A program made the translations under genes and the position numbers. The notes below the pieces were generated by a model. That model saw only the letters and a program-made list of their open reading frames with translations, ran no database searches and was not told the origin of the DNA. From Prevotella melaninogenica (lineage in GTDB: Bacteria; Bacteroidota; Bacteroidia; Bacteroidales; Bacteroidaceae), in assembly GCF_018128065.1 (NCBI RefSeq), contig NZ_CP072360.1:872501-936500 (forward strand): DNA of 64,000 nt, given 5' to 3'. Shown piece after piece: positions 1 to 64,000 of this stretch (the stretch's first letter is position 1; each line of letters begins with the position of its first letter).

Positions 1-497
1 CGTTTAAATTTACTCTGTCGGTAGCTGTATTCGCAATCAGCATTCTTGAAATGGTGCACTTCACCAGTGGCAATCTCCACTGCTTCCACCTCTTCTATCA
101 AGTCTTTAGACTCTGCACCGTAAGCACCAATGTTCTGAACAGCACTCGCACCGCATTCGCCAGGGATGATAGAAAGGTTCTCTGCACCATAGAGCTCGTG
201 AGAAACACAATAGTCTACAAAGTCGTCCCAAACGTAAGCCGATCCGCAACGTACACGTTCTTTATCGAGTTGCTCAATAAAAGAGATACCAGAGTGTAGG
301 ACAGTACCCTTGTAATCAGCTGTGAGTAAAAGGTTGCTACCCCCACCGAGAATCAGCAGAGGGAAGTCGTCATACTTCAAGGAACGCACAGCTTCCTGTG
401 CTTCTTCCACTGACTCGTATTCAACAAAACGCTGACATCTCGCATCAATACCGAAGGTGTTATGCTTTAGCAGACTATAGTTAGACTCTATTTTCAT
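1..497 (-). CDS. murB: UDP-N-acetylmuramate dehydrogenase MurB (partial, N-terminal part)
   Basis: MurB reduces UDP-GlcNAc-enolpyruvate to UDP-MurNAc with NADPH and FAD in the cytoplasm, an early step of peptidoglycan synthesis. Reading from ATG 497 leftwards gives 165 codons before the window ends. Visible family motifs are the HNTFG start region, the FAD-binding stretch ILGGGSNLLLT (about residue 45), the segment NLSIIPGECGASAVQNIGAYG near residue 115, and CEYSYRQSKFK near the edge, which is the family's Y-R-x-S-x-F-K segment. The C-terminal half lies outside the window. The N-terminal motifs are specific, so the call is firm. Confidence 0.93.
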   Translation of the reverse strand, partial: MKIESNYSLLKHNTFGIDARCQRFVEYESVEEAQEAVRSLKYDDFPLLILGGGSNLLLTADYKGTVLHSGISFIEQLDKERVRCGSAYVWDDFVDYCVSHELYGAENLSIIPGECGASAVQNIGAYGAESKDLIEEVEAVEIATGEVHHFKNADCEYSYRQSKFK

Positions 498-647
498 TTT
501 AACTTCTATCTTTTTTGCGTTGCCCTTGACCTCTGTTTATTAAGAAGTTCTTCTTTATGAGCAAGAACTCACAAAATAACATTAAGCAGTTAGGTAATAA
601 GATGAAAGAAAGCCCCACAGCTAATCTCGTAGGCAGAGGTCTGTTCA

Positions 648-1505
648 TTAATAAGCTACAACCTTCTCTAAGCGCCAGTCTTTGTCGTTCAGCTTAAAGA
701 TAAGCTGTGTTTCAACGCCATTAGCCAATCCACGGAAGGTAATAATCCTGCGGTTAGATTCTGAATATTTCTGACCATAGAGGATGTTATAAATCATATC
801 GTGTGGAACCTCTGGCAAGAATGATGACCATTCGTTAGCAGGGATAGTAGTGTTAATCATATTTGTCTCTTCACCATTAGGATCTGAACCATAATAAGCT
901 AATGGGCTCTTCACTGCCCCCTTACCATCATTGGCAAAGAAACGTGAAAGGAAGCTATAGAAAGAAGCGTTATAACTCTCTTTGAAAGGGATGTTACGAA
1001 TCTGATTCAGCTTCCAGCTACCATCCTGATGATCGAACCAATATTGCTCAATCATACCTTTTTTTAGGTGTATCTTCTCAACAATGACACTATCCAAGTC
1101 GGTAGACTTAGAGTACTTCATCTGCTTCTCATTGTCGAAGATAAGCGTATAATAACCCTGCTTACGGAAGAAGAAATCCATCTTCCACATCTTACGGGAT
1201 AGCTCGGTAGTCTTGTTACCATTCACTATTGGCAATGGGAACTTAATACGATCCATCTGTAACTTCTTGTTGGCAATGAAGTTGAAGAAGAAGTCGTCAA
1301 ACAACTGGTCGGCTGCCTTTGGCATTGGAGTAGCAGCAATCACCTCCGTGGCAGAGTCAACGCTGTCTACAGTGTCCGTGTCTTCTGCTGCCGTAGAATC
1401 AGTAGTTGTACTGTCATCGCTATCAACTTTCTTGCTTGTGCAACCTGTAGTAACAGCTATCATAGCTACACAAACACACAAAATAAGTAAAAAAGCTTTT
1501 TTCAT
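648..1505 (-). CDS. DUF4348-type lipoprotein
   Basis: A 285-residue exported lipoprotein: signal segment MKKAFLLILCVCVAMIAVTTG followed by lipobox Cys22 (VTTGC). A Thr/Ser/Asp-rich linker (about residues 24-60) precedes a globular domain starting FFFNFIANKKLQMDRIKFPL, which I recognise as resembling the Bacteroidetes DUF4348 family; its function is not known to me. It is divergent from pheS, and its own TAnnTTTG box is at 1536-1543 on the minus strand, about 30 nt before the start codon. The family assignment is from memory of the motif; export as a lipoprotein is clear. Confidence 0.75.
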   Translation of the reverse strand: MKKAFLLILCVCVAMIAVTTGCTSKKVDSDDSTTTDSTAAEDTDTVDSVDSATEVIAATPMPKAADQLFDDFFFNFIANKKLQMDRIKFPLPIVNGNKTTELSRKMWKMDFFFRKQGYYTLIFDNEKQMKYSKSTDLDSVIVEKIHLKKGMIEQYWFDHQDGSWKLNQIRNIPFKESYNASFYSFLSRFFANDGKGAVKSPLAYYGSDPNGEETNMINTTIPANEWSSFLPEVPHDMIYNILYGQKYSESNRRIITFRGLANGVETQLIFKLNDKDWRLEKVVAY

Positions 1506-1535
1506 ACTCTCTTTTTATTCTTCTCAAATTTGCTG

Positions 1536-1543
1536 CAAATGTA
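1536..1543 (-). promoter_or_regulatory. -7 promoter element of the DUF4348 lipoprotein gene
   Basis: Minus-strand TACATTTG matches the Bacteroidetes TAnnTTTG consensus, about 30 nt upstream of the start codon at 1505. Confidence 0.6.
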
Positions 1544-1618
1544 CAATATTTATTTCTAATAAGATAGCTTTTTTATAAATTTATATTAGGGTAATTTCTC
1601 CGTTACGATTATAAATTG

Positions 1619-1626
1619 TACCTTTG
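1619..1626 (+). promoter_or_regulatory. -7 promoter element of pheS
   Basis: TACCTTTG matches the Bacteroidetes TAnnTTTG consensus, 20 nt before the pheS ATG, so the 5' leader is very short. Confidence 0.7.
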
Positions 1627-1646
1627 CAGGAAAATAATCAAGAACT

Positions 1647-2684
1647 ATGTTATTAGACAAGATAGAAGAACTTCTCAAGGAAGTGAGCGCACTCACGGCT
1701 AAGAGTGCTGATGATGTGGAGCAACTCCGTCTGAAATACCTTAGTAAAAAGGGTGAAATCAATGCGTTGATGGGTGAGTTCCGTAATGTGGCAGCCGACC
1801 AGAAGAAGGTTGTCGGCATGAAGATTAACGAACTTAAGCAGAGTGCACAGGACAAAATCAACCAACTTAAAGACCAGCTTGAAACAAGTGAGGCACAGAG
1901 TGATGATATTGATTTGACTCGTACTGCTTATCCAATCAATCTCGGTACACGTCATCCATTGACGCTTGTGAAGAATGAGATCATTGATATTTTTGCTCGT
2001 ATGGGTTTCACACTCTATCAGGGTCCAGAGATTGATGACGATCAGCACGTCTTTACGATGTTGAACTTTGCTGCTGACCATCCAGCACGTGATATGCAAG
2101 ATACCTTCTTCATTGAGCGTAGCAATACGATGGACGTTACAAAGAACGTCATCCTTCGTAGTCATACTTCTAATGACGAAGCACATTATATGTCTACACA
2201 CGAACCTCCAATTCGTGTTCTTTGCCCCGGTCGTGTATATCGTAATGAGGCTATCTCAGCACGTGCACACTGTTTCTTCCATCAGGTTGAGGGTCTTTAC
2301 GTTGATAAGAATGTTAGCTTTACCGACCTAAAGCAGGTGCTTCTCACCTTTGCGCGTGAGATGTTCGGTGCTGATACTAAGATTCGTCTTCGTCCAAGTT
2401 ACTTCCCATTTACTGAGCCAAGTGCAGAGATGGATATCAGCTGTAACATCTGTGGCGGTGAGGGCTGTGGCTTCTGTAAGCATACAGGTTGGGTAGAGAT
2501 TCTCGGTTGTGGTATGGTTGACCCACACGACCTTGAGGCTTGTGGTATTGATCCTAATGTATATACGGGTTATGCCTTCGGTATGGGTGTTGAGCGTATT
2601 GCTAACCTTAAGTACCGTGTTAGCGACCTTCGCCTCTTCTCAGAGAACGATACCCGTTTCCTCCGCGAGTTCGAGGGTGCGTAG
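1647..2684 (+). CDS. pheS: Phenylalanine-tRNA ligase alpha subunit
   Basis: Charges tRNA-Phe as the catalytic alpha subunit of the alpha2-beta2 enzyme. The protein has 345 residues, the usual bacterial length. Residues 1-90 form the coiled-coil tRNA-binding arm; the class II core follows, with motif 2 around GRVYRNEAISARAHCFFHQ and motif 3 FGMGVERIANLKY close to the C-terminus. A Cys-rich loop (CNICGGEGCGFCKHTG) lies between the core motifs. pheT is not adjacent; the downstream DNA is repeats. The perfect hairpin at 2839-2881 is the first terminator-like structure after the gene. Confidence 0.97.
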   Translation: MLLDKIEELLKEVSALTAKSADDVEQLRLKYLSKKGEINALMGEFRNVAADQKKVVGMKINELKQSAQDKINQLKDQLETSEAQSDDIDLTRTAYPINLGTRHPLTLVKNEIIDIFARMGFTLYQGPEIDDDQHVFTMLNFAADHPARDMQDTFFIERSNTMDVTKNVILRSHTSNDEAHYMSTHEPPIRVLCPGRVYRNEAISARAHCFFHQVEGLYVDKNVSFTDLKQVLLTFAREMFGADTKIRLRPSYFPFTEPSAEMDISCNICGGEGCGFCKHTGWVEILGCGMVDPHDLEACGIDPNVYTGYAFGMGVERIANLKYRVSDLRLFSENDTRFLREFEGA

Positions 2685-2685
2685 T

Positions 2686-2757
2686 GTTAGGTGATGGGTG
2701 TTAAGTGTTAGGTGTTGAGGGTCACTTAGGTGACGAGTGTTAGATGTTGGGTGTTGC
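2686..2757 (+). repeat. Degenerate GTGTTAG/GTGTTGA-like simple repeat
   Basis: Directly after the pheS stop, a run of imperfect short units (GTGTTAG, GTGATGG, GTGTTAAG, GTGTTGAG, GTGTTAGATG, GTGTTGG). Similar units recur in reverse orientation at about 3218-3300 and inside the DUF438 gene at 45961-45995. No coding sense is visible. Confidence 0.7.
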
Positions 2758-2838
2758 TGAATAGCTCTTTCTCTAATCGAGCTACCTCTGCTATACACTA
2801 CCTTTACTAAAGATTTTTGTTGAGTTTGAGTGATAAAT

Positions 2839-2881
2839 AATGGGTGTTGATGAAGCTTTATGCTATTCATCAACACCCATT
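2839..2881 (+). terminator. Perfect 16-bp hairpin, likely terminator
   Basis: AATGGGTGTTGATGAA (2839-2854) is exactly complementary to 2866-2881, with an 11-nt loop; a T-rich stretch (TCTCTTTTCT) follows. It could end pheS transcription, although it lies about 155 nt after the stop. The arms use the same GTGTTGA vocabulary as the neighbouring simple repeat. Confidence 0.6.
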
Positions 2882-3050
2882 CTCTTTTCTATATATTCTG
2901 CTTAACGAGTGGTTTCAAATATTGTATAAGTCCTAATTAGGTAGAAGTTCTCCACAAACTTTGAGTCGTCAAACTTCTTTCTAACGGCATATATCACTCG
3001 TGTTGCTAACGTTCTTTCATGTGGTTGGCGTCTAATAAAATACGTGTGAA

Positions 3051-3105
3051 GGCTTAGCACCATGTGTGCGGAGCCTTAGCACAACACGTGCGGGGCCTCC
3101 GCACG
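3051..3105. repeat. GC-rich palindrome cluster, copy A
   Basis: Alternating motifs GGCTTAGCAC, GTGTGCGGAGCC, TTAGCACAACACGTGCGG and CCTCCGCAC can fold into short GC hairpins. The same vocabulary occurs at 14361-14414, 28764-28840 and 45010-45060, always between genes. The rest of 2890-3217 shows no gene. Confidence 0.65.
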
Positions 3106-3217
3106 TTCGTTAAAGAGGACTGCGAGCCTTATTCTTTTCATTCTTTTTATTTAAAAACAAGGCTGACTAACCTTTGTGAACCCTACTTTCATGGTTACCA
3201 CCAGTATTTCTCACGTA

Positions 3218-3300
3218 ACATATCCTCACCACCCAATATCCATCATTTATCACCTATCACATCATTAACACCTAACATCCATCACTTATCACCCAATATC
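3218..3300 (-). repeat. Degenerate simple repeat, inverted relative to 2686-2757
   Basis: Short units such as CACCCAATATC, CATCATTTATCAC, CTATCAC, ACACCTAACATC and CACTTATCAC form the reverse complement of the GTGTTAG-like repeat after pheS. The run reaches the stop codon of the exonuclease gene at 3301. Confidence 0.65.
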
Positions 3301-3792
3301 CTACAATATCTCACGTGCTATCCACGCACAAGCTTCTGCATCCGCAAGGGCATGATGGTGGTCGGTTAGCTCATAGCCACAGGCAGAAGAAACCGTTTGC
3401 AATTGATGGTTTGGAAGGTGAGGGAGCATCTGACGTGCTGCTTTCAGCGTATCAAAGAATTCATAATCTGGATAATCCATTTGGTAGGTATAGAAAGAAG
3501 CCTTCAAACAACCTTTGTCAAATGGTGCGTTGTGGGCTACTAATGGCAGACCTTTTATCATTGGTTCTATCTGTTTCCACACCTCACTGAATACGGGTGC
3601 ACCGTCAGTATCTGCACACGTCAACCCATGCACCTGTGTACATCGCCAATGATAATAATTCGGTTCGGGCTGTATAAGAGAATAGAAGCTATCAACAATC
3701 TCTCCTCCCCTTACTACTACCACGCCCACCGAGCATACACTACATCGCTCAAAGTTTGCTGTTTCAAAGTCAATCGCTGCAAAGTCCTGCAT
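3301..3792 (-). CDS. DnaQ-like 3'-5' exonuclease (DEDDh)
   Basis: A 163-residue stand-alone exonuclease domain of the DNA polymerase III epsilon superfamily, predicted to remove nucleotides from 3' ends using two metal ions. Motif ExoI is FAAIDFETAN (D and E near residues 7-9), ExoII is around LVAHNAPFDKGCL (about residue 85), and ExoIII is HHALADAEACAWI near the C-terminus, with the DEDDh-type His. The start is ATG at 3792. The reading frame ends where the simple repeat begins, so the last residues may be altered relative to relatives. The precise cellular role is not visible. Confidence 0.88.
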   Translation of the reverse strand: MQDFAAIDFETANFERCSVCSVGVVVVRGGEIVDSFYSLIQPEPNYYHWRCTQVHGLTCADTDGAPVFSEVWKQIEPMIKGLPLVAHNAPFDKGCLKASFYTYQMDYPDYEFFDTLKAARQMLPHLPNHQLQTVSSACGYELTDHHHALADAEACAWIAREIL

Positions 3793-3877
3793 AATATCTT
3801 TATAAATTTGTTAGTCGTCTACTATATCTTCATTTTATAGATGAGGCTTTATGTTTGTTTAGACAAAGTCTCTTTGT

Positions 3878-4399
3878 TCACTCTTGACGACCATAATAGT
3901 CATAGTACATATCCCATAAGGTATCAGAAAATCCCCAACCACATTGTGTTGAATTAAGCATACTTTCAATTCTCTGTCTGAAATGTTCCTCAAGGTTATG
4001 GTCGGAAATATGCTTCAGAGCTTTCTCAAAATTCGTTTCTAATGTAGTATAATACTGTTCCCACATATCACCGAAGGTCATTGTGTATTCACATCCCAAC
4101 TCTATATAGTAAAGCATCAAATCGCCAAGACTGATAGCGTCAGCCTTCAACTTCTTGAAATCAGAGATTGCCTTCCGACAAGTTGCAAATGACGGCTTAT
4201 CAGAAAAGCCTCGAGCGGGGAAAAATTCGTCGCGAATAATCTTTTTGTACTTTTCCAATGCACCGCTATAATCAGGTGTAAGATACATTTCCAGATACAT
4301 CTTCGCTTCTGCGCTCGCATCATACAGACTCAACACAAGGTTCATTACGTCTTCCTTAGGCAGTACTGACAGATGCTTCTTTAGTTTTAATTTGGTCAT
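3878..4399 (-). CDS. DUF6155-like protein
   Basis: A 173-residue, mostly helical, soluble protein without signal peptide. The opening MTKLKLKKHLSVLPKEDV, followed by LVLSLYDASAEAKMYLEMYL, resembles a small Bacteroidetes family (DUF6155, from memory) of unknown function. A minus-strand TAACTTTG box at 4452-4459 gives it its own promoter, divergent from the helicase gene. I cannot assign an activity. Confidence 0.65.
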   Translation of the reverse strand: MTKLKLKKHLSVLPKEDVMNLVLSLYDASAEAKMYLEMYLTPDYSGALEKYKKIIRDEFFPARGFSDKPSFATCRKAISDFKKLKADAISLGDLMLYYIELGCEYTMTFGDMWEQYYTTLETNFEKALKHISDHNLEEHFRQRIESMLNSTQCGWGFSDTLWDMYYDYYGRQE

Positions 4400-4451
4400 A
4401 TCAGAGTCCTCTCCACATTAGTGTTTGTTAGTAATATAAAGTAGTTAAGCA

Positions 4452-4459
4452 CAAAGTTA
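4452..4459 (-). promoter_or_regulatory. -7 promoter element of the DUF6155-like gene
   Basis: Minus-strand TAACTTTG fits TAnnTTTG, about 50 nt before ATG 4399; it is back to back with the helicase promoter at 4514-4521. Confidence 0.55.
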
Positions 4460-4513
4460 CAACTTTATTTCTATTCTTTTAACTTGATAACGAGTTATTT
4501 CCAATCTTTTTCT

Positions 4514-4521
4514 TACTTTTG
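4514..4521 (+). promoter_or_regulatory. -7 promoter element of the helicase/exonuclease gene
   Basis: TACTTTTG fits TAnnTTTG, 35 nt before ATG 4557. Confidence 0.6.
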
Positions 4522-4556
4522 CAGAAGAAGCATCTACTGCTATAAAAATACTTTCT

Positions 4557-7247
4557 ATGGGGGCAAATAATTACACACCAAGTTTAGATAAATATCAGAT
4601 TCCTGTCGTTGAGGCAAGTCAGGGACATCATCTTGTGCTGGCATCACCGGGTTGTGGTAAGACACATATCCTCGCGGAGAGGATAAAATATGCACGAGAA
4701 AGGGGTGTGAAGTATGAGGATATGCTCTGTCTGACGTTCACAAATCGTGCTGCAAGGGAGATGACCAACCGTATTCAAAAGGTGGTGGGAGGTGATTTCT
4801 CCGAGCTAATGGTGGGTAATGTGCATCGTTTTTGCTCTAAGTTCCTCTTTGAGCAGGGTAGGATACCAGCGGATTCAGCTATTATTGATGACGAAGAGGC
4901 GGTGAGTATCATTGCTGATTATCGCAATGAAGACGAAGAAGGAGTGACAAAAGACTTCAACCGATACAAAGGTTATCAAACGATTATCTTTTTTCAGCAT
5001 TTCATCTATCAGATGGAACACGGTCATCCGTGGAAGTATTATCTTCATCCAGAGAGCTTTACGGATGATGATAGGGAAGCTGTAAAGCATATATGTGCCT
5101 CGCAAAAGATTGAATACGACGAGCAGGCGGTACTGAATATCTATCATCATGCACAGGAATATATGGACGAGGCGAATGCGCCCGGACTTGATGGGAAGAC
5201 GGCTGATAGGATTCGTGTACTGCTTTGGAAGATGTATTACGCTAATTGTTACGCCCGATATAAGGAGGAAAATCATCTTTTCGATTTCGAAGATCTGTTG
5301 CTTTATACTTACGATATCTATCATTCTGACCCCACTTGCAAGCGTTATTCGTGGATACAAGTGGATGAGGTGCAGGATCTTAATGGTATGCAACTCGCTA
5401 TTATTGACTTGCTGACAGCAGAGGACAACCCGATGGTGATGTACTTAGGCGATGAACAGCAGGCAATCTTCTCTTTTATGGGGGCAAAAGTAGAAACGCT
5501 GACACTGTTGAAGATGCGCTGTAAGGGTAATATACATCATCTGCAGCGCAATCATCGTTCGCCCAAATATCTGCTCGATATCTTCAATGATTATGCAGAA
5601 AAGCAATTGAAGATAGATCGCGAACTACTCCCTCTTTCTGACAACGGCACAAAGGCAAAGCCCGGGGACTTGAGAATCATACATAGTAGTACGATTGAAG
5701 CAGAACACAAAGATGTTGCCATCGAAGCTCTCCGCCTTTATGAGCAAAATAAGGAAGAGCGTACAGCCGTCATCGTTAGTGCTAATTCGGATGCCGATCG
5801 AATTAGTGATGCGATGACAGAAGCAGGACTAACTCACTTTAAAGTCTCTGGTCGCGACCTTTTCGATACACCCGATGTCAAGTTATTGTTGGCACATTTG
5901 AGTGTTCTTTCCAACGAACATAACTCTATTGCATGGACACGTATCATGAAAGGGGTGCGTGCCTTCCCTTCTCATGCCCTTGCTCGCCGATTTAATTGGA
6001 AGCTAAAGCAGTTGGCACTATCGCCTTCGGACTTCCTTCTCTATCCTGAAAGCTGCTATACGGCAGAGTTTCTTCGTGCGTATGATGAGGAAGAAATCGT
6101 TGTTTTCGATACCGAAACAACTGGCTTAGACGTGTTCAATGACGACATTATTGAGATTGCTGCCATACGAATTAAGGATGGGGAAGTGATTGGTGAACCG
6201 CTTGATCTCTACATAGAAACCGATAAGCCGATTTCGTCAATGCTCGGTGATAAGGAGAATCCGATGTATGCTATCTATCATAAGAAGATGGCTACTGGCG
6301 AGCTACTCACCCCAGCAGATGCCTTACAACGTTTCCTAACATTCGTGGGTACAAGTCCTATGCTTGGACATAATGCCAACTACGATTACAACATACTTGA
6401 CAACAATCTGCAACGTTACTGCAATGACACGATGCAGGCACATTCTATTCGTTGCTTTGACTCGCTAAAACTGATACGACTATTGGCTCCAAGCCTTCAT
6501 TCCTACAAGTTGGAGAGTCTTCTCGAAACCTTTCAACTGACAGGTGTTAATAGTCATCAGGCGATTGATGATGTGAAAGCAACTATCAGTCTTGTACGTC
6601 TCTGTGCCGATAAAGCACGTGAGAAACAGGCACAACAAGCAGCATTTATTCGTCATCCGAAGGTGCAACCCTTTGCTAACGTGCTTCGTAGCAATTATGG
6701 TGAACTCTATCAAACAGCTGTCAAGAGGCTTTATACGGTATCAACCGAGCCTGAACCAGCCCTTGTAAGCGAACTCTCTACTGCTTATAATGCCTTTCGT
6801 TCTGATGGTTTAATAAACGACATTTCCCGATTAGATTATATTCTCCGTTACCTTCGTATAGATATGCTGACTGATGAGGCGATAGCTAATGCTCTTGCTC
6901 CACAGCTCTCACAGTACATAATGGATATTAATACACTGAAGGAAGCCGACTTCTGCAATAGTAAGAGTATTCTTGAGCGTATCTATGTGACGACTGTTCA
7001 TAAGGCAAAGGGGCTGGAGTTTGATAATGTTATCATTTTTGATGCAGCCGATGGTCGCTACCCGAACGCTTATAACAAGACGAAACAGCAAGACGAGGAA
7101 GATGCTCGTAAGTTCTATGTAGCTATGTCACGCGCTAAGCGTCGCCTTTTCATTGCCTATGCCTTGCAAAAGGTTGAACGCTATGGAAGGGTTATCAATC
7201 GTGAGCTCACCCCTCTAATGGATAGTATTCAAAAGTATTTTAATTAG
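4557..7247 (+). CDS. UvrD/PcrA-type helicase with an inserted DEDDh exonuclease domain
   Basis: An 896-residue superfamily 1A helicase. Helicase motifs in order: Walker A SPGCGKTH (about residue 31), motif Ia LTFTNRAAREM, motif II VDEVQDL (about 270), motif III GDEQQAIFSFMGA, motif IV near HLQRNHRSP. At about residues 508-690 the helicase is interrupted by a complete DnaQ-like exonuclease domain: ExoI VFDTETTGLD, ExoII LGHNANYDYNIL, ExoIII HQAIDDVKATISL. The helicase then resumes with motif V VTTVHKAKGLEFDNVII (about 810) and motif VI YVAMSRAKRRLF. One polypeptide thus couples ATP-driven unwinding with 3'-5' DNA degradation, which suggests a DNA-repair or end-processing role (inference). The gene is monocistronic, with ATG chosen downstream of the promoter box. 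Confidence 0.92.
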   Translation: MGANNYTPSLDKYQIPVVEASQGHHLVLASPGCGKTHILAERIKYARERGVKYEDMLCLTFTNRAAREMTNRIQKVVGGDFSELMVGNVHRFCSKFLFEQGRIPADSAIIDDEEAVSIIADYRNEDEEGVTKDFNRYKGYQTIIFFQHFIYQMEHGHPWKYYLHPESFTDDDREAVKHICASQKIEYDEQAVLNIYHHAQEYMDEANAPGLDGKTADRIRVLLWKMYYANCYARYKEENHLFDFEDLLLYTYDIYHSDPTCKRYSWIQVDEVQDLNGMQLAIIDLLTAEDNPMVMYLGDEQQAIFSFMGAKVETLTLLKMRCKGNIHHLQRNHRSPKYLLDIFNDYAEKQLKIDRELLPLSDNGTKAKPGDLRIIHSSTIEAEHKDVAIEALRLYEQNKEERTAVIVSANSDADRISDAMTEAGLTHFKVSGRDLFDTPDVKLLLAHLSVLSNEHNSIAWTRIMKGVRAFPSHALARRFNWKLKQLALSPSDFLLYPESCYTAEFLRAYDEEEIVVFDTETTGLDVFNDDIIEIAAIRIKDGEVIGEPLDLYIETDKPISSMLGDKENPMYAIYHKKMATGELLTPADALQRFLTFVGTSPMLGHNANYDYNILDNNLQRYCNDTMQAHSIRCFDSLKLIRLLAPSLHSYKLESLLETFQLTGVNSHQAIDDVKATISLVRLCADKAREKQAQQAAFIRHPKVQPFANVLRSNYGELYQTAVKRLYTVSTEPEPALVSELSTAYNAFRSDGLINDISRLDYILRYLRIDMLTDEAIANALAPQLSQYIMDINTLKEADFCNSKSILERIYVTTVHKAKGLEFDNVIIFDAADGRYPNAYNKTKQQDEEDARKFYVAMSRAKRRLFIAYALQKVERYGRVINRELTPLMDSIQKYFN

Positions 7248-7320
7248 ACAAAAGCCTATTTTGATAATACAAATAAACACTTTTTATGCATCAAATGATA
7301 GTATTTTAATTTGAAAAGGT

Positions 7321-7328
7321 TACCTTTG
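7321..7328 (+). promoter_or_regulatory. -7 promoter element of the small membrane protein gene
   Basis: TACCTTTG, 29 nt before ATG 7358. Confidence 0.6.
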
Positions 7329-7357
7329 TATCCAATAGATAACTAAGGTTTAAAAGA

Positions 7358-7663
7358 ATGATATCAAAAAGATTACTTGCGTCATGCTTGTCTATGCTAA
7401 TGGCTTTGTCAGCCTTTGCAGTTAATAATGAAGGTGCACAAGACATGGCATCGAGGGTTTTAGGTGGAGCATTTGCTCTCGGCACCATGATTATAATTGG
7501 ACTTTTCTGTATAATTGGGTATATTATTGTTGCTATGATGGCGCGAAAGAGAAACAGAAGCGTTGCTTTATGGATTCTCTTTAGCTTATTGGGAACACCA
7601 TGGTTGATGATTTTAATACTTTTCTGTATTGGAAAGAATGAGTCTGGTTTACAAGATAGATAA
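7358..7663 (+). CDS. Small membrane protein, unknown function
   Basis: 101 residues. A possible signal or first membrane segment (residues 5-22, ending SAFA), a strong membrane helix at about 38-61 (ALGTMIIIGLFCIIGYIIVAM), a basic loop ARKRNRS, and a last helix at about 70-91 (WILFSLLGTPWLMILILFCI). I do not recognise the family. It has its own promoter and lies 61 nt upstream of the SemiSWEET gene, so both may share one transcript that ends at the hairpin 8010-8045. Confidence 0.7.
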   Translation: MISKRLLASCLSMLMALSAFAVNNEGAQDMASRVLGGAFALGTMIIIGLFCIIGYIIVAMMARKRNRSVALWILFSLLGTPWLMILILFCIGKNESGLQDR

Positions 7664-7724
7664 CGATTAATAAGACAAAAGAATAGTTGTTTAGTTCAAA
7701 AATATACAATTAACAAATATAATT

Positions 7725-7985
7725 ATGACAAAGGAAAAGTTCTTCACTTCTATGGGATGGGTCGGTATGGTAACATCGGTATTAATGTATGTTTTCTACT
7801 TCCCACAGATAGAAAACAACTTAGCAGGACATAAGGGAACCTTTATTCAACCCTTTATGGCAGGCGTTAACTGCACCTTATGGGTTGCTTACGGATTGTT
7901 TAAGGAGAAGCGTGATTGGCCATTGGCTATTGCTAACACACCGGGTATCATCTTTGGTTTTGTAGCTGCTTTCACTGCATTGTAA
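7725..7985 (+). CDS. SemiSWEET-type sugar transporter
   Basis: 86 residues with three predicted membrane helices, the length and triple-helix layout of bacterial SemiSWEET proteins (MtN3/PQ-loop superfamily), which work as dimers carrying sugars across the inner membrane. Family signatures: WVGMVTSVLMYVFYFPQI in helix 1 (the PQ motif) and FIQPFMAGVNCTLWVAYGLFK in helix 2. The substrate cannot be deduced. A clear intrinsic terminator follows the stop. Confidence 0.88.
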   Translation: MTKEKFFTSMGWVGMVTSVLMYVFYFPQIENNLAGHKGTFIQPFMAGVNCTLWVAYGLFKEKRDWPLAIANTPGIIFGFVAAFTAL

Positions 7986-8009
7986 GTCAAAACAATATAA
8001 AATGAGCGT

Positions 8010-8045
8010 CCTCTTCATTCTTTCGAGTGAAGAGGATTTTTGTTT
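8010..8045 (+). terminator. Intrinsic terminator after the SemiSWEET gene
   Basis: CCTCTTCA (8010-8017) pairs with TGAAGAGG (8028-8035) around a 10-nt loop and is followed by ATTTTTGTTTT. Confidence 0.85.
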
Positions 8046-8093
8046 TATGGCTGAAAATCAAATCAATTACATTGCCATCTGCAAAACTTTTAT

Positions 8094-8101
8094 TATCTTT
8101 G
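8094..8101 (+). promoter_or_regulatory. -7 promoter element of the lipoprotein pair 8147/8708
   Basis: TATCTTTG fits TAnnTTTG, 45 nt before ATG 8147. Confidence 0.6.
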
Positions 8102-8146
8102 GCGTAGCTAACAGCACCTGTTTTCGAACACTACGAACGAATAATA

Positions 8147-8698
8147 ATGAAGCGTATGAGAATATATCAAACAGTCTTAACACTGCTCTTTCTCTCCTTT
8201 CTACTGACCTCCTGCAAGATAAAGACGACTGATGAGCAGAAGGGGTCGGGCGTAGCAGAAGGTCGTTTTCCTGACCAAAGAGAGCATCTAAAGGATTTCA
8301 AGGACGACATAGTCATCATGGAATGTGTGGATTATGACTTCAATACAGCCCCAATAGGTATCGGAAATAAGTTCTTTACACTATTGCGTGGATGGGTATA
8401 CACCGATAGTGTCCTTTCTCATACCATAACAAGTGAGGGACTGACAGAGGGTATCTTGGTGCAAGACTTCCCCAACAATGAGGATTTGAAAGAATATGGT
8501 GGCTATTATGTTTCGGACAAACCTTACATCAAGATGAATCTTTATCGCACAAAAGATGCCGTTTGGTTTATGAATAAAAAGTACCCCATAGCACGAGAGA
8601 ATGGTGATAGCATCTTTTCACCATTAATAAAAAGGGAGTACGGAAAGGCTCGGTCAGTATGGATATTTGTGGGGGATATTCCTTTTAAAAACAATTAA
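8147..8698 (+). CDS. Hypothetical lipoprotein
   Basis: 183 residues; signal peptide with hydrophobic core VLTLLFLSFLLTSC and lipobox Cys at about residue 23, so it is probably anchored in a membrane facing the periplasm or cell surface. The remainder is soluble, and I do not recognise a family. It is followed after 9 nt by another lipoprotein gene, so the two probably form an operon. Confidence 0.7.
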   Translation: MKRMRIYQTVLTLLFLSFLLTSCKIKTTDEQKGSGVAEGRFPDQREHLKDFKDDIVIMECVDYDFNTAPIGIGNKFFTLLRGWVYTDSVLSHTITSEGLTEGILVQDFPNNEDLKEYGGYYVSDKPYIKMNLYRTKDAVWFMNKKYPIARENGDSIFSPLIKREYGKARSVWIFVGDIPFKNN

Positions 8699-8707
8699 TC
8701 GAAGCTT

Positions 8708-9220
8708 ATGAAGGCTATACTACTTATCTTTTCTTGTCCCTTTCTACTCTGTTGTACAACGGAGACGCGAAAGGTAACAACCGTTCATTCTCCATATGAT
8801 ACTGTGTATATTTACGCAAAGGATGAAATGGGGCAAAAAATATACAATGTTATCTCTGAGAAGGCAGTAACGGTTAATGGAGACTCGTTATTTGGTAAGA
8901 TAAGAAAAGAGGTCCCGAAACAGTTGAATGACAAGGAGTTTGAACTTGCTAAAACCATTGTAAGGAAGTATATTCATAGGCATCAAGCTGATTACCTGCC
9001 CTTTGATTCCTATTTTCAGCAATACTTAGGTTATGAGAAAGATGGTGTTTTAATGGCGGATGTTGTTTTATTTTCATATTATAGAGTCATCTATCAAAAG
9101 GGTGTTGCAGGAATTACTCATGAAAACTATAGGGTGAAATTCAGGTTTCTGAAAGAACTTGGGAAGGAGCGTAAGAGGTTTACAATAAACTTGGATAAAG
9201 GAGTTATCGTAAATGAATAG
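8708..9220 (+). CDS. Hypothetical lipoprotein
   Basis: 170 residues with a short signal MKAILLIFSCPFLLCCTTE; the lipobox cysteine is one of the CC pair (about residues 15-16). The mature part carries a stretch YDTVYIYAKDEMGQKIYNVI and a charged C-terminus. No family recognised. Second gene of the pair starting at 8147. Confidence 0.65.
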   Translation: MKAILLIFSCPFLLCCTTETRKVTTVHSPYDTVYIYAKDEMGQKIYNVISEKAVTVNGDSLFGKIRKEVPKQLNDKEFELAKTIVRKYIHRHQADYLPFDSYFQQYLGYEKDGVLMADVVLFSYYRVIYQKGVAGITHENYRVKFRFLKELGKERKRFTINLDKGVIVNE

Positions 9221-9240
9221 GACGATTTAAGATATGTCAC

Positions 9241-9600
9241 TTATCTTTTTTGCCGTACAAAGCTAACTTCTTTTTCCTCGTTCCACAGCAAGCCTTTGAT
9301 AATCAGTATGCTATCGTGTAACTCCATGACTTTGCAGCGGTTAGTATCATTCTCACCATAGGCCAGAAAAAGTGAGTCGTTCACAAAGTGGTAACTATTA
9401 AACCACCTGCAAGTGTCTCCTATGCCTGGATCGTATGCAACGGTAGAATCCGTCACTTCAAGGGTTGGACGCATACCAATGTCTGTCTTTTCCACACCTG
9501 CCCAGTTTCCTATAAATTCTTTGGGGTAAACGTGTCTATCGTTTCTACTGCAGGCAGCGAGCAAAACTAACAAGAAAATAGGAAGTAAGTAGTATCTCAT
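9241..9600 (-). CDS. Small hypothetical lipoprotein
   Basis: 119 residues; signal MRYYLLPIFLLVLLAAC with a textbook lipobox (LLAAC, Cys17). The mature domain starts with EFIGNWAGVE and contains alternating beta-strand-like segments, resembling small lipocalin-like or META-like beta domains, but no specific family can be claimed. Convergent with the lipoprotein pair on the plus strand. Confidence 0.65.
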   Translation of the reverse strand: MRYYLLPIFLLVLLAACSRNDRHVYPKEFIGNWAGVEKTDIGMRPTLEVTDSTVAYDPGIGDTCRWFNSYHFVNDSLFLAYGENDTNRCKVMELHDSILIIKGLLWNEEKEVSFVRQKR

Positions 9601-9896
9601 ACCTCACGAATTTATCAATATCAACAATCACGATAAGTGAATATACTAAAAAGGCTGACCCAAACGGAATTATAGTCTATAGCCCCTTTATGAGATAAAC
9701 GCCGTCAGTATCATAAAATTGTTTAGTATAAAGGTTTTCTTTTGATGATTGTAAAAGTCGCAAAACACTCTTATGAGATTTGAAATTTGTTTACATAGTG
9801 AGCGTGTTTTGAGGCTTTAAAAGGCGATAAAACGAGCTAAAAAACCCCCTTTGTAAGTTGCAAAGAATCAGCGAGTTGCATAGTCGTGTTTTAAAG

Positions 9897-9984
9897 GGTG
9901 CTTAGTAAGGGTTTTGAAGGGCGTTACTTGGACTTCAAAAGGGCATCTTTTGCAAGTCAATTGGGCGTTAATTGCAAGCTAATC
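9897..9984 (+). repeat. Four-unit 22-nt periodic element, copy 1
   Basis: Four contiguous units of exactly 22 nt start at 9897, 9919, 9941 and 9963. Each opens with GGTGC or GGGC: GGTGCTTAGT..., GGGCGTTACT..., GGGCATCTTTT..., GGGCGTTAAT.... The same architecture and near-identical third unit occur at 35102-35189 and 58961-59048. It lies in a gene-free stretch (9601-10353) that otherwise holds only a second, pyrimidine-rich repeat. Confidence 0.8.
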
Positions 9985-10087
9985 TACGCTCTTTTTATTT
10001 TTAAGATTAGATTTTTCTTTACAAAAGTCATTCTTCTTGCAAAAGCTATAGAAAAGAGAATAAAGTGAAAGTGTAAAAACAGAAAAG

Positions 10088-10220
10088 TTCTTCTGTTACC
10101 CTGTCTTCAGGCAATTCAGTCTTCGTTCTTCTGTTACTTTGTCTATTTCTTCCCCCTTCTTTTGTTTCTCTGTTACTTTGTCTTTATTTTATCCTGTCTT
10201 TGTTCTGTTATTCTGTCTTA
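10088..10220 (+). repeat. Pyrimidine-rich degenerate repeat (TTCTGTTACTTTGTCT units)
   Basis: At least four imperfect units: TTCTTCTGTTACCCTGTCTT, TTCTTCTGTTACTTTGTCTA, TTCTCTGTTACTTTGTCTTT, and TTGTTCTGTTATTCTGTCTT. Strand composition is strongly skewed to T/C. No coding sense is evident. Confidence 0.65.
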
Positions 10221-10298
10221 AAGATGGTTAGTTCTTGTATCTAACAGCATCTACGGTAATTATAATTCTGAATTACTTACATCCCCATAAACGAGAAA

Positions 10299-10322
10299 AC
10301 CGTAGGACGAAAGTCCTACGGT
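10299..10322 (-). terminator. Perfect 10-bp hairpin terminator of the small lipoprotein gene
   Basis: ACCGTAGGAC (10299-10308) and GTCCTACGGT (10313-10322) pair perfectly around a 4-nt loop. On the minus strand the stem is followed by TTTTCTCGTTT. It lies about 30 nt after the stop of the 57-codon gene at 10354-10527. Confidence 0.85.
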
Positions 10323-10353
10323 CAATTTCTCTCTTTTTCTGTTCGTTCTCTGA

Positions 10354-10527
10354 TTACTTAACAGAGTCAGCAGCAACTGAATCAGCAGCAACTGAATCAG
10401 CGTTAGCGCTATCAACCATTGCAGAATCTGCAGTTGAGTCAGCGTTAGCAGCTGGCTTAGAGTTATTACCACAAGATGCGAAAGAGATAGCTGCGATAGC
10501 TACGAACATTAAAACTAATTTCTTCAT
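10354..10527 (-). CDS. 57-residue lipoprotein with Ala-Asp-Ser repeats
   Basis: A short gene with full expression signals: start ATG 10527, TAA at 10354-10356. The protein opens MKKLVLMFVAIAAISFASC, a signal peptide with lipobox Cys19; the mature 39 residues are almost only A, D, S, V and N, with repeats of (N/A)ADSV and TADSA. Upstream is a strong promoter (TTG, then TACCTTTG) and downstream a perfect hairpin terminator, so it is probably an abundant stand-alone transcript. It looks like the small entericidin-like lipoproteins of Bacteroidetes by size and layout, but homology cannot be shown. The acidic, low-complexity mature part suggests a surface or spacer function (inference). Confidence 0.8.
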   Translation of the reverse strand: MKKLVLMFVAIAAISFASCGNNSKPAANADSTADSAMVDSANADSVAADSVAADSVK

Positions 10528-10578
10528 TTTCTTTGCTTTTTAAATCTGTAAAACAATCATTTGTTTGTTAAAACGATG

Positions 10579-10586
10579 CAAAGGTA
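10579..10586 (-). promoter_or_regulatory. Promoter -7 element of the 57-residue lipoprotein gene
   Basis: Minus-strand TACCTTTG; a TTG lies about 20 nt further upstream within an AT-rich spacer, fitting the Bacteroidetes -33/-7 arrangement. The 5' leader is about 45 nt. Confidence 0.75.
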
Positions 10587-10854
10587 AGTATTTTTTTTAT
10601 ACGGCAATAATATTTTTAGAACTTTTTTTGTTCTATTTTTGTAACTAATTTATAAAATACTGATAATCAGGAGTATATAAATGATAAATAAATGTTAAAT
10701 GGTTTGGTGTGTGCCTACACAGTTTTAAAACCTTATGTTTTTATGGGCTTTAACATGCTGTTTTAGAGTGTAAAATCTTCTTTTCTTAGTCTTTCTTACC
10801 TTTTTCTAATGTGTAAACGAGGACTATTTCTTTGGTTTTGTGTTCATTTTGCTG

Positions 10855-10862
10855 TAACTTTG
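10855..10862 (+). promoter_or_regulatory. -7 promoter element deciding the mtaB start
   Basis: TAACTTTG lies inside the longest possible mtaB frame (in-frame ATG at 10832) and only 8 nt before ATG 10871. Transcription would start close to 10868-10870, so 10871 is the only usable start and the mRNA is nearly leaderless. Confidence 0.65.
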
Positions 10863-10870
10863 CAAGTTAT

Positions 10871-12220
10871 ATGATAGATACAGCAGCATTTCAAGGCAAG
10901 ACAGCCAAGTTCTATACGTTGGGTTGTAAGCTCAACTTCTCAGAGACAAGTACCTTCGCGCGTACCTTATATAATATGGGCGTGCGTGAAGCGAAGAAGA
11001 CTGAGCAGGCAGACATATGTCTGATTAATACCTGTTCGGTTACTGAGGTTGCTGACCACAAGTGCCGTCAGATCATCCATCGTATGGTGCGCCAGAACCC
11101 AGGTGCTTTCGTAATCGTGACAGGTTGCTATGCTCAGCTTGAGAGTGCAACGGTTGCGAAGATAGAAGGTGTCGACCTTGTGTTGGGTAGTAATGAGAAA
11201 GCTGACCTCGTACAGTATCTTAGTGATGCTTGGAATAAGGTCGATACAGCTAAAGAAGAGACGTCAGAGGGAGAGTATCACTCTGTTAAGACGAAGGATA
11301 TTAAAAGTTTCCAAGCAAGTTGCTCACGTGGTAATCGTACACGTTACTTCCTAAAGGTGCAAGACGGATGTAATTACTTCTGCACTTATTGTACGATTCC
11401 TTTTGCTCGTGGATTCTCACGTAACCCGACTGTTCAGTCGCTTGTTGCGCAGGCAGAAGAGGCAGCAAGAGAGGGTGGAAAGGAGATTGTGTTGACGGGA
11501 GTTAATATAGGTGACTTCGGTAAGACCACAGGTGAGAGTTTCTTAGACCTCGTAAAAGCATTAGATAAGGTAGAGGGCATACAGCGTTTCCGTATTAGTT
11601 CGCTGGAACCCGACTTGATAGATGATGAGTTGATAGCGTATTGTGCAGAGTCACGAGCGTTTATGCCACATTTCCACATCCCACTTCAGAGTGGTTCTGA
11701 TGAGGTGTTGGAGTTGATGCACCGTCGTTATGACACGGCACTCTTCGCTCGTAAGATAAAACTTATTAAGGAAAAGATGCCCGATGCATTTATCGGTGTT
11801 GATGTGATGGTAGGTTCTCGTGGCGAGCGACCAGAGTATTTTGAGGATTGTTATAAGTTCCTCGACTCCCTTCCAGTCACCCAACTCCATGTCTTCCCTT
11901 ATTCAGAACGTCCAGGAACTGCGGCATTGTCAATCCCTTATGTGGTAGATGACCGTGAGAAGAAGCACCGTGCGCATAAGCTATTGAAGCTCTCTGACGA
12001 GAAGACACGTGCTTTTTATGCAGCGCATATAGGGCAGGAGGCAGACGTCCTCTTTGAGAAAGCGGCACGCGGAAAGGCTATGCACGGCTTTACAGATAAC
12101 TATATTCGTGTGGAACTATCGCCCGATCAGGCAAAGGAAGAATATGACAACCAGATACTCCGAGTACGTTTAGGAGGGTTTAATTTCGATCAAAGTTCAT
12201 TAAAGGCAGAACTCTTATGA
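10871..12220 (+). CDS. mtaB: tRNA (ms2t6A37) methylthiotransferase MtaB
   Basis: Radical-SAM enzyme that adds a methylthio group to t6A at position 37 of ANN-decoding tRNAs. About 449 residues. Order of domains: the UPF0004 domain with cluster cysteines in YTLGCKLNFSET, INTCSVTEVADHKC and VTGCYAQL; the radical-SAM core with DGCNYFCTYCTIPFARG (C-x3-C-x2-C at about residue 170); and a C-terminal TRAM-like region. The histidine-rich HFHIPLQSGSDEVL motif is typical of methylthiotransferases. The next gene overlaps by 4 nt (ATGA), indicating translational coupling. Confidence 0.93.
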   Translation: MIDTAAFQGKTAKFYTLGCKLNFSETSTFARTLYNMGVREAKKTEQADICLINTCSVTEVADHKCRQIIHRMVRQNPGAFVIVTGCYAQLESATVAKIEGVDLVLGSNEKADLVQYLSDAWNKVDTAKEETSEGEYHSVKTKDIKSFQASCSRGNRTRYFLKVQDGCNYFCTYCTIPFARGFSRNPTVQSLVAQAEEAAREGGKEIVLTGVNIGDFGKTTGESFLDLVKALDKVEGIQRFRISSLEPDLIDDELIAYCAESRAFMPHFHIPLQSGSDEVLELMHRRYDTALFARKIKLIKEKMPDAFIGVDVMVGSRGERPEYFEDCYKFLDSLPVTQLHVFPYSERPGTAALSIPYVVDDREKKHRAHKLLKLSDEKTRAFYAAHIGQEADVLFEKAARGKAMHGFTDNYIRVELSPDQAKEEYDNQILRVRLGGFNFDQSSLKAELL

Positions 12221-13260
12221 AAGTTGCGATAGTTATATTGAACTGGAATGGGCGAAGTATGATGGAGCAATATCTCCCTTCCGTGCTGAATTTTTCACGA
12301 GGAGAAGCAGAGGTTATCATAGCCGATAATGCTTCAACAGATGACTCTGTTGCATGGTTGAAAACAACTTATCCATATGTTCGTGTGATAGAATTAGCTG
12401 AGAACTATGGCTTTGCAGAGGGGTATAATCGTACGCTAAAGCAAGTAGACAGCGAATATTACGTGTTGTTAAACAGTGATGTTGAGGTGACGCATCACTG
12501 GCTTACGCCCCTCATCGAGGAGATGGATGCCCATGAGGATATAGCAGCTTGTCAGCCAAAATTGCTCTCTGCTACCAATCGTGATGCTTTTGAGTATGCT
12601 GGTGCATCGGGAGGTTTCATTGATCGTTATGGCTATCCGTTCTGTCGTGGGCGCATCTTTGATACGGTGGAGGATGATAATGGACAGTATGATAATGCGG
12701 AGGAGGTTCTTTGGGCAACAGGTGCTTGCTTGATGATACGCGCCAAGGACTATTGGGAAGCTGGTGGATTGGACGGCAGATTCTTTGCTCATAATGAGGA
12801 AATAGATCTCTGTTGGCGGTTGCATCAGATGGGTAAGCGCATCTTCTGCTTCCCTGAAAGCTATGTATATCATGTAGGGGGCGGTACATTGCCAAAGTCT
12901 AACCCACGTAAAACCTTCCTGAACTTCCGTAATAACTTGACCATGTTGTGGAAGAACTTACCAGAAGATGAGTTGAAGCATGTCATGCGAGTACGATGGT
13001 TCTTAGACTATTTGGCTGCTTTTCAAACGCTGATTTTAGGTCGTAATTGGGGAGAATTTAAGGCAATCCTCTCAGCTCGTCATACCTTTAAACAGTGGAG
13101 ACATGAGTTTGAGCGACTACCAATTAGTCTTGATGGAGTAGTAAAACATCGAGAAAACCTCCCTTCTTGTACGAATGATGGACGTAAGAAATATAGCCTT
13201 CTTTGGCAATACTACGTGAAAGGGCGTAAGTTGTTTAGCTCCTTACCTGAATGGGAATAG
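12217..13260 (+). CDS. Family 2 glycosyltransferase
   Basis: 347 residues, GT-A fold. The N-terminus VAIVILNWNGRSMMEQYLPS and ADNASTDDSV form the nucleotide-sugar site; VLLNSDVEV carries the DxD-like metal motif (N-S-D-V-E); FFAHNEEIDLCWRL is the acceptor/catalytic ED-like region seen in rhamnosyltransferase-type GT2 enzymes. No membrane helices of the processive type. It starts within the stop codon of mtaB. Likely acts on cell-surface glycans at the cytoplasmic face; donor and acceptor are unknown. Confidence 0.88.
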   Translation: MKVAIVILNWNGRSMMEQYLPSVLNFSRGEAEVIIADNASTDDSVAWLKTTYPYVRVIELAENYGFAEGYNRTLKQVDSEYYVLLNSDVEVTHHWLTPLIEEMDAHEDIAACQPKLLSATNRDAFEYAGASGGFIDRYGYPFCRGRIFDTVEDDNGQYDNAEEVLWATGACLMIRAKDYWEAGGLDGRFFAHNEEIDLCWRLHQMGKRIFCFPESYVYHVGGGTLPKSNPRKTFLNFRNNLTMLWKNLPEDELKHVMRVRWFLDYLAAFQTLILGRNWGEFKAILSARHTFKQWRHEFERLPISLDGVVKHRENLPSCTNDGRKKYSLLWQYYVKGRKLFSSLPEWE

Positions 13261-13323
13261 GATTTGTTTATAAATTATTTTAATATTTTTAGAAGAACGC
13301 TTGCATTTTAAAATACATTTTAT

Positions 13324-13331
13324 TAATTTTG
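13324..13331 (+). promoter_or_regulatory. -7 promoter element of the GldB-like gene
   Basis: TAATTTTG fits TAnnTTTG, 33 nt before the GTG start at 13365. Confidence 0.6.
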
Positions 13332-13364
13332 CATTTAATACCCAAATATTGTAAGAAATAGCCA

Positions 13365-14177
13365 GTGAGATATCTCTATAGTATATTGTTTGTTGTACTG
13401 TTTACCTGCGTAGGCTGTCAGTTCAAACTTTCATCTGCTGACTCGAATGATAATTCGATGTTATTAGAGATAGATCGCTATGACCGTTTGGAATATCGTT
13501 ACTTGACAACGGGTGATTTCTCTGCCCTTCAGCAGATGAATACAGAGTATCCGATTGAAACGCGTACACTGATAGAGGATGTCGTGAAGATTGGTGAGAT
13601 AACCGACCCTGATATCAATACAAAGTTCTTGAAGTTCTATCAAGACACGACTTTGCAGTCTGTTATTGCAGCGGTAGAGTCTGAGTATGCCAATACAGAG
13701 GATCTTGATCATCAGTTTAGCAATGCTTTCAGACGACTAAAGCAGGTGCTTCCTGAGATAGCTATTCCAAGAGTCTATGCGCAAATTTCAGCTTTAGACC
13801 AGAGTGTCGTGGTGGGCAATGGTACGATAGGTATCTCACTTGACAAGTACCTTGGTCCTAATTATCCTTTGTATGCGAAGTTCTATTCGCCAACACAACG
13901 TAAGCAAATGTCACGTGATTACATCCTTCCAGATTGTATGACATTCTATCTGATGAGTATCTTCCCTTTACAACATTTTGAATCGCGCCCGCAGTTGGAG
14001 CGTGACCTTCAGATAGGCAAGATACAATGGATTGTCAATCAGGTAATGACAAAGCGAACCTATCACAGTCGGTATGAGGAGGCTGTAGACAACTATATGA
14101 AGAAGAACCCTAAGACTACTTACGAGGAACTGCTTCGTATGACAGACTTTTCTAAGTTTAAAGTTATGGAAAGTTAG
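13365..14177 (+). CDS. GldB-like lipoprotein
   Basis: 270 residues, GTG start (the only start after the promoter that keeps the signal peptide). Signal RYLYSILFVVLFTCVGC with lipobox Cys18. The body resembles the GldB family of Bacteroidetes gliding-motility/secretion lipoproteins: LPEIAIPRVYAQISALDQSVVVGNG..., then GISLDKYLGPNYPLY and a YSPTQRKQMSRDYILPD segment. GldB is required for gliding in Flavobacterium; non-gliding Bacteroidales also carry homologues, where the role is uncertain. Monocistronic by appearance. Confidence 0.75.
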   Translation: MRYLYSILFVVLFTCVGCQFKLSSADSNDNSMLLEIDRYDRLEYRYLTTGDFSALQQMNTEYPIETRTLIEDVVKIGEITDPDINTKFLKFYQDTTLQSVIAAVESEYANTEDLDHQFSNAFRRLKQVLPEIAIPRVYAQISALDQSVVVGNGTIGISLDKYLGPNYPLYAKFYSPTQRKQMSRDYILPDCMTFYLMSIFPLQHFESRPQLERDLQIGKIQWIVNQVMTKRTYHSRYEEAVDNYMKKNPKTTYEELLRMTDFSKFKVMES

Positions 14178-14360
14178 AGAATACTACTTGACAGTAGAGA
14201 AAAGACAACACTATCCCCTCTCAGGACCAACGGCAATGACCGTATGAAAGGTTTTGTAGAGGGGATAATTGTATCTAATAGGTTATAGCATTTTATCTCC
14301 AATGGTCTTTTTAAGGCTAAATCATTTTTACCTAAGCAATATATTATAAGGTAATAAGCC

Positions 14361-14414
14361 CTCAGCACGAATGGTGCTAACCCTCCGCACCACATGTGCG
14401 GAGCATCAACACGA
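14361..14414. repeat. GC-rich palindrome cluster, copy B
   Basis: CAGCACGAATGGTGCTAA, CCTCCGCACCACATGTGCGG and AGCATCAACACG: the same hairpin vocabulary as 3051-3105, 28764-28840 and 45010-45060. It lies in the gene-free stretch 14178-14631; no gene or other element is visible in the remainder. Confidence 0.65.
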
Positions 14415-14631
14415 GGTTAGAATAGGGCTGGTGAACTTTGTAACTATCATTTTATTTGTGGCAAGAAATAAATAGCAGATATACAAGGGATGTTTTAAGT
14501 AAGCGGTGTAAATATGTTGTCATCTGTTGATAAGCTAATATTTTTTATGTGCATTTTATTGTGAACGTTTAAATTTATCGTCACGTAATAACAAAAATGT
14601 CAGTTTGTTTTTGTTTATCTTCTTTTTTTTA

Positions 14632-14639
14632 TATTTTTG
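14632..14639 (+). promoter_or_regulatory. -7 promoter element of the Cys-leader/radical-SAM operon
   Basis: TATTTTTG fits TAnnTTTG, with a TTTTG about 18 nt upstream. It is the only promoter-like signal I see before the five-gene run 14680-18169. Confidence 0.55.
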
Positions 14640-14679
14640 TAGCAAAATCTTTTATTTACTAACGCTTAAATAATTATTT

Positions 14680-15390
14680 ATGGACAAGAGTAGAGCTATT
14701 TGTAAGGTCTTGAAGGATGTCCGTCAGAAGATTGCAAATGAGAATGGAATAAGCTATCATCCTGAAGAGTGCCACCATAAGGGTGAATGTACAGGTACGT
14801 GCCCTGGTTGTGAGAAGGAAATCCGTTACCTTGAAGAACAACTAAAGAATAAGCAGCATAGTGGTTTTGGCTTGAAGGTGGCTGGCATCGCTGCTGGCGT
14901 CTGTGTGACCGTATTGCCAATGATGGCTATGGTATAGCCTGAGGAAAAGATTAATCCTGAACAGAAAACTCCGGTTGTAAAGGAGGATAGTGTAAAAGTA
15001 GTAGACCTGACCAATGGGAACCCTGATGCTGTTCTATTACGTGGTCAGGTGCTTGATGCAAAGACAAAGGAGACTATTATTGGAGCCGTTGTTATGTTGA
15101 AAGGGTCAATGCCACCAAATGGATTGGGGACATGTACCAATCAGGATGGGTGGTATGCAGTAAAAGCTCTACCAACCGACACCTTAGATGCAAACTTTGT
15201 AGGCTATCATAAGTCGTTTTTGACGGTTAAAGAACTGTTAGCGACAAAGGATAAGACGATTTATCTTGAGGAGGATACTACCTATAAGCATGTTATTTTC
15301 ACCGTTGGAGGCATAGAAGGAACAACAGGAAAGTATCGTCCTAAGAAAGGACCTAAGTCGCATAAGGAAAAGAAGTGTAATAAGAAATAA
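14680..15390 (+). pseudogene. Cys-leader paralogue 1, interrupted by an in-frame amber codon
   Basis: First of four tandem paralogues. The leader (residues 1-85) contains CHHKGECTGTCPGCEKEIRYLE, then a hydrophobic segment (GFGLKVAGIAAGVCVTVLPM). TAG at 14935-14937 stops the frame after 85 codons, at the point where paralogues 2 and 3 have Gln after AAA; the same frame then runs on without interruption to 15390. The downstream part holds a carboxypeptidase-regulatory-like beta domain (RGQVLDAKTKETIIGAVVML) and ends in PKSHKEK plus a basic tail, as in the sister genes. A CAG-to-TAG change is the simplest explanation. Readthrough, or initiation at an internal ATG (15049), cannot be excluded. Confidence 0.75.
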
Positions 15391-15394
15391 AGTT

Positions 15395-16129
15395 ATGACG
15401 AAAGGAAAGAGTACTTGTAAGCTACTGAAGGATATTCGGCAGCAGATAGCGGATGCGAACGGTATCAGCTATCAGCCTAAAGAGTGTCACCACAAGGGGG
15501 ATTGTGCAGGTACTTGTCCTGCTTGTGAGGAAGAAATACGTTATCTTGAACGTGAGTTGAAAGCACGTAAGGGTAATGGCTTCGGTATGAAGGTAGCTGG
15601 TATCGCTGCAGGTATTTGTGCTACGGTTATGCCGATGACTGCTGCTGCGCAAGGTGTTAAGCCCGATAGTACTTCTAATCTTCCTGTGCGTACAGCCAAG
15701 AATGATTCTGTAAAGATTGTAGACTGCTCAAATGGTAATGCAGCTGCTGTGGTTGTACGTGGAATGGTAATAGACGGTGATGATAAGGAACCTTTGATAG
15801 GTGCTTCTGTTTTAATAGAGGGCACAAACAAGGGTGTGGCAACAAATATTGATGGACTTTTTGCATTGAAGTTACCATCAGACACTTCGTTGGCTATTTC
15901 ATATATCGGATACAAGACCAAGAAGGTTCTTGTAAGCTCTCTTTTGCATTCTGATGATAATGTTATAGTGCTTGAGGAAGATAGAGATGCAATGTTAGAT
16001 GGCATTGTAACAATTGCTACACCACCTACCTGTAAAGGTGAAAATAAAGGTAATAAAGATGACCAGAGTGGTCGTAGAACTGATAAGCCTAAGTCGCATA
16101 AGGAGAAGAATAAAAAGAAGTATAAGTAA
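15395..16129 (+). CDS. Cys-leader paralogue 2, exported regulatory-like beta-domain protein
   Basis: 244 residues in three parts. (1) A cytosolic-type leader of about 60 residues with Cys31-His-His, Cys37-x3-Cys41-x2-Cys44 and then EEEIRYLE; four Cys could bind Zn or an Fe-S cluster. (2) A hydrophobic segment, residues 61-80, ending MTAAAQ, which looks like a signal-peptidase I site displaced far from the N-terminus. (3) A domain of the CarboxypepD_reg type (VVVRGMVIDGDDKEPLIGASV...GVATNIDGLFALKLP...ISYIGYKTKKV), followed by a basic tail containing PKSHKEK. No known family name can be assigned. It starts 4 nt after paralogue 1. Confidence 0.8.
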   Translation: MTKGKSTCKLLKDIRQQIADANGISYQPKECHHKGDCAGTCPACEEEIRYLERELKARKGNGFGMKVAGIAAGICATVMPMTAAAQGVKPDSTSNLPVRTAKNDSVKIVDCSNGNAAAVVVRGMVIDGDDKEPLIGASVLIEGTNKGVATNIDGLFALKLPSDTSLAISYIGYKTKKVLVSSLLHSDDNVIVLEEDRDAMLDGIVTIATPPTCKGENKGNKDDQSGRRTDKPKSHKEKNKKKYK

Positions 16130-16140
16130 AGATTAGTATT

Positions 16141-16848
16141 ATGGCAAAAGGGAAGAGTACTTGTAAGCTACTGAAGGATATTCGGCAGCAGATAGCGGAT
16201 GCGAACGGTATCAGTTATCAGCCTAAAGAGTGTCACCACAAGGGGGATTGTGCAGGTACTTGTCCTGCTTGTGAGGAAGAAATACGTTATCTTGAACGTG
16301 AATTAAGAGCACGTAAGGGTAATGGCTTCGGTATGAAGGTAGCTGGTATCGCTGCAGGTATTTGTGCTACGGTAATGCCAATGACTGCTGCTGCGCAAAA
16401 TGTTAAGCCCGATAGTACTTCTAATCTTCCTGTGCGTACAGCCAAGAAAGATTCTGTAAAGGTAGTAGACCTTTCTGAAGGTTGTGCATCACCTGTAGTT
16501 GTACGTGGAATGGTCATTGGTAGTGATGATAAAGAACCATTGATAGGAGCTTTTATCTTAATAGAGGGAACAAACAAGGGTGTGGCAACAAATATAGATG
16601 GTTTGTTTGCTTTGAAGTTACCACCAGATACTTCGTTGGTTATTTCATTCATTGGTTACAAGCAGAAAACGGTTAGTGTAAGTTCTCTTTTGCGTTCAGA
16701 TGATAATGTTATTGTACTGGAAGCCTATGATGTGTCGGTGATAGTAGGAGGAATTGGATCTGTTTTACCAAACTACGATGATGTGTATGGTCATAGGACT
16801 TATAAGCCGAAGTCGCATAAGGAGAAGAATAAAAAGAAGTGTAAGTAA
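16141..16848 (+). CDS. Cys-leader paralogue 3
   Basis: 235 residues. The first about 110 residues are nearly identical to paralogue 2, also at synonymous positions, while the C-terminal third diverges (GGIGSVLPNYDDVYGHRTY), showing recent duplication or gene conversion of the 5' part. Same leader (Cys31, Cys37, Cys41, Cys44), same hydrophobic segment ending AAAQ, same CarboxypepD_reg-like domain (VVRGMVIGSDDKEPLIGAF...ISFIGYKQKTV), same terminal KPKSHKEK plus lysine-rich tail. Starts 11 nt after paralogue 2. Function unknown. Confidence 0.8.
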   Translation: MAKGKSTCKLLKDIRQQIADANGISYQPKECHHKGDCAGTCPACEEEIRYLERELRARKGNGFGMKVAGIAAGICATVMPMTAAAQNVKPDSTSNLPVRTAKKDSVKVVDLSEGCASPVVVRGMVIGSDDKEPLIGAFILIEGTNKGVATNIDGLFALKLPPDTSLVISFIGYKQKTVSVSSLLRSDDNVIVLEAYDVSVIVGGIGSVLPNYDDVYGHRTYKPKSHKEKNKKKCK

Positions 16849-16859
16849 AGATTAGCATT

Positions 16860-17564
16860 ATGACAAAAGGAAAAAGTACTTGTAAGCTATTGAAGGATAT
16901 TCGGCAGCAGATAGCGGATGCGAATGGTATCAGTTATCAGCCTAAAGAGTGTCATCACAAGGGGGATTGTGCGGGTACTTGTCCTGCTTGTGAGGCGGAG
17001 ATACGCTATTTAGAGGCACAGTTACGAGAACGGAAACGCAAGGGGTGGGGCATGAAAGTGGCTGGCTTGGCAGCTGGACTTTGTGTTGCAACTGTTCCGC
17101 TTACATCATGTCAGAATACTCCAAAGGACTGTAATGTTGAGAATAAAGCTCAGGATTCTATAGATATGCCAGTTATGGGCGAGAAGGTAGTTATACCCAA
17201 AGCACTCACAACAGATTTGAAGAACGCTATCGTTATTAGTGGGCAAGTGTTGGATGCTTCTACAGGTAAGGCTGCTTCTGAAGTTAATGTTATGATATTA
17301 GGAGGTAAGAAGAGACTATCTTTGGGCGAAGATGGAAGGTTTGCATTGCAGGTTAATCGCAGTGACACCCTTGTGTTTTCATCTTATGGGTTTGAGGATA
17401 AGGTGATCGCTGTGGAGTCTGTTCGTAATCCTAATGATATGGTTGTCCGTTTAGAACCCTCTCTTGCCTTAGTCGGGGACGTAGAAGATATCAGCTATTT
17501 AGAGAAAGAGTTATCCGACAGCACAGCACCGCAATCACATAAAGAGAAATGCAATCAGAAGTAA
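16860..17564 (+). CDS. Cys-leader paralogue 4 with a lipobox-like processing site
   Basis: 234 residues. The leader is again almost identical through ACEAEIRYLE, but the hydrophobic segment (GWGMKVAGLAAGLCVATVP) ends LTSC, a lipobox-like sequence at Cys84, instead of the AAAQ of paralogues 2 and 3. The exported part differs most: AIVISGQVLDASTGKAASEV followed by DGRFALQVNRSDTLVFSSYGFEDKV, still a carboxypeptidase-regulatory-like beta domain. It ends APQSHKEKCNQK. Its last 16 nt overlap the radical-SAM gene in another frame, which ties the two translationally. Confidence 0.8.
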   Translation: MTKGKSTCKLLKDIRQQIADANGISYQPKECHHKGDCAGTCPACEAEIRYLEAQLRERKRKGWGMKVAGLAAGLCVATVPLTSCQNTPKDCNVENKAQDSIDMPVMGEKVVIPKALTTDLKNAIVISGQVLDASTGKAASEVNVMILGGKKRLSLGEDGRFALQVNRSDTLVFSSYGFEDKVIAVESVRNPNDMVVRLEPSLALVGDVEDISYLEKELSDSTAPQSHKEKCNQK

Positions 17565-18169
17565 CAGCACCGTTTATCGCCATTAATCGGCACAGACTCA
17601 CTACTGATGGAGAAGGCGTAACAACATTGGTTGCCTTTCATGGTTGTCCGCTTCATTGCCAGTACTGCTTAAACGCTCAGTGCTTGCAGGCTGATGGTGT
17701 ATGGTGCAGGCTGACGCCCGGTGAGTTGTATAGTGAGGTGGAGATAGACGACCTTTACTTTGTGGCAACGGGTGGCGGTATCTGTTTTGGCGGTGGTGAA
17801 CCCCTTTTACGTTCAGACTTCATTAAAGCCTTTGCCGAGATAATGAATCCCGAATGGAAGTTGACAATAGAGACATCGCTCAACGTACCGCTTGAGAATG
17901 TCAAAGCTATTGCCTCGTTGGTGCAGATGTGGTATGTAGATATAAAGGACATGAACCCTGATATCTACAAAGCGTATGGATGTAAAGAGAATAAGCAGGT
18001 AGTTAGTAATCTTCAATGGTTAGCAGCGAACGGATATGCTGATAAGGTAATTATCCGTCTACCCTTGATACCTGAATATAATACAGATGAAGACCGTCAG
18101 CGAAGCCAACAACAGTTGGAAGATATGGGCTTTACAAACTTTGATAAGTTTAATTATATTGTGCGGTAG
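17549..18169 (+). CDS. Short radical-SAM protein, activase-like
   Basis: 206 residues. CxxxCxxC is present as FHGCPLHCQYC (about residues 31-38), which binds the catalytic [4Fe-4S] cluster; GGGICFGGGEPLL is the SAM-binding GGE-type motif; MWYVDIKDMNPD is a further conserved strand. Size and sequence resemble glycyl-radical-enzyme activases or NrdG-type proteins, but no glycyl-radical enzyme is encoded nearby, and it overlaps paralogue 4 by 16 nt. The likely partners are therefore the four Cys-leader proteins (inference). ATG at 17549 is needed to keep the N-terminus preceding the cluster. The next gene has its own promoter, so this is the operon end. Confidence 0.85.
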   Translation: MQSEVTAPFIAINRHRLTTDGEGVTTLVAFHGCPLHCQYCLNAQCLQADGVWCRLTPGELYSEVEIDDLYFVATGGGICFGGGEPLLRSDFIKAFAEIMNPEWKLTIETSLNVPLENVKAIASLVQMWYVDIKDMNPDIYKAYGCKENKQVVSNLQWLAANGYADKVIIRLPLIPEYNTDEDRQRSQQQLEDMGFTNFDKFNYIVR

Positions 18170-18227
18170 TAGCATTCATCTTATACAATATACATAGCTC
18201 ATCTTTCGTTTTTTACTTTAAAAGCAT

Positions 18228-18235
18228 TATCTTTG
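18228..18235 (+). promoter_or_regulatory. -7 promoter element of the alpha-2-macroglobulin gene
   Basis: TATCTTTG fits TAnnTTTG, 22 nt before ATG 18258. Confidence 0.65.
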
Positions 18236-18257
18236 CAATTAATAAAAGAAAGAGAGT

Positions 18258-21200
18258 ATGAAAAAGTCACTTGTCATTTTATCAATTATATTTTTGTTGT
18301 TGCCTATCACAGTAACAGCACAGAGTTTTGATGCTTTGTGGCAACAAGTAAATCAAGCTGAGCAAAAGGACTTACCAAAGACACAAATCAGTTTGTTGCA
18401 GAAGATTGAACAGAAAGCACAGAAAGAGAAAGCCTATGGGCAAATCTTGGCAGCAAGTCTGTTAGCATCAAGGTTACAGACAGAGATTGCACCCGACTCT
18501 GCTGAGGTAGAGTTAAATCGATTGAAGGCAAAGGCAAAGATGGTAGAAGGTAAGGATGAAGTCTTGTCGGCTGTCTACAACTGTATCTTGGGTGTGATAG
18601 GACGGAATGAAGAAAGTGGAAATGCTGACGAATACTTCAAGAAGGCACTTGCTAACCCTTCTCTACTGGCAAGTCAGAAAGCAGCCGACTTTAAGCCTTT
18701 GATAAAGATAGGTAAAAACGATGATATCTTTAAGGGTGACCTACTGCATGTTATTGGTATGCAGGTGGGTAACTACGACAAATTACATAGCTATTATAAA
18801 AGCGTTGGAAACCGTGAGGCTGCTTGTTACACGGCATTGATGGGAATAAAGGAAGAGAAAGAGAGTATTCCAAAGCTCGACTCACTCATGCAGGCGTATA
18901 GCGACTTACCGATATGTGGAGAAGTTGCGTTGAAGCGTTATGCTTGTATGGGAGAAGATACTCCGGTTGAGGAAAAGATAGCTTATATTGATAATGCACT
19001 TGTCCGTTGGGCATCATGGAATAGAATCATATCATTGCGTAATGCTCGTGCAGAACTGACAAGACCGATGTTTGAAGTGAGTTTCGATAAGCGTAATGTT
19101 AGTTCAACGGAGAAGAATAACTGGGTTAAGCTGAATACGCGCAATGTATCGGATGTAATCGTAACGGTTACGCGTACGAAACTATCAGGTAATCATTCTC
19201 TCAGTCTTGGAGATAAAGGCGACATGGCTAAGTTGAAGGCAAGTCTGTTGCCTGCTACAACGCAGACGATAACCCGTACTTTCACTGGTCATAAGGATTA
19301 TGAAGAGGTGAAAGACTCTTTCTTAATGCCTACATTACCTTTGGGTGTTTACCTCATTAAGGTAGAGACGCCTAAAAAGAATTTTACACCAGAATATGCT
19401 TTCTACTATGTTAGTGACCTCTATGTAATGAGCGAACTACAGCCAAAGAAGAAAGCACGGTATGTTGTTGTCAATGTTGTGGATGGTCAACCAGTAGCAA
19501 ATGCAACGGTTCAGGCTACCTATCCAAATTATAATGATAAACCTTCTATCGTCAAGAAACTGGTTACGAACAAGAATGGAGAGGTTGTTTTTGACTCGGA
19601 AAGAACTACCCCTGACATCTATGTCTTTACGAATAAGGATAAAGCCTTTGAAGAAACTCAACTGGAGGGGTCGTATGATTACGACAAGGTGAACTATGAC
19701 AAGATGGTAACTCAGGTCTTCACGGATAGAGGTATCTATCGTCCTGGACAGACGGTGCATGCATCTGTCATCGCTTATCAGAACACAAAGCAAGACTATA
19801 AGACTAAGGCTGCAGGCGGTCAGACCTTCGATATGGTTTTGAAAGATGCCAATTATAAGGAGATAGGACGTAAGTCAGTAACCACCGACCGTTTCGGTAC
19901 TGCTGCAGCAGACTTTAATCTTCCAACAAGTGGACTGACTGGTAGTTTCTCTATTTATGCTGATTTTGGAACAAAAGGATCTAAGCGTTTCCAAGTAGAT
20001 GAGTATAAGCGTCCAACGTTTGATGTAAACTTTGACGAGTATAAGGAGAAGTATGCTGTCGGTGATTCTATCAAGTTGATTGGTCGTGCCAAGAGTTTTG
20101 CTGGTGTACCTGTACAAGGTGCAAAGGTGCATTATGTCGTTACACGTAATATAAGCTATTGGTGTCGCTTCTATGAAGGGAGTGAGGAAGTGAATGAACA
20201 AGATGTTGTCACAGATGACAAGGGAGAGTTTGTTGTTACCGTGCCTTTTGTCTTATCTGACAAAGCCAAGAAAGAACTGAAGTCTGGTAAGGGTTATCGT
20301 TCACTTTTCTATAACTTTAGAGTTGAGGCTTCGGTGACTGATGCCGCAGGTGAGACACATGACGGTTTTACTTCATTGCCATTAGGAACAAAGGAGGCAA
20401 GTCTTTCTTGCAATATTCCTGAGAAGAATCTGCGTGACAGTCTTAAAACGATTAAGTTTAATTATCTGAACGCTGCAGGATCTCCTGTTGATGGCACTGT
20501 GAAGTATGTAATTGTGCCACAGCAGAAGGATAAGAATAATTATGTTTATAGCGATTACAAGTCCGCAAAGGCAAATGAGAATGTTGCTATAAAGGGTTTG
20601 ACTTCTGGTGCTTATCGTCTACATGCTATTTGCGGAACAGATACGATAGATGAGGACTTTGTCGTCTTCTCTTTTGATGATAAGCGTCCAGCTATTGAGA
20701 CACATGACTGGTTCTATCTGAGTGGAAACCAATTCCCTCGCGATGGTGGTCCTATCTATATGCAGGTGGGTTCAAGTGATGAGAATCAGTATGTTGTTTA
20801 TTCTATCTTCTCAGGTAATAAAGTGATTGAAACAGGTTCTTTCAATCAAAGCAATAGTATACAGACACGCAAGTTTGTCTATAAGGAAGAGTATGGTGAT
20901 GAGATATTTCTTAATTATGCTTGGGTAAAGAATGGCGTTCTATATGCTCATTCAGAGAGGATTATGCGTCCGTTACCAGATAAGAGCTTAATTGTGAAAT
21001 GGAAGACCTTCCGTAATAAACTTATCCCGGGTCAGCAGGAGGAATGGACAGTAACCATTAATCGTCCTGATGGCAAGACTGCCAATGCTCAACTGATGGC
21101 AACGCTTTATGACAAGAGTCTTGATCAGTTCTTGTCTAATTCATGGAACTTGGGCAACTTCTTCTCGCTTAACTATACATCTGTTAATTGGGAGAGTCCT

Positions 21201-23804
21201 GACTATTCTGGTTTGGGTCTTTCATGGGAAGCTAATATCAAACCTTTTGATGTAGACTGGTTGTCTTTCTCGAGATTTGATAGTCGCTTCTTAGAAGATT
21301 ATGATACGCCAGATGCTTATATTTATTCAGTAACATCAGACCGAATGGTAAGCATGACACGTACCGTTAAGACAATGGCTTTTGCAAAGGAATCTTCTAT
21401 GAATGAGGTCGTTAAGGTTGGCTTCGGATCTACAAAGAAAACGGAAGTGAAATTTACTGCTCCTGTTGTTAAGAAAGATGAAGAGATAAAACAAGAGAAG
21501 GACGAACCGAAGAATGTAAAGCCTTCTATGCGTGAGAATCTCAATGAGACTGCCTTCTTCTATCCACAGTTGCAGACGGATGGAAAGGGTAATGTAAGTA
21601 TTAAGTTTACGCTTCCAGAGAGCCTTACTACTTGGCGTTTCATGGGATTGGCACACGATGAGGATATGAACAATGGTTTCCTTTCAGATGATATCATTGC
21701 TCAGAAGACATTGATGGTGCAACCTAATATGCCTCGCTTCGTCCGTATGGGTGATGAGGCAATGGTGTCTACTCGTTTGTTCAACCAGTCTGAGAAGGAT
21801 ATCAATGCTAAGGCAAAGGTTGAAATCCTTGACCCTGCAACTGAGAAGGTGCTCTTTGCAGACAGTAAAGCTGTTGTCTTGAAAGCGCAGGGTAGTGGCT
21901 CAGCAGCTTATAGCTTAGCTTCATTGTTGGCGAAGAATGCCAATAAGCTTACAGCTGACCAGTCCTTACTTGTTGTTCGCTTCACGGTTGAGGGCGATGG
22001 TTTCTCTGATGGTGAGCAACATTACCTCTCAGTACTTCAGAATAAGGAGTATGTAACAAACACCTATCCATTCACACAGAATGATGCTGGGGTGAAGACG
22101 ATTAATGTTGGTAAGCTTTTCCCAAAGAAGAGTACGGATCAGAAGCTGACAGTAGAGTACACCAATAACCCTAATTGGCTGATGATTCAGGCATTGCCTT
22201 ATGTGGCAGATGCAAATGAAAAGAATGCAATCAGTCTTGTTTCGGCTTATTATGCAAATAGTTTGGGTAAGCAGATCATGAGTACTTCCCCAGCAATTAA
22301 GCAGACTATTGAGCAATGGAAGAAGGAAACAGGTAAGGAAACCTCTATGATGTCGGCTTTGGAGAAGAATCAAGAACTCAAGTCTTTGACACTTGACGAG
22401 ACTCCTTGGGTGATGGATGCTAAGAATGAAACCGAACAGAAACAGCAACTCGTGCGTTTCTTCGATGAGAATCAGTTGCAGAACAAGTTGACATCAACAT
22501 TCTCAAGTCTAAAGAAACTGCAAAACTCTGATGGTTCGTTCTCTTGGTGGCCAGGAATGAAGGGAAGTCTTTATATGACTGTTGCGGTGACGAAGACACT
22601 TGTTCGTTTGCAAAACCTTACAAGTCCTAACCCAGAGGTTACGAAGATGATTAACGCTTCTTTCCGATTTATGGATAAGATGGTGGCAAAGTGTGTGGCT
22701 GAGATGAAGCGTGATGAGAAGAGGTATAATACGATACTCTTCCCATCTGATGACCTTTGTGATTATCTTTACACCAATGCTTTGTTCTATCATGACCGAG
22801 CTACAAATGACATAAAGTATCTCATTGATCGCTTGGCTAAGAAGCCTACGGACTTAACCATCTATGGCAAAGCGAATACGGCAGTAATTCTTCAGCAGTA
22901 TGGTAAGATTGAGAAGGCACGTGAATATCTCCAGAGTATTAAGGAATATACAGTTTATACAGAGGAGATGGGACGTTACTTTGATTCTAAAAACGCTTAT
23001 TATAGCTGGCGTGATTATAAGATTCCAACAGAGGTGGCTGCTATTGAGGCAATAAAGACAATTACTCCTACTGATAGTAAGACTCTTGTTGAAATGCAGC
23101 GTTGGCTCTTGCAGGAGAAGCGTACGCAGGCTTGGGATACACCATTGAACTCGGTGAATGCTATTTGGGCATTTATGAATAATGGCAACTGGTTGATGCA
23201 GAATGGAGAGCATGCTACGTTGATGCTTGATAATAAGCCATTGCAAACAACACAGCCTACGGCAGGATTGGGTTATGTGAAAGCTACGCAGTCTGTTGAT
23301 TTCCAATCGACTGAGAATCATGATTTAGTTATCAGCAAGGCAAGCACTGGCACAAGTTGGGGCGCTGTCTATGCGCAGTTCTTCCAGACATCAACAGATA
23401 TCTCCGATGCTTCATCTGGCTTGAAGATTAAGCGCGAGGTAATGGTTGATAGTGTGCTGTTGAAGAGAGGTAAGAACCTTAAAGTTGGTGATAAGGTGCG
23501 TATCCGTTTGACGATCATTGCCGACCGTGATTACGACTTTGTGCAGGTTGTTGACAAGCGTGCTGCCTGCCTTGAGCCTGTTAGTCCGTTGAGTGGTTAT
23601 CGTTGGGGATATTACATTGCTCCAAAGGATTACACGACTAATTACTACTTCGACCAGATGGCAAAGGGTAAGCATGTCGTTGAGACAGAATATTATATTG
23701 ACCGAGCAGGTGTTTATCAGACAGGAACCTGCACTGCGCAATGTGCATACGCACCTGAATATAGTGGACATACAGGTGCAGATGTTATTCAAGTAGACGA
23801 GTAG
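18258..23804 (+). CDS. Bacterial alpha-2-macroglobulin family protein
   Basis: 1848 residues, signal peptide MKKSLVILSIIFLLLPITVTAQ. The N-terminal 250 residues are helical; MG domains follow, including MG2 with FTDRGIYRPGQTVHASV (about residue 490) and VDEYKRPTFDV (about 580). The A2M domain has LTTWRFMGLAHDEDMNNG (about 1120) and MPRFVRMGDE. The C-terminal helical barrel contains SDGSFSWWPG; the thioester CGEQ is absent, as in many Bacteroidetes versions. Such proteins are thought to trap proteases or aid periplasmic protection. At about residues 1045-1057 there is SMNEVVKVGFGSTKK, resembling the SusC/TonB-plug lead-in. The last codons merge with the repeat that follows. Confidence 0.9.
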   Translation: MKKSLVILSIIFLLLPITVTAQSFDALWQQVNQAEQKDLPKTQISLLQKIEQKAQKEKAYGQILAASLLASRLQTEIAPDSAEVELNRLKAKAKMVEGKDEVLSAVYNCILGVIGRNEESGNADEYFKKALANPSLLASQKAADFKPLIKIGKNDDIFKGDLLHVIGMQVGNYDKLHSYYKSVGNREAACYTALMGIKEEKESIPKLDSLMQAYSDLPICGEVALKRYACMGEDTPVEEKIAYIDNALVRWASWNRIISLRNARAELTRPMFEVSFDKRNVSSTEKNNWVKLNTRNVSDVIVTVTRTKLSGNHSLSLGDKGDMAKLKASLLPATTQTITRTFTGHKDYEEVKDSFLMPTLPLGVYLIKVETPKKNFTPEYAFYYVSDLYVMSELQPKKKARYVVVNVVDGQPVANATVQATYPNYNDKPSIVKKLVTNKNGEVVFDSERTTPDIYVFTNKDKAFEETQLEGSYDYDKVNYDKMVTQVFTDRGIYRPGQTVHASVIAYQNTKQDYKTKAAGGQTFDMVLKDANYKEIGRKSVTTDRFGTAAADFNLPTSGLTGSFSIYADFGTKGSKRFQVDEYKRPTFDVNFDEYKEKYAVGDSIKLIGRAKSFAGVPVQGAKVHYVVTRNISYWCRFYEGSEEVNEQDVVTDDKGEFVVTVPFVLSDKAKKELKSGKGYRSLFYNFRVEASVTDAAGETHDGFTSLPLGTKEASLSCNIPEKNLRDSLKTIKFNYLNAAGSPVDGTVKYVIVPQQKDKNNYVYSDYKSAKANENVAIKGLTSGAYRLHAICGTDTIDEDFVVFSFDDKRPAIETHDWFYLSGNQFPRDGGPIYMQVGSSDENQYVVYSIFSGNKVIETGSFNQSNSIQTRKFVYKEEYGDEIFLNYAWVKNGVLYAHSERIMRPLPDKSLIVKWKTFRNKLIPGQQEEWTVTINRPDGKTANAQLMATLYDKSLDQFLSNSWNLGNFFSLNYTSVNWESPDYSGLGLSWEANIKPFDVDWLSFSRFDSRFLEDYDTPDAYIYSVTSDRMVSMTRTVKTMAFAKESSMNEVVKVGFGSTKKTEVKFTAPVVKKDEEIKQEKDEPKNVKPSMRENLNETAFFYPQLQTDGKGNVSIKFTLPESLTTWRFMGLAHDEDMNNGFLSDDIIAQKTLMVQPNMPRFVRMGDEAMVSTRLFNQSEKDINAKAKVEILDPATEKVLFADSKAVVLKAQGSGSAAYSLASLLAKNANKLTADQSLLVVRFTVEGDGFSDGEQHYLSVLQNKEYVTNTYPFTQNDAGVKTINVGKLFPKKSTDQKLTVEYTNNPNWLMIQALPYVADANEKNAISLVSAYYANSLGKQIMSTSPAIKQTIEQWKKETGKETSMMSALEKNQELKSLTLDETPWVMDAKNETEQKQQLVRFFDENQLQNKLTSTFSSLKKLQNSDGSFSWWPGMKGSLYMTVAVTKTLVRLQNLTSPNPEVTKMINASFRFMDKMVAKCVAEMKRDEKRYNTILFPSDDLCDYLYTNALFYHDRATNDIKYLIDRLAKKPTDLTIYGKANTAVILQQYGKIEKAREYLQSIKEYTVYTEEMGRYFDSKNAYYSWRDYKIPTEVAAIEAIKTITPTDSKTLVEMQRWLLQEKRTQAWDTPLNSVNAIWAFMNNGNWLMQNGEHATLMLDNKPLQTTQPTAGLGYVKATQSVDFQSTENHDLVISKASTGTSWGAVYAQFFQTSTDISDASSGLKIKREVMVDSVLLKRGKNLKVGDKVRIRLTIIADRDYDFVQVVDKRAACLEPVSPLSGYRWGYYIAPKDYTTNYYFDQMAKGKHVVETEYYIDRAGVYQTGTCTAQCAYAPEYSGHTGADVIQVDE

Positions 23805-23880
23805 ATAAGTTTACAAGTAGACAAGTTATTCAGGTTTACGAGTTAATAAGTTTATGAGTTAACAAGTTAACAAGTTATCG
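23789..23880 (+). repeat. Degenerate AAGT(T/A)AACAAGT-like simple repeat
   Basis: Short units such as AAGTAGACGAGTAGATAAG, TTTACAAGTAGACAAGTT, TTTACGAGTTAATAAG and GAGTTAACAAGTTAACAAG span the end of the macroglobulin gene and the gap to ispH; similar words occur at 28570-28585 and 29053-29078. Confidence 0.55.
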
Positions 23881-23950
23881 ATAGCGTTGTGGAGTAGGGG
23901 TGTTACCTGAACTCCTCTAACTTCCCAACTCCTTAACTCCTTAAAAAGAA

Positions 23951-24949
23951 ATGCTTCAGATAGAGATAGATAATGGTAGTGGCTTTTGCTTCGGTGTGAC
24001 CACTGCTATTAAGAAAGCCGAAGAAGAATTGGCAAAGGGTACCAAGCTCTATTGCTTAGGTGACATCGTACACAACAGTATGGAGGTGGAACGCCTTACG
24101 AAGAAAGGACTCATTACCATCAACCACGAGCAGATGCGCACGTTGCACAACGTGAAAGTACTGCTGCGTGCCCACGGTGAACCCCCCGAGACCTACGAAC
24201 TGGCGAAGCGCAACAACATTGAGATTATTGATGCCACATGCCCCGTTGTGCTTGCCTTGCAGCGTCGTATCAAGACACAATACGAGAAAGAGCGACAACC
24301 CTCATATCTCATCTCCTCAATGAGCGACACCCCTCTCCGAGAGCCTTCCAAGCTAAGGTCCGTAGCGCAAGACAGCGCCGCCGTATCACTCCCCCCAGCA
24401 GTAGGCGAGGGGCAGGCACCGAGCGAAAGCTCCTCCATCGTCATCTTTGGCAAGAACGGTCACGCAGAGGTGTTAGGACTTGTTGGTCAGACCCATAGCC
24501 ACGCCATCGTCATAGAGAAGTTTGAAGATGTGAAAGCCTTAGATTTCAATCATGACATCTACCTTTACTCGCAGACGACGAAGAGCTTAGACGAGTTCCA
24601 TAAGATCATTGACTACATCCAAAGTCACATCTCACCCCATGCCAAGTTCCAGAGCTTCGATACAATCTGTCGCCAGGTAGCCAACCGAATGCCCAACATC
24701 TCAACCTTTGCTGCCCGTCACGACCTAATCCTCTTTGTTGCTGGTCGAAAGAGTTCCAACGGCAAGGTTCTCTTTCACGAATGTTTGAGTGTAAACCCAA
24801 ATTCCCATCAGGTTGAGAGTGCGGATGAAATCGATATGAGTTGGTTTGATGGTGTCGAGACTGTCGGAATCTGTGGGGCTACGAGTACGCCAAAATGGCT
24901 AATGGAAGAGTGTCGTGACGAGATACTTCGCCATCAGCGAAACCCATAA
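23951..24949 (+). CDS. ispH: 4-hydroxy-3-methylbut-2-enyl diphosphate reductase IspH with a repeat-derived insert
   Basis: Final enzyme of the MEP isoprenoid pathway, a [4Fe-4S] reductase forming IPP and DMAPP. Cluster cysteines are visible in GSGFCFGV (residue 13), IDATCPVV and VGICGATSTPKWLMEE; the catalytic-region VHNSMEVERL and RAHGEPPE are also present. The length of 332 residues exceeds the usual about 280-290 because of a low-complexity block at about residues 116-159 (RQPSYLISSMSDTPLREPSK...), between QRRIKTQYEKE and SSIVIFGKNGHAEV, which in relatives are almost adjacent. The block is encoded by GC-rich DNA of the intergenic-hairpin type. Whether the enzyme tolerates it is unknown, but all catalytic motifs are intact. 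Confidence 0.9.
   Translation: MLQIEIDNGSGFCFGVTTAIKKAEEELAKGTKLYCLGDIVHNSMEVERLTKKGLITINHEQMRTLHNVKVLLRAHGEPPETYELAKRNNIEIIDATCPVVLALQRRIKTQYEKERQPSYLISSMSDTPLREPSKLRSVAQDSAAVSLPPAVGEGQAPSESSSIVIFGKNGHAEVLGLVGQTHSHAIVIEKFEDVKALDFNHDIYLYSQTTKSLDEFHKIIDYIQSHISPHAKFQSFDTICRQVANRMPNISTFAARHDLILFVAGRKSSNGKVLFHECLSVNPNSHQVESADEIDMSWFDGVETVGICGATSTPKWLMEECRDEILRHQRNP
24299..24435 (+). repeat. Intergenic-type GC-rich repeat inside ispH
   Basis: Contains CACCCCTCTCCGAGAG and ACTCCCCCCAGCAGTAGGCGAGGGG, the same hairpin vocabulary as the CCCCTC...GAGGGG elements at 32315-32345, 36794-37028 and 44153-44189. It keeps the ispH frame open. Confidence 0.6.
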
Positions 24950-24991
24950 GCATCCAAAGATAGATGTCTTTAGTTGATATAGCATTATTGC

Positions 24992-25254
24992 TACCTTTGT
25001 CCCTAAAAAGATGTTTGCACTCAACGAAACAAAACTTAAGGGCTTTTCTCTAAAAGCTTAGGAACTTTCTTGACAAAGACATAGGTGCCTTCTACAAAAA
25101 GGGAACAAGATAGTCGTTTCAGTATAGACGACAATCTTATGGAACAAGCCAACAGTCCCATTACGTTAGGAAAGAAGGATGAGGAATTGATTAAACTGCA
25201 ATCCATAAACTAAATAGCAAAGAACCCTTATATGAAATCTGTCATATAAGGGTT
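24992..25254 (+). pseudogene. Decayed small transcription unit (promoter, broken frame, terminator)
   Basis: TACCTTTG at 24992-24999 is followed by ATG at 25011 (MFALNETKLKGFSLKA, then stop). Coding-like fragments continue in other frames (KLRNFLDKDIGAFYKKG; SRFSIDDNLMEQANSP; ITLGKKDEELIKLQSIN, stop at 25213), and a perfect hairpin follows at 25223-25254. This arrangement looks like a small gene damaged by frameshifts. No family recognised; it could also be chance. The rest of 25255-25427 holds nothing I can identify. Confidence 0.35.
25223..25254 (+). terminator. Perfect 13-bp hairpin, bidirectional terminator
   Basis: AACCCTTATATGA (25223-25235) pairs with TCATATAAGGGTT (25242-25254), loop 6 nt, followed by TCTCAT. 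It could serve the decayed unit on the plus strand; it lies about 170 nt beyond the stop of the SNF2 gene on the minus strand. Confidence 0.6.
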
Positions 25255-25427
25255 TCTCATGAAGTGTCAAGACGTTTTTTGATACTTCCATTAAATGCAT
25301 AGATAGAACTTTATAGGCGTTTATATGGTTGATACTTTTGAATGCTTACCTTTAAGAATAAATTATTGCCACCCTGCGTCAACTAAGCATCTTATATTTG
25401 GATATTCAAGCATTAGCAGGTATCTGC

Positions 25428-27863
25428 TCATTGTCCTACATTCCCTTTCTCAAAAGAATCAAACAAGCGACCGATAAGCCCAAGCATCTCCGCAACAATC
25501 TTCTTGTCCGCAACAGGAATTCGAAGGCTGACCTGACCTGTCTCCTCATCTTCCTCCGTAATAGAATCAACTAACCGTGCTGTATTCTCTTTTGAACGTA
25601 GCGTCTCAGTTAGACCAGAGAGGAATGCTACACCCCGCTCAATCATCTTTCTTCTGTCAGTAGTTGATTGAGATGGTACTTGGTTGGCATCATCATGCGT
25701 TGACATGTGCGGGTTGTCAAGAGTGACGTCTTTTCTATCTGTAGTATCCTTAACTTTTTCCGCTGCCTCAGACCTTTCTTGATCAGCAACATCAATAATG
25801 GAGTCGTTAGCTGAATTATTATCAGTTGTTTCAGTAACCGTCTGACTTAGATCATCCATCATTCGTTCAAACTTGCTACTATCAGCAAACACCGTATCTT
25901 CACCATTGTCCAGTACGCCCGCAAAAAGGTTTGATTTGAAACGCAACTTGTCAAGCATAGACTCCTCAAAAGTATTTGCCGCTACGAGGTTTATGACTTG
26001 AATGTTTCGTTTTTGTCCAATACGGTAGATACGTGCAATACGTTGCTCAAGCACAGCAGGATTCCATGGTAGGTCAATATTGATAATCACTGATGCCACT
26101 TGGAGGTTAAGACCCGTACTTCCAGCATCGGTGGATAGAAAAACACGACACTCTGGCAGGTCGGTAAAATTATTGACTAAATCCTTACGAGCTTTCGATG
26201 GAATACCCCCATGCAGATATTCGTAGCCAATTTTACGTTTGTCCATCTCTCGGGCGAGTAAACGAGTCATTCGCTCCCACTGGCTGAAAACGACCACTTT
26301 CTCTTCACCACTTTCCACGATATCTGAGATTATACTCATCGCTTCATCTACCTTTGTGTCATAACGACTCTTCTGATCCAGGATATAAGTACTATCGCAT
26401 ACCATACGCATTTGTTGCAAGAAGAGTATTAGACGATTACGATCCGTCTCAGAAAGGAAGTGGTAGGTCTCCCATTTCTTAAGAATCCGACTCACACTTG
26501 CCTTTGCCTCATCGTGAATGTCCCTCTGTTCTTTCGTCATCGGCACCATTAGGTTTTTGTCTTGTCGTTCTGGCATCTGCAAGTGTACATCCTTCTTCTT
26601 CCTACGAATAAGCACTCCCTGTAATCGTCGTCCAATCTCGTTGAGGTTGCGGTAACCGATTGTCGCACCCTTGTCATCTGTGATAATGTAACGATCACGG
26701 AACAAATAGTAGGGACCCAAGAGGAACTGGTCAACAAATTCAACCACAGAAAAGAGTTCCTCAAGACGGTTTTCCAATGGCGTGCCAGATAGAATAACGG
26801 CATATGACGAATGGATTTTCCTTGCAGCACGTGCTATCTGTGTGTTCCAATTCTTCAGTCGCTGCACTTCGTCAATAACAACCAAATCTGTTTCTAATCC
26901 ACCCAATATTTTTACATCATTGCAGACAGCATTATAAGAAACAATCTTGTAAGGCTCTGGGGCAGAATATTGTTCTCTTCGCTTAAGATGCCCGCCCTCA
27001 ATAACACACACTTGTTGCCCTGTGAAAGTTTCTATCTCACGTTTCCATTGATATTTTAGGGAAGTAGGACAGACTATTAGTGTTGAACCTATCAATCCAT
27101 GTTTGCGAAGTAGTTCTGCCACACCGATAGCTTGCACTGTCTTACCCAATCCCATCTCATCGGCAATGATAGCTCTTCCCGCACGAGTAGCAAAACGAAT
27201 ACCCTCCACTTGATAGGGATAAAGCTTCGTTCGTAGGAGATTGGCAAAGTCCTCGTTCGTCAATTTATCTATCCACTTCGCACGACGCTTCATCTCTCTC
27301 CGCTCCAAAACGAGTTGTAGAGCATCATTATAACAACGGAAAGTGTCGCTAATCTCACGAGCTTGGCGAAGAAAGGTGTCAAAGTTATCGTAAGCAGAAT
27401 CCAACAAAGCGTGTTCAGCATCAAAATATCGGTCAGCCAAAGCCTCAAATTCCTCTTTATTATCAACCCCTATACGGATACGAACTGTTCTATAAGAGGA
27501 ATAATCTACATAAACCGAGCTGTATGGAGGAATCTCTCTGCGCACATGATGTCTACCGCAGAACCAACCTTTCACGGCTTCAAGATGTTTACACGTACCC
27601 AACTGCGAAGTCTTAAAGTCCATGCACGAACAATAGTTCCATGGGCTTTTAGCACCACGGTAGACAACCTTATAGGTATCCATACTCTTGACTCCCGAAA
27701 CGACATATTCGCCTGGTGCCAAGTTCTCGTCCACAGCAGAAACAGAGAACCGTTCTTCTCGTGCTACTTGCTTTCGTAGCATAATCTGCCATGTTCTTAA
27801 TTCTAAACCTTCAGGCTTATATTGATAAGGAATCTTTTTCTTACTCTTAGGCTTTTGCTTCAT
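25428..27863 (-). CDS. SWIM-domain SNF2-family helicase/ATPase
   Basis: 811 residues. A SWIM zinc finger lies near the N-terminus (YCSCMDFKTSQLGTCKHLEAV, C-x-C...C-x-H, residues about 80-100). SNF2 ATPase motifs follow: IIADEMGLGKTVQAIG (Walker A), VIDEVQRLKN (DEVQ-type motif II), LSGTPLENRLEELFSVVEF (motif III), VVVFSQWERMTRLLA (IV), VFLSTDAGSTGLNLQVA (V) and EQRIARIYRIGQKR (VI). The last 150 residues are polar and probably flexible. This class is predicted to translocate on double-stranded DNA and displace bound proteins or RNA polymerase (cf. RapA/HepA); the target here is unknown. Confidence 0.92.
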   Translation of the reverse strand: MKQKPKSKKKIPYQYKPEGLELRTWQIMLRKQVAREERFSVSAVDENLAPGEYVVSGVKSMDTYKVVYRGAKSPWNYCSCMDFKTSQLGTCKHLEAVKGWFCGRHHVRREIPPYSSVYVDYSSYRTVRIRIGVDNKEEFEALADRYFDAEHALLDSAYDNFDTFLRQAREISDTFRCYNDALQLVLERREMKRRAKWIDKLTNEDFANLLRTKLYPYQVEGIRFATRAGRAIIADEMGLGKTVQAIGVAELLRKHGLIGSTLIVCPTSLKYQWKREIETFTGQQVCVIEGGHLKRREQYSAPEPYKIVSYNAVCNDVKILGGLETDLVVIDEVQRLKNWNTQIARAARKIHSSYAVILSGTPLENRLEELFSVVEFVDQFLLGPYYLFRDRYIITDDKGATIGYRNLNEIGRRLQGVLIRRKKKDVHLQMPERQDKNLMVPMTKEQRDIHDEAKASVSRILKKWETYHFLSETDRNRLILFLQQMRMVCDSTYILDQKSRYDTKVDEAMSIISDIVESGEEKVVVFSQWERMTRLLAREMDKRKIGYEYLHGGIPSKARKDLVNNFTDLPECRVFLSTDAGSTGLNLQVASVIINIDLPWNPAVLEQRIARIYRIGQKRNIQVINLVAANTFEESMLDKLRFKSNLFAGVLDNGEDTVFADSSKFERMMDDLSQTVTETTDNNSANDSIIDVADQERSEAAEKVKDTTDRKDVTLDNPHMSTHDDANQVPSQSTTDRRKMIERGVAFLSGLTETLRSKENTARLVDSITEEDEETGQVSLRIPVADKKIVAEMLGLIGRLFDSFEKGNVGQ

Positions 27864-28024
27864 AATTTGTTTCTAACATAACCTTAATTCCGCAACCAGA
27901 TGCGTAATTTTGTGTTAATATATTTTATAAGTATCTGAGAAACAATAAGTCTCCTCAGAGTTTTACTATTTGCAGAACTTTCACTAACTTTATGGTGTCA
28001 AAAAGAAGTATAATTCTACACGGC

Positions 28025-28276
28025 ATGACAAAGATAGCAATAAAATACGATAATATTGTCCCCTATAGTAGATTTTTTATGCGATGAACGAATTTAAGCG
28101 CATCGGAATGGACCGACTGATAGATAACCGTCTCAATGTACGCTGTGTGAACTATGGCTATTAGTATCGTGATATTGTGCTTGCACTATTCTGTGTTTAT
28201 ATCTGCGGTGGCGACCACATAGAGGATATTACCACCATATTGAACAAGTATCTGAACCTGCACCCAACAAAAAAGA
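28025..28276 (+). pseudogene. N-terminal remnant of an IS1380-like transposase
   Basis: MTKIAIKYDNIVPYSRFF (from 28025) continues, after a one-base frame change near 28084, as MNEFKRIGMDRLIDNRLN, then TAG at 28162-28164 where Gln is expected (GY-stop-YRDIV), then ALFCVYICGGDHIEDITTIL and NKYLNLHPTKK. The CGGDHIED core and surrounding order match my memory of IS1380/IS4-type transposases in Prevotella. The sequence ends in simple repeats at about 28276, so less than a quarter of the gene remains. It cannot make an active enzyme. Confidence 0.6.
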
Positions 28277-28335
28277 CATATCAACACATAAAATCATCTC
28301 ACAAGAAAAAGTACTACGAAGTTAAGGAAAAAGTA

Positions 28336-28382
28336 AAAACGTTAACGCTCCAAGTTCAATGTTCCAAGTTCAATGTTCCAAG
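28336..28382 (-). repeat. Composite repeat, inverted copy of 32366-32415
   Basis: AACGTTAACGCTCCAAGTTC followed by AATGTTCCAAGTTCAATGTT is the reverse complement, with few differences, of the sequence after the TPR gene at 32366-32415. Confidence 0.6.
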
Positions 28383-28587
28383 GCGAAATCAGGCTCTCAC
28401 AGAATGCACAGATATGACAGATGCCCAGGAGGCACAGAGACCTGGCGGTCTTGGAACGCATAGAAAAATCCCTCCAAAAGCTTCAACCCTTGTTCTCCCC
28501 GTAGGGAGGGGAGTGATTAGCGAGATACACCTACGAATTACAAAATGATAGAATAGATAGTGCAAGCACCTTGTTAACTTGTAAACT

Positions 28588-29055
28588 GGCTCTATAACGA
28601 ATCGTGTGGGCTGTTTGACCCGATTAGAATAATATCTGTTGTAATCATAGAAAGAAGTTGTTTAGTCAGTTTAGTTTTACTCTTTAACACTTTAGCCAAC
28701 GGAAAAGTATTTTTAAGGTCTTAGTTCATACTATGTTTGTGAATGTTTACCATCATTTGCCGTTGTGCTGATACTCTGCACATGTGGTGCAGATGCTTAG
28801 CACATATGGTGCGGAGGGTTAACACCACATGTGCGGAGGGTAAAATTCACCATGATATAAGGATGACAGGGGATGAATTGTGAGCAAAATGTTGTAATAC
28901 TAAGAATAAACAGGAGGTGTGTATAAGTTTGTTTAGCTCAAACTTTTTTATACTTTGTAGATTAATTTGTCTTCATCTGTTCAGCCATAAGGTCATTAAA
29001 CATAGGAACGCTGGCAAGGAAAAAACTATTTATCCACACGATTCGTTATAGAACC
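28588..29055. mobile_element. MITE-like element with 22-bp terminal inverted repeats
   Basis: The left end TCTATAACGAATCGTGTGG (28591-28609) is the exact reverse complement of 29034-29052; with the flanking GGC/ACC the match is 21 of 22. The 468-bp interior contains the GC palindrome cluster C and no complete gene; a minus-strand fragment reading INSFFLASVPMFNDLM...MKTN and then a stop lies just inside the right end. No clear target-site duplication is visible. Confidence 0.5.
28764..28840. repeat. GC-rich palindrome cluster, copy C
   Basis: GTGCTGATACTCTGCACA, TGTGGTGCAGATGCTTAGCA, CATATGGTGCGGAGGG and TTAACACCACATGTGCGG: the longest copy of this family, inside the MITE-like element. Confidence 0.65.
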
Positions 29056-29089
29056 TGTAAGCTCGTTAGCTCGTTAACTAAAAAAAGTA

Positions 29090-29395
29090 TCACTTTTTTT
29101 TCTTGAACAAGCTAAATTTTTTCCCTAACATACCGTTCGGTTTTTTGCCACCAAACTTACGATAGAGTTTCCAGGCAAGGATGGCTCCATCTAACACACC
29201 TGCTCCGCTGGTGATGACACCAGTGAAAAACTTGCTTGGACTGCTCTTGTCTTTTGGCTTGTGCATAAGCTCATTCCACAATCCTTCAATCTTGTTGCTG
29301 TCTTTGACAATGTCAGTAAGCAGCTGAGCTTTACGCAGGCGTATGTCTTCGATTGACTTATATTCGGGGGTAAAGTGAGATGTGTGTGCCGTCAT
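29090..29395 (-). CDS. Small protein with a holin-like partner, unknown function
   Basis: 101 residues: a helical N-terminus (about residues 15-45), a glycine-containing hydrophobic stretch FFTGVITSGAGVLDGAILAW (about 57-77) and a strongly basic tail (LFKKKK). No family recognised. It follows the holin-like gene by 4 nt and is third in the 29979-29090 operon, which suggests a shared membrane or envelope function. Confidence 0.7.
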   Translation of the reverse strand: MTAHTSHFTPEYKSIEDIRLRKAQLLTDIVKDSNKIEGLWNELMHKPKDKSSPSKFFTGVITSGAGVLDGAILAWKLYRKFGGKKPNGMLGKKFSLFKKKK

Positions 29396-29399
29396 AAGC

Positions 29400-29753
29400 T
29401 TATTTTGACATAAAAAGATTTCCTAAGAACCTTACTAATGGGCGCGTGATAAGTACGTTGCGCAGCATAATAAAGACGATGAGTAGCAGCAGATAGCTAC
29501 CCCCGACGATGAGGAAAGCCCAGGTGAGTGAACCGACTAATGGCTGCAAGGCGTAAACGGCAGCAAATGAGAAGTAGATGAGGGAGATAAGAAGGATAGC
29601 GCAAAATACGGTTACGACAGTAATGACCGTCAGTAGTCGCACTACCTTTTCTATTACATCGAGCTTCACGTACTCTGACTGAAGCCCGATATAATGTTTT
29701 AGCACCTCGATGAGCTGTGCTATTGTTTCTACGTTCTTGTCGTTTGAGAACAT
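29400..29753 (-). CDS. Phage-holin-family-like membrane protein
   Basis: 117 residues. The N-terminus ETIAQLIEVLKHYIGLQSEYVKLDVIEKV is typical of the holin superfamily III/6 type proteins of Bacteroidetes; two membrane helices follow at about 38-68 and 72-97, then a short basic end. Despite the family name these are usually chromosomal envelope proteins found beside YtxH genes, as here. No phage genes are nearby. Confidence 0.8.
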   Translation of the reverse strand: MFSNDKNVETIAQLIEVLKHYIGLQSEYVKLDVIEKVVRLLTVITVVTVFCAILLISLIYFSFAAVYALQPLVGSLTWAFLIVGGSYLLLLIVFIMLRNVLITRPLVRFLGNLFMSK

Positions 29754-29763
29754 TCTTTATGAT

Positions 29764-29979
29764 TTAGATAACTTCTGAAGCTGCGTCTTTGATGTCTTCA
29801 ACGAATTCGTCAGCTTCTTTACGGCTGAGCTTGATGTCGTGTTTTTTGCAGAAATCGTCAACAGCGTCAGTAATTTTTGTACGTGTGTCAGTTCCTTTCT
29901 CTGGAGCTAAAAGGAGTCCGAGAGCTGCGCCTGTGATACCACCACAGAGGAAAGCGCAAATGTAACCTAATGTCTTCAT
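29764..29979 (-). CDS. YtxH-domain protein
   Basis: 71 residues: an N-terminal membrane helix with the YtxH signature YICAFLCGGITGAALGLLLAPEKG, followed by a soluble helical tail. YtxH proteins are linked with envelope stress in other bacteria; the role in Bacteroidetes is not established. First gene of the trio; 10 nt to the holin-like gene. Confidence 0.85.
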   Translation of the reverse strand: MKTLGYICAFLCGGITGAALGLLLAPEKGTDTRTKITDAVDDFCKKHDIKLSRKEADEFVEDIKDAASEVI

Positions 29980-30024
29980 AATCTCTTATTTTTATATTAA
30001 TGGATATTTGATTCTTTTTCATGG

Positions 30025-30032
30025 CAAATATA
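30025..30032 (-). promoter_or_regulatory. -7 promoter element of the YtxH/holin-like operon
   Basis: Minus-strand TATATTTG fits TAnnTTTG, about 45 nt before ATG 29979. Confidence 0.55.
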
Positions 30033-30209
30033 GTCAAAGTTTCGCATATAAGCAATAGATTAGTTGTGTTTTTGTGTTAAAAATCTTATAAAGGTTTTAT
30101 TTAACAAACTTTATTGGCGTTATTTTCTTCCTTATGCTTCTTATTTTGTAACTTCGCACGATAATTACATAGTAAATTAAAAGTACAATCAATAAAAAAC
30201 TAAGGGATT

Positions 30210-30704
30210 ATGAAGAAATTTATGGTTTTGGGTGCAGCAATGTGTGTGGCAATGGCTTTCACTGGCTGTAAGTCAAGCGAGAGTGCATACAAGAAGGCTT
30301 ACGAGAAGGCAAAGTCTCAGGAGCAGAATACTTCCTATAATAATGATAATGCAACGCAGCAGGAGGCTGTTGTGGCACCTGTTGAGACGCAGCCCGTTAC
30401 GCAGGCTCCAGTTGTTGATAACTATGACAATGAGCCTGTTCGTACAGAGACGGTGTCAGTTGTAAATGGTTCTGGACTGAAGCCTTACAGTGTTGTTGTG
30501 GGATCGTTCGGCGTTAAGTCAAATGCAGAGGGTTTGCAGCAGCGTTTGAAGAATGCTGGTTACGATGCTCAGGTAGCTTACAATGCTGGTAATAATATGT
30601 ATCGTGTTGTTGCTTCAACTTACGACAGCAAGGCTTCAGCTGTTCAGAGTCGCAATCAGCTTCGTGCAACATATGCTGATGCTTGGTTGCTCTACTCTCG
30701 CTAA
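30210..30704 (+). CDS. SPOR-domain lipoprotein
   Basis: 164 residues; signal MKKFMVLGAAMCVAMAFTGC with lipobox Cys20, a Gln/Val/Pro-rich linker (about 45-90) and a C-terminal SPOR domain (YSVVVGSFGVKSNAEGLQQRL...YRVVASTYDSKASAVQSRNQL). SPOR domains bind denuded glycan strands of septal peptidoglycan, so a place at the division site is likely. TAACTTCG at 30149-30156 is a one-mismatch promoter box. The stop TAA overlaps the ruvX ATG by one base. Confidence 0.85.
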   Translation: MKKFMVLGAAMCVAMAFTGCKSSESAYKKAYEKAKSQEQNTSYNNDNATQQEAVVAPVETQPVTQAPVVDNYDNEPVRTETVSVVNGSGLKPYSVVVGSFGVKSNAEGLQQRLKNAGYDAQVAYNAGNNMYRVVASTYDSKASAVQSRNQLRATYADAWLLYSR

Positions 30705-31123
30705 TGGGTAGAATTTTATCGATAGATTACGGAAAGAAACGTACAGGGCTTGCAGTCACCGACCCATTGTGTATCATTGCTAATGGGTTGGCGACTGTTC
30801 CTACGTCTGAACTTTTCGATTTTCTGACCCAATATATTTCGAAAGAAACGGTCAGCCAGCTTGTCATTGGCAAGCCTATGCAGCCCAACGGTCAGCCGAG
30901 TGAGAACCTTGCTCGTGTTGAACAGTTTGTCAACCGTTGGCGCAAGGCACACCCTGAGTTGCCCATCGACTATTATGACGAGCGTTTCACGTCGGTTATC
31001 GCCCATCAGACGATGATTGCGGGTGGTGTGAAGAAGAAGACACGGCGTGAAGACAAAGGACTTGTTGACGAGATTTCGGCAACAATTATTCTCCAGGATT
31101 ACATGCGATCTAAGGGGCTTTGA
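30704..31123 (+). CDS. ruvX: Putative Holliday junction resolvase/pre-16S rRNA nuclease YqgF (RuvX)
   Basis: 139 residues from ATG 30704, which overlaps the upstream stop (TAATG). An earlier in-frame ATG at 30683 lies inside the SPOR gene and only adds residues before the conserved start GRILSIDYGKKRTGLAV. RNase H-like fold motifs: D-Y-G-x-K-R-x-G near the N-terminus, LVIGKPMQPNGQPSE in the middle, YDERFTS and the DEISATIILQDYM end. In Escherichia coli the homologue processes pre-16S rRNA 5' ends. Translation is coupled to the SPOR gene. Confidence 0.92.
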   Translation: MGRILSIDYGKKRTGLAVTDPLCIIANGLATVPTSELFDFLTQYISKETVSQLVIGKPMQPNGQPSENLARVEQFVNRWRKAHPELPIDYYDERFTSVIAHQTMIAGGVKKKTRREDKGLVDEISATIILQDYMRSKGL

Positions 31124-31188
31124 TGCCGTTTATCGGTTAATAATTAGACTTGTTAGATTTTAAGAAAGAAAGGAAAAGAAAAAGAAAT

Positions 31189-31749
31189 ATGGTATTACCC
31201 ATTTACACATACGGTCAGCCTGTTTTGCGCAAGGTAGCTAAAGATATCCCCCTCGATTATCCCGACCTCAAAGAGCTGATACAGGATATGTTTGAGACCA
31301 ACACTGCCAGTGATGGCGTAGGGTTGGCAGCACCACAGATTGGTAAGTCAATTCGTGTGGTTATTGTTGATTTAGACGTGCTCTCTGATACCTTCCCTGA
31401 GTATAAAGACTATCGTCATGCGTTCATTAACGGTCACATTCTCGAGTATGACGACTCAGAGACTGAGACCATGGAGGAGGGGTGTCTCTCGCTTCCAGGA
31501 CTTCACGAGAATGTGACACGTGCTAAGCGCATCTATGTAAAATGGCTTGACGAAAACCTTGTTGAGCATGAGGAGTGGGTAGATGGTTATCTTGCTCGTG
31601 TCATCCAGCACGAGTTCGACCATCTCGAAGGTCGTGTCTTTACCGATCGTCTCACGCCTTTTCGCAAGCAGATGATTACCAGCAAGCTTAAAGCCCTCTT
31701 GCAGGGTAAGATTCGTTGCCATTATCGTGTCAAGGCTCCACGTAAGTAA
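31189..31749 (+). CDS. def: Peptide deformylase
   Basis: Removes the formyl group from nascent N-termini using a metal ion. 186 residues from ATG 31189; an earlier in-frame TTG (31150) would add a lysine/arginine-rich stretch that relatives lack. The three active-site motifs are complete: GVGLAAPQIG (about residue 45), EGCLSLPG (about 100) and QHEFDHLEG (about 145), with Cys and two His as metal ligands. Follows ruvX and precedes the TPR gene by 4 nt, so it is part of the 30210-32365 operon. Confidence 0.96.
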   Translation: MVLPIYTYGQPVLRKVAKDIPLDYPDLKELIQDMFETNTASDGVGLAAPQIGKSIRVVIVDLDVLSDTFPEYKDYRHAFINGHILEYDDSETETMEEGCLSLPGLHENVTRAKRIYVKWLDENLVEHEEWVDGYLARVIQHEFDHLEGRVFTDRLTPFRKQMITSKLKALLQGKIRCHYRVKAPRK

Positions 31750-31753
31750 GCCT

Positions 31754-32365
31754 ATGTTGCGTAGTGTCGTAGTATCCTTGCTATGCTTATTGGCATTGCC
31801 GTCAGCAGCCCAATATAACATCAAGAAGATGATGGAGGAGGGGAGACGGACGCTTGATCAGGGATACTACGTTATTTCTATGCAGATTTTTACGCGTATC
31901 GTTGCCCTGAAACCCAACCTTTATGAGGCTTGGTATCAGATGGCATTATCAAAGTATCATCTTGAGGATTATAAGGGGGCTGCCGATGATTGTCGGCGTG
32001 CGTTGGCGTTACAGCCTTACATTGCTGATATCTACGAGCTTTATGGTATGACGAATATTCGTGTAGAGCGTTACGATAGTGCTATCGTAGCTTTTACGCA
32101 TGCCATAGACATCATTCCCGACAATCGTGATTATTGGTTTAACCGTGCTTATTGTCTTTATCAGGTGGGCGATAGTAAGGCGGCTCTTCAGCAAGTGGAT
32201 TATATTCTTAAGCGTTGGCGTAACTTCAGTGCTGCCGCTCAGCTCCGTGAAGATATTGTTGTGGGGAGGAAGCCTAAGAAACAGATAATAAGCAAACAAC
32301 CACCAGCCCCTCCCTCTTACCCCTCCCCCAAAGGGAGGGGAGTGGGCAGCGTGTTATCCCTATAA
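31754..32365 (+). CDS. TPR-repeat exported protein with a repeat-encoded C-terminus
   Basis: About 203 residues from ATG 31754, 4 nt after def; this start gives a clean signal peptide MLRSVVVSLLCLLALPSAAQ. Three to four tetratricopeptide repeats follow (GYYVISMQIFTRIVALKPNLYEAWYQMA; YKGAADDCRRALALQPYIADIYELYG; DSAIVAFTHAIDIIPDNRDYWFNRA), suited to protein-protein contacts in the periplasm. The final about 20 residues (PPAPPSYPSPKGRGVGSVLSL) are encoded by a CCCCTCCCCCAAAGGGAGGGG hairpin-type repeat, so the original C-terminus seems to have been replaced. Confidence 0.85.
   Translation: MLRSVVVSLLCLLALPSAAQYNIKKMMEEGRRTLDQGYYVISMQIFTRIVALKPNLYEAWYQMALSKYHLEDYKGAADDCRRALALQPYIADIYELYGMTNIRVERYDSAIVAFTHAIDIIPDNRDYWFNRAYCLYQVGDSKAALQQVDYILKRWRNFSAAAQLREDIVVGRKPKKQIISKQPPAPPSYPSPKGRGVGSVLSL
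32315..32345. repeat. CCCCTC...GAGGGG hairpin repeat at the 3' end of the TPR gene
   Basis: CTCTTACCCCTCCCCC, then AAA, then GGGAGGGGAGTGGG forms a GC hairpin. Same family as the repeats at 36794-37028, 44153-44189 and 28492-28515. Confidence 0.6.
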
Positions 32366-32575
32366 CTTTGAACATTGAACTTGGAAGTTTGAGCTTTGAG
32401 CGTTAACGTTTTTACCTTTTTACCTTTTTACCTTTTTACTTTTTACTATTCCCAAGGCGTTTTACTTTTTACTTTTTTACTCTTTTACCTTTTCCAAAGC
32501 TTTTTTACTGTCTTACTTTTTCTTGTCGGTAATCATAATTATAAATTTTGAATTATGAATTTTGAATTATACTCG
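32366..32575 (+). repeat. Composite simple repeat (TTTGAAC..., TTTTTACC..., GAATTATGAATTTT...)
   Basis: Three kinds of short repeats in succession: TTGAACATTGAACTTGGAAG (matching 28336-28382 in reverse), many TTTTTACC/TTTTTACT units (32408-32525), and AATTTTGAATTATGAATTTT. No gene is present in 32366-32597. Confidence 0.65.
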
Positions 32576-32597
32576 TTGAGTTTTGAATTATAATTTG

Positions 32598-32605
32598 TAC
32601 CTTTG
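32598..32605 (+). promoter_or_regulatory. -7 promoter element of thrS
   Basis: TACCTTTG fits TAnnTTTG, 34 nt before ATG 32640. Confidence 0.65.
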
Positions 32606-32639
32606 CCACAATAATTGATTTATAAAACTAATTTGTAGT

Positions 32640-34589
32640 ATGGTTAAAATCACTTTCCCAGACGGTTCCGTTCGTGAATACGAGCAGGGCGTAACTGGTT
32701 ATCAAATCGCCGAGAGTATTTCGCCGGCTCTCGCCCGTGACGTTGTATCTTGCGGTGTAAATGGCGTAACAACAGAGCTCAATCGCCCTATCAATGAGGA
32801 CGCAACCATCGCACTTTATAAGTTCGATGACGAAGAGGGTAAGCACACTTTCTGGCACACCTCTGCCCACCTCCTCGCTGAGGCATTGCAAGAACTCTAC
32901 CCAGGCATACAGTTTGGTTTCGGTCCTGCGATTGAGAATGGTTTCTTCTATGATATCATGCCCGCAGAGGGTCAGACAATATCGGAGAACGACTTCCCAA
33001 AGATTGAGAAGAAGATGCTCGAGCTCGCTAAGAAGAACGAGCACGTTATTCGTCGTGATGTTTCTAAGGCTGATGCAGTGAAAGAGTTTACTGCTGATGG
33101 TCAGGAATATAAGGTGGAGCACATCGTCGAAGACCTCGAAGATGGCACTATCTCAACATATACGCAAGGACATTTCACCGACCTTTGTCGTGGTCCACAC
33201 CTCGTCTCTACAGGAGCTATCAAGGCTGTTAAAATCACCAGCGTTGCTGGAGCTTTCTGGCGTGGCGATGCTAAGCGTGAGCAGATGACACGTATCTATG
33301 GTATCACTTTCCCTAAGAAGAAGATGCTCGATGAATACCTCGTTATGCTCGAAGAAGCTAAGAAGCGCGACCACCGTAAGATCGGTAAGGAGATGGAACT
33401 ATTTATGTTCTCTGACCGTGTTGGTAAGGGGCTTCCTATCTGGTTGCCAAAGGGCACACAGCTGCGTCTGCGTCTGCAAGAGTTTTTGCGTCGTCTCCTC
33501 CGTCCTTACAACTATCAGGAAGTTATCACACCAGGTATCGGTGGCAAGAACCTCTACGTAACCTCTGGACACTATGCACACTATGGTAAGGACTCGTTCC
33601 AACCAATCCATACACCAGAGGAGGGCGAAGAGTATATGCTTAAACCAATGAATTGCCCTCACCACTGTGAGATCTATGCTTATAAACCACGTTCTTATAA
33701 AGATCTGCCACTGCGTATTGCAGAGTTCGGAACTGTGTTCCGCTATGAGAAGAGCGGTGAGCTTCATGGACTTACACGTGTTCGTACCTTCACACAGGAT
33801 GATGCTCACATCTTCGTGCGCCCAGACCAAGTAAAGGCTGAGTTTGAAAATAATATCGACATCATCCTTAAGGTGTTTAAGATCTTTGGTTTCGAGAACT
33901 ATGAGGTACAGATCTCACTCCGCGACCCTGAAGATAAGGAGAAGTATATCGGCTCTGACGAGGTGTGGGAAGAGAGCGAGGCAGCTATTAAAGAGGCTTG
34001 CGCAGAGAAAGGTCTCCAAGCACGTGTAGAACTTGGTGAAGCTGCTTTCTATGGTCCTAAGCTCGACTTTATGGTAAAGGATGCTATCGGTCGTCGTTGG
34101 CAGCTTGGTACTATTCAGGTAGACTATAATCTTCCTAACCGCTTCAAGCTCGAATATACCGCTGAGGACAATTCAAAGAAGACCCCTGTGATGGTTCACC
34201 GTGCGCCATTCGGTTCACTTGAACGCTTCGTAGCCGTACTCATTGAGCACACCGCAGGTCACTTCCCACTCTGGTTGACACCTGATCAGGTTGCCATCCT
34301 CCCAATCTCTGAGAAGTATAACGACTATGCACGCAAGGTAAAAGCTTACTTCGATGCACACGACGTACGCTCAATTATGGACGAGCGCAACGAGAAGATT
34401 GGTCGCAAGATTCGTGACAACGAACTCAAGCGCGTTCCTTATATGGTTATCGTGGGTGAGAAAGAGGCTGCCGAAGGTCTTGTGTCAATGCGTCAGCAGG
34501 GTGGTGGAGAGCAAGCTACTATGACAATGGAAGCCTTTGCCGAGCGTATCAATGCTGAGGTTGCTGAGCAGCTGAAAGGATTGGAGTAA
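32640..34589 (+). CDS. thrS: Threonine-tRNA ligase
   Basis: 649 residues, the normal length. N-terminal TGS domain ([22 protein letters not shown]), then the editing domain with the zinc-site type [11 protein letters not shown] and [17 protein letters not shown], the class II catalytic core ([52 protein letters not shown]) and the C-terminal anticodon domain ([13 protein letters not shown]...[12 protein letters not shown]). It has its own promoter. The translation gene infC that often follows thrS in Bacteroidales is not visible downstream. Confidence 0.97.
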
Positions 34590-34698
34590 ATCTTTTCCAA
34601 GTCTCCCTCAACCAACGGTCATTGACCGACGGGAAGTAAAGGGAGTGTGCGTTAGTATAAAGCTCGCCTTGGGTTATCATATTACAAACTCTCGTGGT

Positions 34699-34738
34699 TT
34701 CCCCTCTCTCCTCGCAGAGAGGGGGAACACTCGTTTTT
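34699..34738 (+). terminator. Likely thrS terminator
   Basis: CCCCTCTCT (34701-34709) pairs with AGAGAGGGG (34716-34724) around a 6-nt loop; TCGTTTTTCT follows at 34731-34740. The rest of 34590-35101 shows no gene. Confidence 0.65.
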
Positions 34739-35101
34739 CTGTTGGGGAAGTTTATATGATATATCACCGAATAGATACAAAGTTTTGGTAAAGAAGCCTC
34801 CAATTACTTTTTATTATAGAGATAAGCAGGACTTTTAGTTTACTGAAAAAATAAAATTTTCTTATTTCATCTAATTTTAGGTAACATCTTTATCGTGGTT
34901 ATAACGGAAACGATAGACTTCTCCCTTTTACTTTTTTCCCTTGGTAATTACTTCTTTCTTTCTATGAATTAAAAGACTGTGGATTGTGAAATAACTTTAC
35001 AATAAAAATAAATCTATGGGCATTATAGGCATGAAATAGGCTAATTCTTGCGACTTTGTAACTCGCCTGTAATCAGGCGGTTACGAAATGGGTTCTGAAA
35101 A

Positions 35102-35189
35102 GGTGCTTAATAAGAGTTCAAAAGGGCGTTAGTTAGGGTCTTAAAGGGCATCTTTTACAAGCCAATTGGGCGTTAATTCAAAGCCGAAA
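35102..35189 (+). repeat. Four-unit 22-nt periodic element, copy 2
   Basis: Units of exactly 22 nt start at 35102, 35124, 35146 and 35168, opening GGTGCTTAAT, GGGCGTTAGT, GGGCATCTTTT and GGGCGTTAAT, in the same order as copy 1 (9897-9984). Confidence 0.8.
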
Positions 35190-35268
35190 GATCACTTATT
35201 AAAATCGAGGATGTGAATTATCTTTACAGTGATGAGCGTGAATGCATCTACTGTTGGGTATCGTTGGG

Positions 35269-36684
35269 TTAATAATTCACCTCAATAGAAGTAGGGTAGA
35301 GTCTGTATGGATCGAAAAATTCGGTGCAGCTATTAATCAGGTCACGGAGGTTTGCCTGTACGTTCTTACGATAGCGTTCTTTGCCATTGACAATAACAGT
35401 AACAGGTTTGTTCATGTCTATAAGTTTGCTATTAAGATAGATACGCAATTGTCCGCCCTTCGCCTCCTTGTAGGTGCGATTAAATCTCATTTCGATACCC
35501 CAATGTTTGTCTTGCTCAACAGCGGTATATTCCACCTCTTTGATATTTATTGTTACCACATTGTTATGAATATTCATGTCATAGTAGGTGCGATTTTCCG
35601 ATGGCGAAGTTAGTACTTGCAGGTTGTAGAAGCCCGAGCGATGACGACCATCCATCTCATAGTCTTCCCAGAGAACAGTCTTAGGATATGGGTTGCGAAC
35701 GAACTTTTTTAGCCATGGGGTAGTAAGGTCATAATTAATATGATGTTGCATACCTGGCAGGAGGTTAATGCGATGGACGAAGAGCGGACGTTTGTCGGCA
35801 TCAAGAGGGCGTGCCAACTGAGCAGAATCAAAGGCTATCTGCGTATAGTAAGTTAGAGTATTGCGGTAGAAACCAGTGTCATCCGCTCCAGTGAGGAATG
35901 AGAAACCAATGTTAGCACAGTTTTCTATGGGTGCATTCTTTAGCGGTTCGCCACCTGCCATTGGACCAGCTGCAGCCCAATAGTCAGCATAGAAAGAGGC
36001 AAGACGCTGACTGCCATAGCCACCTTCGGATATACCAAAGACATAGAGGCGGTTGGCATCAACATTACCCTCGACAAGTGCCTGTCGAATCAGTTTCTCC
36101 CAAGCAAACTGCTTTGCAACCTGCCACCAACGATAGTAATCGCCTTCGTTAGGAATTTGCGGAATAAAATAGAGCGAAGGACCATCTTGGAATCTGTTAC
36201 CTAAGGTAAGACCAGTCGACCATTCATGTTCCTTTGGACCAGAACCATGCAGATAAAGGAACAACGGTAGCTTTCCTGCTGTGCTTCCCTTTACACCATA
36301 GTAGTAAGGCATGACGGCATTCTTTTCCAATGCTTCAGGTAAGTTCCAAGCAGATTTTACTCCCTTTTGCAAGTCTTCAGGCTTCGCAAGTTTCTGTTCA
36401 TTCAACTCGCGATTTGCCTCACACCATGCTGCCCACACCATCTTTTGGTTTTGAACGATATCTTTGTTCTTAATCAGCTGCTGTATATCTGTCGTATAAG
36501 TCTTATTACGTTGAAAGGCATCTTTGCTCTGCAGCTCCTCATTCTGCTTCATTTTAAGCGTTTGAAGGAAGTAATTTTTCACCTTCTCCTGCATATTACC
36601 TCCCTGTGCGTGAGCGTTGTTGGTGATAGCAGAGAGTGTGAGCGTTAAGCCCACAGCTACGATAAAGTTATTGATATGCTTCAT
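35269..36684 (-). CDS. Secreted alpha/beta-hydrolase (esterase/peptidase type)
   Basis: 471 residues from ATG 36684; this start gives a clean signal peptide (HINNFIVAVGLTLTLSAITN, ending NAHAQ). An upstream ATG at 36705 adds only seven residues. The hydrolase fold is shown by FLYLHGSGPKEHE (oxyanion HG) at about 145, the nucleophile elbow YVFGISEGGYGSQRL (G-x-S-x-G, about 225), and a downstream His-containing stretch (LLPGMQHHINYDL). The substrate is unknown; the last 120 residues form a beta-rich domain. A promoter box TACCTTTG lies at 36755-36762 on the minus strand. Confidence 0.8.
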   Translation of the reverse strand: MKHINNFIVAVGLTLTLSAITNNAHAQGGNMQEKVKNYFLQTLKMKQNEELQSKDAFQRNKTYTTDIQQLIKNKDIVQNQKMVWAAWCEANRELNEQKLAKPEDLQKGVKSAWNLPEALEKNAVMPYYYGVKGSTAGKLPLFLYLHGSGPKEHEWSTGLTLGNRFQDGPSLYFIPQIPNEGDYYRWWQVAKQFAWEKLIRQALVEGNVDANRLYVFGISEGGYGSQRLASFYADYWAAAGPMAGGEPLKNAPIENCANIGFSFLTGADDTGFYRNTLTYYTQIAFDSAQLARPLDADKRPLFVHRINLLPGMQHHINYDLTTPWLKKFVRNPYPKTVLWEDYEMDGRHRSGFYNLQVLTSPSENRTYYDMNIHNNVVTINIKEVEYTAVEQDKHWGIEMRFNRTYKEAKGGQLRIYLNSKLIDMNKPVTVIVNGKERYRKNVQANLRDLINSCTEFFDPYRLYPTSIEVNY

Positions 36685-36754
36685 TGTTTGTCTTTGTATC
36701 TTCAATCTATTTGTTTATTTGGGTTTACCCCTTTGAATGATTTTGCTTTGCAGA

Positions 36755-36762
36755 CAAAGGTA
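36755..36762 (-). promoter_or_regulatory. -7 promoter element of the alpha/beta-hydrolase gene
   Basis: Minus-strand TACCTTTG, about 70 nt before ATG 36684. Confidence 0.65.
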
Positions 36763-36793
36763 AGCATTTTTAGAGGATTGTGCAAGAGTTGTA

Positions 36794-37028
36794 GCCTCAC
36801 CCCCTCTCCGAAAGAGAAAGAAGAAGCCTCACCCCCAACCCCTCTCCGAAGGGAGAGGGGAGTAGTCACCGATATACCCTACAAGATGGATTGGTATTAT
36901 AGATTTGTATAATACCTTTTAGTATCTTCTATAGGGATATCACGGTAATCACTCCCCTCTCCCTTCGGAGAGGGGTTGGGGGTGAGGCTTCTTCTTTCCC
37001 TTCGGAGAGGGGTTGGGAGGTGAGGCTT
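36794..37028. repeat. Long inverted repeat made of CCCCTC...GAGGGG hairpins
   Basis: The left arm (about 36794-36866) carries CCTCACCCCCAACCCCTCTC followed by CGAAGGGAGAGGGGAGTA. The right arm (about 36951-37028) carries the reverse complement, with over 45 nt matching almost perfectly and a weaker match beyond. The arms enclose about 85 nt. The element separates the beta-barrel gene from the hydrolase gene, both on the minus strand. Confidence 0.75.
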
Positions 37029-37033
37029 CTATA

Positions 37034-40018
37034 TTAAAAACCACCAAATCCACCGCCTGATGGTGGAGGACCTGAAGGACGTCCACCGCCAAAGCCTTTC
37101 CTTCCACCTTCACGTGGACCCATTCCAGGACCATTGCGATCGAAGTCTGGACCATCCTTTGGTTTAGGCATAGCATTCTTACCACCAAAGAGGTTCAGAC
37201 GATAGGTAGCACGCAGCATGATATAGCTGTTAATACTATTGTATTCAGTATCTGTACGACTCATAGAGTTGATGACACGTGAGAGGTTACTCTGCTGACG
37301 TAAGATGTCATAGAACTGCAAGCTGAATGTCAGTGCATTGTCCTTCAACATACTCTGTGAGATTTGCGCATTCCAAAGCAGCTCATTAGTGTTCAATGAC
37401 GCATCGCTATATCCACGGCGACTGTTCTGGTGAAGGTCTGTCGAGATACTCATGTTCCAAGGGAGGTTAAAACTCAATGTACCACCATAGGCAAACTGCC
37501 ATGTGCGTAGATTGCTCATACTCTGAAGATTATTCTTCGTGTTGGTATAGTCTACCGAACCATCTAACTCTAACTCTAACCATGAGGTGCGATAGCTGGC
37601 AGCGAGTCGCTCGCCAAAGGTCAACGACTTAGTGATATTCTTCTCTAAGTTGCTTGTTCTGTTAAGCTGCAGATAGCTGACGTAGCGATTGAAGTTAGCA
37701 CGTGTGAAAGTATGGAGATTCCATACTCCAGCTGAGTCAATACTTGTATTGTACATTAATCCTGCATCTGCATCCCAGTTACCATTTACATTGATAGGCT
37801 GGATTGTACGTGCACCTGTAATCGCATCGTAAGTCACACTGTTGCCAATCGCATTTCGTGTTGTAGAGAAGTTGGCAAAGGTCATCAATGCCTGTGAGTG
37901 ACTCTGCTTGTAAGTGTTATAGAACAAGCGGAAGTTATTGGTGAAGGCTGGCTTCAGTCCTGGGTTACCAATAGATATGTTCTGTGGGTCTGTATTGTCG
38001 ACGATACTAAGCAGCTGACTCATCGTAGGCTGAGTGATTGTACCCTTATAATTGATACGCAGGTTGCTCTGTTCGCTGAACTTGTAACGGAAGTCGAAAG
38101 TAGGACTCCAGTTGAATACTGTGCGTGCTGTGTCAACGTGTACACCAAGGTAATCCTGCATATAGGTAGAACGCTGTGGCTGGAACATGACACCCACGTT
38201 CATCTTCCACTTGTCACGAATCATTCGCATCATTATCTGCATGTCGTGTGTATATGTGCGATACTCAGAGTAACGGCTCAGATTATCATCGAGATAGCTT
38301 GCCAATGGGTTGGACAGCAATCCGAGATAGTTATCCCATGAACGGTAAGCTGGCTGCAGACTACCGAATGTTCCTGATGGCATTGCAGAGAGGTCGTAGG
38401 TGTCACGATTGCTCTTTGAAAAGCCATACTTAAACTGATAGCTGAACTGCAGGTAAGTCTTACGGGCAATTGGCTCACTATAAGTTGCCTGCAAAGCATA
38501 GTCCCAACTCTTTGTTGGCATAAGGTTATAACGATATGCACGATAGATAGAGTCGTTTCCGAGTGCATCTTGCAACTGGAAATACTGGATGTCTTGTGTT
38601 GAGAATGTTTTTGAATCCGAGTCACTATAGTTACCATCTATGCGCAAAGTAACGTTTCGTCCGTTGCTTGAGAGCTTGCGATTTACCTGCAGCATAGCAC
38701 CCAATGAGGTTGAATTACCATAGCTTATCGTCATGTTACGCTGTGTATTCACCATTAAACCCTGTGATTTTAGCTGTGCGATAGAAGCTGATGACAATGG
38801 GTCGTCAACGGTATCGTATGGGTCAGCGTTGTAGGCTGTAGATGTGCTAACAGTTTGTCCATCGCTCTTACTTAGTCTGATGTTTGGACGGAACATGATG
38901 TTCCACATAGAGTCAGGGCGCCATTCCAAGCGGAAACGACCATCCCAAGAGTTTGTTCTTGTGTATTCTTGTGAGAGACGGTTGGCAAATGAACCCTGTT
39001 GTGCTACGAAGTTCTCGCTTGCAACACGTGAGTTTAGGTCGCCATTAGAATGGTTCCAACGTACGCTACCGTCCCACTGCAAGGTTGTACCATTGTCATA
39101 GTTCATGTTGAGACCCACCATTTTCGTTGCGTTCAAGCCCTGTCTTACGCCACCAAAGCCACCACGTGGACCACCACCGAAGCCCATGTCATTGACATTA
39201 TTGGCAGATGCAAAGCCCATCATGCGGAACTTGTTGTTGAAGTAGGCACCCATAGCCTTCTCAGAGTAACGACCCTTTGTTCCGATACCCAAGTCAATAT
39301 TTGAGAATAAACCTTTGTTCATTCCCGCCTTGATGCCAAAGTCGAGTACGGTTGATTCATTACCATCATCGATACCCGTCACACGGCTCAAGTCGCTCTT
39401 TTGGTCGTAAGCCTTAATGGTTTGTACGATAGAGGTTGGGAGGTTTTTCATAGCGGTCTTAGTGTCGCCCACCATGAACTCTTTTCCATCAACAAGAATC
39501 TTTTTTACCTCTTTGCCATTAATCTTAATAGTTCCATCGCTTGACACTTCCGCACCCGGCAACTTCTTTACGAGAGCTTCAATCGTTGAGCCTTCTGGGA
39601 CACGATAAGCCGAAGCATTGTACTGGAAAGTGTCTGCTTTTACAACAACTTTCGGAGCACTTGCCACAACTTTCACTTCTTTCAGTGTGTGTGAGTCTAC
39701 TTGGAATTCTAACTGACCTACTGATACGTCTTGCTCATTAGCAATCGTAATGTTTTGAAAAATAGTCTTGTAGCCTACATACGAAGCTTTCAAAATAAAT
39801 CGTCCGTTTGTTGGAGCTGTAATCTTAAAGTTCCCCGCTTCATCTGATGTAGCACCAATAACATAACTGCTGTCCTGCTTCAACAGCTGAACAACAGCAA
39901 ATGGCACTTTCTCCTTTAGTTCCGTATCATAAAGCGTACCCGTAACGGTTCTGTTCTGTGCCAGCATTGCAACTGTGCTGGACATTAATAGAACAAAAAT
40001 CAACAATCTTTTTGCCAT
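37034..40018 (-). CDS. Outer-membrane beta-barrel protein with CarboxypepD_reg and plug-like domains
   Basis: 994 residues, signal MAKRLLIFVLLMSSTVAMLAQ. Residues 22-115 are a carboxypeptidase-regulatory-like domain (TVTGTLYDTELKEKVPFAVV...FILKASYVGYKTIFQNI); residues about 130-230 are a TonB-plug-like domain (YRVPEGSTIEALVKKLPGAEVSSDGTIKINGKEVKKILVDG); the remainder is a large beta-barrel of the outer-membrane beta-barrel family (OMP_b-brl_3 type). The C-terminus is unusual: a Gly/Pro-rich tail (GGRPSGPPPSGGGFGGF) instead of a terminal aromatic strand. It probably moves or binds a substrate at the surface. A sigma/anti-sigma pair lies just upstream on the same strand, so it may be their target. 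Confidence 0.85.
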   Translation of the reverse strand: MAKRLLIFVLLMSSTVAMLAQNRTVTGTLYDTELKEKVPFAVVQLLKQDSSYVIGATSDEAGNFKITAPTNGRFILKASYVGYKTIFQNITIANEQDVSVGQLEFQVDSHTLKEVKVVASAPKVVVKADTFQYNASAYRVPEGSTIEALVKKLPGAEVSSDGTIKINGKEVKKILVDGKEFMVGDTKTAMKNLPTSIVQTIKAYDQKSDLSRVTGIDDGNESTVLDFGIKAGMNKGLFSNIDLGIGTKGRYSEKAMGAYFNNKFRMMGFASANNVNDMGFGGGPRGGFGGVRQGLNATKMVGLNMNYDNGTTLQWDGSVRWNHSNGDLNSRVASENFVAQQGSFANRLSQEYTRTNSWDGRFRLEWRPDSMWNIMFRPNIRLSKSDGQTVSTSTAYNADPYDTVDDPLSSASIAQLKSQGLMVNTQRNMTISYGNSTSLGAMLQVNRKLSSNGRNVTLRIDGNYSDSDSKTFSTQDIQYFQLQDALGNDSIYRAYRYNLMPTKSWDYALQATYSEPIARKTYLQFSYQFKYGFSKSNRDTYDLSAMPSGTFGSLQPAYRSWDNYLGLLSNPLASYLDDNLSRYSEYRTYTHDMQIMMRMIRDKWKMNVGVMFQPQRSTYMQDYLGVHVDTARTVFNWSPTFDFRYKFSEQSNLRINYKGTITQPTMSQLLSIVDNTDPQNISIGNPGLKPAFTNNFRLFYNTYKQSHSQALMTFANFSTTRNAIGNSVTYDAITGARTIQPINVNGNWDADAGLMYNTSIDSAGVWNLHTFTRANFNRYVSYLQLNRTSNLEKNITKSLTFGERLAASYRTSWLELELDGSVDYTNTKNNLQSMSNLRTWQFAYGGTLSFNLPWNMSISTDLHQNSRRGYSDASLNTNELLWNAQISQSMLKDNALTFSLQFYDILRQQSNLSRVINSMSRTDTEYNSINSYIMLRATYRLNLFGGKNAMPKPKDGPDFDRNGPGMGPREGGRKGFGGGRPSGPPPSGGGFGGF

Positions 40019-40157
40019 AATAATCTTTTCTAATTCTTAATGGTATATATGACGCTAAGAATTTCAAAAAGTTTAATAGGCACATGGATTTTATTTAAAG
40101 AAAAGATATGAATATGGGTGCTTGTGGGAGACTTTAGAACTAAGTCTTATTTTATTC

Positions 40158-41426
40158 CTACTTATTTAAGTTTATTCTGACACCCATATTGAGATTGAAG
40201 TTGGTAGGCTTGTCTTTGTAAATATTCTCAACATTGCTCCCATTATTGAAGTGATGGCTTATTCCGGGCTCAATATATGCACTAACATCTTTGCTAATTC
40301 TGAGTTCTCCTCCAATGGAAAGAGCGGTAGAGAATACTGGTCTACCTTCTTTAATAGTTGTATGTGTTGGCGTTATTTGTGACATGGCTTCAGCAGATAA
40401 GTTGGCTTCACCTTTCACGAGTTTCTCAATTTCAGCACCTGCAGTCGCATAAACATTGAACCTTTTGGTCTTAATGAAACTGTAACTTGCATTTACAGGT
40501 ATGCCGACGTATTGCAGTTTTTGTTCTACGGCATATTCTGTCCCTCTCTTTTCATAAGAGAAGTTGGAAGTAAGTCGGCTGTAATTGAGACCTGTCTGTA
40601 GGCTCCACCGATTGTTGATATTATACCTTATGGAAACACCTAACTTTATTGGTTGATGGTGTTTAGTCCTCGTTCTTCTATCTTTTGTACCTATTGGGCT
40701 GTCTTGTATGTTTCTTCCAGAGAATTCTGGGGCATAGTCACCATAAGGGTTTGCTACTGGCAATAGCATCTTGTCAGAATTATGGGAAGTTCCCGTACCA
40801 TAATTATAGGAAGTTCCTATGCAGAAGCGAGAAGTTGGATCATCCTTCTTCGCATTTGTTGCGTAGATTCTTTCCGAATTCCCCCACGACTGTGGTTTTG
40901 TGGTCTGTTGTTTATTAACATCTTCTATCTTTTCTTGCCTTGTATTACTGGTTGTTTCTTGAGTTTCTGTGACATTATTATTATCTGTAGTCGTTTCTTT
41001 TTCTTTATTGTCGACTGTATTGCCAGACAAGTTGTTGTCAACAAGTGGATTCTGTATACTTTGATGAGTAGCAACAGCCAGCTTTACGGAGTTTGTCACA
41101 TAGTTCTCTGGAGTTGTAATTGTAGTTTGAGAAGGCAGAGTGTTCTTTATCTTATTGTTTATAATTGTTGCGCACTGCTTCGGAAGAGATGTGTGGTCAA
41201 AAAGCAAGTGACTTAGAAAAATCCCGATACCTATTATGGCTGCAGCAGAGGCAGCACGGTAGGTCCACAAAGGTACTACGCTTGCCTTCTGCCGAGTAGA
41301 GCGCATAGGAGCAACTCCACGACGGTTCATCTCCTGTTTGATATCATTGAGAAGACCATCTGGTGCCTTTACATCACATTCATTCTGAATGCGTGTACGC
41401 AATGTGTCAAGCCAATCTTCTTTCAT
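40158..41426 (-). CDS. Anti-sigma-type membrane protein fused to an outer-membrane beta-barrel domain
   Basis: 422 residues. The N-terminus (1-48) is cytosolic and helical with the feel of an anti-sigma region; one membrane helix follows (TYRAASAAAIIGIGIFLSHLLF, about 50-72); a long Thr/Asn/Gln-rich linker runs to about 240; and the C-terminal 170 residues are beta-strands ending NLNMGVRINLNK, like a small porin-like (OmpA/OprF-like) barrel. It begins 10 nt after the ECF sigma stop, the usual sigma/anti-sigma layout. How an inner-membrane helix and an outer-membrane-type domain act together is unclear. Confidence 0.72.
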   Translation of the reverse strand: MKEDWLDTLRTRIQNECDVKAPDGLLNDIKQEMNRRGVAPMRSTRQKASVVPLWTYRAASAAAIIGIGIFLSHLLFDHTSLPKQCATIINNKIKNTLPSQTTITTPENYVTNSVKLAVATHQSIQNPLVDNNLSGNTVDNKEKETTTDNNNVTETQETTSNTRQEKIEDVNKQQTTKPQSWGNSERIYATNAKKDDPTSRFCIGTSYNYGTGTSHNSDKMLLPVANPYGDYAPEFSGRNIQDSPIGTKDRRTRTKHHQPIKLGVSIRYNINNRWSLQTGLNYSRLTSNFSYEKRGTEYAVEQKLQYVGIPVNASYSFIKTKRFNVYATAGAEIEKLVKGEANLSAEAMSQITPTHTTIKEGRPVFSTALSIGGELRISKDVSAYIEPGISHHFNNGSNVENIYKDKPTNFNLNMGVRINLNK

Positions 41427-41436
41427 ACTTTTAATT

Positions 41437-41988
41437 CTATTTATTTTGCTCTTTCAGCATCTTTGCAAGCATATTCCTTGCCTTGTGGAATTGTGATGCA
41501 GATGTATCTGGTTTGATGTTGAGAATTTCTGCTATTTCCTTGTGACTTTTGCCTTCTATCACATATAGGTTGAAGACAGTTCTGTAACCTGGTGGTAGTT
41601 TAAGTATTGTCTCTGTTATCTGTGTTATCGACATACTGTCAATATCAGGGTCCTCAGTACTACAATCAGGTATGTCAGTCGCCTTGTCTATAAAAATAGC
41701 TGGGTCATTGTCCCTGAGAAAGTGAAGAGATTCGTTGATTACAATCTTTGTGAGCCAAGCCTTTAATGACCCCTTCCCTCGATATTCAAAAGTATGTATC
41801 TTAGTGAATATTCTTATAAAAGCCTCTTGTAAAACATCATGCCTATCTTCTTGGTTTCCAATATACCTCGAACACACTTTTGCTAAATAATCAGCATACT
41901 CGCCATAGAGTTTATCCATGGCGAGTGCATCACCTTTTTCAAAAAGGCTTATAATATACTGTTCTCTATTATTCCCAAATAATCCCAT
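41437..41988 (-). CDS. ECF RNA polymerase sigma factor
   Basis: 183 residues. Region 2 (about 25-95: DKLYGEYADYLAKVCSRYIG, then HDVLQEAFIRIFTKIHTF and SLKAWLTKIVINESLHFLR) and region 4 (about 125-180: ILKLPPGYRTVFNLYVIEG, SHKEIAEILNIKPDTSASQ) are clear; there is no region 1 or 3, as expected for ECF type. It lies between a NigD-like lipoprotein and the membrane protein that probably restrains it. Confidence 0.92.
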   Translation of the reverse strand: MGLFGNNREQYIISLFEKGDALAMDKLYGEYADYLAKVCSRYIGNQEDRHDVLQEAFIRIFTKIHTFEYRGKGSLKAWLTKIVINESLHFLRDNDPAIFIDKATDIPDCSTEDPDIDSMSITQITETILKLPPGYRTVFNLYVIEGKSHKEIAEILNIKPDTSASQFHKARNMLAKMLKEQNK

Positions 41989-42014
41989 TGATAGGCAGTG
42001 GATTTTCCTCTGTA

Positions 42015-42698
42015 CTATTTACGGCTTTTGTATTTGAATTTGACTGTTTTTACACCTGAGAATGATTGCCACTTCAAAGTCAGGTCCACTGTTTTCCCTT
42101 GTGTGTCAGGAAGATCACTAAGTCTGAATGCTACAAGTCCGTCACGAATCAAACCCTTTGTGTCGCCAGAAGCATTATGATGGAGTACAACTTCATATGG
42201 ATTGTCTCCTTTGACAAGATTCACCACATGTTTTTTCCCATTACCGAAGTAAGTTCTGAAGCGTAAAGTCAAGTATCCGTCCTCTACAACAGTTGTCCAG
42301 TCCTTGACTATTTCTACAGGGTCTTTTCCATATACTGTTTCGTTTTGTTTGCCAAGAGTTGGTGCCATATTCTTAGTAAGTATGGTGTCAACCCAGTTTA
42401 CATATGCACTTTTTGAGTATCCTTCAGTCTTTCCGTCCTGAACTTTGATGTTCGTAAGTGCTCGCAGTTCCTTTTTACCATAAGGAGAAGTCTTCATGTT
42501 CGTAGGAAGAATTGTGGTCTCATCATTTAACTGGAAGTAGACCTGTCCTGTGGAACTATTTGTCTTGATTGTCACAAGTGCATTGGGAATATTGGTAGGG
42601 TAATCTGTATCGTCATCGTTTAAGCAAGATTGCAAGGATAATGTACCTATCGCTATTCCAAGGATGAGGACAATATAAAGTAATGAATTCTTTTTCAT
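42015..42698 (-). CDS. NigD-like lipoprotein
   Basis: 227 residues; signal MKKNSLLYIVLILGIAIGTL and lipobox LQSC (Cys25). NigD family marks: CLNDDD after the lipobox, ALVTIKTNSSTGQVYFQLND, TILPTNMKTSPYGKKELRALTN, WTTVVEDGYLTLRFRTYFG, LVAFRLSDLPDTQGKTVDLT. Function of the family is not well established. It is first in the 42698-40158 operon, 26 nt before the sigma gene, with a promoter box at 42725-42732. Confidence 0.82.
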   Translation of the reverse strand: MKKNSLLYIVLILGIAIGTLSLQSCLNDDDTDYPTNIPNALVTIKTNSSTGQVYFQLNDETTILPTNMKTSPYGKKELRALTNIKVQDGKTEGYSKSAYVNWVDTILTKNMAPTLGKQNETVYGKDPVEIVKDWTTVVEDGYLTLRFRTYFGNGKKHVVNLVKGDNPYEVVLHHNASGDTKGLIRDGLVAFRLSDLPDTQGKTVDLTLKWQSFSGVKTVKFKYKSRK

Positions 42699-42724
42699 AT
42701 TCGTTCCTTTTTTAGTTAATACTG

Positions 42725-42732
42725 CAAATTTA
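42725..42732 (-). promoter_or_regulatory. -7 promoter element of the NigD/sigma/anti-sigma operon
   Basis: Minus-strand TAAATTTG fits TAnnTTTG, about 27 nt before ATG 42698. No gene is seen in 42733-42998. Confidence 0.6.
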
Positions 42733-42998
42733 CTAAATCATTTTCAATTTTAAGTTGTTGTTTGAATTTATGTCTAATCTGCTCTATAAAATCAAAAGTT
42801 AGAATTACTTGCCTCTTTAAATGTTAAAACAGTGTTAAAGTTCGCCGATAGGAATGATAGTGTCTTTTTTTATTCGATTATATTTTATCATTTGATTTAT
42901 TGCACATAGAGAAAGCGATGTGCGCAATATTTGGTATGTCAGTATTAAAGAGTGTGAAATATAGGCTCTGTTTCGTTTGTAAGTGATAGGAAAAACCG

Positions 42999-43006
42999 TA
43001 ATTTTG
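42999..43006 (+). promoter_or_regulatory. -7 promoter element deciding the aroB start
   Basis: TAATTTTG ends at the first base of an in-frame GTG (43006), so that GTG cannot be the start; ATG 43033 lies 27 nt after the box. Confidence 0.6.
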
Positions 43007-43032
43007 TGTTGAACTTTAAAGAGAGAAAGCTT

Positions 43033-44079
43033 ATGGGACAGAATATTATTATATCAAAACAGTTCAAGAGTGAATTGGCAACAGCCATCTCTGAATGTGA
43101 GAAGGATAAAATCTTCGTACTCGTTGATGAGACGACACATCAGAAATGTTGGGAACTTATCAAAGACGACTTCTGTCTGAAGCAGGCGCAAGTAATTACA
43201 ATTGGTACGACTGATAGTAGTAAAACGCTTGACACGTTGGCTTCTGTATGGGAGGCATTGCAGCAGGGAGGGGCTACACGCCACTCACTGTTGATAAACC
43301 TTGGTGGTGGTATGGTGACCGACCTTGGTGGTTTTGCGGCTTCAACCTTCAAGCGTGGAATTAACTTTATTAATATTCCAACCACGCTCCTTGCGATGGT
43401 AGATGCCAGTGTGGGCGGTAAGACGGGTATCAATTTCGGCGGATTAAAGAATGAGATTGGTGTGTTTAGTGAGGCTGATATTGTTCTGCTAAATACCGAA
43501 TGGCTCAAGACATTGGACACAGAGAATATCCGCAGTGGCTATGCTGAGATGTTAAAGCATGGCTTGATTGCTGATGAAGCGATGTGGGCAGAGCTAATAA
43601 ACTTCGACCTTACGCAGCCAGACTTGCATCAGTTGAGCGCAATGCTTGGTAAGAGTGTTAGAGTAAAGGAACGTATTGTAGCGGAAGACCCGCAGGAGAA
43701 GGGTATTAGAAAGGCTTTGAATCTCGGACATACCTTCGGTCATGCTTTTGAGTCATGGGCATTAGAAAACCATCCAATCCTCCATGGTTATGCAGTTGCG
43801 TTCGGTTTGATAGCAGAGCTTTATCTGTCTGCTGTGAAGACTGGTTTCCCAACAGAGCGCATGCGCCAGACGGTCAACTTCATTCGTGAGTATTATGGCA
43901 CATTGCCTATTACGTGTAATGACTATCCAAAGCTCATTGAGTTCATGTATCATGACAAGAAGAATCGTGGTAATGAAATCAATGTCACTCTTTTAGGGGG
44001 TATTGGCGACGTCCGTATCAACCAGTCTGTCAGTGAGGATGAAGTTAAGGAAGCCCTTGACTTTGTGCGTGAGGGGTAA
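43033..44079 (+). CDS. aroB: 3-dehydroquinate synthase
   Basis: 348 residues. Converts DAHP to 3-dehydroquinate, the second step of the shikimate pathway, using NAD and a divalent metal. Motifs: LINLGGGMVTDLGGFAASTF (NAD-binding), FINIPTTLLAMVDASVGGKTGINFG, the metal-ligand Glu in RSGYAEMLKHGL, and metal-binding His in LNLGHTFGHAFE and HGYAVAFGL. No other shikimate genes are visible here. The GTG at 43006 is excluded by the overlapping promoter box. Confidence 0.96.
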   Translation: MGQNIIISKQFKSELATAISECEKDKIFVLVDETTHQKCWELIKDDFCLKQAQVITIGTTDSSKTLDTLASVWEALQQGGATRHSLLINLGGGMVTDLGGFAASTFKRGINFINIPTTLLAMVDASVGGKTGINFGGLKNEIGVFSEADIVLLNTEWLKTLDTENIRSGYAEMLKHGLIADEAMWAELINFDLTQPDLHQLSAMLGKSVRVKERIVAEDPQEKGIRKALNLGHTFGHAFESWALENHPILHGYAVAFGLIAELYLSAVKTGFPTERMRQTVNFIREYYGTLPITCNDYPKLIEFMYHDKKNRGNEINVTLLGGIGDVRINQSVSEDEVKEALDFVREG

Positions 44080-44152
44080 GTAAAGGGTATTGGACTAATA
44101 AGGCTAATAAGACTAATAAGGCTTAAGCCTAATCACCAATCTTATCCTATTA

Positions 44153-44189
44153 GCACTCCCCTCCCTTCGGAGGGGTTGGGGGAGGCTTT
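44153..44189. repeat. CCCCTCCC...GGAGGGG hairpin between convergent genes
   Basis: CACTCCCCTCCCTTCGGAGG, then GGTTGGGGGAGGCTTTTT: the same hairpin family as 36794-37028, here after aroB and next to the stop of the DUF4738-like gene, with a T run that could end aroB transcription. Short TAATAAGGC-like units precede it (44090-44130). Confidence 0.6.
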
Positions 44190-44792
44190 TTACACCCCCT
44201 CTTCCTCAGCCTTCTCCAACTCACTCTTTGGTTGTTGTTGTGGTTGGTCGCTTGGTGTATCAAGTTGTGTAGCCTTGTTGATACGCATGCGGCTCATATT
44301 ATCGATGGTTACATCCAATGGTACATACTCATCGCTCTTTGGATCAGGTGACCCCACACTTGCACCAAAGTAGAGTTTGTTACCCTCTGCACGATCGAAC
44401 ATGAAACCAATCAGTGCACCATCCTTACCATATTGGTTATCAGTGTATTCTCTGAAATCATCTTTCGTAAGTGTACGCTCATAAAAAGATGAACCATCTT
44501 GACGAAGAATCTGTACCTGGAACTTGTTATCGTAGTATTTACGTCCGTCTTCGTCACTGACGATTGACAATGACTTGTCTGCAAAGCGGTGGATACGAAT
44601 CGTATAGGTACTACCCATCCATTCTATCTTCTTCTCATATTTGAAGTCGGTCATTGGCTGTGGACCGCTTGGTACCTTTGGTTTAGGTGCTATCTTGGTG
44701 ATAATATCGTTTGATTTCTTTTCTTGCTTGCAGGCAGTGACACCAAAAAGGATCAAGCCCAAGCTTAATAATTGAAATATCTTTCTTGTCAT
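44190..44792 (-). CDS. DUF4738-like lipoprotein
   Basis: 200 residues from ATG 44792 (a longer frame to 44870 starts upstream of the promoter box 44812-44819). Signal MTRKIFQLLSLGLILFGVTAC with lipobox Cys21, then a linker KSNDIITKIAPKPKVPSGPQP that resembles the DUF4738 family of Bacteroidetes (from memory), and a beta-rich body (YTIRIHRFADKSLSIVSDEDG). The C-terminus is rich in Gln/Glu. Function unknown. Confidence 0.72.
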   Translation of the reverse strand: MTRKIFQLLSLGLILFGVTACKQEKKSNDIITKIAPKPKVPSGPQPMTDFKYEKKIEWMGSTYTIRIHRFADKSLSIVSDEDGRKYYDNKFQVQILRQDGSSFYERTLTKDDFREYTDNQYGKDGALIGFMFDRAEGNKLYFGASVGSPDPKSDEYVPLDVTIDNMSRMRINKATQLDTPSDQPQQQPKSELEKAEEEGV

Positions 44793-44811
44793 AATGCGTA
44801 ATTCTTGTACG

Positions 44812-44819
44812 CAAAAGTA
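44812..44819 (-). promoter_or_regulatory. -7 promoter element of the DUF4738-like gene
   Basis: Minus-strand TACTTTTG, 20 nt before ATG 44792; it sets the start codon. Confidence 0.65.
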
Positions 44820-45009
44820 CGTATTTTCTTTGAACCCTGCAAGTATGAAGTGTAAAAGATAGTTTTTCAAGTGGGGTAATGATAACGGATTATAAGGACA
44901 CGGATAGGATATAAAGAGGAAGATTCTTTATTCCCTGAAATCGCTAATCGAACATAAATCCATCATTAGCATGCTCCTCATAAAGGCACTATTCAAATGG
45001 AGTTGACCC

Positions 45010-45060
45010 TGCGCACCAATGGTGCGGATGCTCCGCACCGTTGGTGTTAGGCATTAACAC
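45010..45060. repeat. GC-rich palindrome cluster, copy D
   Basis: GCGCACCAATGGTGCGGATG, CTCCGCACCGTTGGTG and TTAGGCATTAACAC: fourth copy of the family also at 3051, 14361 and 28764. No gene in 44871-45110. Confidence 0.65.
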
Positions 45061-45110
45061 GTAGCTTATCGATGCTAATGAGTTAGGATGAAAATACTGG
45101 ACATAAAAAA

Positions 45111-45133
45111 AGGATGCACGAAATGTGCATCCT
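45111..45133 (-). terminator. Intrinsic terminator of the DUF438/hemerythrin gene
   Basis: AGGATGCAC (45111-45119) and GTGCATCCT (45125-45133) pair over a 5-nt loop; on the minus strand the stem is followed by a run of seven T. Confidence 0.85.
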
Positions 45134-45185
45134 AAAGAGATTCTATTGAGAAACAACCTATTACACAATGAGTGAAAAGACCACC

Positions 45186-46724
45186 TTAGGCGTCTTTGAT
45201 GCACTCCTTTAGTAAATTGATAAACTTCTCTTCGCCCAATCCTGAACGCTCAGAAGCGGTGCGGACAGTAGCTTTCTTGAGAATCAACTTACCCAAAGGT
45301 GTGTTTAGCATTTTGAAAGATGGATAGCGAGAAGCAAGTTCTTTCTTCAGATTTGGATAAGCTGTAAAGAGGTCTTTCAGACGTGTGTCTGGTGTTATCT
45401 CAATAGGAGCCCCTGATTGTGCAGCAGATGCTTCGTCGTCTTCATTGTCAGAAGGAGTAGTGTTTGCAGCACTTTCCTCTTCTTTTCCAGCCCACGTCAG
45501 CAAGGTCTGTGAACCTGTCAACTCACGGATATGTGTGCAATCCTGCATCATCTCGAGTACACCACGGAAGCGGCCTTCTGCATCGCGCACAGCAAAGTAA
45601 ACGATGTAGATAAATACTTCTGGCTTGTTAATCCAGAACTCGGCTTTATCTTGTTCGCCACTACGGAATTTCTCTACGATTTCCTCAACGATGTGTACAC
45701 TCTTACGTGGGTGGCAGTTAGACACCTGTCGTCCGATGACATTCTTTGATCTTGGGAAGATACGATGGTCGGTATCTGAATAGAACTTCACCAACTCGTT
45801 CTCGTCCACGAAAGAGATGTCTACTGGAAGATGCTTATAGATAAGGTTAATCTGCTCTAAGGTCAACTTACCAGTTGCCACATCCAACTCCTGCTGTGGT
45901 CCTGCAGAATAGCCATACTTGCTGAGTAATGCCTGAAGGTCTTCTGCAAAGCCCTTTTGAGGTGTTGAGTGTTGAGTGTTGGGTGTTGATGGTGTGTCTA
46001 CTTTGAAGAAGGCAAAACCAATTTCTTGGTCGCCCGACTTCATGTCCTCAAACTCCTCTGCCGAGATAAGAGCGTATGAAGTAGGGTAGAGGATAGTTTC
46101 CTCCTTTTCCATCAGGTCGCGTGCATGGGCGATAAGCTCATTTTGTTTAGCGATGAAAGCTTCCTCTTCGCCAGCCTCTAAGAGTCGGAGTGAATCCTTA
46201 ATCTCATCACGAACGATGTCGTCAAAGTTCCACATTGTTGTCGTTGGGCGGTCGAATCCTTTCTTCTCCAAAAGTGGATAGAGCTGATTCTGCTTACGGT
46301 GATAGTGAATAGGATACTGACGAATCTGGTCGTAGAGTTCTAACCACTGGTTTTTAATGACAGGATATTGTACAAGATCCTCGGCCGCAAGGAGCAGTCT
46401 TCGCATCTCGTCATTTTCTTTATAATAATGTGAGAGTGGGTGATCCTCTGGTACATCAGGGCGACTGTAGTCCATGAACCCTTCAACGAGTTCAATAATC
46501 TTGCGCATGTCAGCACGGATACACTCGTCGTCCTCACGCGACTTCATGTTCTGTTCGATGAAGGCAAGGTGATAAGGGCGAATCTTTCCTACCTTTGTCT
46601 TCATCACTTCGCGTGCCTCTTCTAATGAGAGCTGTCCTGTTTCATACTTTTCTTCAAGCTCAAGCATTGCCTGCATTTTCTCCATCTCAATTGCTGGGAG
46701 AAAGTCTTTCATCTTATTTGCCAT
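45186..46724 (-). CDS. DUF438/hemerythrin/PAS/DUF1858 multidomain protein
   Basis: 512 residues, cytosolic. Order: DUF438 (about 5-95), a hemerythrin-like four-helix segment with possible iron ligands (DHPLSHYYKEN; YPIHYHRKQNQLYP; EKEETILYP, about 97-210), a PAS-like region around VDISFVDENELVKFYSDTDHRIFPRS (about 300-400), and a C-terminal DUF1858 helical domain (ITPDTRLKDLFTAYPNLKKEL). Such proteins are thought to sense oxygen or redox state. At about 240-256 the sequence DTPSTPNTQHSTPQ is encoded by a GTGTTGA-type repeat. Promoter box at 46757-46764, terminator at 45111-45133. Confidence 0.85.
   Translation of the reverse strand: MANKMKDFLPAIEMEKMQAMLELEEKYETGQLSLEEAREVMKTKVGKIRPYHLAFIEQNMKSREDDECIRADMRKIIELVEGFMDYSRPDVPEDHPLSHYYKENDEMRRLLLAAEDLVQYPVIKNQWLELYDQIRQYPIHYHRKQNQLYPLLEKKGFDRPTTTMWNFDDIVRDEIKDSLRLLEAGEEEAFIAKQNELIAHARDLMEKEETILYPTSYALISAEEFEDMKSGDQEIGFAFFKVDTPSTPNTQHSTPQKGFAEDLQALLSKYGYSAGPQQELDVATGKLTLEQINLIYKHLPVDISFVDENELVKFYSDTDHRIFPRSKNVIGRQVSNCHPRKSVHIVEEIVEKFRSGEQDKAEFWINKPEVFIYIVYFAVRDAEGRFRGVLEMMQDCTHIRELTGSQTLLTWAGKEEESAANTTPSDNEDDEASAAQSGAPIEITPDTRLKDLFTAYPNLKKELASRYPSFKMLNTPLGKLILKKATVRTASERSGLGEEKFINLLKECIKDA
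45961..45995 (-). repeat. GTGTTGA-type repeat inside the DUF438 gene
   Basis: GGTGTTGAGTGTTGAGTGTT and GGGTGTTGATGGTG sit in frame within the gene and encode the Ser/Thr/Pro/Gln-rich stretch; the same words occur after pheS (2686-2757). Confidence 0.65.
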
Positions 46725-46756
46725 AACTTTGTTACTGATTTTTATTATTTCTAATG

Positions 46757-46764
46757 CAAAGATA
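46757..46764 (-). promoter_or_regulatory. -7 promoter element of the DUF438 gene
   Basis: Minus-strand TATCTTTG, about 33 nt before ATG 46724. Confidence 0.6.
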
Positions 46765-46772
46765 CTGAGTTA

Positions 46773-46884
46773 TTGGTAAATAGTAAGATAACAAATGTGA
46801 CCATGTTAAGTTAAATAATGGTAATTTATTGCTTAAATTAATGTGATGTTTTTGGCTGATTAATGTTTCCCCTTCTATCATTTC
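46773..46884 (+). repeat. Left copy of the 112-bp direct repeat framing the accessory cassette
   Basis: The sequence from TTGGTAAATAGTAAGATAAC to ATTAATGTTTCCCCTTCTAT aligns without gaps over 100 positions with 51079-51190 at roughly 80% identity by hand. It starts 9 nt upstream of the DUF438 promoter box. Confidence 0.75.
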
Positions 46885-46904
46885 TTTTCTTCCTCATAAT
46901 TTAT

Positions 46905-46912
46905 TATCTTTG
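46905..46912 (+). promoter_or_regulatory. -7 promoter element of the accessory cassette
   Basis: TATCTTTG fits TAnnTTTG. The leader to ATG 47021 is about 100 nt, long for this window; I see no riboswitch-like structure in it. It is the only promoter-like box before the seven-gene run. Confidence 0.55.
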
Positions 46913-47020
46913 CCATAGTTTCATTGGATAAATTATTTTTACGGACAATTTATGACCTTCCATTTTCGAGGGATCTATATCACTTGTAGATATGATTTAT
47001 CTTAGAAAGGATTTATAACA

Positions 47021-47635
47021 ATGGGGATAGATAATGTCTTGAACAAAATACTGCTAATAGAACATGGTTTTCAGCATATTATTGATGGGGCTGACGAGGT
47101 GGTTTCCACGTATCCGAAAGAACAATGTTTTGAACTTGCACTCACGTTGTTTAATCACGAAGCCTATCAAGCCCGAATGTTGGCAACAACGATATTGGGC
47201 AGATTGGCAACAGAAGATAATAACGCACTTCGTTTTCTGAAAGAGCGAGTAAGCACTGATGAGAATTGGCGAGTGCAGGAAATGCTTGCAAAGGCTTTCG
47301 ACGAAGTTTGCCGACATAGAGGGTATGAAGTTTCTTTACCTCTCATAGAAGAATGGATAACAGACGATAATCCAAATGTTATCCGTGCTGTAACTGAGGG
47401 ACTGAGGATTTGGACAAGTCGCCCGTATTTCAAAGAAAATCCATCGGTGGCTATTGCTCTCATTGCTAAGCATAAGGCACACGAAAGCGAATATCTTCGG
47501 AAATCCGTAGGAAATGCTTTAAGAGATATAAGCAAGAAGCACGCAGAATTGGTGTGGCAGGAAGTGGAACGATGGGATTTATCCAATCCTCGAATTTCAT
47601 TTACTTACAAACTCGCAGCCAAGCTGCTAAAATGA
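47021..47635 (+). CDS. HEAT-repeat protein, AlkD-like
   Basis: 204 residues of paired helices (ELALTLFNHEAYQARMLATTILGRLA; LKERVSTDENWRVQEMLAKAFDEVC; LIEEWITDDNPNVIRAVTEGLRIW; SEYLRKSVGNALRDISK). This alpha-alpha superhelix and the motif WRVQEMLAKAFD resemble DNA alkylation-repair AlkD-type proteins, which flip or grip damaged bases. It is shorter than typical AlkD, so activity is uncertain. First gene of the cassette; it overlaps the next by 4 nt. Confidence 0.65.
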   Translation: MGIDNVLNKILLIEHGFQHIIDGADEVVSTYPKEQCFELALTLFNHEAYQARMLATTILGRLATEDNNALRFLKERVSTDENWRVQEMLAKAFDEVCRHRGYEVSLPLIEEWITDDNPNVIRAVTEGLRIWTSRPYFKENPSVAIALIAKHKAHESEYLRKSVGNALRDISKKHAELVWQEVERWDLSNPRISFTYKLAAKLLK

Positions 47636-48174
47636 ATATTACAATGCGCAAAGCCATTCTTTTTATTTTCTCTGGACTACCAGCAGTTGGCAAATCCACA
47701 CTTGCAAGATTTTTAGTAAAAGAGTTTGGAGCTGTTTATCTGCGTATTGATACTATAGAACAAGGATTGAAAGATCTATGTCGTATCAATGTTGAGGGAG
47801 AAGGCTATCGGTTGGCATATCGTATGGCAGCTGACAATCTGCAATTGGGCAACAATGTCGTGGCTGATAGTTGTAACCCTATTGAACTGACAAGGCGAGA
47901 ATGGGAAGAGGTTGCTGTCAATAACAACTGTCGTTTTGTAAATATTGAGGTTATATGTTCGGATAAGACAGAACACAAAAAGCGTGCAGAACAGAGAAAT
48001 ACAGAAGTAGCAAATATGAATCTCCCTGTGTGGGATGACATCGAAAACCGAGAATATCACGAGTGGCACAAAAGCCGTATCGTCATTGAAACGGCAGGAA
48101 AGACTATTAAACAATGTCAAACCGAGCTAAAAGAAAAGGTTGCAGATAGTCTTTCGCAAGAAGGAGATGGTTAA
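47632..48174 (+). CDS. P-loop kinase (AAA_33/zeta-toxin-like)
   Basis: 180 residues from ATG 47632, which overlaps the previous TGA. Walker A FSGLPAVGKSTLARFL near residue 12, then VYLRIDTIEQGL, DSCNPIELTRREWEEVA and VICSDKTEHKKRAEQR, a lid-like Arg region. This is the layout of small-molecule or phosphotransfer kinases related to zeta toxins and chloramphenicol phosphotransferases; the substrate is unknown. Confidence 0.75.
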   Translation: MNITMRKAILFIFSGLPAVGKSTLARFLVKEFGAVYLRIDTIEQGLKDLCRINVEGEGYRLAYRMAADNLQLGNNVVADSCNPIELTRREWEEVAVNNNCRFVNIEVICSDKTEHKKRAEQRNTEVANMNLPVWDDIENREYHEWHKSRIVIETAGKTIKQCQTELKEKVADSLSQEGDG

Positions 48175-48186
48175 GAATATGAAGGC

Positions 48187-48444
48187 ATAGACGATTCGTT
48201 GAAAGCAACCATCAACGAAAAGTTCTGTTATACAAAACTTGTGTATGAGAGAATAAACCGAAAGCTCGGACTTTATCTATCGCCACAAGAAATAGAAAGT
48301 TTTATTTCAGACATTATCATGCATACAGATACGAATCATTTCCTGAAAAAAGGAAAGAACTATTATATAACTAATGATACAGAACATATCCGTATCACCG
48401 TTAACTCTTGTACATTCAGAGTTATTTCAACTGATAAAATATAA
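48187..48444 (+). CDS. DUF3781-like protein with a non-ATG start
   Basis: About 82-86 residues. The core FCYTKLVYERINRKLGLYLS, QEIESFISDIIM and KGKNYYITNDTEHIRITVNS matches what I remember of DUF3781. The open frame begins after TAA 48172-48174 and holds no ATG before the domain. Candidates are ATA at 48187 (where an ATG before DDSLKAT would fit the family start) or TTG at 48199. The gene may start on a rare codon, or its start may have been lost. Function unknown. Confidence 0.6.
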   Translation: MDDSLKATINEKFCYTKLVYERINRKLGLYLSPQEIESFISDIIMHTDTNHFLKKGKNYYITNDTEHIRITVNSCTFRVISTDKI

Positions 48445-48451
48445 AAAAACA

Positions 48452-48985
48452 ATGGCACGAGCAACAACAAAAGTGGATTTAATAACATCTGCTAATGAAC
48501 AATTTGAGAAGATGTGGAAGCTCATAGACAGTATGAGCGAAGAGCTACAGACAGCAACCTTTGCAGAAAAAATGGCTGCAATGGGCAAAGAAGCACATTG
48601 GAGCAGGGACAGAAATCTGCGCGATGTACTTGTTCATCTGTATGAATGGCATCAGTTGTTACTGAATTGGATAAACTCCAATCGTGAGGGAGAATGCAAA
48701 TCTTTTCTTCCTGAGCCTTATAATTGGAAAACATATCCAGTAATGAACGTGGAGTTTTGGAAGAAACATCAAAGCACATCGCTATCAGATGCAAAGGCAA
48801 TGTTAAAAGAAAGCCATCAACAAGTAATGGAATTGATTGCAACTTTCTCTGACAACGAACTCTTTAACAAGGGTATATTCGATTGGACGGGCACCTCTAC
48901 GCTTGGTTCTTATAGTGTTTCAGCAACCTCAAGCCATTATGATTGGGCGATAAAGAAAATAAAAGTACATATTAAAACACAATAA
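48452..48985 (+). CDS. ClbS/DfsB-like four-helix protein
   Basis: 177 residues from ATG 48452 (an upstream in-frame ATG at 48374 lies inside the DUF3781 gene). Features of the DinB/ClbS fold: LITSANEQFEKMWKLIDSM, NLRDVLVHLYEWHQLLLNWI, PYNWKTYPVMNVEFWKKHQ, and FDWTGTSTLGSYSVSATSSH. ClbS of colibactin producers hydrolyses the toxin's cyclopropane and gives self-protection; this relative may act on a small molecule or DNA-damaging agent (inference). Confidence 0.8.
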   Translation: MARATTKVDLITSANEQFEKMWKLIDSMSEELQTATFAEKMAAMGKEAHWSRDRNLRDVLVHLYEWHQLLLNWINSNREGECKSFLPEPYNWKTYPVMNVEFWKKHQSTSLSDAKAMLKESHQQVMELIATFSDNELFNKGIFDWTGTSTLGSYSVSATSSHYDWAIKKIKVHIKTQ

Positions 48986-49045
48986 ACAAACAATAGAAAT
49001 CTTATAATAAGGCTAATAAAGAAACGTGGAAGATAAGAAAAAAGT

Positions 49046-49606
49046 ATGGGACTACAAACAAAACGCCTGCTATTGAGAGCGTGGAAAGAAAGCGATGCTG
49101 AAGCATTATACAAATATGCTCGGAATCCAAACGTTGGTCTGATTGCTGGTTGGCCACCGCATACAAGTGTAGAGAACAGTCGTGAGATTATAAAGGTAGC
49201 ATTCTCTGCTCCTGAAACCTATGCAGTTGTGTTGAAAGAAACAGGTGAAGCTATCGGTTGCGTTGGAATAATGGCTGTAAGAAGTGAAGTCAAAAGCGCA
49301 GATATGGCAGACAACGAGTGTGAGATAGGTTATTGGATTGGTGAACCCTATTGGGGACAAGGCTTGATACCTGAAGCCGTAAACGAATTGCTTCGGTATG
49401 CGTTTGAGGACTTAGGGAAAACTACAGTTTGGTGTGGGTACTACGATGGCAACGAGAAATCGAAACGAGTACAAGAGAAATGCGGATTCGTTTACAGTCA
49501 TACAGAAGACAATAAGACTGTTCCACTGTTAAATGAGGTTCGCACAGAGCATTTTACCAAAATCACTTTAGAGGATTGGAAGAAACAGTATGGTAGTTTG
49601 AAATAA
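49046..49606 (+). CDS. GNAT-family acetyltransferase (RimJ/RimL type)
   Basis: 186 residues. TKRLLLRAWKESDAEALYKYA at the start, then AIGCVGIMAV, ECEIGYWIGEPYWGQGLIPEAVNELLRYAFEDLG (acetyl-CoA site with the GQGLIPEA motif) and CGYYDGNEKSKRVQEKCGFV (Asn-rich, typical of RimL-like enzymes). Transfers acetyl from acetyl-CoA to an amine; whether the target is a protein N-terminus or a drug is unknown. Confidence 0.9.
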   Translation: MGLQTKRLLLRAWKESDAEALYKYARNPNVGLIAGWPPHTSVENSREIIKVAFSAPETYAVVLKETGEAIGCVGIMAVRSEVKSADMADNECEIGYWIGEPYWGQGLIPEAVNELLRYAFEDLGKTTVWCGYYDGNEKSKRVQEKCGFVYSHTEDNKTVPLLNEVRTEHFTKITLEDWKKQYGSLK

Positions 49607-49621
49607 ATAACAAGAGAAATT

Positions 49622-50155
49622 ATGGCAAAAATAAACTTAATAATGATGCTTCTTCCTTTCGTGTTTATGGTTCATGATTACGAGGAAATTATTATGTTTA
49701 GGTGTTGGATTGACAGAAATAGGGAAGAATTGAAAAAACGATTTCCTAAAATCGAATCGTTTTTTACTCGACAAGGACCTTTCGATTATTCTACTTCGAC
49801 CTTTGCCGTTGGTACTGCTCACGAGTTCATACTTATTTCTGTTGTTTCGTTTTGCTCGGTTTGGACAGGTCAATATCAATGGTGGTTTGCTGCATTGACA
49901 GGATATTTCGTTCACCTGTTAATGCATATTGTGCAGTGGATTGTATATCGAAAGTATGTGCCCGTTATCATTACAAGCCTCCTTACATTGCCTTACTGTA
50001 TCTATTCTTTTGCTGAATTCTTAAAAGTAACAGTTTTATCTTTCCCACAACTGGTTCTATGGGCAGTTATTGGTATTGTTCTTACCATACTAAGTGTGTT
50101 TTCTGCATTCTTCTTTATGGATAGGTTTCAACGTTGGGAGAAGGGTAATAAATAA
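49622..50155 (+). CDS. HXXEE-family membrane protein
   Basis: 177 residues with about four membrane segments (about 3-18, 60-85, 90-130, 140-165). The name-giving HDYEE motif is at about residue 19 (MVHDYEEIIMFRCWI), and a second His region (TAHEFILISVV) lies in the middle. The family is of unknown function, possibly a membrane metal-dependent enzyme. 16 nt from the acetyltransferase and 8 nt from the methyltransferase. Confidence 0.8.
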   Translation: MAKINLIMMLLPFVFMVHDYEEIIMFRCWIDRNREELKKRFPKIESFFTRQGPFDYSTSTFAVGTAHEFILISVVSFCSVWTGQYQWWFAALTGYFVHLLMHIVQWIVYRKYVPVIITSLLTLPYCIYSFAEFLKVTVLSFPQLVLWAVIGIVLTILSVFSAFFFMDRFQRWEKGNK

Positions 50156-50162
50156 GAAATAC

Positions 50163-50963
50163 ATGATGGAAGATTATTATAAGATAAACAAAGAAGCGTG
50201 GAATGCAAGAACAAAAATTCATTTGTATTCTTCATTTTACGACTTGGACAAGTTTAAAAGAGAGGTAAAGTCTGTTCCCGACTTGGATTTGTCTCTATTA
50301 GGAGATGTTCGAGGAAAGTCTATTCTGCATCTTCAATGCCATTTCGGCATGGATACACTTTCCCTGTCAAAGATGGGAGCTAATATCGTTGGTGTGGATT
50401 TCTCGGAAGAGGCTATACAAACAGCAAAGTCGTTGAATGAGGAATTAGGGCTGAATGCACAATTCTGTTGCTGCAATATCTATGATGCGCCTACTGTGTT
50501 GAAAGGGCAGAAGTTCGACATTGTATACACATCTTATGGTGTAGTTAATTGGTTGCCAGACTTAATCCAATGGGGACAAGTAATTTCACAAACGCTGAAA
50601 GACGGTGGAAAGTTTGTTATCGTGGAATTCCATCCCATATTGTGGATGTTTAATGAAGAATTCTCGCAAGTCCGATATGCTTATTCACGCAAAGAGCCTT
50701 ACATTGTGGAAGAATCTACCTACACTGATTCGGAAAATGACAATTGGCAAAAGACCGTTACGTGGAATCATGGGTTAGCTGTAGTGCTGAATGGTTTGCT
50801 CAATAATGACTTACAGGTCCAGTCTTTCGGGGAGTATGATTACTCACCTTTCAACCTATTTGGGAATATGGCTGCTGAAAAGAATGGAACATTCAAAGTC
50901 GCAGGAAAGAATGGCGAGATACCATTGCTGTTTTCTGTTGTTGCCGTGAAACCTTCAAAGTGA
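50163..50963 (+). CDS. Class I SAM-dependent methyltransferase
   Basis: 266 residues from ATG 50163. Motif I SILHLQCHFGMDTLSLSKMG, motif II NIVGVDFSEEAIQTAKSL, the YTSYGVVNWLPDLIQWG post-motif region and KDGGKFVIVEFHP define a class I methyltransferase of the UbiE/Methyltransf_11 kind. The acceptor is not known. Last gene of the cassette; a perfect hairpin terminator follows at 51021-51057. Confidence 0.88.
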   Translation: MMEDYYKINKEAWNARTKIHLYSSFYDLDKFKREVKSVPDLDLSLLGDVRGKSILHLQCHFGMDTLSLSKMGANIVGVDFSEEAIQTAKSLNEELGLNAQFCCCNIYDAPTVLKGQKFDIVYTSYGVVNWLPDLIQWGQVISQTLKDGGKFVIVEFHPILWMFNEEFSQVRYAYSRKEPYIVEESTYTDSENDNWQKTVTWNHGLAVVLNGLLNNDLQVQSFGEYDYSPFNLFGNMAAEKNGTFKVAGKNGEIPLLFSVVAVKPSK

Positions 50964-51020
50964 AGGAAAATTTTATAAAGAAGGAACGGCATGGCTATTG
51001 AGAAAAAGTCGTGAGATATT

Positions 51021-51057
51021 AAAGAACTTGCTTCATTAAAAACGAAGCAAGTTCTTT
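51021..51057 (+). terminator. Terminator of the accessory cassette
   Basis: AAAGAACTTGCTTC (51021-51034) pairs perfectly with GAAGCAAGTTCTTT (51044-51057), 14 bp, loop 9 nt, with the T-rich end within the stem. Confidence 0.8.
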
Positions 51058-51078
51058 CAGTTTAAGGCTGCGGTGTTC

Positions 51079-51190
51079 TTGGCAAATAGTAGGATGGCAA
51101 ATGTTACTTTATGAAGTTAAATAATGATAGTTTATTGCTTATGTTAGTGTGATACTTTTGTCAGATTAATGTTTCCCCTCTATTATCTCT
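51079..51190 (+). repeat. Right copy of the 112-bp direct repeat framing the accessory cassette
   Basis: TTGGCAAATAGTAGGATGGC to ATTAATGTTTCCCCTCTATT aligns gap-free with 46773-46884 over 100 positions. It lies directly after the cassette terminator. Nothing else is seen between 51191 and 51264. Confidence 0.75.
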
Positions 51191-51272
51191 TATAGGGTTC
51201 TTTTTCGTGTAATATTTTATGGTTAGTATTCATAGCAATAGGATAAGGAGTAAGTGTTAAATGAGAAAAACA

Positions 51273-51297
51273 GGGATGTGAGCACTTGTCACATCCC
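51273..51297 (-). terminator. Intrinsic terminator of the C10 protease gene
   Basis: GGGATGTGA (51273-51281) pairs with TCACATCCC (51289-51297); on the minus strand TGTTTTTCTC follows. Confidence 0.8.
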
Positions 51298-51309
51298 CTA
51301 ATTTTTGTG

Positions 51310-53871
51310 TTATTTAATTATCAGCTTCTTGCCGTTGACAAGGTAAACGCCCTTGGAAAGACCTTTAAGGCTTGAAACGCCTTTGGCAATACAAGTACCA
51401 TTGAGACTATAAACATCGAAGGTAACTGTGCTTGCTGTTTGTGGAGTATTAAGTATACCATTAGGTGATAAGGTAATGGTAAGAACAGCAGTTGAATACT
51501 CAAACTTATAGTTTTCAGCTTCTGCATCGCTCACTGTAATCGTATACTTACCAGGTACGTTGTATTCAGTAACCTTTTTACCCTTACTATCTGTGATGGT
51601 GAAAGTAGGTTCTTTTTCCAGTGCGACTGTCGTTTCGTTATTTTGTAATTCGTCAACAGTATAGCCGAATGAAGGTGTTTGTCCTACCTCTATGGTCACG
51701 TCTTTAGCATGCATCTTTGCCGTTGCTTTTTTCACGATGAGGAAGCCATTGGCAAATTCTACCTGCTCTTCTGTTATCGTTCCTCGCTTTACGACAATAG
51801 TATATTTGCCTACCGGCGAAGTCTTTGTAGCCTCGCATGATAGTTCTGGCGTACCTTCAACATAATCGCCCTTGAGTTGCCAACCAAGTTTTGGATTCTC
51901 ACTTCCGTATGTACGAATCATGTTACGAGCCTTTATGGTAGTCCCAAACTCAACAATGTCGAAATCCTTCCACTGTGCATTACGCTTATAGTGGTTTTTA
52001 GTTCCAGATGGAATCTGAAGCTTTATTTCACTTTTACTAATATCGGTAAAAGCATTGTGACCTAAGACAGGCACTTCCTTGGAGTAGAGACGGATAATGC
52101 CGAGGGAATTATTACCAGAGAAAACCTCATCACCAATGGTTGTAATGGTGTTAGGGAGTACGATTTTTGTTAGCTTACTGCATCCAGAGAAACCATAGTT
52201 GTGAATCTTTGTGATGCCTTTTGCCACGTTGAAGTCACCTTTGTTATTTGGCATAACAGCGATAATCTCCTTTGAGTCCTTTGTCATTAGCGTCTGACCA
52301 TCAAAGATATAGTTCTTGTCATCGCCTGTAGGTATACTAATTGAATCGAGTCGTCCCAGCTTTCCAAAGGCTCCGTCGCCGATTGTCATCGTCGATTTCG
52401 GTAGGATGAGCTTACGTATTGACTTACAGTTAAAGAAAGCACGCTCTGGAATCTCATTGTCATTCGTTGTCAGCTGACGTTTATCATCTACAAGATATGG
52501 GTCTCCACCACTTACGATAACAGCGTCGCTAAGGTCAAGAGAGACGAGGGAACTGCGCTGGATAGTTCCGTCTGGGTTGTTACCTGCTATCTGTCGGATA
52601 GTGCGGAGGTCAGTAGAGTTAATCTTGCCATTGATTTTCAAAGAAGATATTTTACTCTTTATGCTGTCTGCAATGAGCTCTTGTAATCTTCCTGGGGTAT
52701 CAACGGTGATGGTATCCTGTATGGTTTCTGTCTTTTCACCCTCAATACCGATGATCATATCTTGGTCTTCGGAGAACTTATACGACTTAGGGTTGAGGAG
52801 GGCAATATCATAGAATCCGTCACTGGCACCATCCCATCCCCAGTTAATCCATACCTTTCCCGTTTCATCATATCCAGAGAGAACAAAGGCATGACCACCA
52901 TTCTTGTTGTCAACACCCGTATAGAGAATGGCACGACGTTCATTAATTTCATTATAAATGATGTCCATCCATGCTTGTTCACTGTATCTGCGGCGCTTCA
53001 ACATCTGTGTTGTTTCTGGATAGCCGAAGTTTCTTCTTAGTCCTCGGGCTGCATTCTCGGTGTAAGTTCCCGAACCATCTGTAGCATAATTCATGTCGGC
53101 AGCCACACCACAATCCAACATCAGTTTGGCAACAGCATCGCCCTGTTCCTTAGAGTAGTGTCCTTTGTAACTATCAATCATGTTTGCATAGTCATAAAAG
53201 CTCTCTTCATAATTAACGGTCACTATCTTCTTTGTGCCATTAGCTTGTTTTACATAAACAGAATGAGTCCCTCCTGTACCTTTCTCTGGCCACCTATTGT
53301 AATACATAATCTGTGCCATAGCGGTGGCAACACAACCTGTTACGGTCCTTCCTGTGCTACCATAGCCCTGCCATGAGCCTGTACCTGACGTGGTTCCTTC
53401 AGGACAAAGGTTGTTGTAAGGTTTCTCCTGTCCCCATATAGAAGTGACAAATGATGGGATTTTAGCAGCATATTTACTTTGATCGGGAGCTATCATAGTG
53501 CGTGGTTTGCCTGCTTTTACAATACCATTGATAGCTTCTTCTACAGCTGAGAGATACCATTTGAAACCAGTATTGCTTGTGTTTTTGTCGAAAACTGTAT
53601 TCGAATAAGCGATGACAGCTGGTAGGAGATCGTCGTTGCTGACGATGACAAATCCGCCATTATTATATCCCATGACGGTAAAAGCTTTGTTTGCGAGGAG
53701 GGTTCTGGGCTCTTCTCCGCTTGCACGTGTCATTGATAACGATGGCGATTGTCTGAAAACTTTGGCTGCTACAGCTTTGATTACAGCCTTTGGTCTTGGT
53801 GCTGCCGTTATTGTTAGTGCCGCTGTGAATGTAAATAGCAGCTTTAGGAATAATCGTTTTCTGAAATTCAT
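51310..53871 (-). CDS. Secreted C10 (streptopain-like) cysteine protease with BspA-like LRRs
   Basis: 853 residues. Signal FLKLLFTFTAALTITAA; propeptide (about 30-135, ending in GKPRTMIAPD); C10 catalytic domain with nucleophile Cys180 in GRTVTGCVATAMAQIMYYN and His327 in KNGGHAFVLSGYD, followed by INWGWDGASDGFYD. Residues about 470-630 are BspA-type leucine-rich repeats (IPERAFFNCKSIRKLILP; NYGFSGCSKLTKIVLP); about 640-800 are MBG-like beta repeats. The last 40 residues (FDVYSLNGTCIAKGV...LSKGVYLVNGKKLIIK) resemble a type-IX secretion sorting domain. Related enzymes are interpain A and SpeB. Likely a surface or secreted protease with adhesive extensions. Confidence 0.9.
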   Translation of the reverse strand: MNFRKRLFLKLLFTFTAALTITAAPRPKAVIKAVAAKVFRQSPSLSMTRASGEEPRTLLANKAFTVMGYNNGGFVIVSNDDLLPAVIAYSNTVFDKNTSNTGFKWYLSAVEEAINGIVKAGKPRTMIAPDQSKYAAKIPSFVTSIWGQEKPYNNLCPEGTTSGTGSWQGYGSTGRTVTGCVATAMAQIMYYNRWPEKGTGGTHSVYVKQANGTKKIVTVNYEESFYDYANMIDSYKGHYSKEQGDAVAKLMLDCGVAADMNYATDGSGTYTENAARGLRRNFGYPETTQMLKRRRYSEQAWMDIIYNEINERRAILYTGVDNKNGGHAFVLSGYDETGKVWINWGWDGASDGFYDIALLNPKSYKFSEDQDMIIGIEGEKTETIQDTITVDTPGRLQELIADSIKSKISSLKINGKINSTDLRTIRQIAGNNPDGTIQRSSLVSLDLSDAVIVSGGDPYLVDDKRQLTTNDNEIPERAFFNCKSIRKLILPKSTMTIGDGAFGKLGRLDSISIPTGDDKNYIFDGQTLMTKDSKEIIAVMPNNKGDFNVAKGITKIHNYGFSGCSKLTKIVLPNTITTIGDEVFSGNNSLGIIRLYSKEVPVLGHNAFTDISKSEIKLQIPSGTKNHYKRNAQWKDFDIVEFGTTIKARNMIRTYGSENPKLGWQLKGDYVEGTPELSCEATKTSPVGKYTIVVKRGTITEEQVEFANGFLIVKKATAKMHAKDVTIEVGQTPSFGYTVDELQNNETTVALEKEPTFTITDSKGKKVTEYNVPGKYTITVSDAEAENYKFEYSTAVLTITLSPNGILNTPQTASTVTFDVYSLNGTCIAKGVSSLKGLSKGVYLVNGKKLIIK

Positions 53872-54060
53872 AGAAGTGTGGGGTTATTTGTTTAATCTGG
53901 CTTTGTGTCTTCAGAATACAGAAAGATAATCATTGTCTGGTGACGAAGCCAGTTTGCCTCTTACTTATTTTATATAGAAGAATGATGCGGAACCGCAACC
54001 CTTATGAGGGTTCCGGCTCCGATTGTGTCAATCCTTTTTTTCTGGATTGTGTTCTGTTCA

Positions 54061-57000
54061 TTATCTTATGATAGTCTTTTGACCATTGATGACATAGATA
54101 CCTTTGCCCAATGATTTCAAGCTTTTTGCATCTTTGAGAAGTAATTTGCCGTCAATAGTGTAGACATCATAGAGAATCTCACCATTAGCACCTACCTTTT
54201 GGATGACTGTTGTCACCTTAATAGAAGTTGGTTCAGACTCTGATCCATCTGCATAAACAGCTGTTACGCTGTAATTATGGTCTGTTCCGTCCCATACTAT
54301 ATCGCCACTTTCCAGCTTGATACTGTTTGATAGATATTCACCATCACGATAGATATTGTATGAAACAGGTCCAGTGCTACTCTCGTAGGTAATATCGTCA
54401 ATCATGAAGATGAATGCCTGATCAGAAGAAGTGTTATGATGAATAGCAAAGTATCTTGTCCCTTCAGGAACATCAACCTTCACTTCTGTCCATGTGGCAG
54501 TGCTTTGTTCGTGAGTGTCGCCCACCTTCTGGAAGCTTGCCTTTTGGTTATCGGTGTTTGATACGAGAACATCGAAGCTCTCCTTACCATAAGACTTATC
54601 TGCAGAATTAACGTTGTTAACCCAGAAACTGATGGTTTGTGCCTTGCCGGAAAGGATTGGACTGATGAGCCAGTTGCTTGCTGCAATAAGTTTTTGTCTT
54701 CATTTACCTGATAAATGGCTACAAGTGATTTGCTTCCAGAGTGTGGATCAAGCCCTTGACCAGACTTAAATATGTCAGAAGGTTGCCAGTCCATGAATGC
54801 AAACTGTTCACCTTGATGTTGATAAGTAGCCCCCTTAGCAAGCGGAGCTGCAAGTCCTTGGTCTTCATCAATGGTTGTCCAGTTACCGAAGGATGTACTC
54901 CAAGGTTCATAACTTTCAAAGTCGTCAGACTTTTGTTCTATTGTTGACTCTGGAGCTTCCCATTTTAGTTTTAACTTATTGTCGTCCACTTTGACATTTG
55001 TGAGGTTCTTTGGTGCAGGAACATCTGCTGCAGCGCAATTAATGATTGCTTCAGCCTCATTATTGTCAGGTTCAAGATCGTCATCAAGTGGAACTGAAGC
55101 TTTTACGTTAAGTGTCTCAGCCTTGTCAAGAGTAGTTGTCCTATATTCAATCTTATACTCCTTCTTGTCAAGCAGTTTGAGACTCTCTATATTATCCTCT
55201 TTGATAATCTTACCATTAACGGTGAGTTCAAGCTTGGTATTCTTTAGTTCATCGAGTCCAATATTTGTTACTTTGACATTGATTTCAGCCATCTGCCCCT
55301 TCTTGACGTTGTCTGTTGCTGTTACCTCAACAGCCGCATCTTTCTGTAATGGGTCAACAATATTGATATTGTCCATGTATACTGGAACCTTTGTGATGTT
55401 GTCTGCAATACCTATGATACGTAGGAAGACAAAATCTTCGTTGGTTAGTTCTGTAGGAACATCAACGATAAAGTTCTTCCATTCACCATTTGTCGTGGTA
55501 ACATTAGCTTTCTCACTGGTCCAAACAGGCTCTGTTACATCACCATTCTTCTTAGCAAAACGTAATTCAACCTTCTGTTGAGCGTTCTCGTCAGCACGAT
55601 AGTAGAATATCAGCTTTGGATTTTCGGCTCCACGAAGACTAATCTTACCTGTTATAAGTGCTGATGTACCTGGTTTTGAAGGGTTGAAGACGACAGCTCC
55701 GTTGTCATTGTCACAAGAAACATCCTTGGTAAGAGCCCATGAGGTGCTGCTGCTTGAACGCTCCAGACCCATGAATTGACCTTCAATAGAACCATTCTTG
55801 AAGCTGTTATGGAATGGTAAAGTGTAAGGTTTTCCGACGATGATGCCAGCTGCAACCCAACTACTTTCGCCTGCATCATTTGAAGCCTTAATAGCCCAGT
55901 GCTTATAGTTCTGCTTTCCCTCATTGGTGTTCAGACCTGTAACAGTGTATTCTGTCTTTCCTTTTATCTTGGTAAGCTCATCGCCAAGCTCGCCCTCGTC
56001 AGTCACATTATTCACTTGATAAGTCACCTCTGCAGGAAGAATAACACCCTTATGAGCACCTGTTGGGACATCCCACTTGAGATTAGCAGATGTCACAAGG
56101 TCGGTTGCTTTGATTTTACCCATCATTGGGACATCTTGTCCAACATATACTGATACGTTTGCTTTCTGACCAAAGTCTGCCTCGTTGTATGCTACAATTT
56201 CGTAGTTATTCATACCCTGAGCAGCTGCATCGTCAACAACTTCCTGTGCACTACCAGGTGCTGGGTTTTTAATCTCCTTAACAAGACGGTCTTTATTACG
56301 AATAATAATCTTCGTAATGCTGGTCAAATCTGTTTTATCAATAGCCTTTGAAGGAGCTTTGAACTTTAGTGTAGCTTTCAGTGCAGCTGTAGGATCAGCT
56401 GTAGCGGTGAGGTCTTGAACCATTGCTGGAGCTTTCTCGTCTGCAGCACCCTCAATCGTCAAGGAGTCGAGGAAGATAGAGAACATATTAGGATCAGATA
56501 TTCCGTGGAATCCTACGAAATAGTTTCCATCGGTAGTAGCCTTTATCTGACCCGTAAAGGTCTTATAATTCCTATTGTTGAGTACTGTTGCAGGGAGCAA
56601 CTCTCCAGTCATTGCCTCGATAGTGTTATTTGTTCCCCACTTCACTTCTAAGCGTTCTGGATAAGTAGTACCACCAATGGCCAATGCCTTGAATGATACG
56701 TTGTAAGTCTTACCCTGTTTCATGTGAATTGGAGGAGTTATTAGCCAATCGTCACCATGGTTCTTTGGATGATATTTACACTTAAAGACTCCACCCTTGG
56801 CATTGCTCCAATACCATGTACATTTGTCCTTGTTGGCATCAATAATGGTGTAGACCTTAGAGTCTTCCTTCGTTAAGAAGTCATCGAAGAATGGCACCTC
56901 CATAGCGTTACCATACGTTTCTCCGTTGGTCGTCGCCAAATCACTCTTCTTTGTTGAGTTGATAGCTTGTACAGAATAAGAATAAGAAGAAAGTTTGCCC

Positions 57001-58505
57001 TTGGTGAGTGTCTCACTGAACTCAGTAGCTGTCTGCCCTGAAGAAACTTTTTCGGATGTGCCGCCTACGTTACGGAAAACATCATAGGTTAGTTGACCAA
57101 TGTAGCCTTTGTGCACACCTTCCTTTGGAGCTTCCCATGTTACGGTGGCATGACCATTCTCATCAAGTGTCAGCTTCAGGTTATCCACTGCCTTTGGACT
57201 GTCATTTCCAGCATACATAGAATGCTTTGCACGTGGACCATCACCTGCCTCGTTACTCAGAACTACGATGAAGTTAACCATACCTTCATTAACTGTTAAA
57301 TCGGTTGAAACCTCTTTACCAGCCTCAGCTTTCCCCTTAGAAACTTCGGCACTATTAGCATAAATGATGTAATCAACATTACCTGTTAACGCGCTACCAT
57401 CGAATTTCTTGGTTGGAACATTGAATTTCAGTTTACCCGTGAGTGATCCTTCTTTGAATTCGGTCTGTAAATTTTCTGCAGCAGCAGGGGCTCCACTGGC
57501 TGTAGCTTTGACAGGGAAGGTTAGAGCCATAAGCGTAAGCGGTGTTGAATAGCCACCTACTGGAGTTACATGACCTGTTGCGAGGTCAACAGTGTAAAGC
57601 TCAAACTTGCCATCTTTATCCGTAGAAGCCCAGTAGAACTCATTGGTGCGGTTGTCAAACTCACCACTCTGATAATAATAACTGCCCTCATCATCGGTGA
57701 TATTCACGCCTGTTGAACCTTTCAGCGTTTCTGTACCAGTCTTGCGGTCAATCTGGTAGAGGTCGCCTTCTTTGCTGATACCGTATGCGAAGCCATCATT
57801 GGCAATACCCAATGCTACATAAGAGTGTGTGGCAGGTGCAATAGTTGTACGGGTTAGGGTTTTGTAATCAATTACACCCCATTCGAAGTTTTTAAGATCT
57901 TCCGTGTAGAATTCTCCGAATACCTCGCCAGTCTTTGGATCGTTAGCTGTTTCAAGAGCAAGGAGAGCAAAGTTGCTTACATACAATGGCTCCTCTGATA
58001 TTTGCCAGTTTGTTGTGTTGAAAGCAAAGTGCTTTAGAAGAATAATACCAAGTGATGACATGCTGGTATCAAGAAATATACCGTGGAGTTCGTTATCAAC
58101 GAGACCACTTCCTCCGTTAAAGAAGGCTTTACTGTAGTCTGCCAACTGCTCAAAATTGATGGCTTCTACAGGATGGAAAGAGAACATGCCACTCTTTTCT
58201 TTTGATACAATATTTCCCCACATGACCAGCTCGGGGTTTACTGTTACCATTTTTCTTGATACTTTGGGGCGGATAGTCACCGTTGGAGTGAAAAATGGTG
58301 ATGGAGTTTCCATGGGAAGTGTTTTCCCTAAGAGCTTAGGGAAGGCCTTGAGCTGGTCTAACTTCTGCTGTTCTGTCTCCTGTGTGATTTGTGACTTGGC
58401 AATGAGGAGTGATCTCTTGCCCTCTTGTTTCACTTGAGCGGAAACTTGCAATACTGCCATGGCTGTAGCGAAGATGGCAATAAGTTTAGTAAATCTTTTG
58501 CTCAT
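54061..58505 (-). pseudogene. Large cleaved-adhesin/Fn3/CARDB surface protein with one frameshift
   Basis: About 1480 codons if repaired. Signal MSKRFTKLIAIFATAMAVLQ (ending VSAQ), an N-terminal beta-propeller-like part (about 90-340), several Fn3-like stretches (PKAVDNLKLTLDENGHATVTWEAP), two or three choice-of-anchor/cleaved-adhesin domains, a CARDB-like domain (DAAVEVTATDNVKKGQMAEI), and a C-terminal sorting-type tail LYDVYTIDGKLLLKD...KGIYVINGQKTIIR. The frame breaks at a run of five A (minus strand; 54691-54695): with six A the reading passes to ASNWLISPILSGKAQTISFW and on to the tail; as written the first frame runs on nonsensically to 54480. It resembles gingipain-type haemagglutinin regions. 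A real mutation, phase variation or a sequencing error are all possible. Confidence 0.8.
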
Positions 58506-58562
58506 TCTTACATGGTTTTAATTAATAAAAAGAGTTATTTAAGACTCATAATAGAGTTTTCG

Positions 58563-58570
58563 CAAATATA
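58563..58570 (-). promoter_or_regulatory. -7 promoter element of the adhesin gene
   Basis: Minus-strand TATATTTG fits TAnnTTTG, about 58 nt before ATG 58505. Confidence 0.5.
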
Positions 58571-58960
58571 TTAAAAATATGCAATGGGCGCAACTGATTT
58601 TAAGGAGAATTTGATTTTAATTAACGAATAAAAGTTTTTTATCACATAAATGTGATGATTTATGTAATTTTATTAAGTAAAAATAGAAAATAATAATAAA
58701 ACGTTGGAATGTAGAAGCTGAGAACGCCCGCATTCTTTCCTACCCCCCTTTTATGGGCTCTTTCATTAAATGCGTAGGTGTTTGTTGTGTATAGAACAGT
58801 TAGACACTTTTCTTTTTAATGTCTGAAAAATGCTGGTAGAAATCTGAAAAATTATTACATCACTTGAAGAAAATGTTCTTAAGAAAGAGCCCAAAATAAG
58901 TATAAGAGATTATTTTGTAAACAACATTGTATCAAATAGTTACAAGAGCCTTTTGCAATA

Positions 58961-59048
58961 GGTGCCTAATTGAACCTCAAAAGGGTGTTAGTAAGACCTC
59001 AAAAGGGCATCTTTTGCAAGTCAATTGGGCATCTTTTCGAAGCTAAAA
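58961..59048 (+). repeat. Four-unit 22-nt periodic element, copy 3
   Basis: Units of exactly 22 nt start at 58961, 58983, 59005 and 59027, opening GGTGCCTAAT, GGGTGTTAGT, GGGCATCTTTT and GGGCATCTTTT. The third unit is identical to that of copy 1. The 58571-59594 interval shows no gene; an AT-rich 70-codon hydrophobic frame at 59345-59557 lacks coding signs. Confidence 0.8.
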
Positions 59049-59609
59049 GAGCATATGTAGATTTTAAGGGGTGTGAAAATAGTTTACAAACCCTAATGAG
59101 TAAAGGAGTAGATTTGTTTTAGAAGGAACGAAACACGATTATGAATAGATTGGGTTCTATAAGTTTTTCAGGTCAGTCGTCTTGTTATTATTTTTCTCTT
59201 TGACCATCTGAAATTATATTTGTCATACTATATCAGCATATAAGCCTACATTTTCTGTCTATGTATTTAATGGAAGAGCCTTTTCTGGCCGCTATGTTTT
59301 TGTGTAATACGGAAGAGACAGGGTACTTTAGCACATGAATTATTGTGGTTCTAATCTTTTTAATTCCTTATAGCACCAATTATACTGTAAAAGGGATGAT
59401 TTTCTCATATTTTATTTGTATTTTTGCCGTGTCAGCCGTTAGGTATGCTATATTTTATTATTACAGCATTAAGGTAAGTCTGTTCTTCTATATGACAAGG
59501 TGTTGGACTTTTTTATTAATGTTGGCTGGTATATTCCATCGGAAGTGTGTTTATTGACTGGTTGGAGAGTGGGATTGATTCCTTCTAAATTAATTTGATT
59601 AATTGTTTT

Positions 59610-62480
59610 ATGAGGCAAAAAAAACATTATGAAGGTTTGACTGACACAGAGGTGTTGGAGAGTCGTGAGCAATATGGGGCTAATGTATTAACGCCTCGAA
59701 AGAAAGTTCCGCTTTGGAAACAATTCTTAGAGAAGTTTGGAGACCCTCTAATAATCGTTCTACTCATTGCTGGTTTTCTCTCTATATGTATTTCTTTTTG
59801 GGAATATTGGGGACTCCATAATGAGGATGGAGTAGCTGTTTTCTTTGAGCCTATCGGTATTTTTATAGCAATCTTTTTGGCGACAGGTATTGCTTTCTTT
59901 TTTGAGTTGAAAGCGGATAAAGAGTTTTCTATCCTCAATCAGGTGAATGATGAGGAGGAGGTTGAGGTTATCAGAAACGGAAATACAACAACGGTTGCTA
60001 AAAAAGATATCGTTGTTGGTGATATTGTTATTATCAATACGGGTGCTGAGATACCTGCTGATGGTAGGCTGTTGGAGGCTATTTCGCTTTATGTCGATGA
60101 GTCTACACTGAATGGAGAAAGTGTACCTGCTTATAAATCCGTAAAAGAAGAGGATTTTGATAAGGATGCTTCCTATGCTACGAATCAAGTACTGCGTGGA
60201 ACGAAGGTGATGGAAGGACACGGTATCTTTAAGGTTGAGGCTGTAGGTGATAATACAGAAAATGGTAAGGTGTTTGAAGCAGCACAAATTGATGATAGTG
60301 TAAAAACTCCTCTTAGCGAGCAGCTTGACGGGCTGAGTGCTCTCATTACCAAAATAAGCTATATTTTTGCTGGTTTCATTATCTTCGGTAGGTTGATAGT
60401 TTTCTTCCATTGGAAGCCTATTGTGTGGACATTGGCTATTCCTACGATTATCTTCTTTTGGCTGGTCATTAAAAGGTTTAATCGTTGGAAATGGTATGTG
60501 AAAACGACTGTTACAATAGCTTACTTCTGTATTTTGCTATGTAGCGTGATCATCTTCCACGATTATCTCTTACCAGATAAAAGTATGTCTGGCTTGTTTG
60601 CTCATTTACTTAATACAATGATGATTGCCGTAACGTTGATTGTTGTTGCGGTGCCAGAAGGACTCCCGATGGCTGTAACTTTAAGTTTGGCGTATAGTAT
60701 GCGGCGAATGATGAAGACCAATAATCTTGTACGTAAGATGCATGCCTGTGAGACGATGGGCGCCACAACGGTTATCTGTACGGATAAGACGGGTACGCTG
60801 ACACAGAATCAGATGCGGGTTCATCAGACTCAATTTTATGCTTTGGATAACCAGAAGTTAGATGACGGTCTTGCTTCTCGCTTGCTGAAAGAGGGTATTG
60901 CGGTCAATTCTACAGCTTCAATAGATTGTACGGATGCTAATAACCCTAAGGTCTTGGGTAGTCCTACTGAGGGAGCTTTGCTGCTTTGGTTAAATGAGTA
61001 CAAGATTTCTTATCAAGAATTGAGAGAGGAAGCGAATGTTGTGGAAGAGCTTCCTTTCACTACTGAACGAAAGTATATGGCCGTCCTCGTTAACTCTGCA
61101 TTGGTGGAGGGTAAACAGATTCTCTATGTCAAAGGTGCGCCTGAGATTGTCTATGGACTCTGTAGCCAGACGGAATGTAATGTGGCTAAAGGGGATATTG
61201 AATGTCAGTTAGAAGGCTATCAGGAGCAGGCTATGCGTACTTTGGGTTTTGCTTATCAGATTTTAGATGGTAAGACGGAAGTATTTAAGGATGGACGTGT
61301 TGTTGCAGATAATTTGACTTTTCAGGGGATTGTTGCTATTAGTGACCCTGTGAGAAGTGATGTGCCTGATGCTGTTCGTGAATGTATGAAGGCGGGTATT
61401 GATGTGAAGATTGTCACAGGTGATACGGCAAGGACAGCCAAAGAGATTGGTAGACAAATCGGGTTGTGGACAAGTAATGATACTGATAAGAATATTATTT
61501 CGGGTCCTGAATTTGCTGCTCTTTCTGATGAGGAATTGGATAAACGGGTAAAGGATCTGAAGATTATTTCTCGTGCCCGACCGTTAGATAAGAAACGACT
61601 TGTGGAAGCGCTGCAACGATGTCACGAGGTGGTTGCTGTTACGGGTGATGGAACGAACGATGCGCCAGCATTACAAGCGGCACATGTGGGACTTTCTATG
61701 GGTGATGGTACTGCCGTAGCTAAGGAGGCTTCTGATATTACAATTATTGATAACTCTTTTAGTAGTATTGGTAAGGCTGTGATGTGGGGACGCTCACTTT
61801 ATCAGAATATACAACGTTTCTTACTCTTCCAACTAACGGTGAATGTGGCGGCTTGCTTTCTTGTACTTGCAGGTGCATTTATGGGTACGGAGTCTCCACT
61901 GACAGTAACTCAGATGCTATGGATAAACCTTATTATGGATACCTTTGCTGCAATGGCACTGGCTTCGTTGCCTCCATCTGAAAAAGTGATGAAGGATAAG
62001 CCGCGTGATCGCAACGCTTTTATTATCAACCGGTCAATGTGTTGGAATATCATTGGGGTGGGCGGCTTGTTCTTTGTGCTGTTGTTTGCCTTACTTTATA
62101 TCTTCGAGCACGCTGATATTAAGGCGTTGAGGGATATTCTTCATTTGCAGCTTGGAGAAGTGAATGGACTTAGTCCTTATGAGTTAACTTTGATTTTTAC
62201 CATCTTTGTGATGACGCATTTCTTCTATCTGTTTAATGCACGTGCTTTTGAAACGGGGCGTAGTGCACTTCACTTTAAGGGATGTCGCGGATTACTCTTT
62301 ATCATTTCGATTATCTTTATTGGACAGATTGTAATGGTGGAACTCCCTATTTTGCAGAAGTTCTTTAATATTGTTAAGGGTGGTCTGTCTGTTGAGGATT
62401 GGGTTATAATCTTAATGGGGTCTTCTTTGGTCTTATGGGTTAGGGAGGCTTGGCATCTGCTGAAATCGAATAGAGGTTAA
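59610..62480 (+). CDS. Calcium-translocating P-type ATPase (PMCA type)
   Basis: 956 residues from ATG 59610 (an in-frame TTG at 59595 is unlikely). Cation P-ATPase layout: N-terminal cation-ATPase segment (YEGLTDTEVLESREQYGAN), actuator domain with STLNGESVPAYK, membrane helix with VAVPEGLPMAVTLSLAYSM, phosphorylation site CTDKTGTLTQNQM, nucleotide domain (KGAPEIVYGLC), hinge GDGTNDAPALQAAHVGLSMG, and C-terminal transmembrane helices (NLIMDTFAAMALASLPPS). PEGLP and the NLIMDTFAA helix point to Ca2+ export across the inner membrane. Monocistronic. Confidence 0.92.
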   Translation: MRQKKHYEGLTDTEVLESREQYGANVLTPRKKVPLWKQFLEKFGDPLIIVLLIAGFLSICISFWEYWGLHNEDGVAVFFEPIGIFIAIFLATGIAFFFELKADKEFSILNQVNDEEEVEVIRNGNTTTVAKKDIVVGDIVIINTGAEIPADGRLLEAISLYVDESTLNGESVPAYKSVKEEDFDKDASYATNQVLRGTKVMEGHGIFKVEAVGDNTENGKVFEAAQIDDSVKTPLSEQLDGLSALITKISYIFAGFIIFGRLIVFFHWKPIVWTLAIPTIIFFWLVIKRFNRWKWYVKTTVTIAYFCILLCSVIIFHDYLLPDKSMSGLFAHLLNTMMIAVTLIVVAVPEGLPMAVTLSLAYSMRRMMKTNNLVRKMHACETMGATTVICTDKTGTLTQNQMRVHQTQFYALDNQKLDDGLASRLLKEGIAVNSTASIDCTDANNPKVLGSPTEGALLLWLNEYKISYQELREEANVVEELPFTTERKYMAVLVNSALVEGKQILYVKGAPEIVYGLCSQTECNVAKGDIECQLEGYQEQAMRTLGFAYQILDGKTEVFKDGRVVADNLTFQGIVAISDPVRSDVPDAVRECMKAGIDVKIVTGDTARTAKEIGRQIGLWTSNDTDKNIISGPEFAALSDEELDKRVKDLKIISRARPLDKKRLVEALQRCHEVVAVTGDGTNDAPALQAAHVGLSMGDGTAVAKEASDITIIDNSFSSIGKAVMWGRSLYQNIQRFLLFQLTVNVAACFLVLAGAFMGTESPLTVTQMLWINLIMDTFAAMALASLPPSEKVMKDKPRDRNAFIINRSMCWNIIGVGGLFFVLLFALLYIFEHADIKALRDILHLQLGEVNGLSPYELTLIFTIFVMTHFFYLFNARAFETGRSALHFKGCRGLLFIISIIFIGQIVMVELPILQKFFNIVKGGLSVEDWVIILMGSSLVLWVREAWHLLKSNRG

Positions 62481-62717
62481 ATGTATAGCGATTATTGACA
62501 GTTTTTGTGAATGATAAATAGCATATTTAAAGATAGAATTTGTAGAATTCTTCACATTATTCAAATGATTCCAGAATAGATAGAGACCTTGACGGCTTTC
62601 GTACAATAACGAGAAGTTGAAAATCCAACCGGAGGTATATATAATAAGGTGTAATAGCTTTTGTCTTTCTTCTAACAAAAGAAAAATGCTTTTTTGATAA
62701 AAATTCCCCTCAAAACA

Positions 62718-62749
62718 TTTGGAGGTTACATAGAAAGTCTATACCTTTG
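62718..62749 (+). promoter_or_regulatory. rRNA operon promoter
   Basis: TTTG (62718-62721), a 20-nt spacer, then TACCTTTG (62742-62749): the canonical Bacteroidetes arrangement, about 330 nt upstream of the 16S start. Confidence 0.75.
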
Positions 62750-62755
62750 CACTCG

Positions 62756-63076
62756 CTTTACAAAACCCGCCACCTGGCGAGTTGTATGAAGCGATAAAGA
62801 AAGAGTTCTTTGAAAAGATTTACATAAACAGAGAAGTAGTACAAGAAGCGTCTGTTTGATTTTTATCAAATAGATGGGTAAAAGAAACGAACCGATCAAT
62901 TCCTTGTTCTTGCTTTTGAGGCACTGCCTCAAAATTTAAGTTCAAGCGAAAAGGTGCTTTTTAAACTTAAATTCTAAGGATAAGCGTTCTGAAACAGAGA
63001 TTACTCGGTGACGTGTTTGGGAGTGGTGGTATTCATTACCACCTATCACCCCTCATTCATCACCAACACATATTTT
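62756..63076 (+). other. 16S rRNA leader region
   Basis: About 320 nt of transcribed leader between the promoter and mature 16S. It contains GAGTTCTTTGAAAAGA, a hairpin-prone TTTTGAGGCACTGCCTCAAAA (about 62915-62935) and, near its end, the words TTCATTACCACCTATCACC that echo the simple repeats elsewhere. No tRNA gene is seen in it. Exact processing sites cannot be read by eye. Confidence 0.6.

Positions 63077-64000
<924 letters not shown>

Follow-up and report, generated by a model that had tools for sequence, protein, structure and literature searches.

Our data point to a two-part protein-modification module, so far found in Bacteroidales only, in which a compact radical-SAM (rSAM) enzyme would work together with a five-cysteine docking domain and a short motif, (L/I/V/M/F)-x-G-(D/E)-(V/I/P), would be the site of modification. 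We give this reading about an even chance of being right. It builds on direct observations, namely the pairing of the two genes, their fusion in some genomes, the conservation of the domain, the variety of the protein bodies behind it and the enrichment of the motif in these bodies. Such a pairing of tag and enzyme may represent a way to chemically mark selected proteins, which is apparently undescribed.

Gene cluster in the window

Within the window, which is the whole stretch of 64,000 nucleotides analysed here, a shared N-terminus is found at the start of four consecutive ORFs in the region 14680..18169:

14680..14937, + strand: paralogue 1, first half, with Cys domain (residues 1-64) and hydrophobic segment, ending at an in-frame TAG
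14938..15390, + strand: paralogue 1, second half in the same frame, with CarboxypepD_reg-like remnant (PF13715, E 2.9e-11) and basic tail
15395..16129, + strand: paralogue 2, with Cys domain, hydrophobic segment, CarboxypepD_reg-like body and basic tail KPKSHKEK
15995..16009, + strand: relaxed linker motif LDGIV of paralogue 2, residues 201-205 (position hand-counted)
16141..16848, + strand: paralogue 3, architecture as in paralogue 2
16860..17564, + strand: paralogue 4, with Cys domain, hydrophobic segment, diverged CarboxypepD_reg-like body and tail QSHKEK
17469..17483, + strand: linker-type motif LVGDV of paralogue 4, residues 204-208 (position hand-counted)
17549..18169, + strand: 206-aa radical-SAM enzyme with CPLHCQYC and GGGEP, a compact relative of the PFL-activating enzyme

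All four paralogues carry the pattern C31-H32-H33-x3-C37-x3-C41-x2-C44, and E-x-E-I-R-Y-L-E is kept in 4/4. An earlier note on this DNA had described four paralogues with an almost invariant N-terminus. The four shared starts, the Cys pattern and the motif end agree with this, but the first paralogue is cut after 85 aa by the in-frame TAG; because its same-frame second half still matches PF13715, it is a split gene, and the intact paralogues are three. Near-invariance holds for paralogues 2-4 but not for paralogue 1, whose leader has no more than 62-63% identity with theirs and carries Ser at residue 4, a position occupied by Gly in 64/65 unique domains. Paralogues 3 and 2 share identical codons at 58/64 positions of the Cys domain and at 84/148 positions of the body. 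The hydrophobic segment of paralogue 2 contains a signal peptidase I-like AAAQ, and that of paralogue 4 ends in the lipobox-like LTSC. On inspection of the ORFs, the described overlap of 16 nt between paralogue 4 (whose stop ends at 17564) and the rSAM ORF was found as stated, with no enzyme gene besides the rSAM gene inside the cluster. The supposed exported beta domains are CarboxypepD_reg-like domains (PF13715), which also begin SusC/RagA receptors; the SusC/RagA plug and barrel are absent from the window proteins in the profile scan, and the intact paralogues match the SusC/RagA model TIGR04056 no further than position 85 of 981. A chance origin of the whole observation is excluded, since other genomes also have the Cys domain along with the rSAM enzyme.

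Pairing of domain and enzyme across genomes

In the related genomes that were sampled, the tag is present or absent along with the enzyme. The 15 genomes with the Cys domain in the order sample (393 genomes) are the same 15 that have the rSAM subfamily, and in the family sample (151 genomes) 17 have both domain and enzyme, plus one (G398) with the domain only; the two samples overlap, with G000 and G165 positive in both. These two, both of the window's family, were also the only genomes with the domain in the phylum sample (395 genomes, for which the number belonging to the order is not given by its listing). Enzyme searches used E <= 1e-35 for order and family and 1e-25 for the phylum. With profile A4, no member falls below 236 bits. 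With profile A7, the scores of other rSAM proteins go up to 81.4 bits in nine genomes and range from 97.7 to 128.5 bits in 14 genomes outside the order; in these 14, the longer rSAM relatives (frames of 255-342 aa) occur without the domain.

A Cys-domain gene is located at most 1391 bp from the rSAM gene in 30/30 rSAM-bearing genomes and on the same strand in 29/30; the domain precedes the enzyme in 12 (one of them on opposite strands) and follows it in 18. Two partial matches are left out of this count: one to the domain in G025 (E 1.6e-4), and a second rSAM match on G515:C210 (147 bits, profile 6-88), on whose contig no domain was reported. Seen from the leader, a full-length rSAM gene lies no more than 1.4 kb away in 30/31 leader-bearing genomes of the two samples, and the sole domain-only genome (1/31) holds beside the domain a decayed rSAM remnant of 50 residues, which has a stop and lacks the Cys motif. 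Prevotella species and rumen Bacteroidales are among the carriers, judged from the record titles. This close linkage is the opposite of leaders being common without a linked rSAM gene, and it supports the earlier proposal that leader and short rSAM enzyme form a system; with this linkage, the leader probably recruits the enzyme, as had been suggested.

Protein bodies behind the domain

The bodies comprise CarboxypepD_reg, TonB_C, HIRAN and serpin domains and short lipoproteins, or there is none. The 64 bodies with at least 20 residues (three fusions left out) form 13 groups, between which no similarity was detected. One group is large, with 43 bodies; as far as these were scanned, most are TonB_C or CarboxypepD_reg. 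According to simple rules and not a trained predictor, a hydrophobic segment follows the Cys domain in 57/64 bodies and is missing in 7/64; the 57 include 26 with a lipobox-like site, 19 more with an AxA-like site and 12 with neither. Standalone domains of 85-88 aa sit beside the enzyme in G235 and G431 among the matches listed. The idea of an export system as such does not hold, in view of the bodies without hydrophobic segment and of the domain being fused to the enzyme in three genomes. Because it heads bodies of many kinds or none, the Cys domain is a portable domain and not an export leader as such.

Fusions of domain and enzyme

Fusion of the Cys domain to the C-terminus of the enzyme is seen in 3/30 genomes among the matches listed (G135, G232, G374), and fused homologues are also present in a protein collection (P0241 and P0242). 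Each of the three fusions is directly followed by an ORF of 71-76 aa that contains the previously defined motif. The coding signal of these ORFs is modest (amino-acid-changing/silent codons 36/15, 32/17 and 29/22 in the three pairs), with a clear third-position excess only for G232/G374. The small peptide is the probable substrate of the fusion clade.

Fusion to the enzyme is to be expected of an enzyme subunit no less than of a docking tag. The domain could be an Fe-S or Zn metal domain that gives electrons to the enzyme or completes its shortened barrel, the bodies only tethering the enzyme to sites such as membranes or receptors, a reading that we consider rather unlikely. The fusions, the standalone domains adjoining the enzyme, the single enzyme match per genome in 29/30 and the profile alignment to the PFL-activating enzyme, which runs only to residue 191 of 245, are all in line with a subunit. 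However, there are up to five domains per enzyme, 7/53 domains are located on other contigs, the position ahead of a hydrophobic segment with its frequent lipobox-like or AxA-like site would be odd for a subunit, and the shared motif would be left unexplained.

Conservation and fold of the Cys domain

The domain comprises ~60 residues with five conserved cysteines; all statistics on domain and motif are drawn only from a subset of the fetched loci. C8, L11, R15, C31, C41, C44 and E47 are invariant across 65 unique domains (C8 being a further invariant Cys outside the pattern of the earlier note), and G39 is present in 64/65. Comparing paralogues 2 and 4, the encoded amino acid differs at 8/64 codons of the domain versus 99/141 of the aligned body. 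Conservation so far above that of the bodies, and in particular that of the cysteines and G39, would also suit an enzyme that modifies the Cys domain itself, e.g. by a Cys-derived crosslink or a radical at Gly39, with bodies and motif being separate matters; in addition, the tail-less standalone domains offer little else to modify. Nevertheless, a docking fold explains strong conservation equally well, the fusions would become self-modifying enzymes beside a motif peptide and the motif enrichment would have no explanation, and we regard modification of the domain as improbable.

The fusions keep four loop cysteines, with the second one moved by one position, which fits a metal site or disulfides rather better than a copy of the rSAM motif; the proposed link between the C-x3-C-x2-C spacing of the leader and the rSAM motif is thus not supported. 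The predicted layout is helix, Cys loop, helix (model with pLDDT 73 and pTM 0.54, searched with Foldseek and VIA against known folds), and the domain is probably a metal site. Matches to zinc-ribbon or ferredoxin families over the domain come from paralogue 1 only and are all below cut-off (Fer4_4 14.6 of 24 bits, Zn_ribbon_6 13.8 of 25 bits); YvyF reaches 16.1 of 124.15 bits there, and over the tag, all Pfam and NCBIfam models stayed below their cut-offs in the scanned proteins.

A shared motif in the bodies

The motif common to the bodies is ~12 times commoner there than in neighbouring ORFs. It was first spotted by eye in the same sequences used for the enrichment; the independent check consists of one homologous family, the three small ORFs, with a chance expectation of ~0.03 per ORF at the control rate. 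The strict form occurs in 11/13 body groups, the remaining two being tail-less, and in only 18 of the 43 bodies of the large group; one body can hold up to three sites. L.GDV is found in 13/43 non-redundant bodies (0.3 expected; maximum of 2 in 500 shuffles) at 1.81 per 1000 aa, compared with 0.02 in 215 control ORFs from these loci, and within linkers only it is the top four-residue pattern (11/41; at most 4 in 50 shuffles). The relaxed form [LIVMF].G.[VI] occurs in 41/43 bodies (shuffles: mean 17.8, largest 26), a count inflated by strands of the body domain and not relied on. Neither the standalone domains of G235 and G431 nor a convincing neighbour of theirs contain the motif.

The linker motif, which the earlier note had not noticed, is a candidate modification site outside the leader, a role that we infer from these patterns. 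In the window, the candidate is LVGDV of paralogue 4, located behind the body domain and not before it. Across 50 proteins of the paralogue 4 type, its core reads VG(D/E/G)(V/I); in paralogues 2 and 3 the motif occurs only in relaxed forms. Alternatively, the motif might be a TonB-type envelope-signalling contact, a relative of the TonB box, with the enzyme serving TonB-dependent receptors and its chemistry taking place elsewhere. TonB_C and the CarboxypepD_reg of SusC/RagA, two main kinds of body, belong to that machinery, and the fusion operon at L087 continues with a TonB-dependent receptor. This explanation appears quite improbable to us, as the motif is also present in bodies without export signal, i.e. 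in the linkers of three of four HIRAN-type proteins (L067, L079, L073) and in the serpin protein, and in short lipoproteins without an evident TonB part.

The rSAM enzyme

The CX3CX2C motif is present in 38/38 unique full-length enzymes of the fetched loci. The closest solved relative is the PFL-activating enzyme, and the best NCBIfam matches are activases, with 119.6 bits for TIGR02494 (cut-off 174.35) and 85.5 bits for TIGR02493 (cut-off 231.75). TIGR02494 matches the window enzyme in two stretches, the best of which aligns residues 57-184 with profile positions 106-232 of 293 and does not cover the profile before position 106; the skipped part is presumably the two-cluster ferredoxin insert, for which 206 aa leave no room after CX3CX2C. 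Only Radical_SAM and Fer4_12 matched over the 206 aa, with no match to a SPASM domain. The earlier note had raised the objection that the enzyme might be a usual activase of a glycyl-radical enzyme, with the partner gene at another locus; despite the family matches, this is very improbable, since the score is under the cut-off of every activase model shown, the sole PFL-like enzyme of the window genome is adjoined by a different rSAM protein (28% identical to the window enzyme over residues 18-183), and 16/31 domain-bearing genomes lack a PFL-like enzyme (PF02901; present in 15/31), one of these 16 (G290) also lacking NrdD (PF13597).

Proposed mechanism

The module would consist of i) the compact rSAM enzyme, related to glycyl-radical-enzyme activases, and ii) the docking domain of ~60 residues, usually the N-terminus of the substrate protein. 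Judged by sequence, the domain would dock proteins on this activase-derived enzyme, keeping the new protein there in the cytosol, and the enzyme probably modifies the motif. In most members, the body would then be exported as a lipoprotein or secreted protein, and the docking domain would be lost along with the signal segment. In the fusion clade, the docking domain on the C-terminus of the enzyme would instead serve the separate motif peptide. Hydrogen abstraction at the motif glycine, by analogy with the PFL-activating enzyme, is a speculative reaction. Tentatively, and with rather low probability, the module could be a general marking system, in which any protein with a docking domain, cytosolic or envelope-bound, receives a glycine-centred change in its motif, perhaps a lasting glycyl radical or a site of backbone cleavage.

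If the docking model is true, rSAM peptide chemistry would extend from natural-product precursors to envelope and cytosolic proteins, and recruitment would work through a portable domain on unlike full-size proteins. A glycine as reaction centre outside glycyl-radical enzymes would bear on the evolution of that chemistry. With enzyme, tag and five-residue candidate site all named, the system is testable.

Comparison with known systems

With the PFL-activating enzyme and the activases of TIGR02494 and TIGR02493, which match it best in sequence and fold, the enzyme shares the rSAM fold and the CX3CX2C, DGxG and GGE-type motifs, but it differs in its length of ~205 aa, in scores below the curated cut-offs, in having no linked glycyl-radical enzyme and in its Cys-domain partner. 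The PFL-activating enzyme takes a hydrogen from a Gly in RVSGYAV, a site that loosely resembles the motif described here.

SusC/RagA receptors and proteins with a TonB C-terminal domain provide the commonest bodies; in contrast to them, the window proteins have no plug or barrel and the TonB_C bodies follow a Cys domain. The body of paralogue 4 shows a faint resemblance to BamP, which belongs to the BAM machinery of Bacteroidota (PMC12611786), through a weak NF053692 match of 24.3 bits, far under the cut-off of 230 bits.

The abstract, section 12 and selected passages of PMC10352776 do not mention a Cys-domain/rSAM system. In outline, the module resembles the rSAM RiPPs of Bacteroidales, as both pair a neighbouring rSAM enzyme with a recognition element and a variable region bearing short sites, and the small peptide gene beside the enzyme of the fusion clade may add to this likeness. 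Unlike SPASM maturases with GG-leader precursors, however, the enzyme matched no SPASM domain, the recognition element is a Cys domain, which the enzyme itself can carry, and the partners are mostly full-size proteins.

Co-occurrence of the Cys domain and the enzyme

Within the genomes sampled, the five-cysteine N-terminus of about 60 residues that paralogues 1-4 have in common (the Cys domain) and the radical-SAM (rSAM) enzyme form an obligate pair. In the window, the genes are arranged as follows:

14680-18169, cluster of four ORF starts with the common N-terminus, then the 206-codon rSAM gene
14938-15390, CarboxypepD_reg half of paralogue 1, still in frame
17549-18169 (+), rSAM enzyme, 206 aa, overlapping the last paralogue by 16 nt

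Using a Cys-domain profile of 13 rows and an enzyme profile of nine rows, we found each in 15 of the 393 genomes of an evenly drawn order sample, and these were the identical 15 genomes. In the family sample (151 genomes), the Cys domain occurs in 18 and the enzyme in 17, all among the 18; the window's own genus is listed there with ten genomes, four containing both and six containing neither. The sole exception, G398, carries a domain gene adjoined by a 50-residue enzyme stretch that includes a stop and lacks the Cys motif. In all 30 enzyme genomes of both samples the nearest Cys domain lies at most 1391 bp away, in 29 on the same strand, with the domain first in 12 and the enzyme first in 18. 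In a scan of named genomes, the enzyme was inside the fetched stretch at 10 of 15 loci; the remaining five (L017-L021) form a single related group, in which the L019 protein matches G340:C2, and the G340 enzyme lies on another contig. Across 37 enzyme-domain pairs, the pairwise distances of enzyme and domain are correlated (r 0.73; 2000 permutations gave at most 0.33), for which shared descent alone could suffice.

Across 65 unique Cys domains, C8, L11, R15, C31, C41, C44 and E47 are invariant and G39 (64/65) and C37 (62/65) nearly so, and we infer a metal site here. The domain is predicted with moderate confidence (pLDDT 73, pTM 0.54) to fold as a helix (3-21), the Cys loop and a second helix (42-62).

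Fusions, standalone domains and variety of bodies

In three genomes (G135, G232, G374) the Cys domain forms the C-terminal end of the enzyme, with no exported body; four loop cysteines are kept, the second displaced by one. The predicted structure of the fused protein (pLDDT 84.5, pTM 0.81) best matches PFL-activating enzyme, and two fused homologues (P0241, P0242) were found in the protein collection. Two further genomes, G235 and G431, encode the Cys domain as a standalone protein of 85-88 aa. Elsewhere the protein part after the domain, the body, varies: the ten proteins scanned carry CarboxypepD_reg, TonB_C (single, double or combined with CarboxypepD_reg), HIRAN or serpin bodies, and further bodies are short lipoproteins. 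A hydrophobic segment precedes 57 of 64 bodies; the seven without it are four HIRAN-type proteins (two assigned by Pfam scan, two by similarity grouping), the serpin and the two standalone domains. The Cys domain is therefore not just an export leader, and no one body is essential.

Both standalone-domain genomes have a common operon of DUF1848, a Sel1/BspA-LRR protein of about 1250 aa, the enzyme and the domain. Three genomes from the window's family, with HIRAN-type or serpin bodies, have the system next to NADAR or ADP-ribosylglycohydrolase genes, and a link to ADP-ribose metabolism is possible. These loci are:

L090 8447-15234 and L091 8255-14805, standalone-domain operons
L069 5265-6893, L073 982-1548 and L076 7018-8637, loci with NADAR or ADP-ribosylglycohydrolase neighbours

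The locus in Prevotella melaninogenica

The window's genome comprises two contigs (3.34 Mb), and the best named protein relatives include some from Prevotella jejuni, P. melaninogenica and P. histicola. Paralogue 1 is a split gene with an in-frame TAG after codon 85; the P. jejuni cluster (L008) is headed by full-length genes of this type. The intact paralogues consist of the Cys domain (1-64), a hydrophobic segment (about 67-84) ending in AAAQ in paralogues 2 and 3 and in a lipobox-like LTSC in paralogue 4, a PF13715 domain (E from 2.1e-9 to 1.5e-16) and, last, a basic tail containing SHKEK. Against the SusC/RagA model (981 positions) they align no further than position 85.

Between paralogues 2 and 3 (15395-16848), the Cys domain has 6 differing codons out of 64 and the body 64 out of 148, with 4 and 28 silent differences, respectively. 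This contrast, seen at silent sites too, suggests gene conversion, or body exchange under a fixed tag.

Directly 3' of the cluster lies a bacterial alpha-2-macroglobulin gene (18258-23804, 1848 aa); the clusters of P. jejuni, P. histicola and P. denticola are followed by genes of one similarity group, in a grouping made among those loci. From its translation we take the ORF at 23951-24949 to be IspH/LytB-like. It seems to have about 45 extra residues near 24300-24437, resembling an in-frame insertion, and a 27-base piece of this stretch occurs once in the window.

A motif in the bodies of tagged proteins

On inspection, the bodies showed LEGDV-like sites, most of them in the stretch that leads from the Cys domain or hydrophobic segment to the folded body. 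When gapped four-residue patterns were counted without bias, L.GDV occurred in 13 of 43 non-redundant bodies, and no such pattern exceeded 5 in 10 shuffled sets; patterns level with it across whole bodies are attributed to TonB_C homology. In the linkers alone it is the top pattern (11/41; no pattern exceeded 4 in 50 shuffles). The strict form, (L/I/V/M/F)-x-G-(D/E)-(V/I/P), is found in 28 of the 43 bodies (shuffled sets: 4.9 on average, at most 13), at 4.66 per 1000 aa; 215 control ORFs from these loci have 0.39 per 1000 aa. When all 64 bodies were grouped by BLASTP (E <= 1e-5), 11 of 13 groups contained it, among them the largest (18/43), and the two without it are tail-less domains. In the HIRAN-type protein of G398, where the enzyme is lost, the sole strict match lies inside the HIRAN region and not in the linker. 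Paralogue 4 carries LVGDV C-terminal to its body domain, a site whose core is VG(D/E/G)(V/I) in 50 similar proteins; only relaxed forms occur in paralogues 2 and 3.

The fusion loci were read after the motif had been defined. Directly downstream of all three fusions lies an ORF of 71-76 aa that carries LIGDI or LVGDI close to the end, where about 0.03 chance matches per ORF are expected, and a 664-aa gene comes next, which in L087, the sole one scanned, is a TonB-dependent receptor:

L087 8807-11913, enzyme-domain fusion, 71-aa motif peptide, TonB-dependent receptor; same gene-size order in L088 and L089

Between G232 and G374, the motif ORFs show 20, 14 and 43 differences at first, second and third codon positions, a pattern like that of coding DNA; the third-position excess is weaker in the two G135 pairs (29/25/39 and 30/25/37). 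This downstream ORF is the best single evidence for domain, enzyme and motif as one system, although the three ORFs count as one homologous family. In NCBIfam, no model scored above cut-off for the Cys domain or the small peptide.

Proposed mechanism and comparison with known systems

The reading we favour, to which we give about an even chance, is that the Cys domain is a docking tag and the motif the likely place of reaction: a tagged protein would be brought to the enzyme via its Cys domain, and the reaction would probably take place at the motif. Purely by analogy with PFL activases, the enzyme may abstract hydrogen from the motif glycine. The main rival, in which the Cys domain is a subunit of the enzyme, we consider about half as likely.

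The enzyme matches Radical_SAM with 56.1 bits; among solved relatives, PFL-activating enzyme is the best match (profile search, E ~2e-22). The tests made reject a glycyl-radical activase. All activase matches are below their cut-offs (TIGR02494: 119.6 bits versus 174.35). The single PFL-like enzyme of the window's genome lies on the other contig beside another rSAM protein, 28% identical to the cluster enzyme. Furthermore, no PFL-like enzyme was found in 16 of 31 genomes with the Cys domain; NrdD is present in 15 of these 16, and in G290 (99% complete) neither was found. No member of the enzyme subfamily scores below 236 bits, while the best other rSAM protein in nine genomes examined reaches 81.4 bits.

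In the open-access literature searched, no listed paper seems to describe the enzyme-Cys-domain pair. The part available of a RiPP mining study in Bacteroidales (PMC10352776) describes many lone rSAM areas in Prevotellaceae and does not report this system. By the tests made, the enzyme falls outside the rSAM/SPASM maturases as well as the activases; of the two, it is the maturases that it would most resemble in the way it works.
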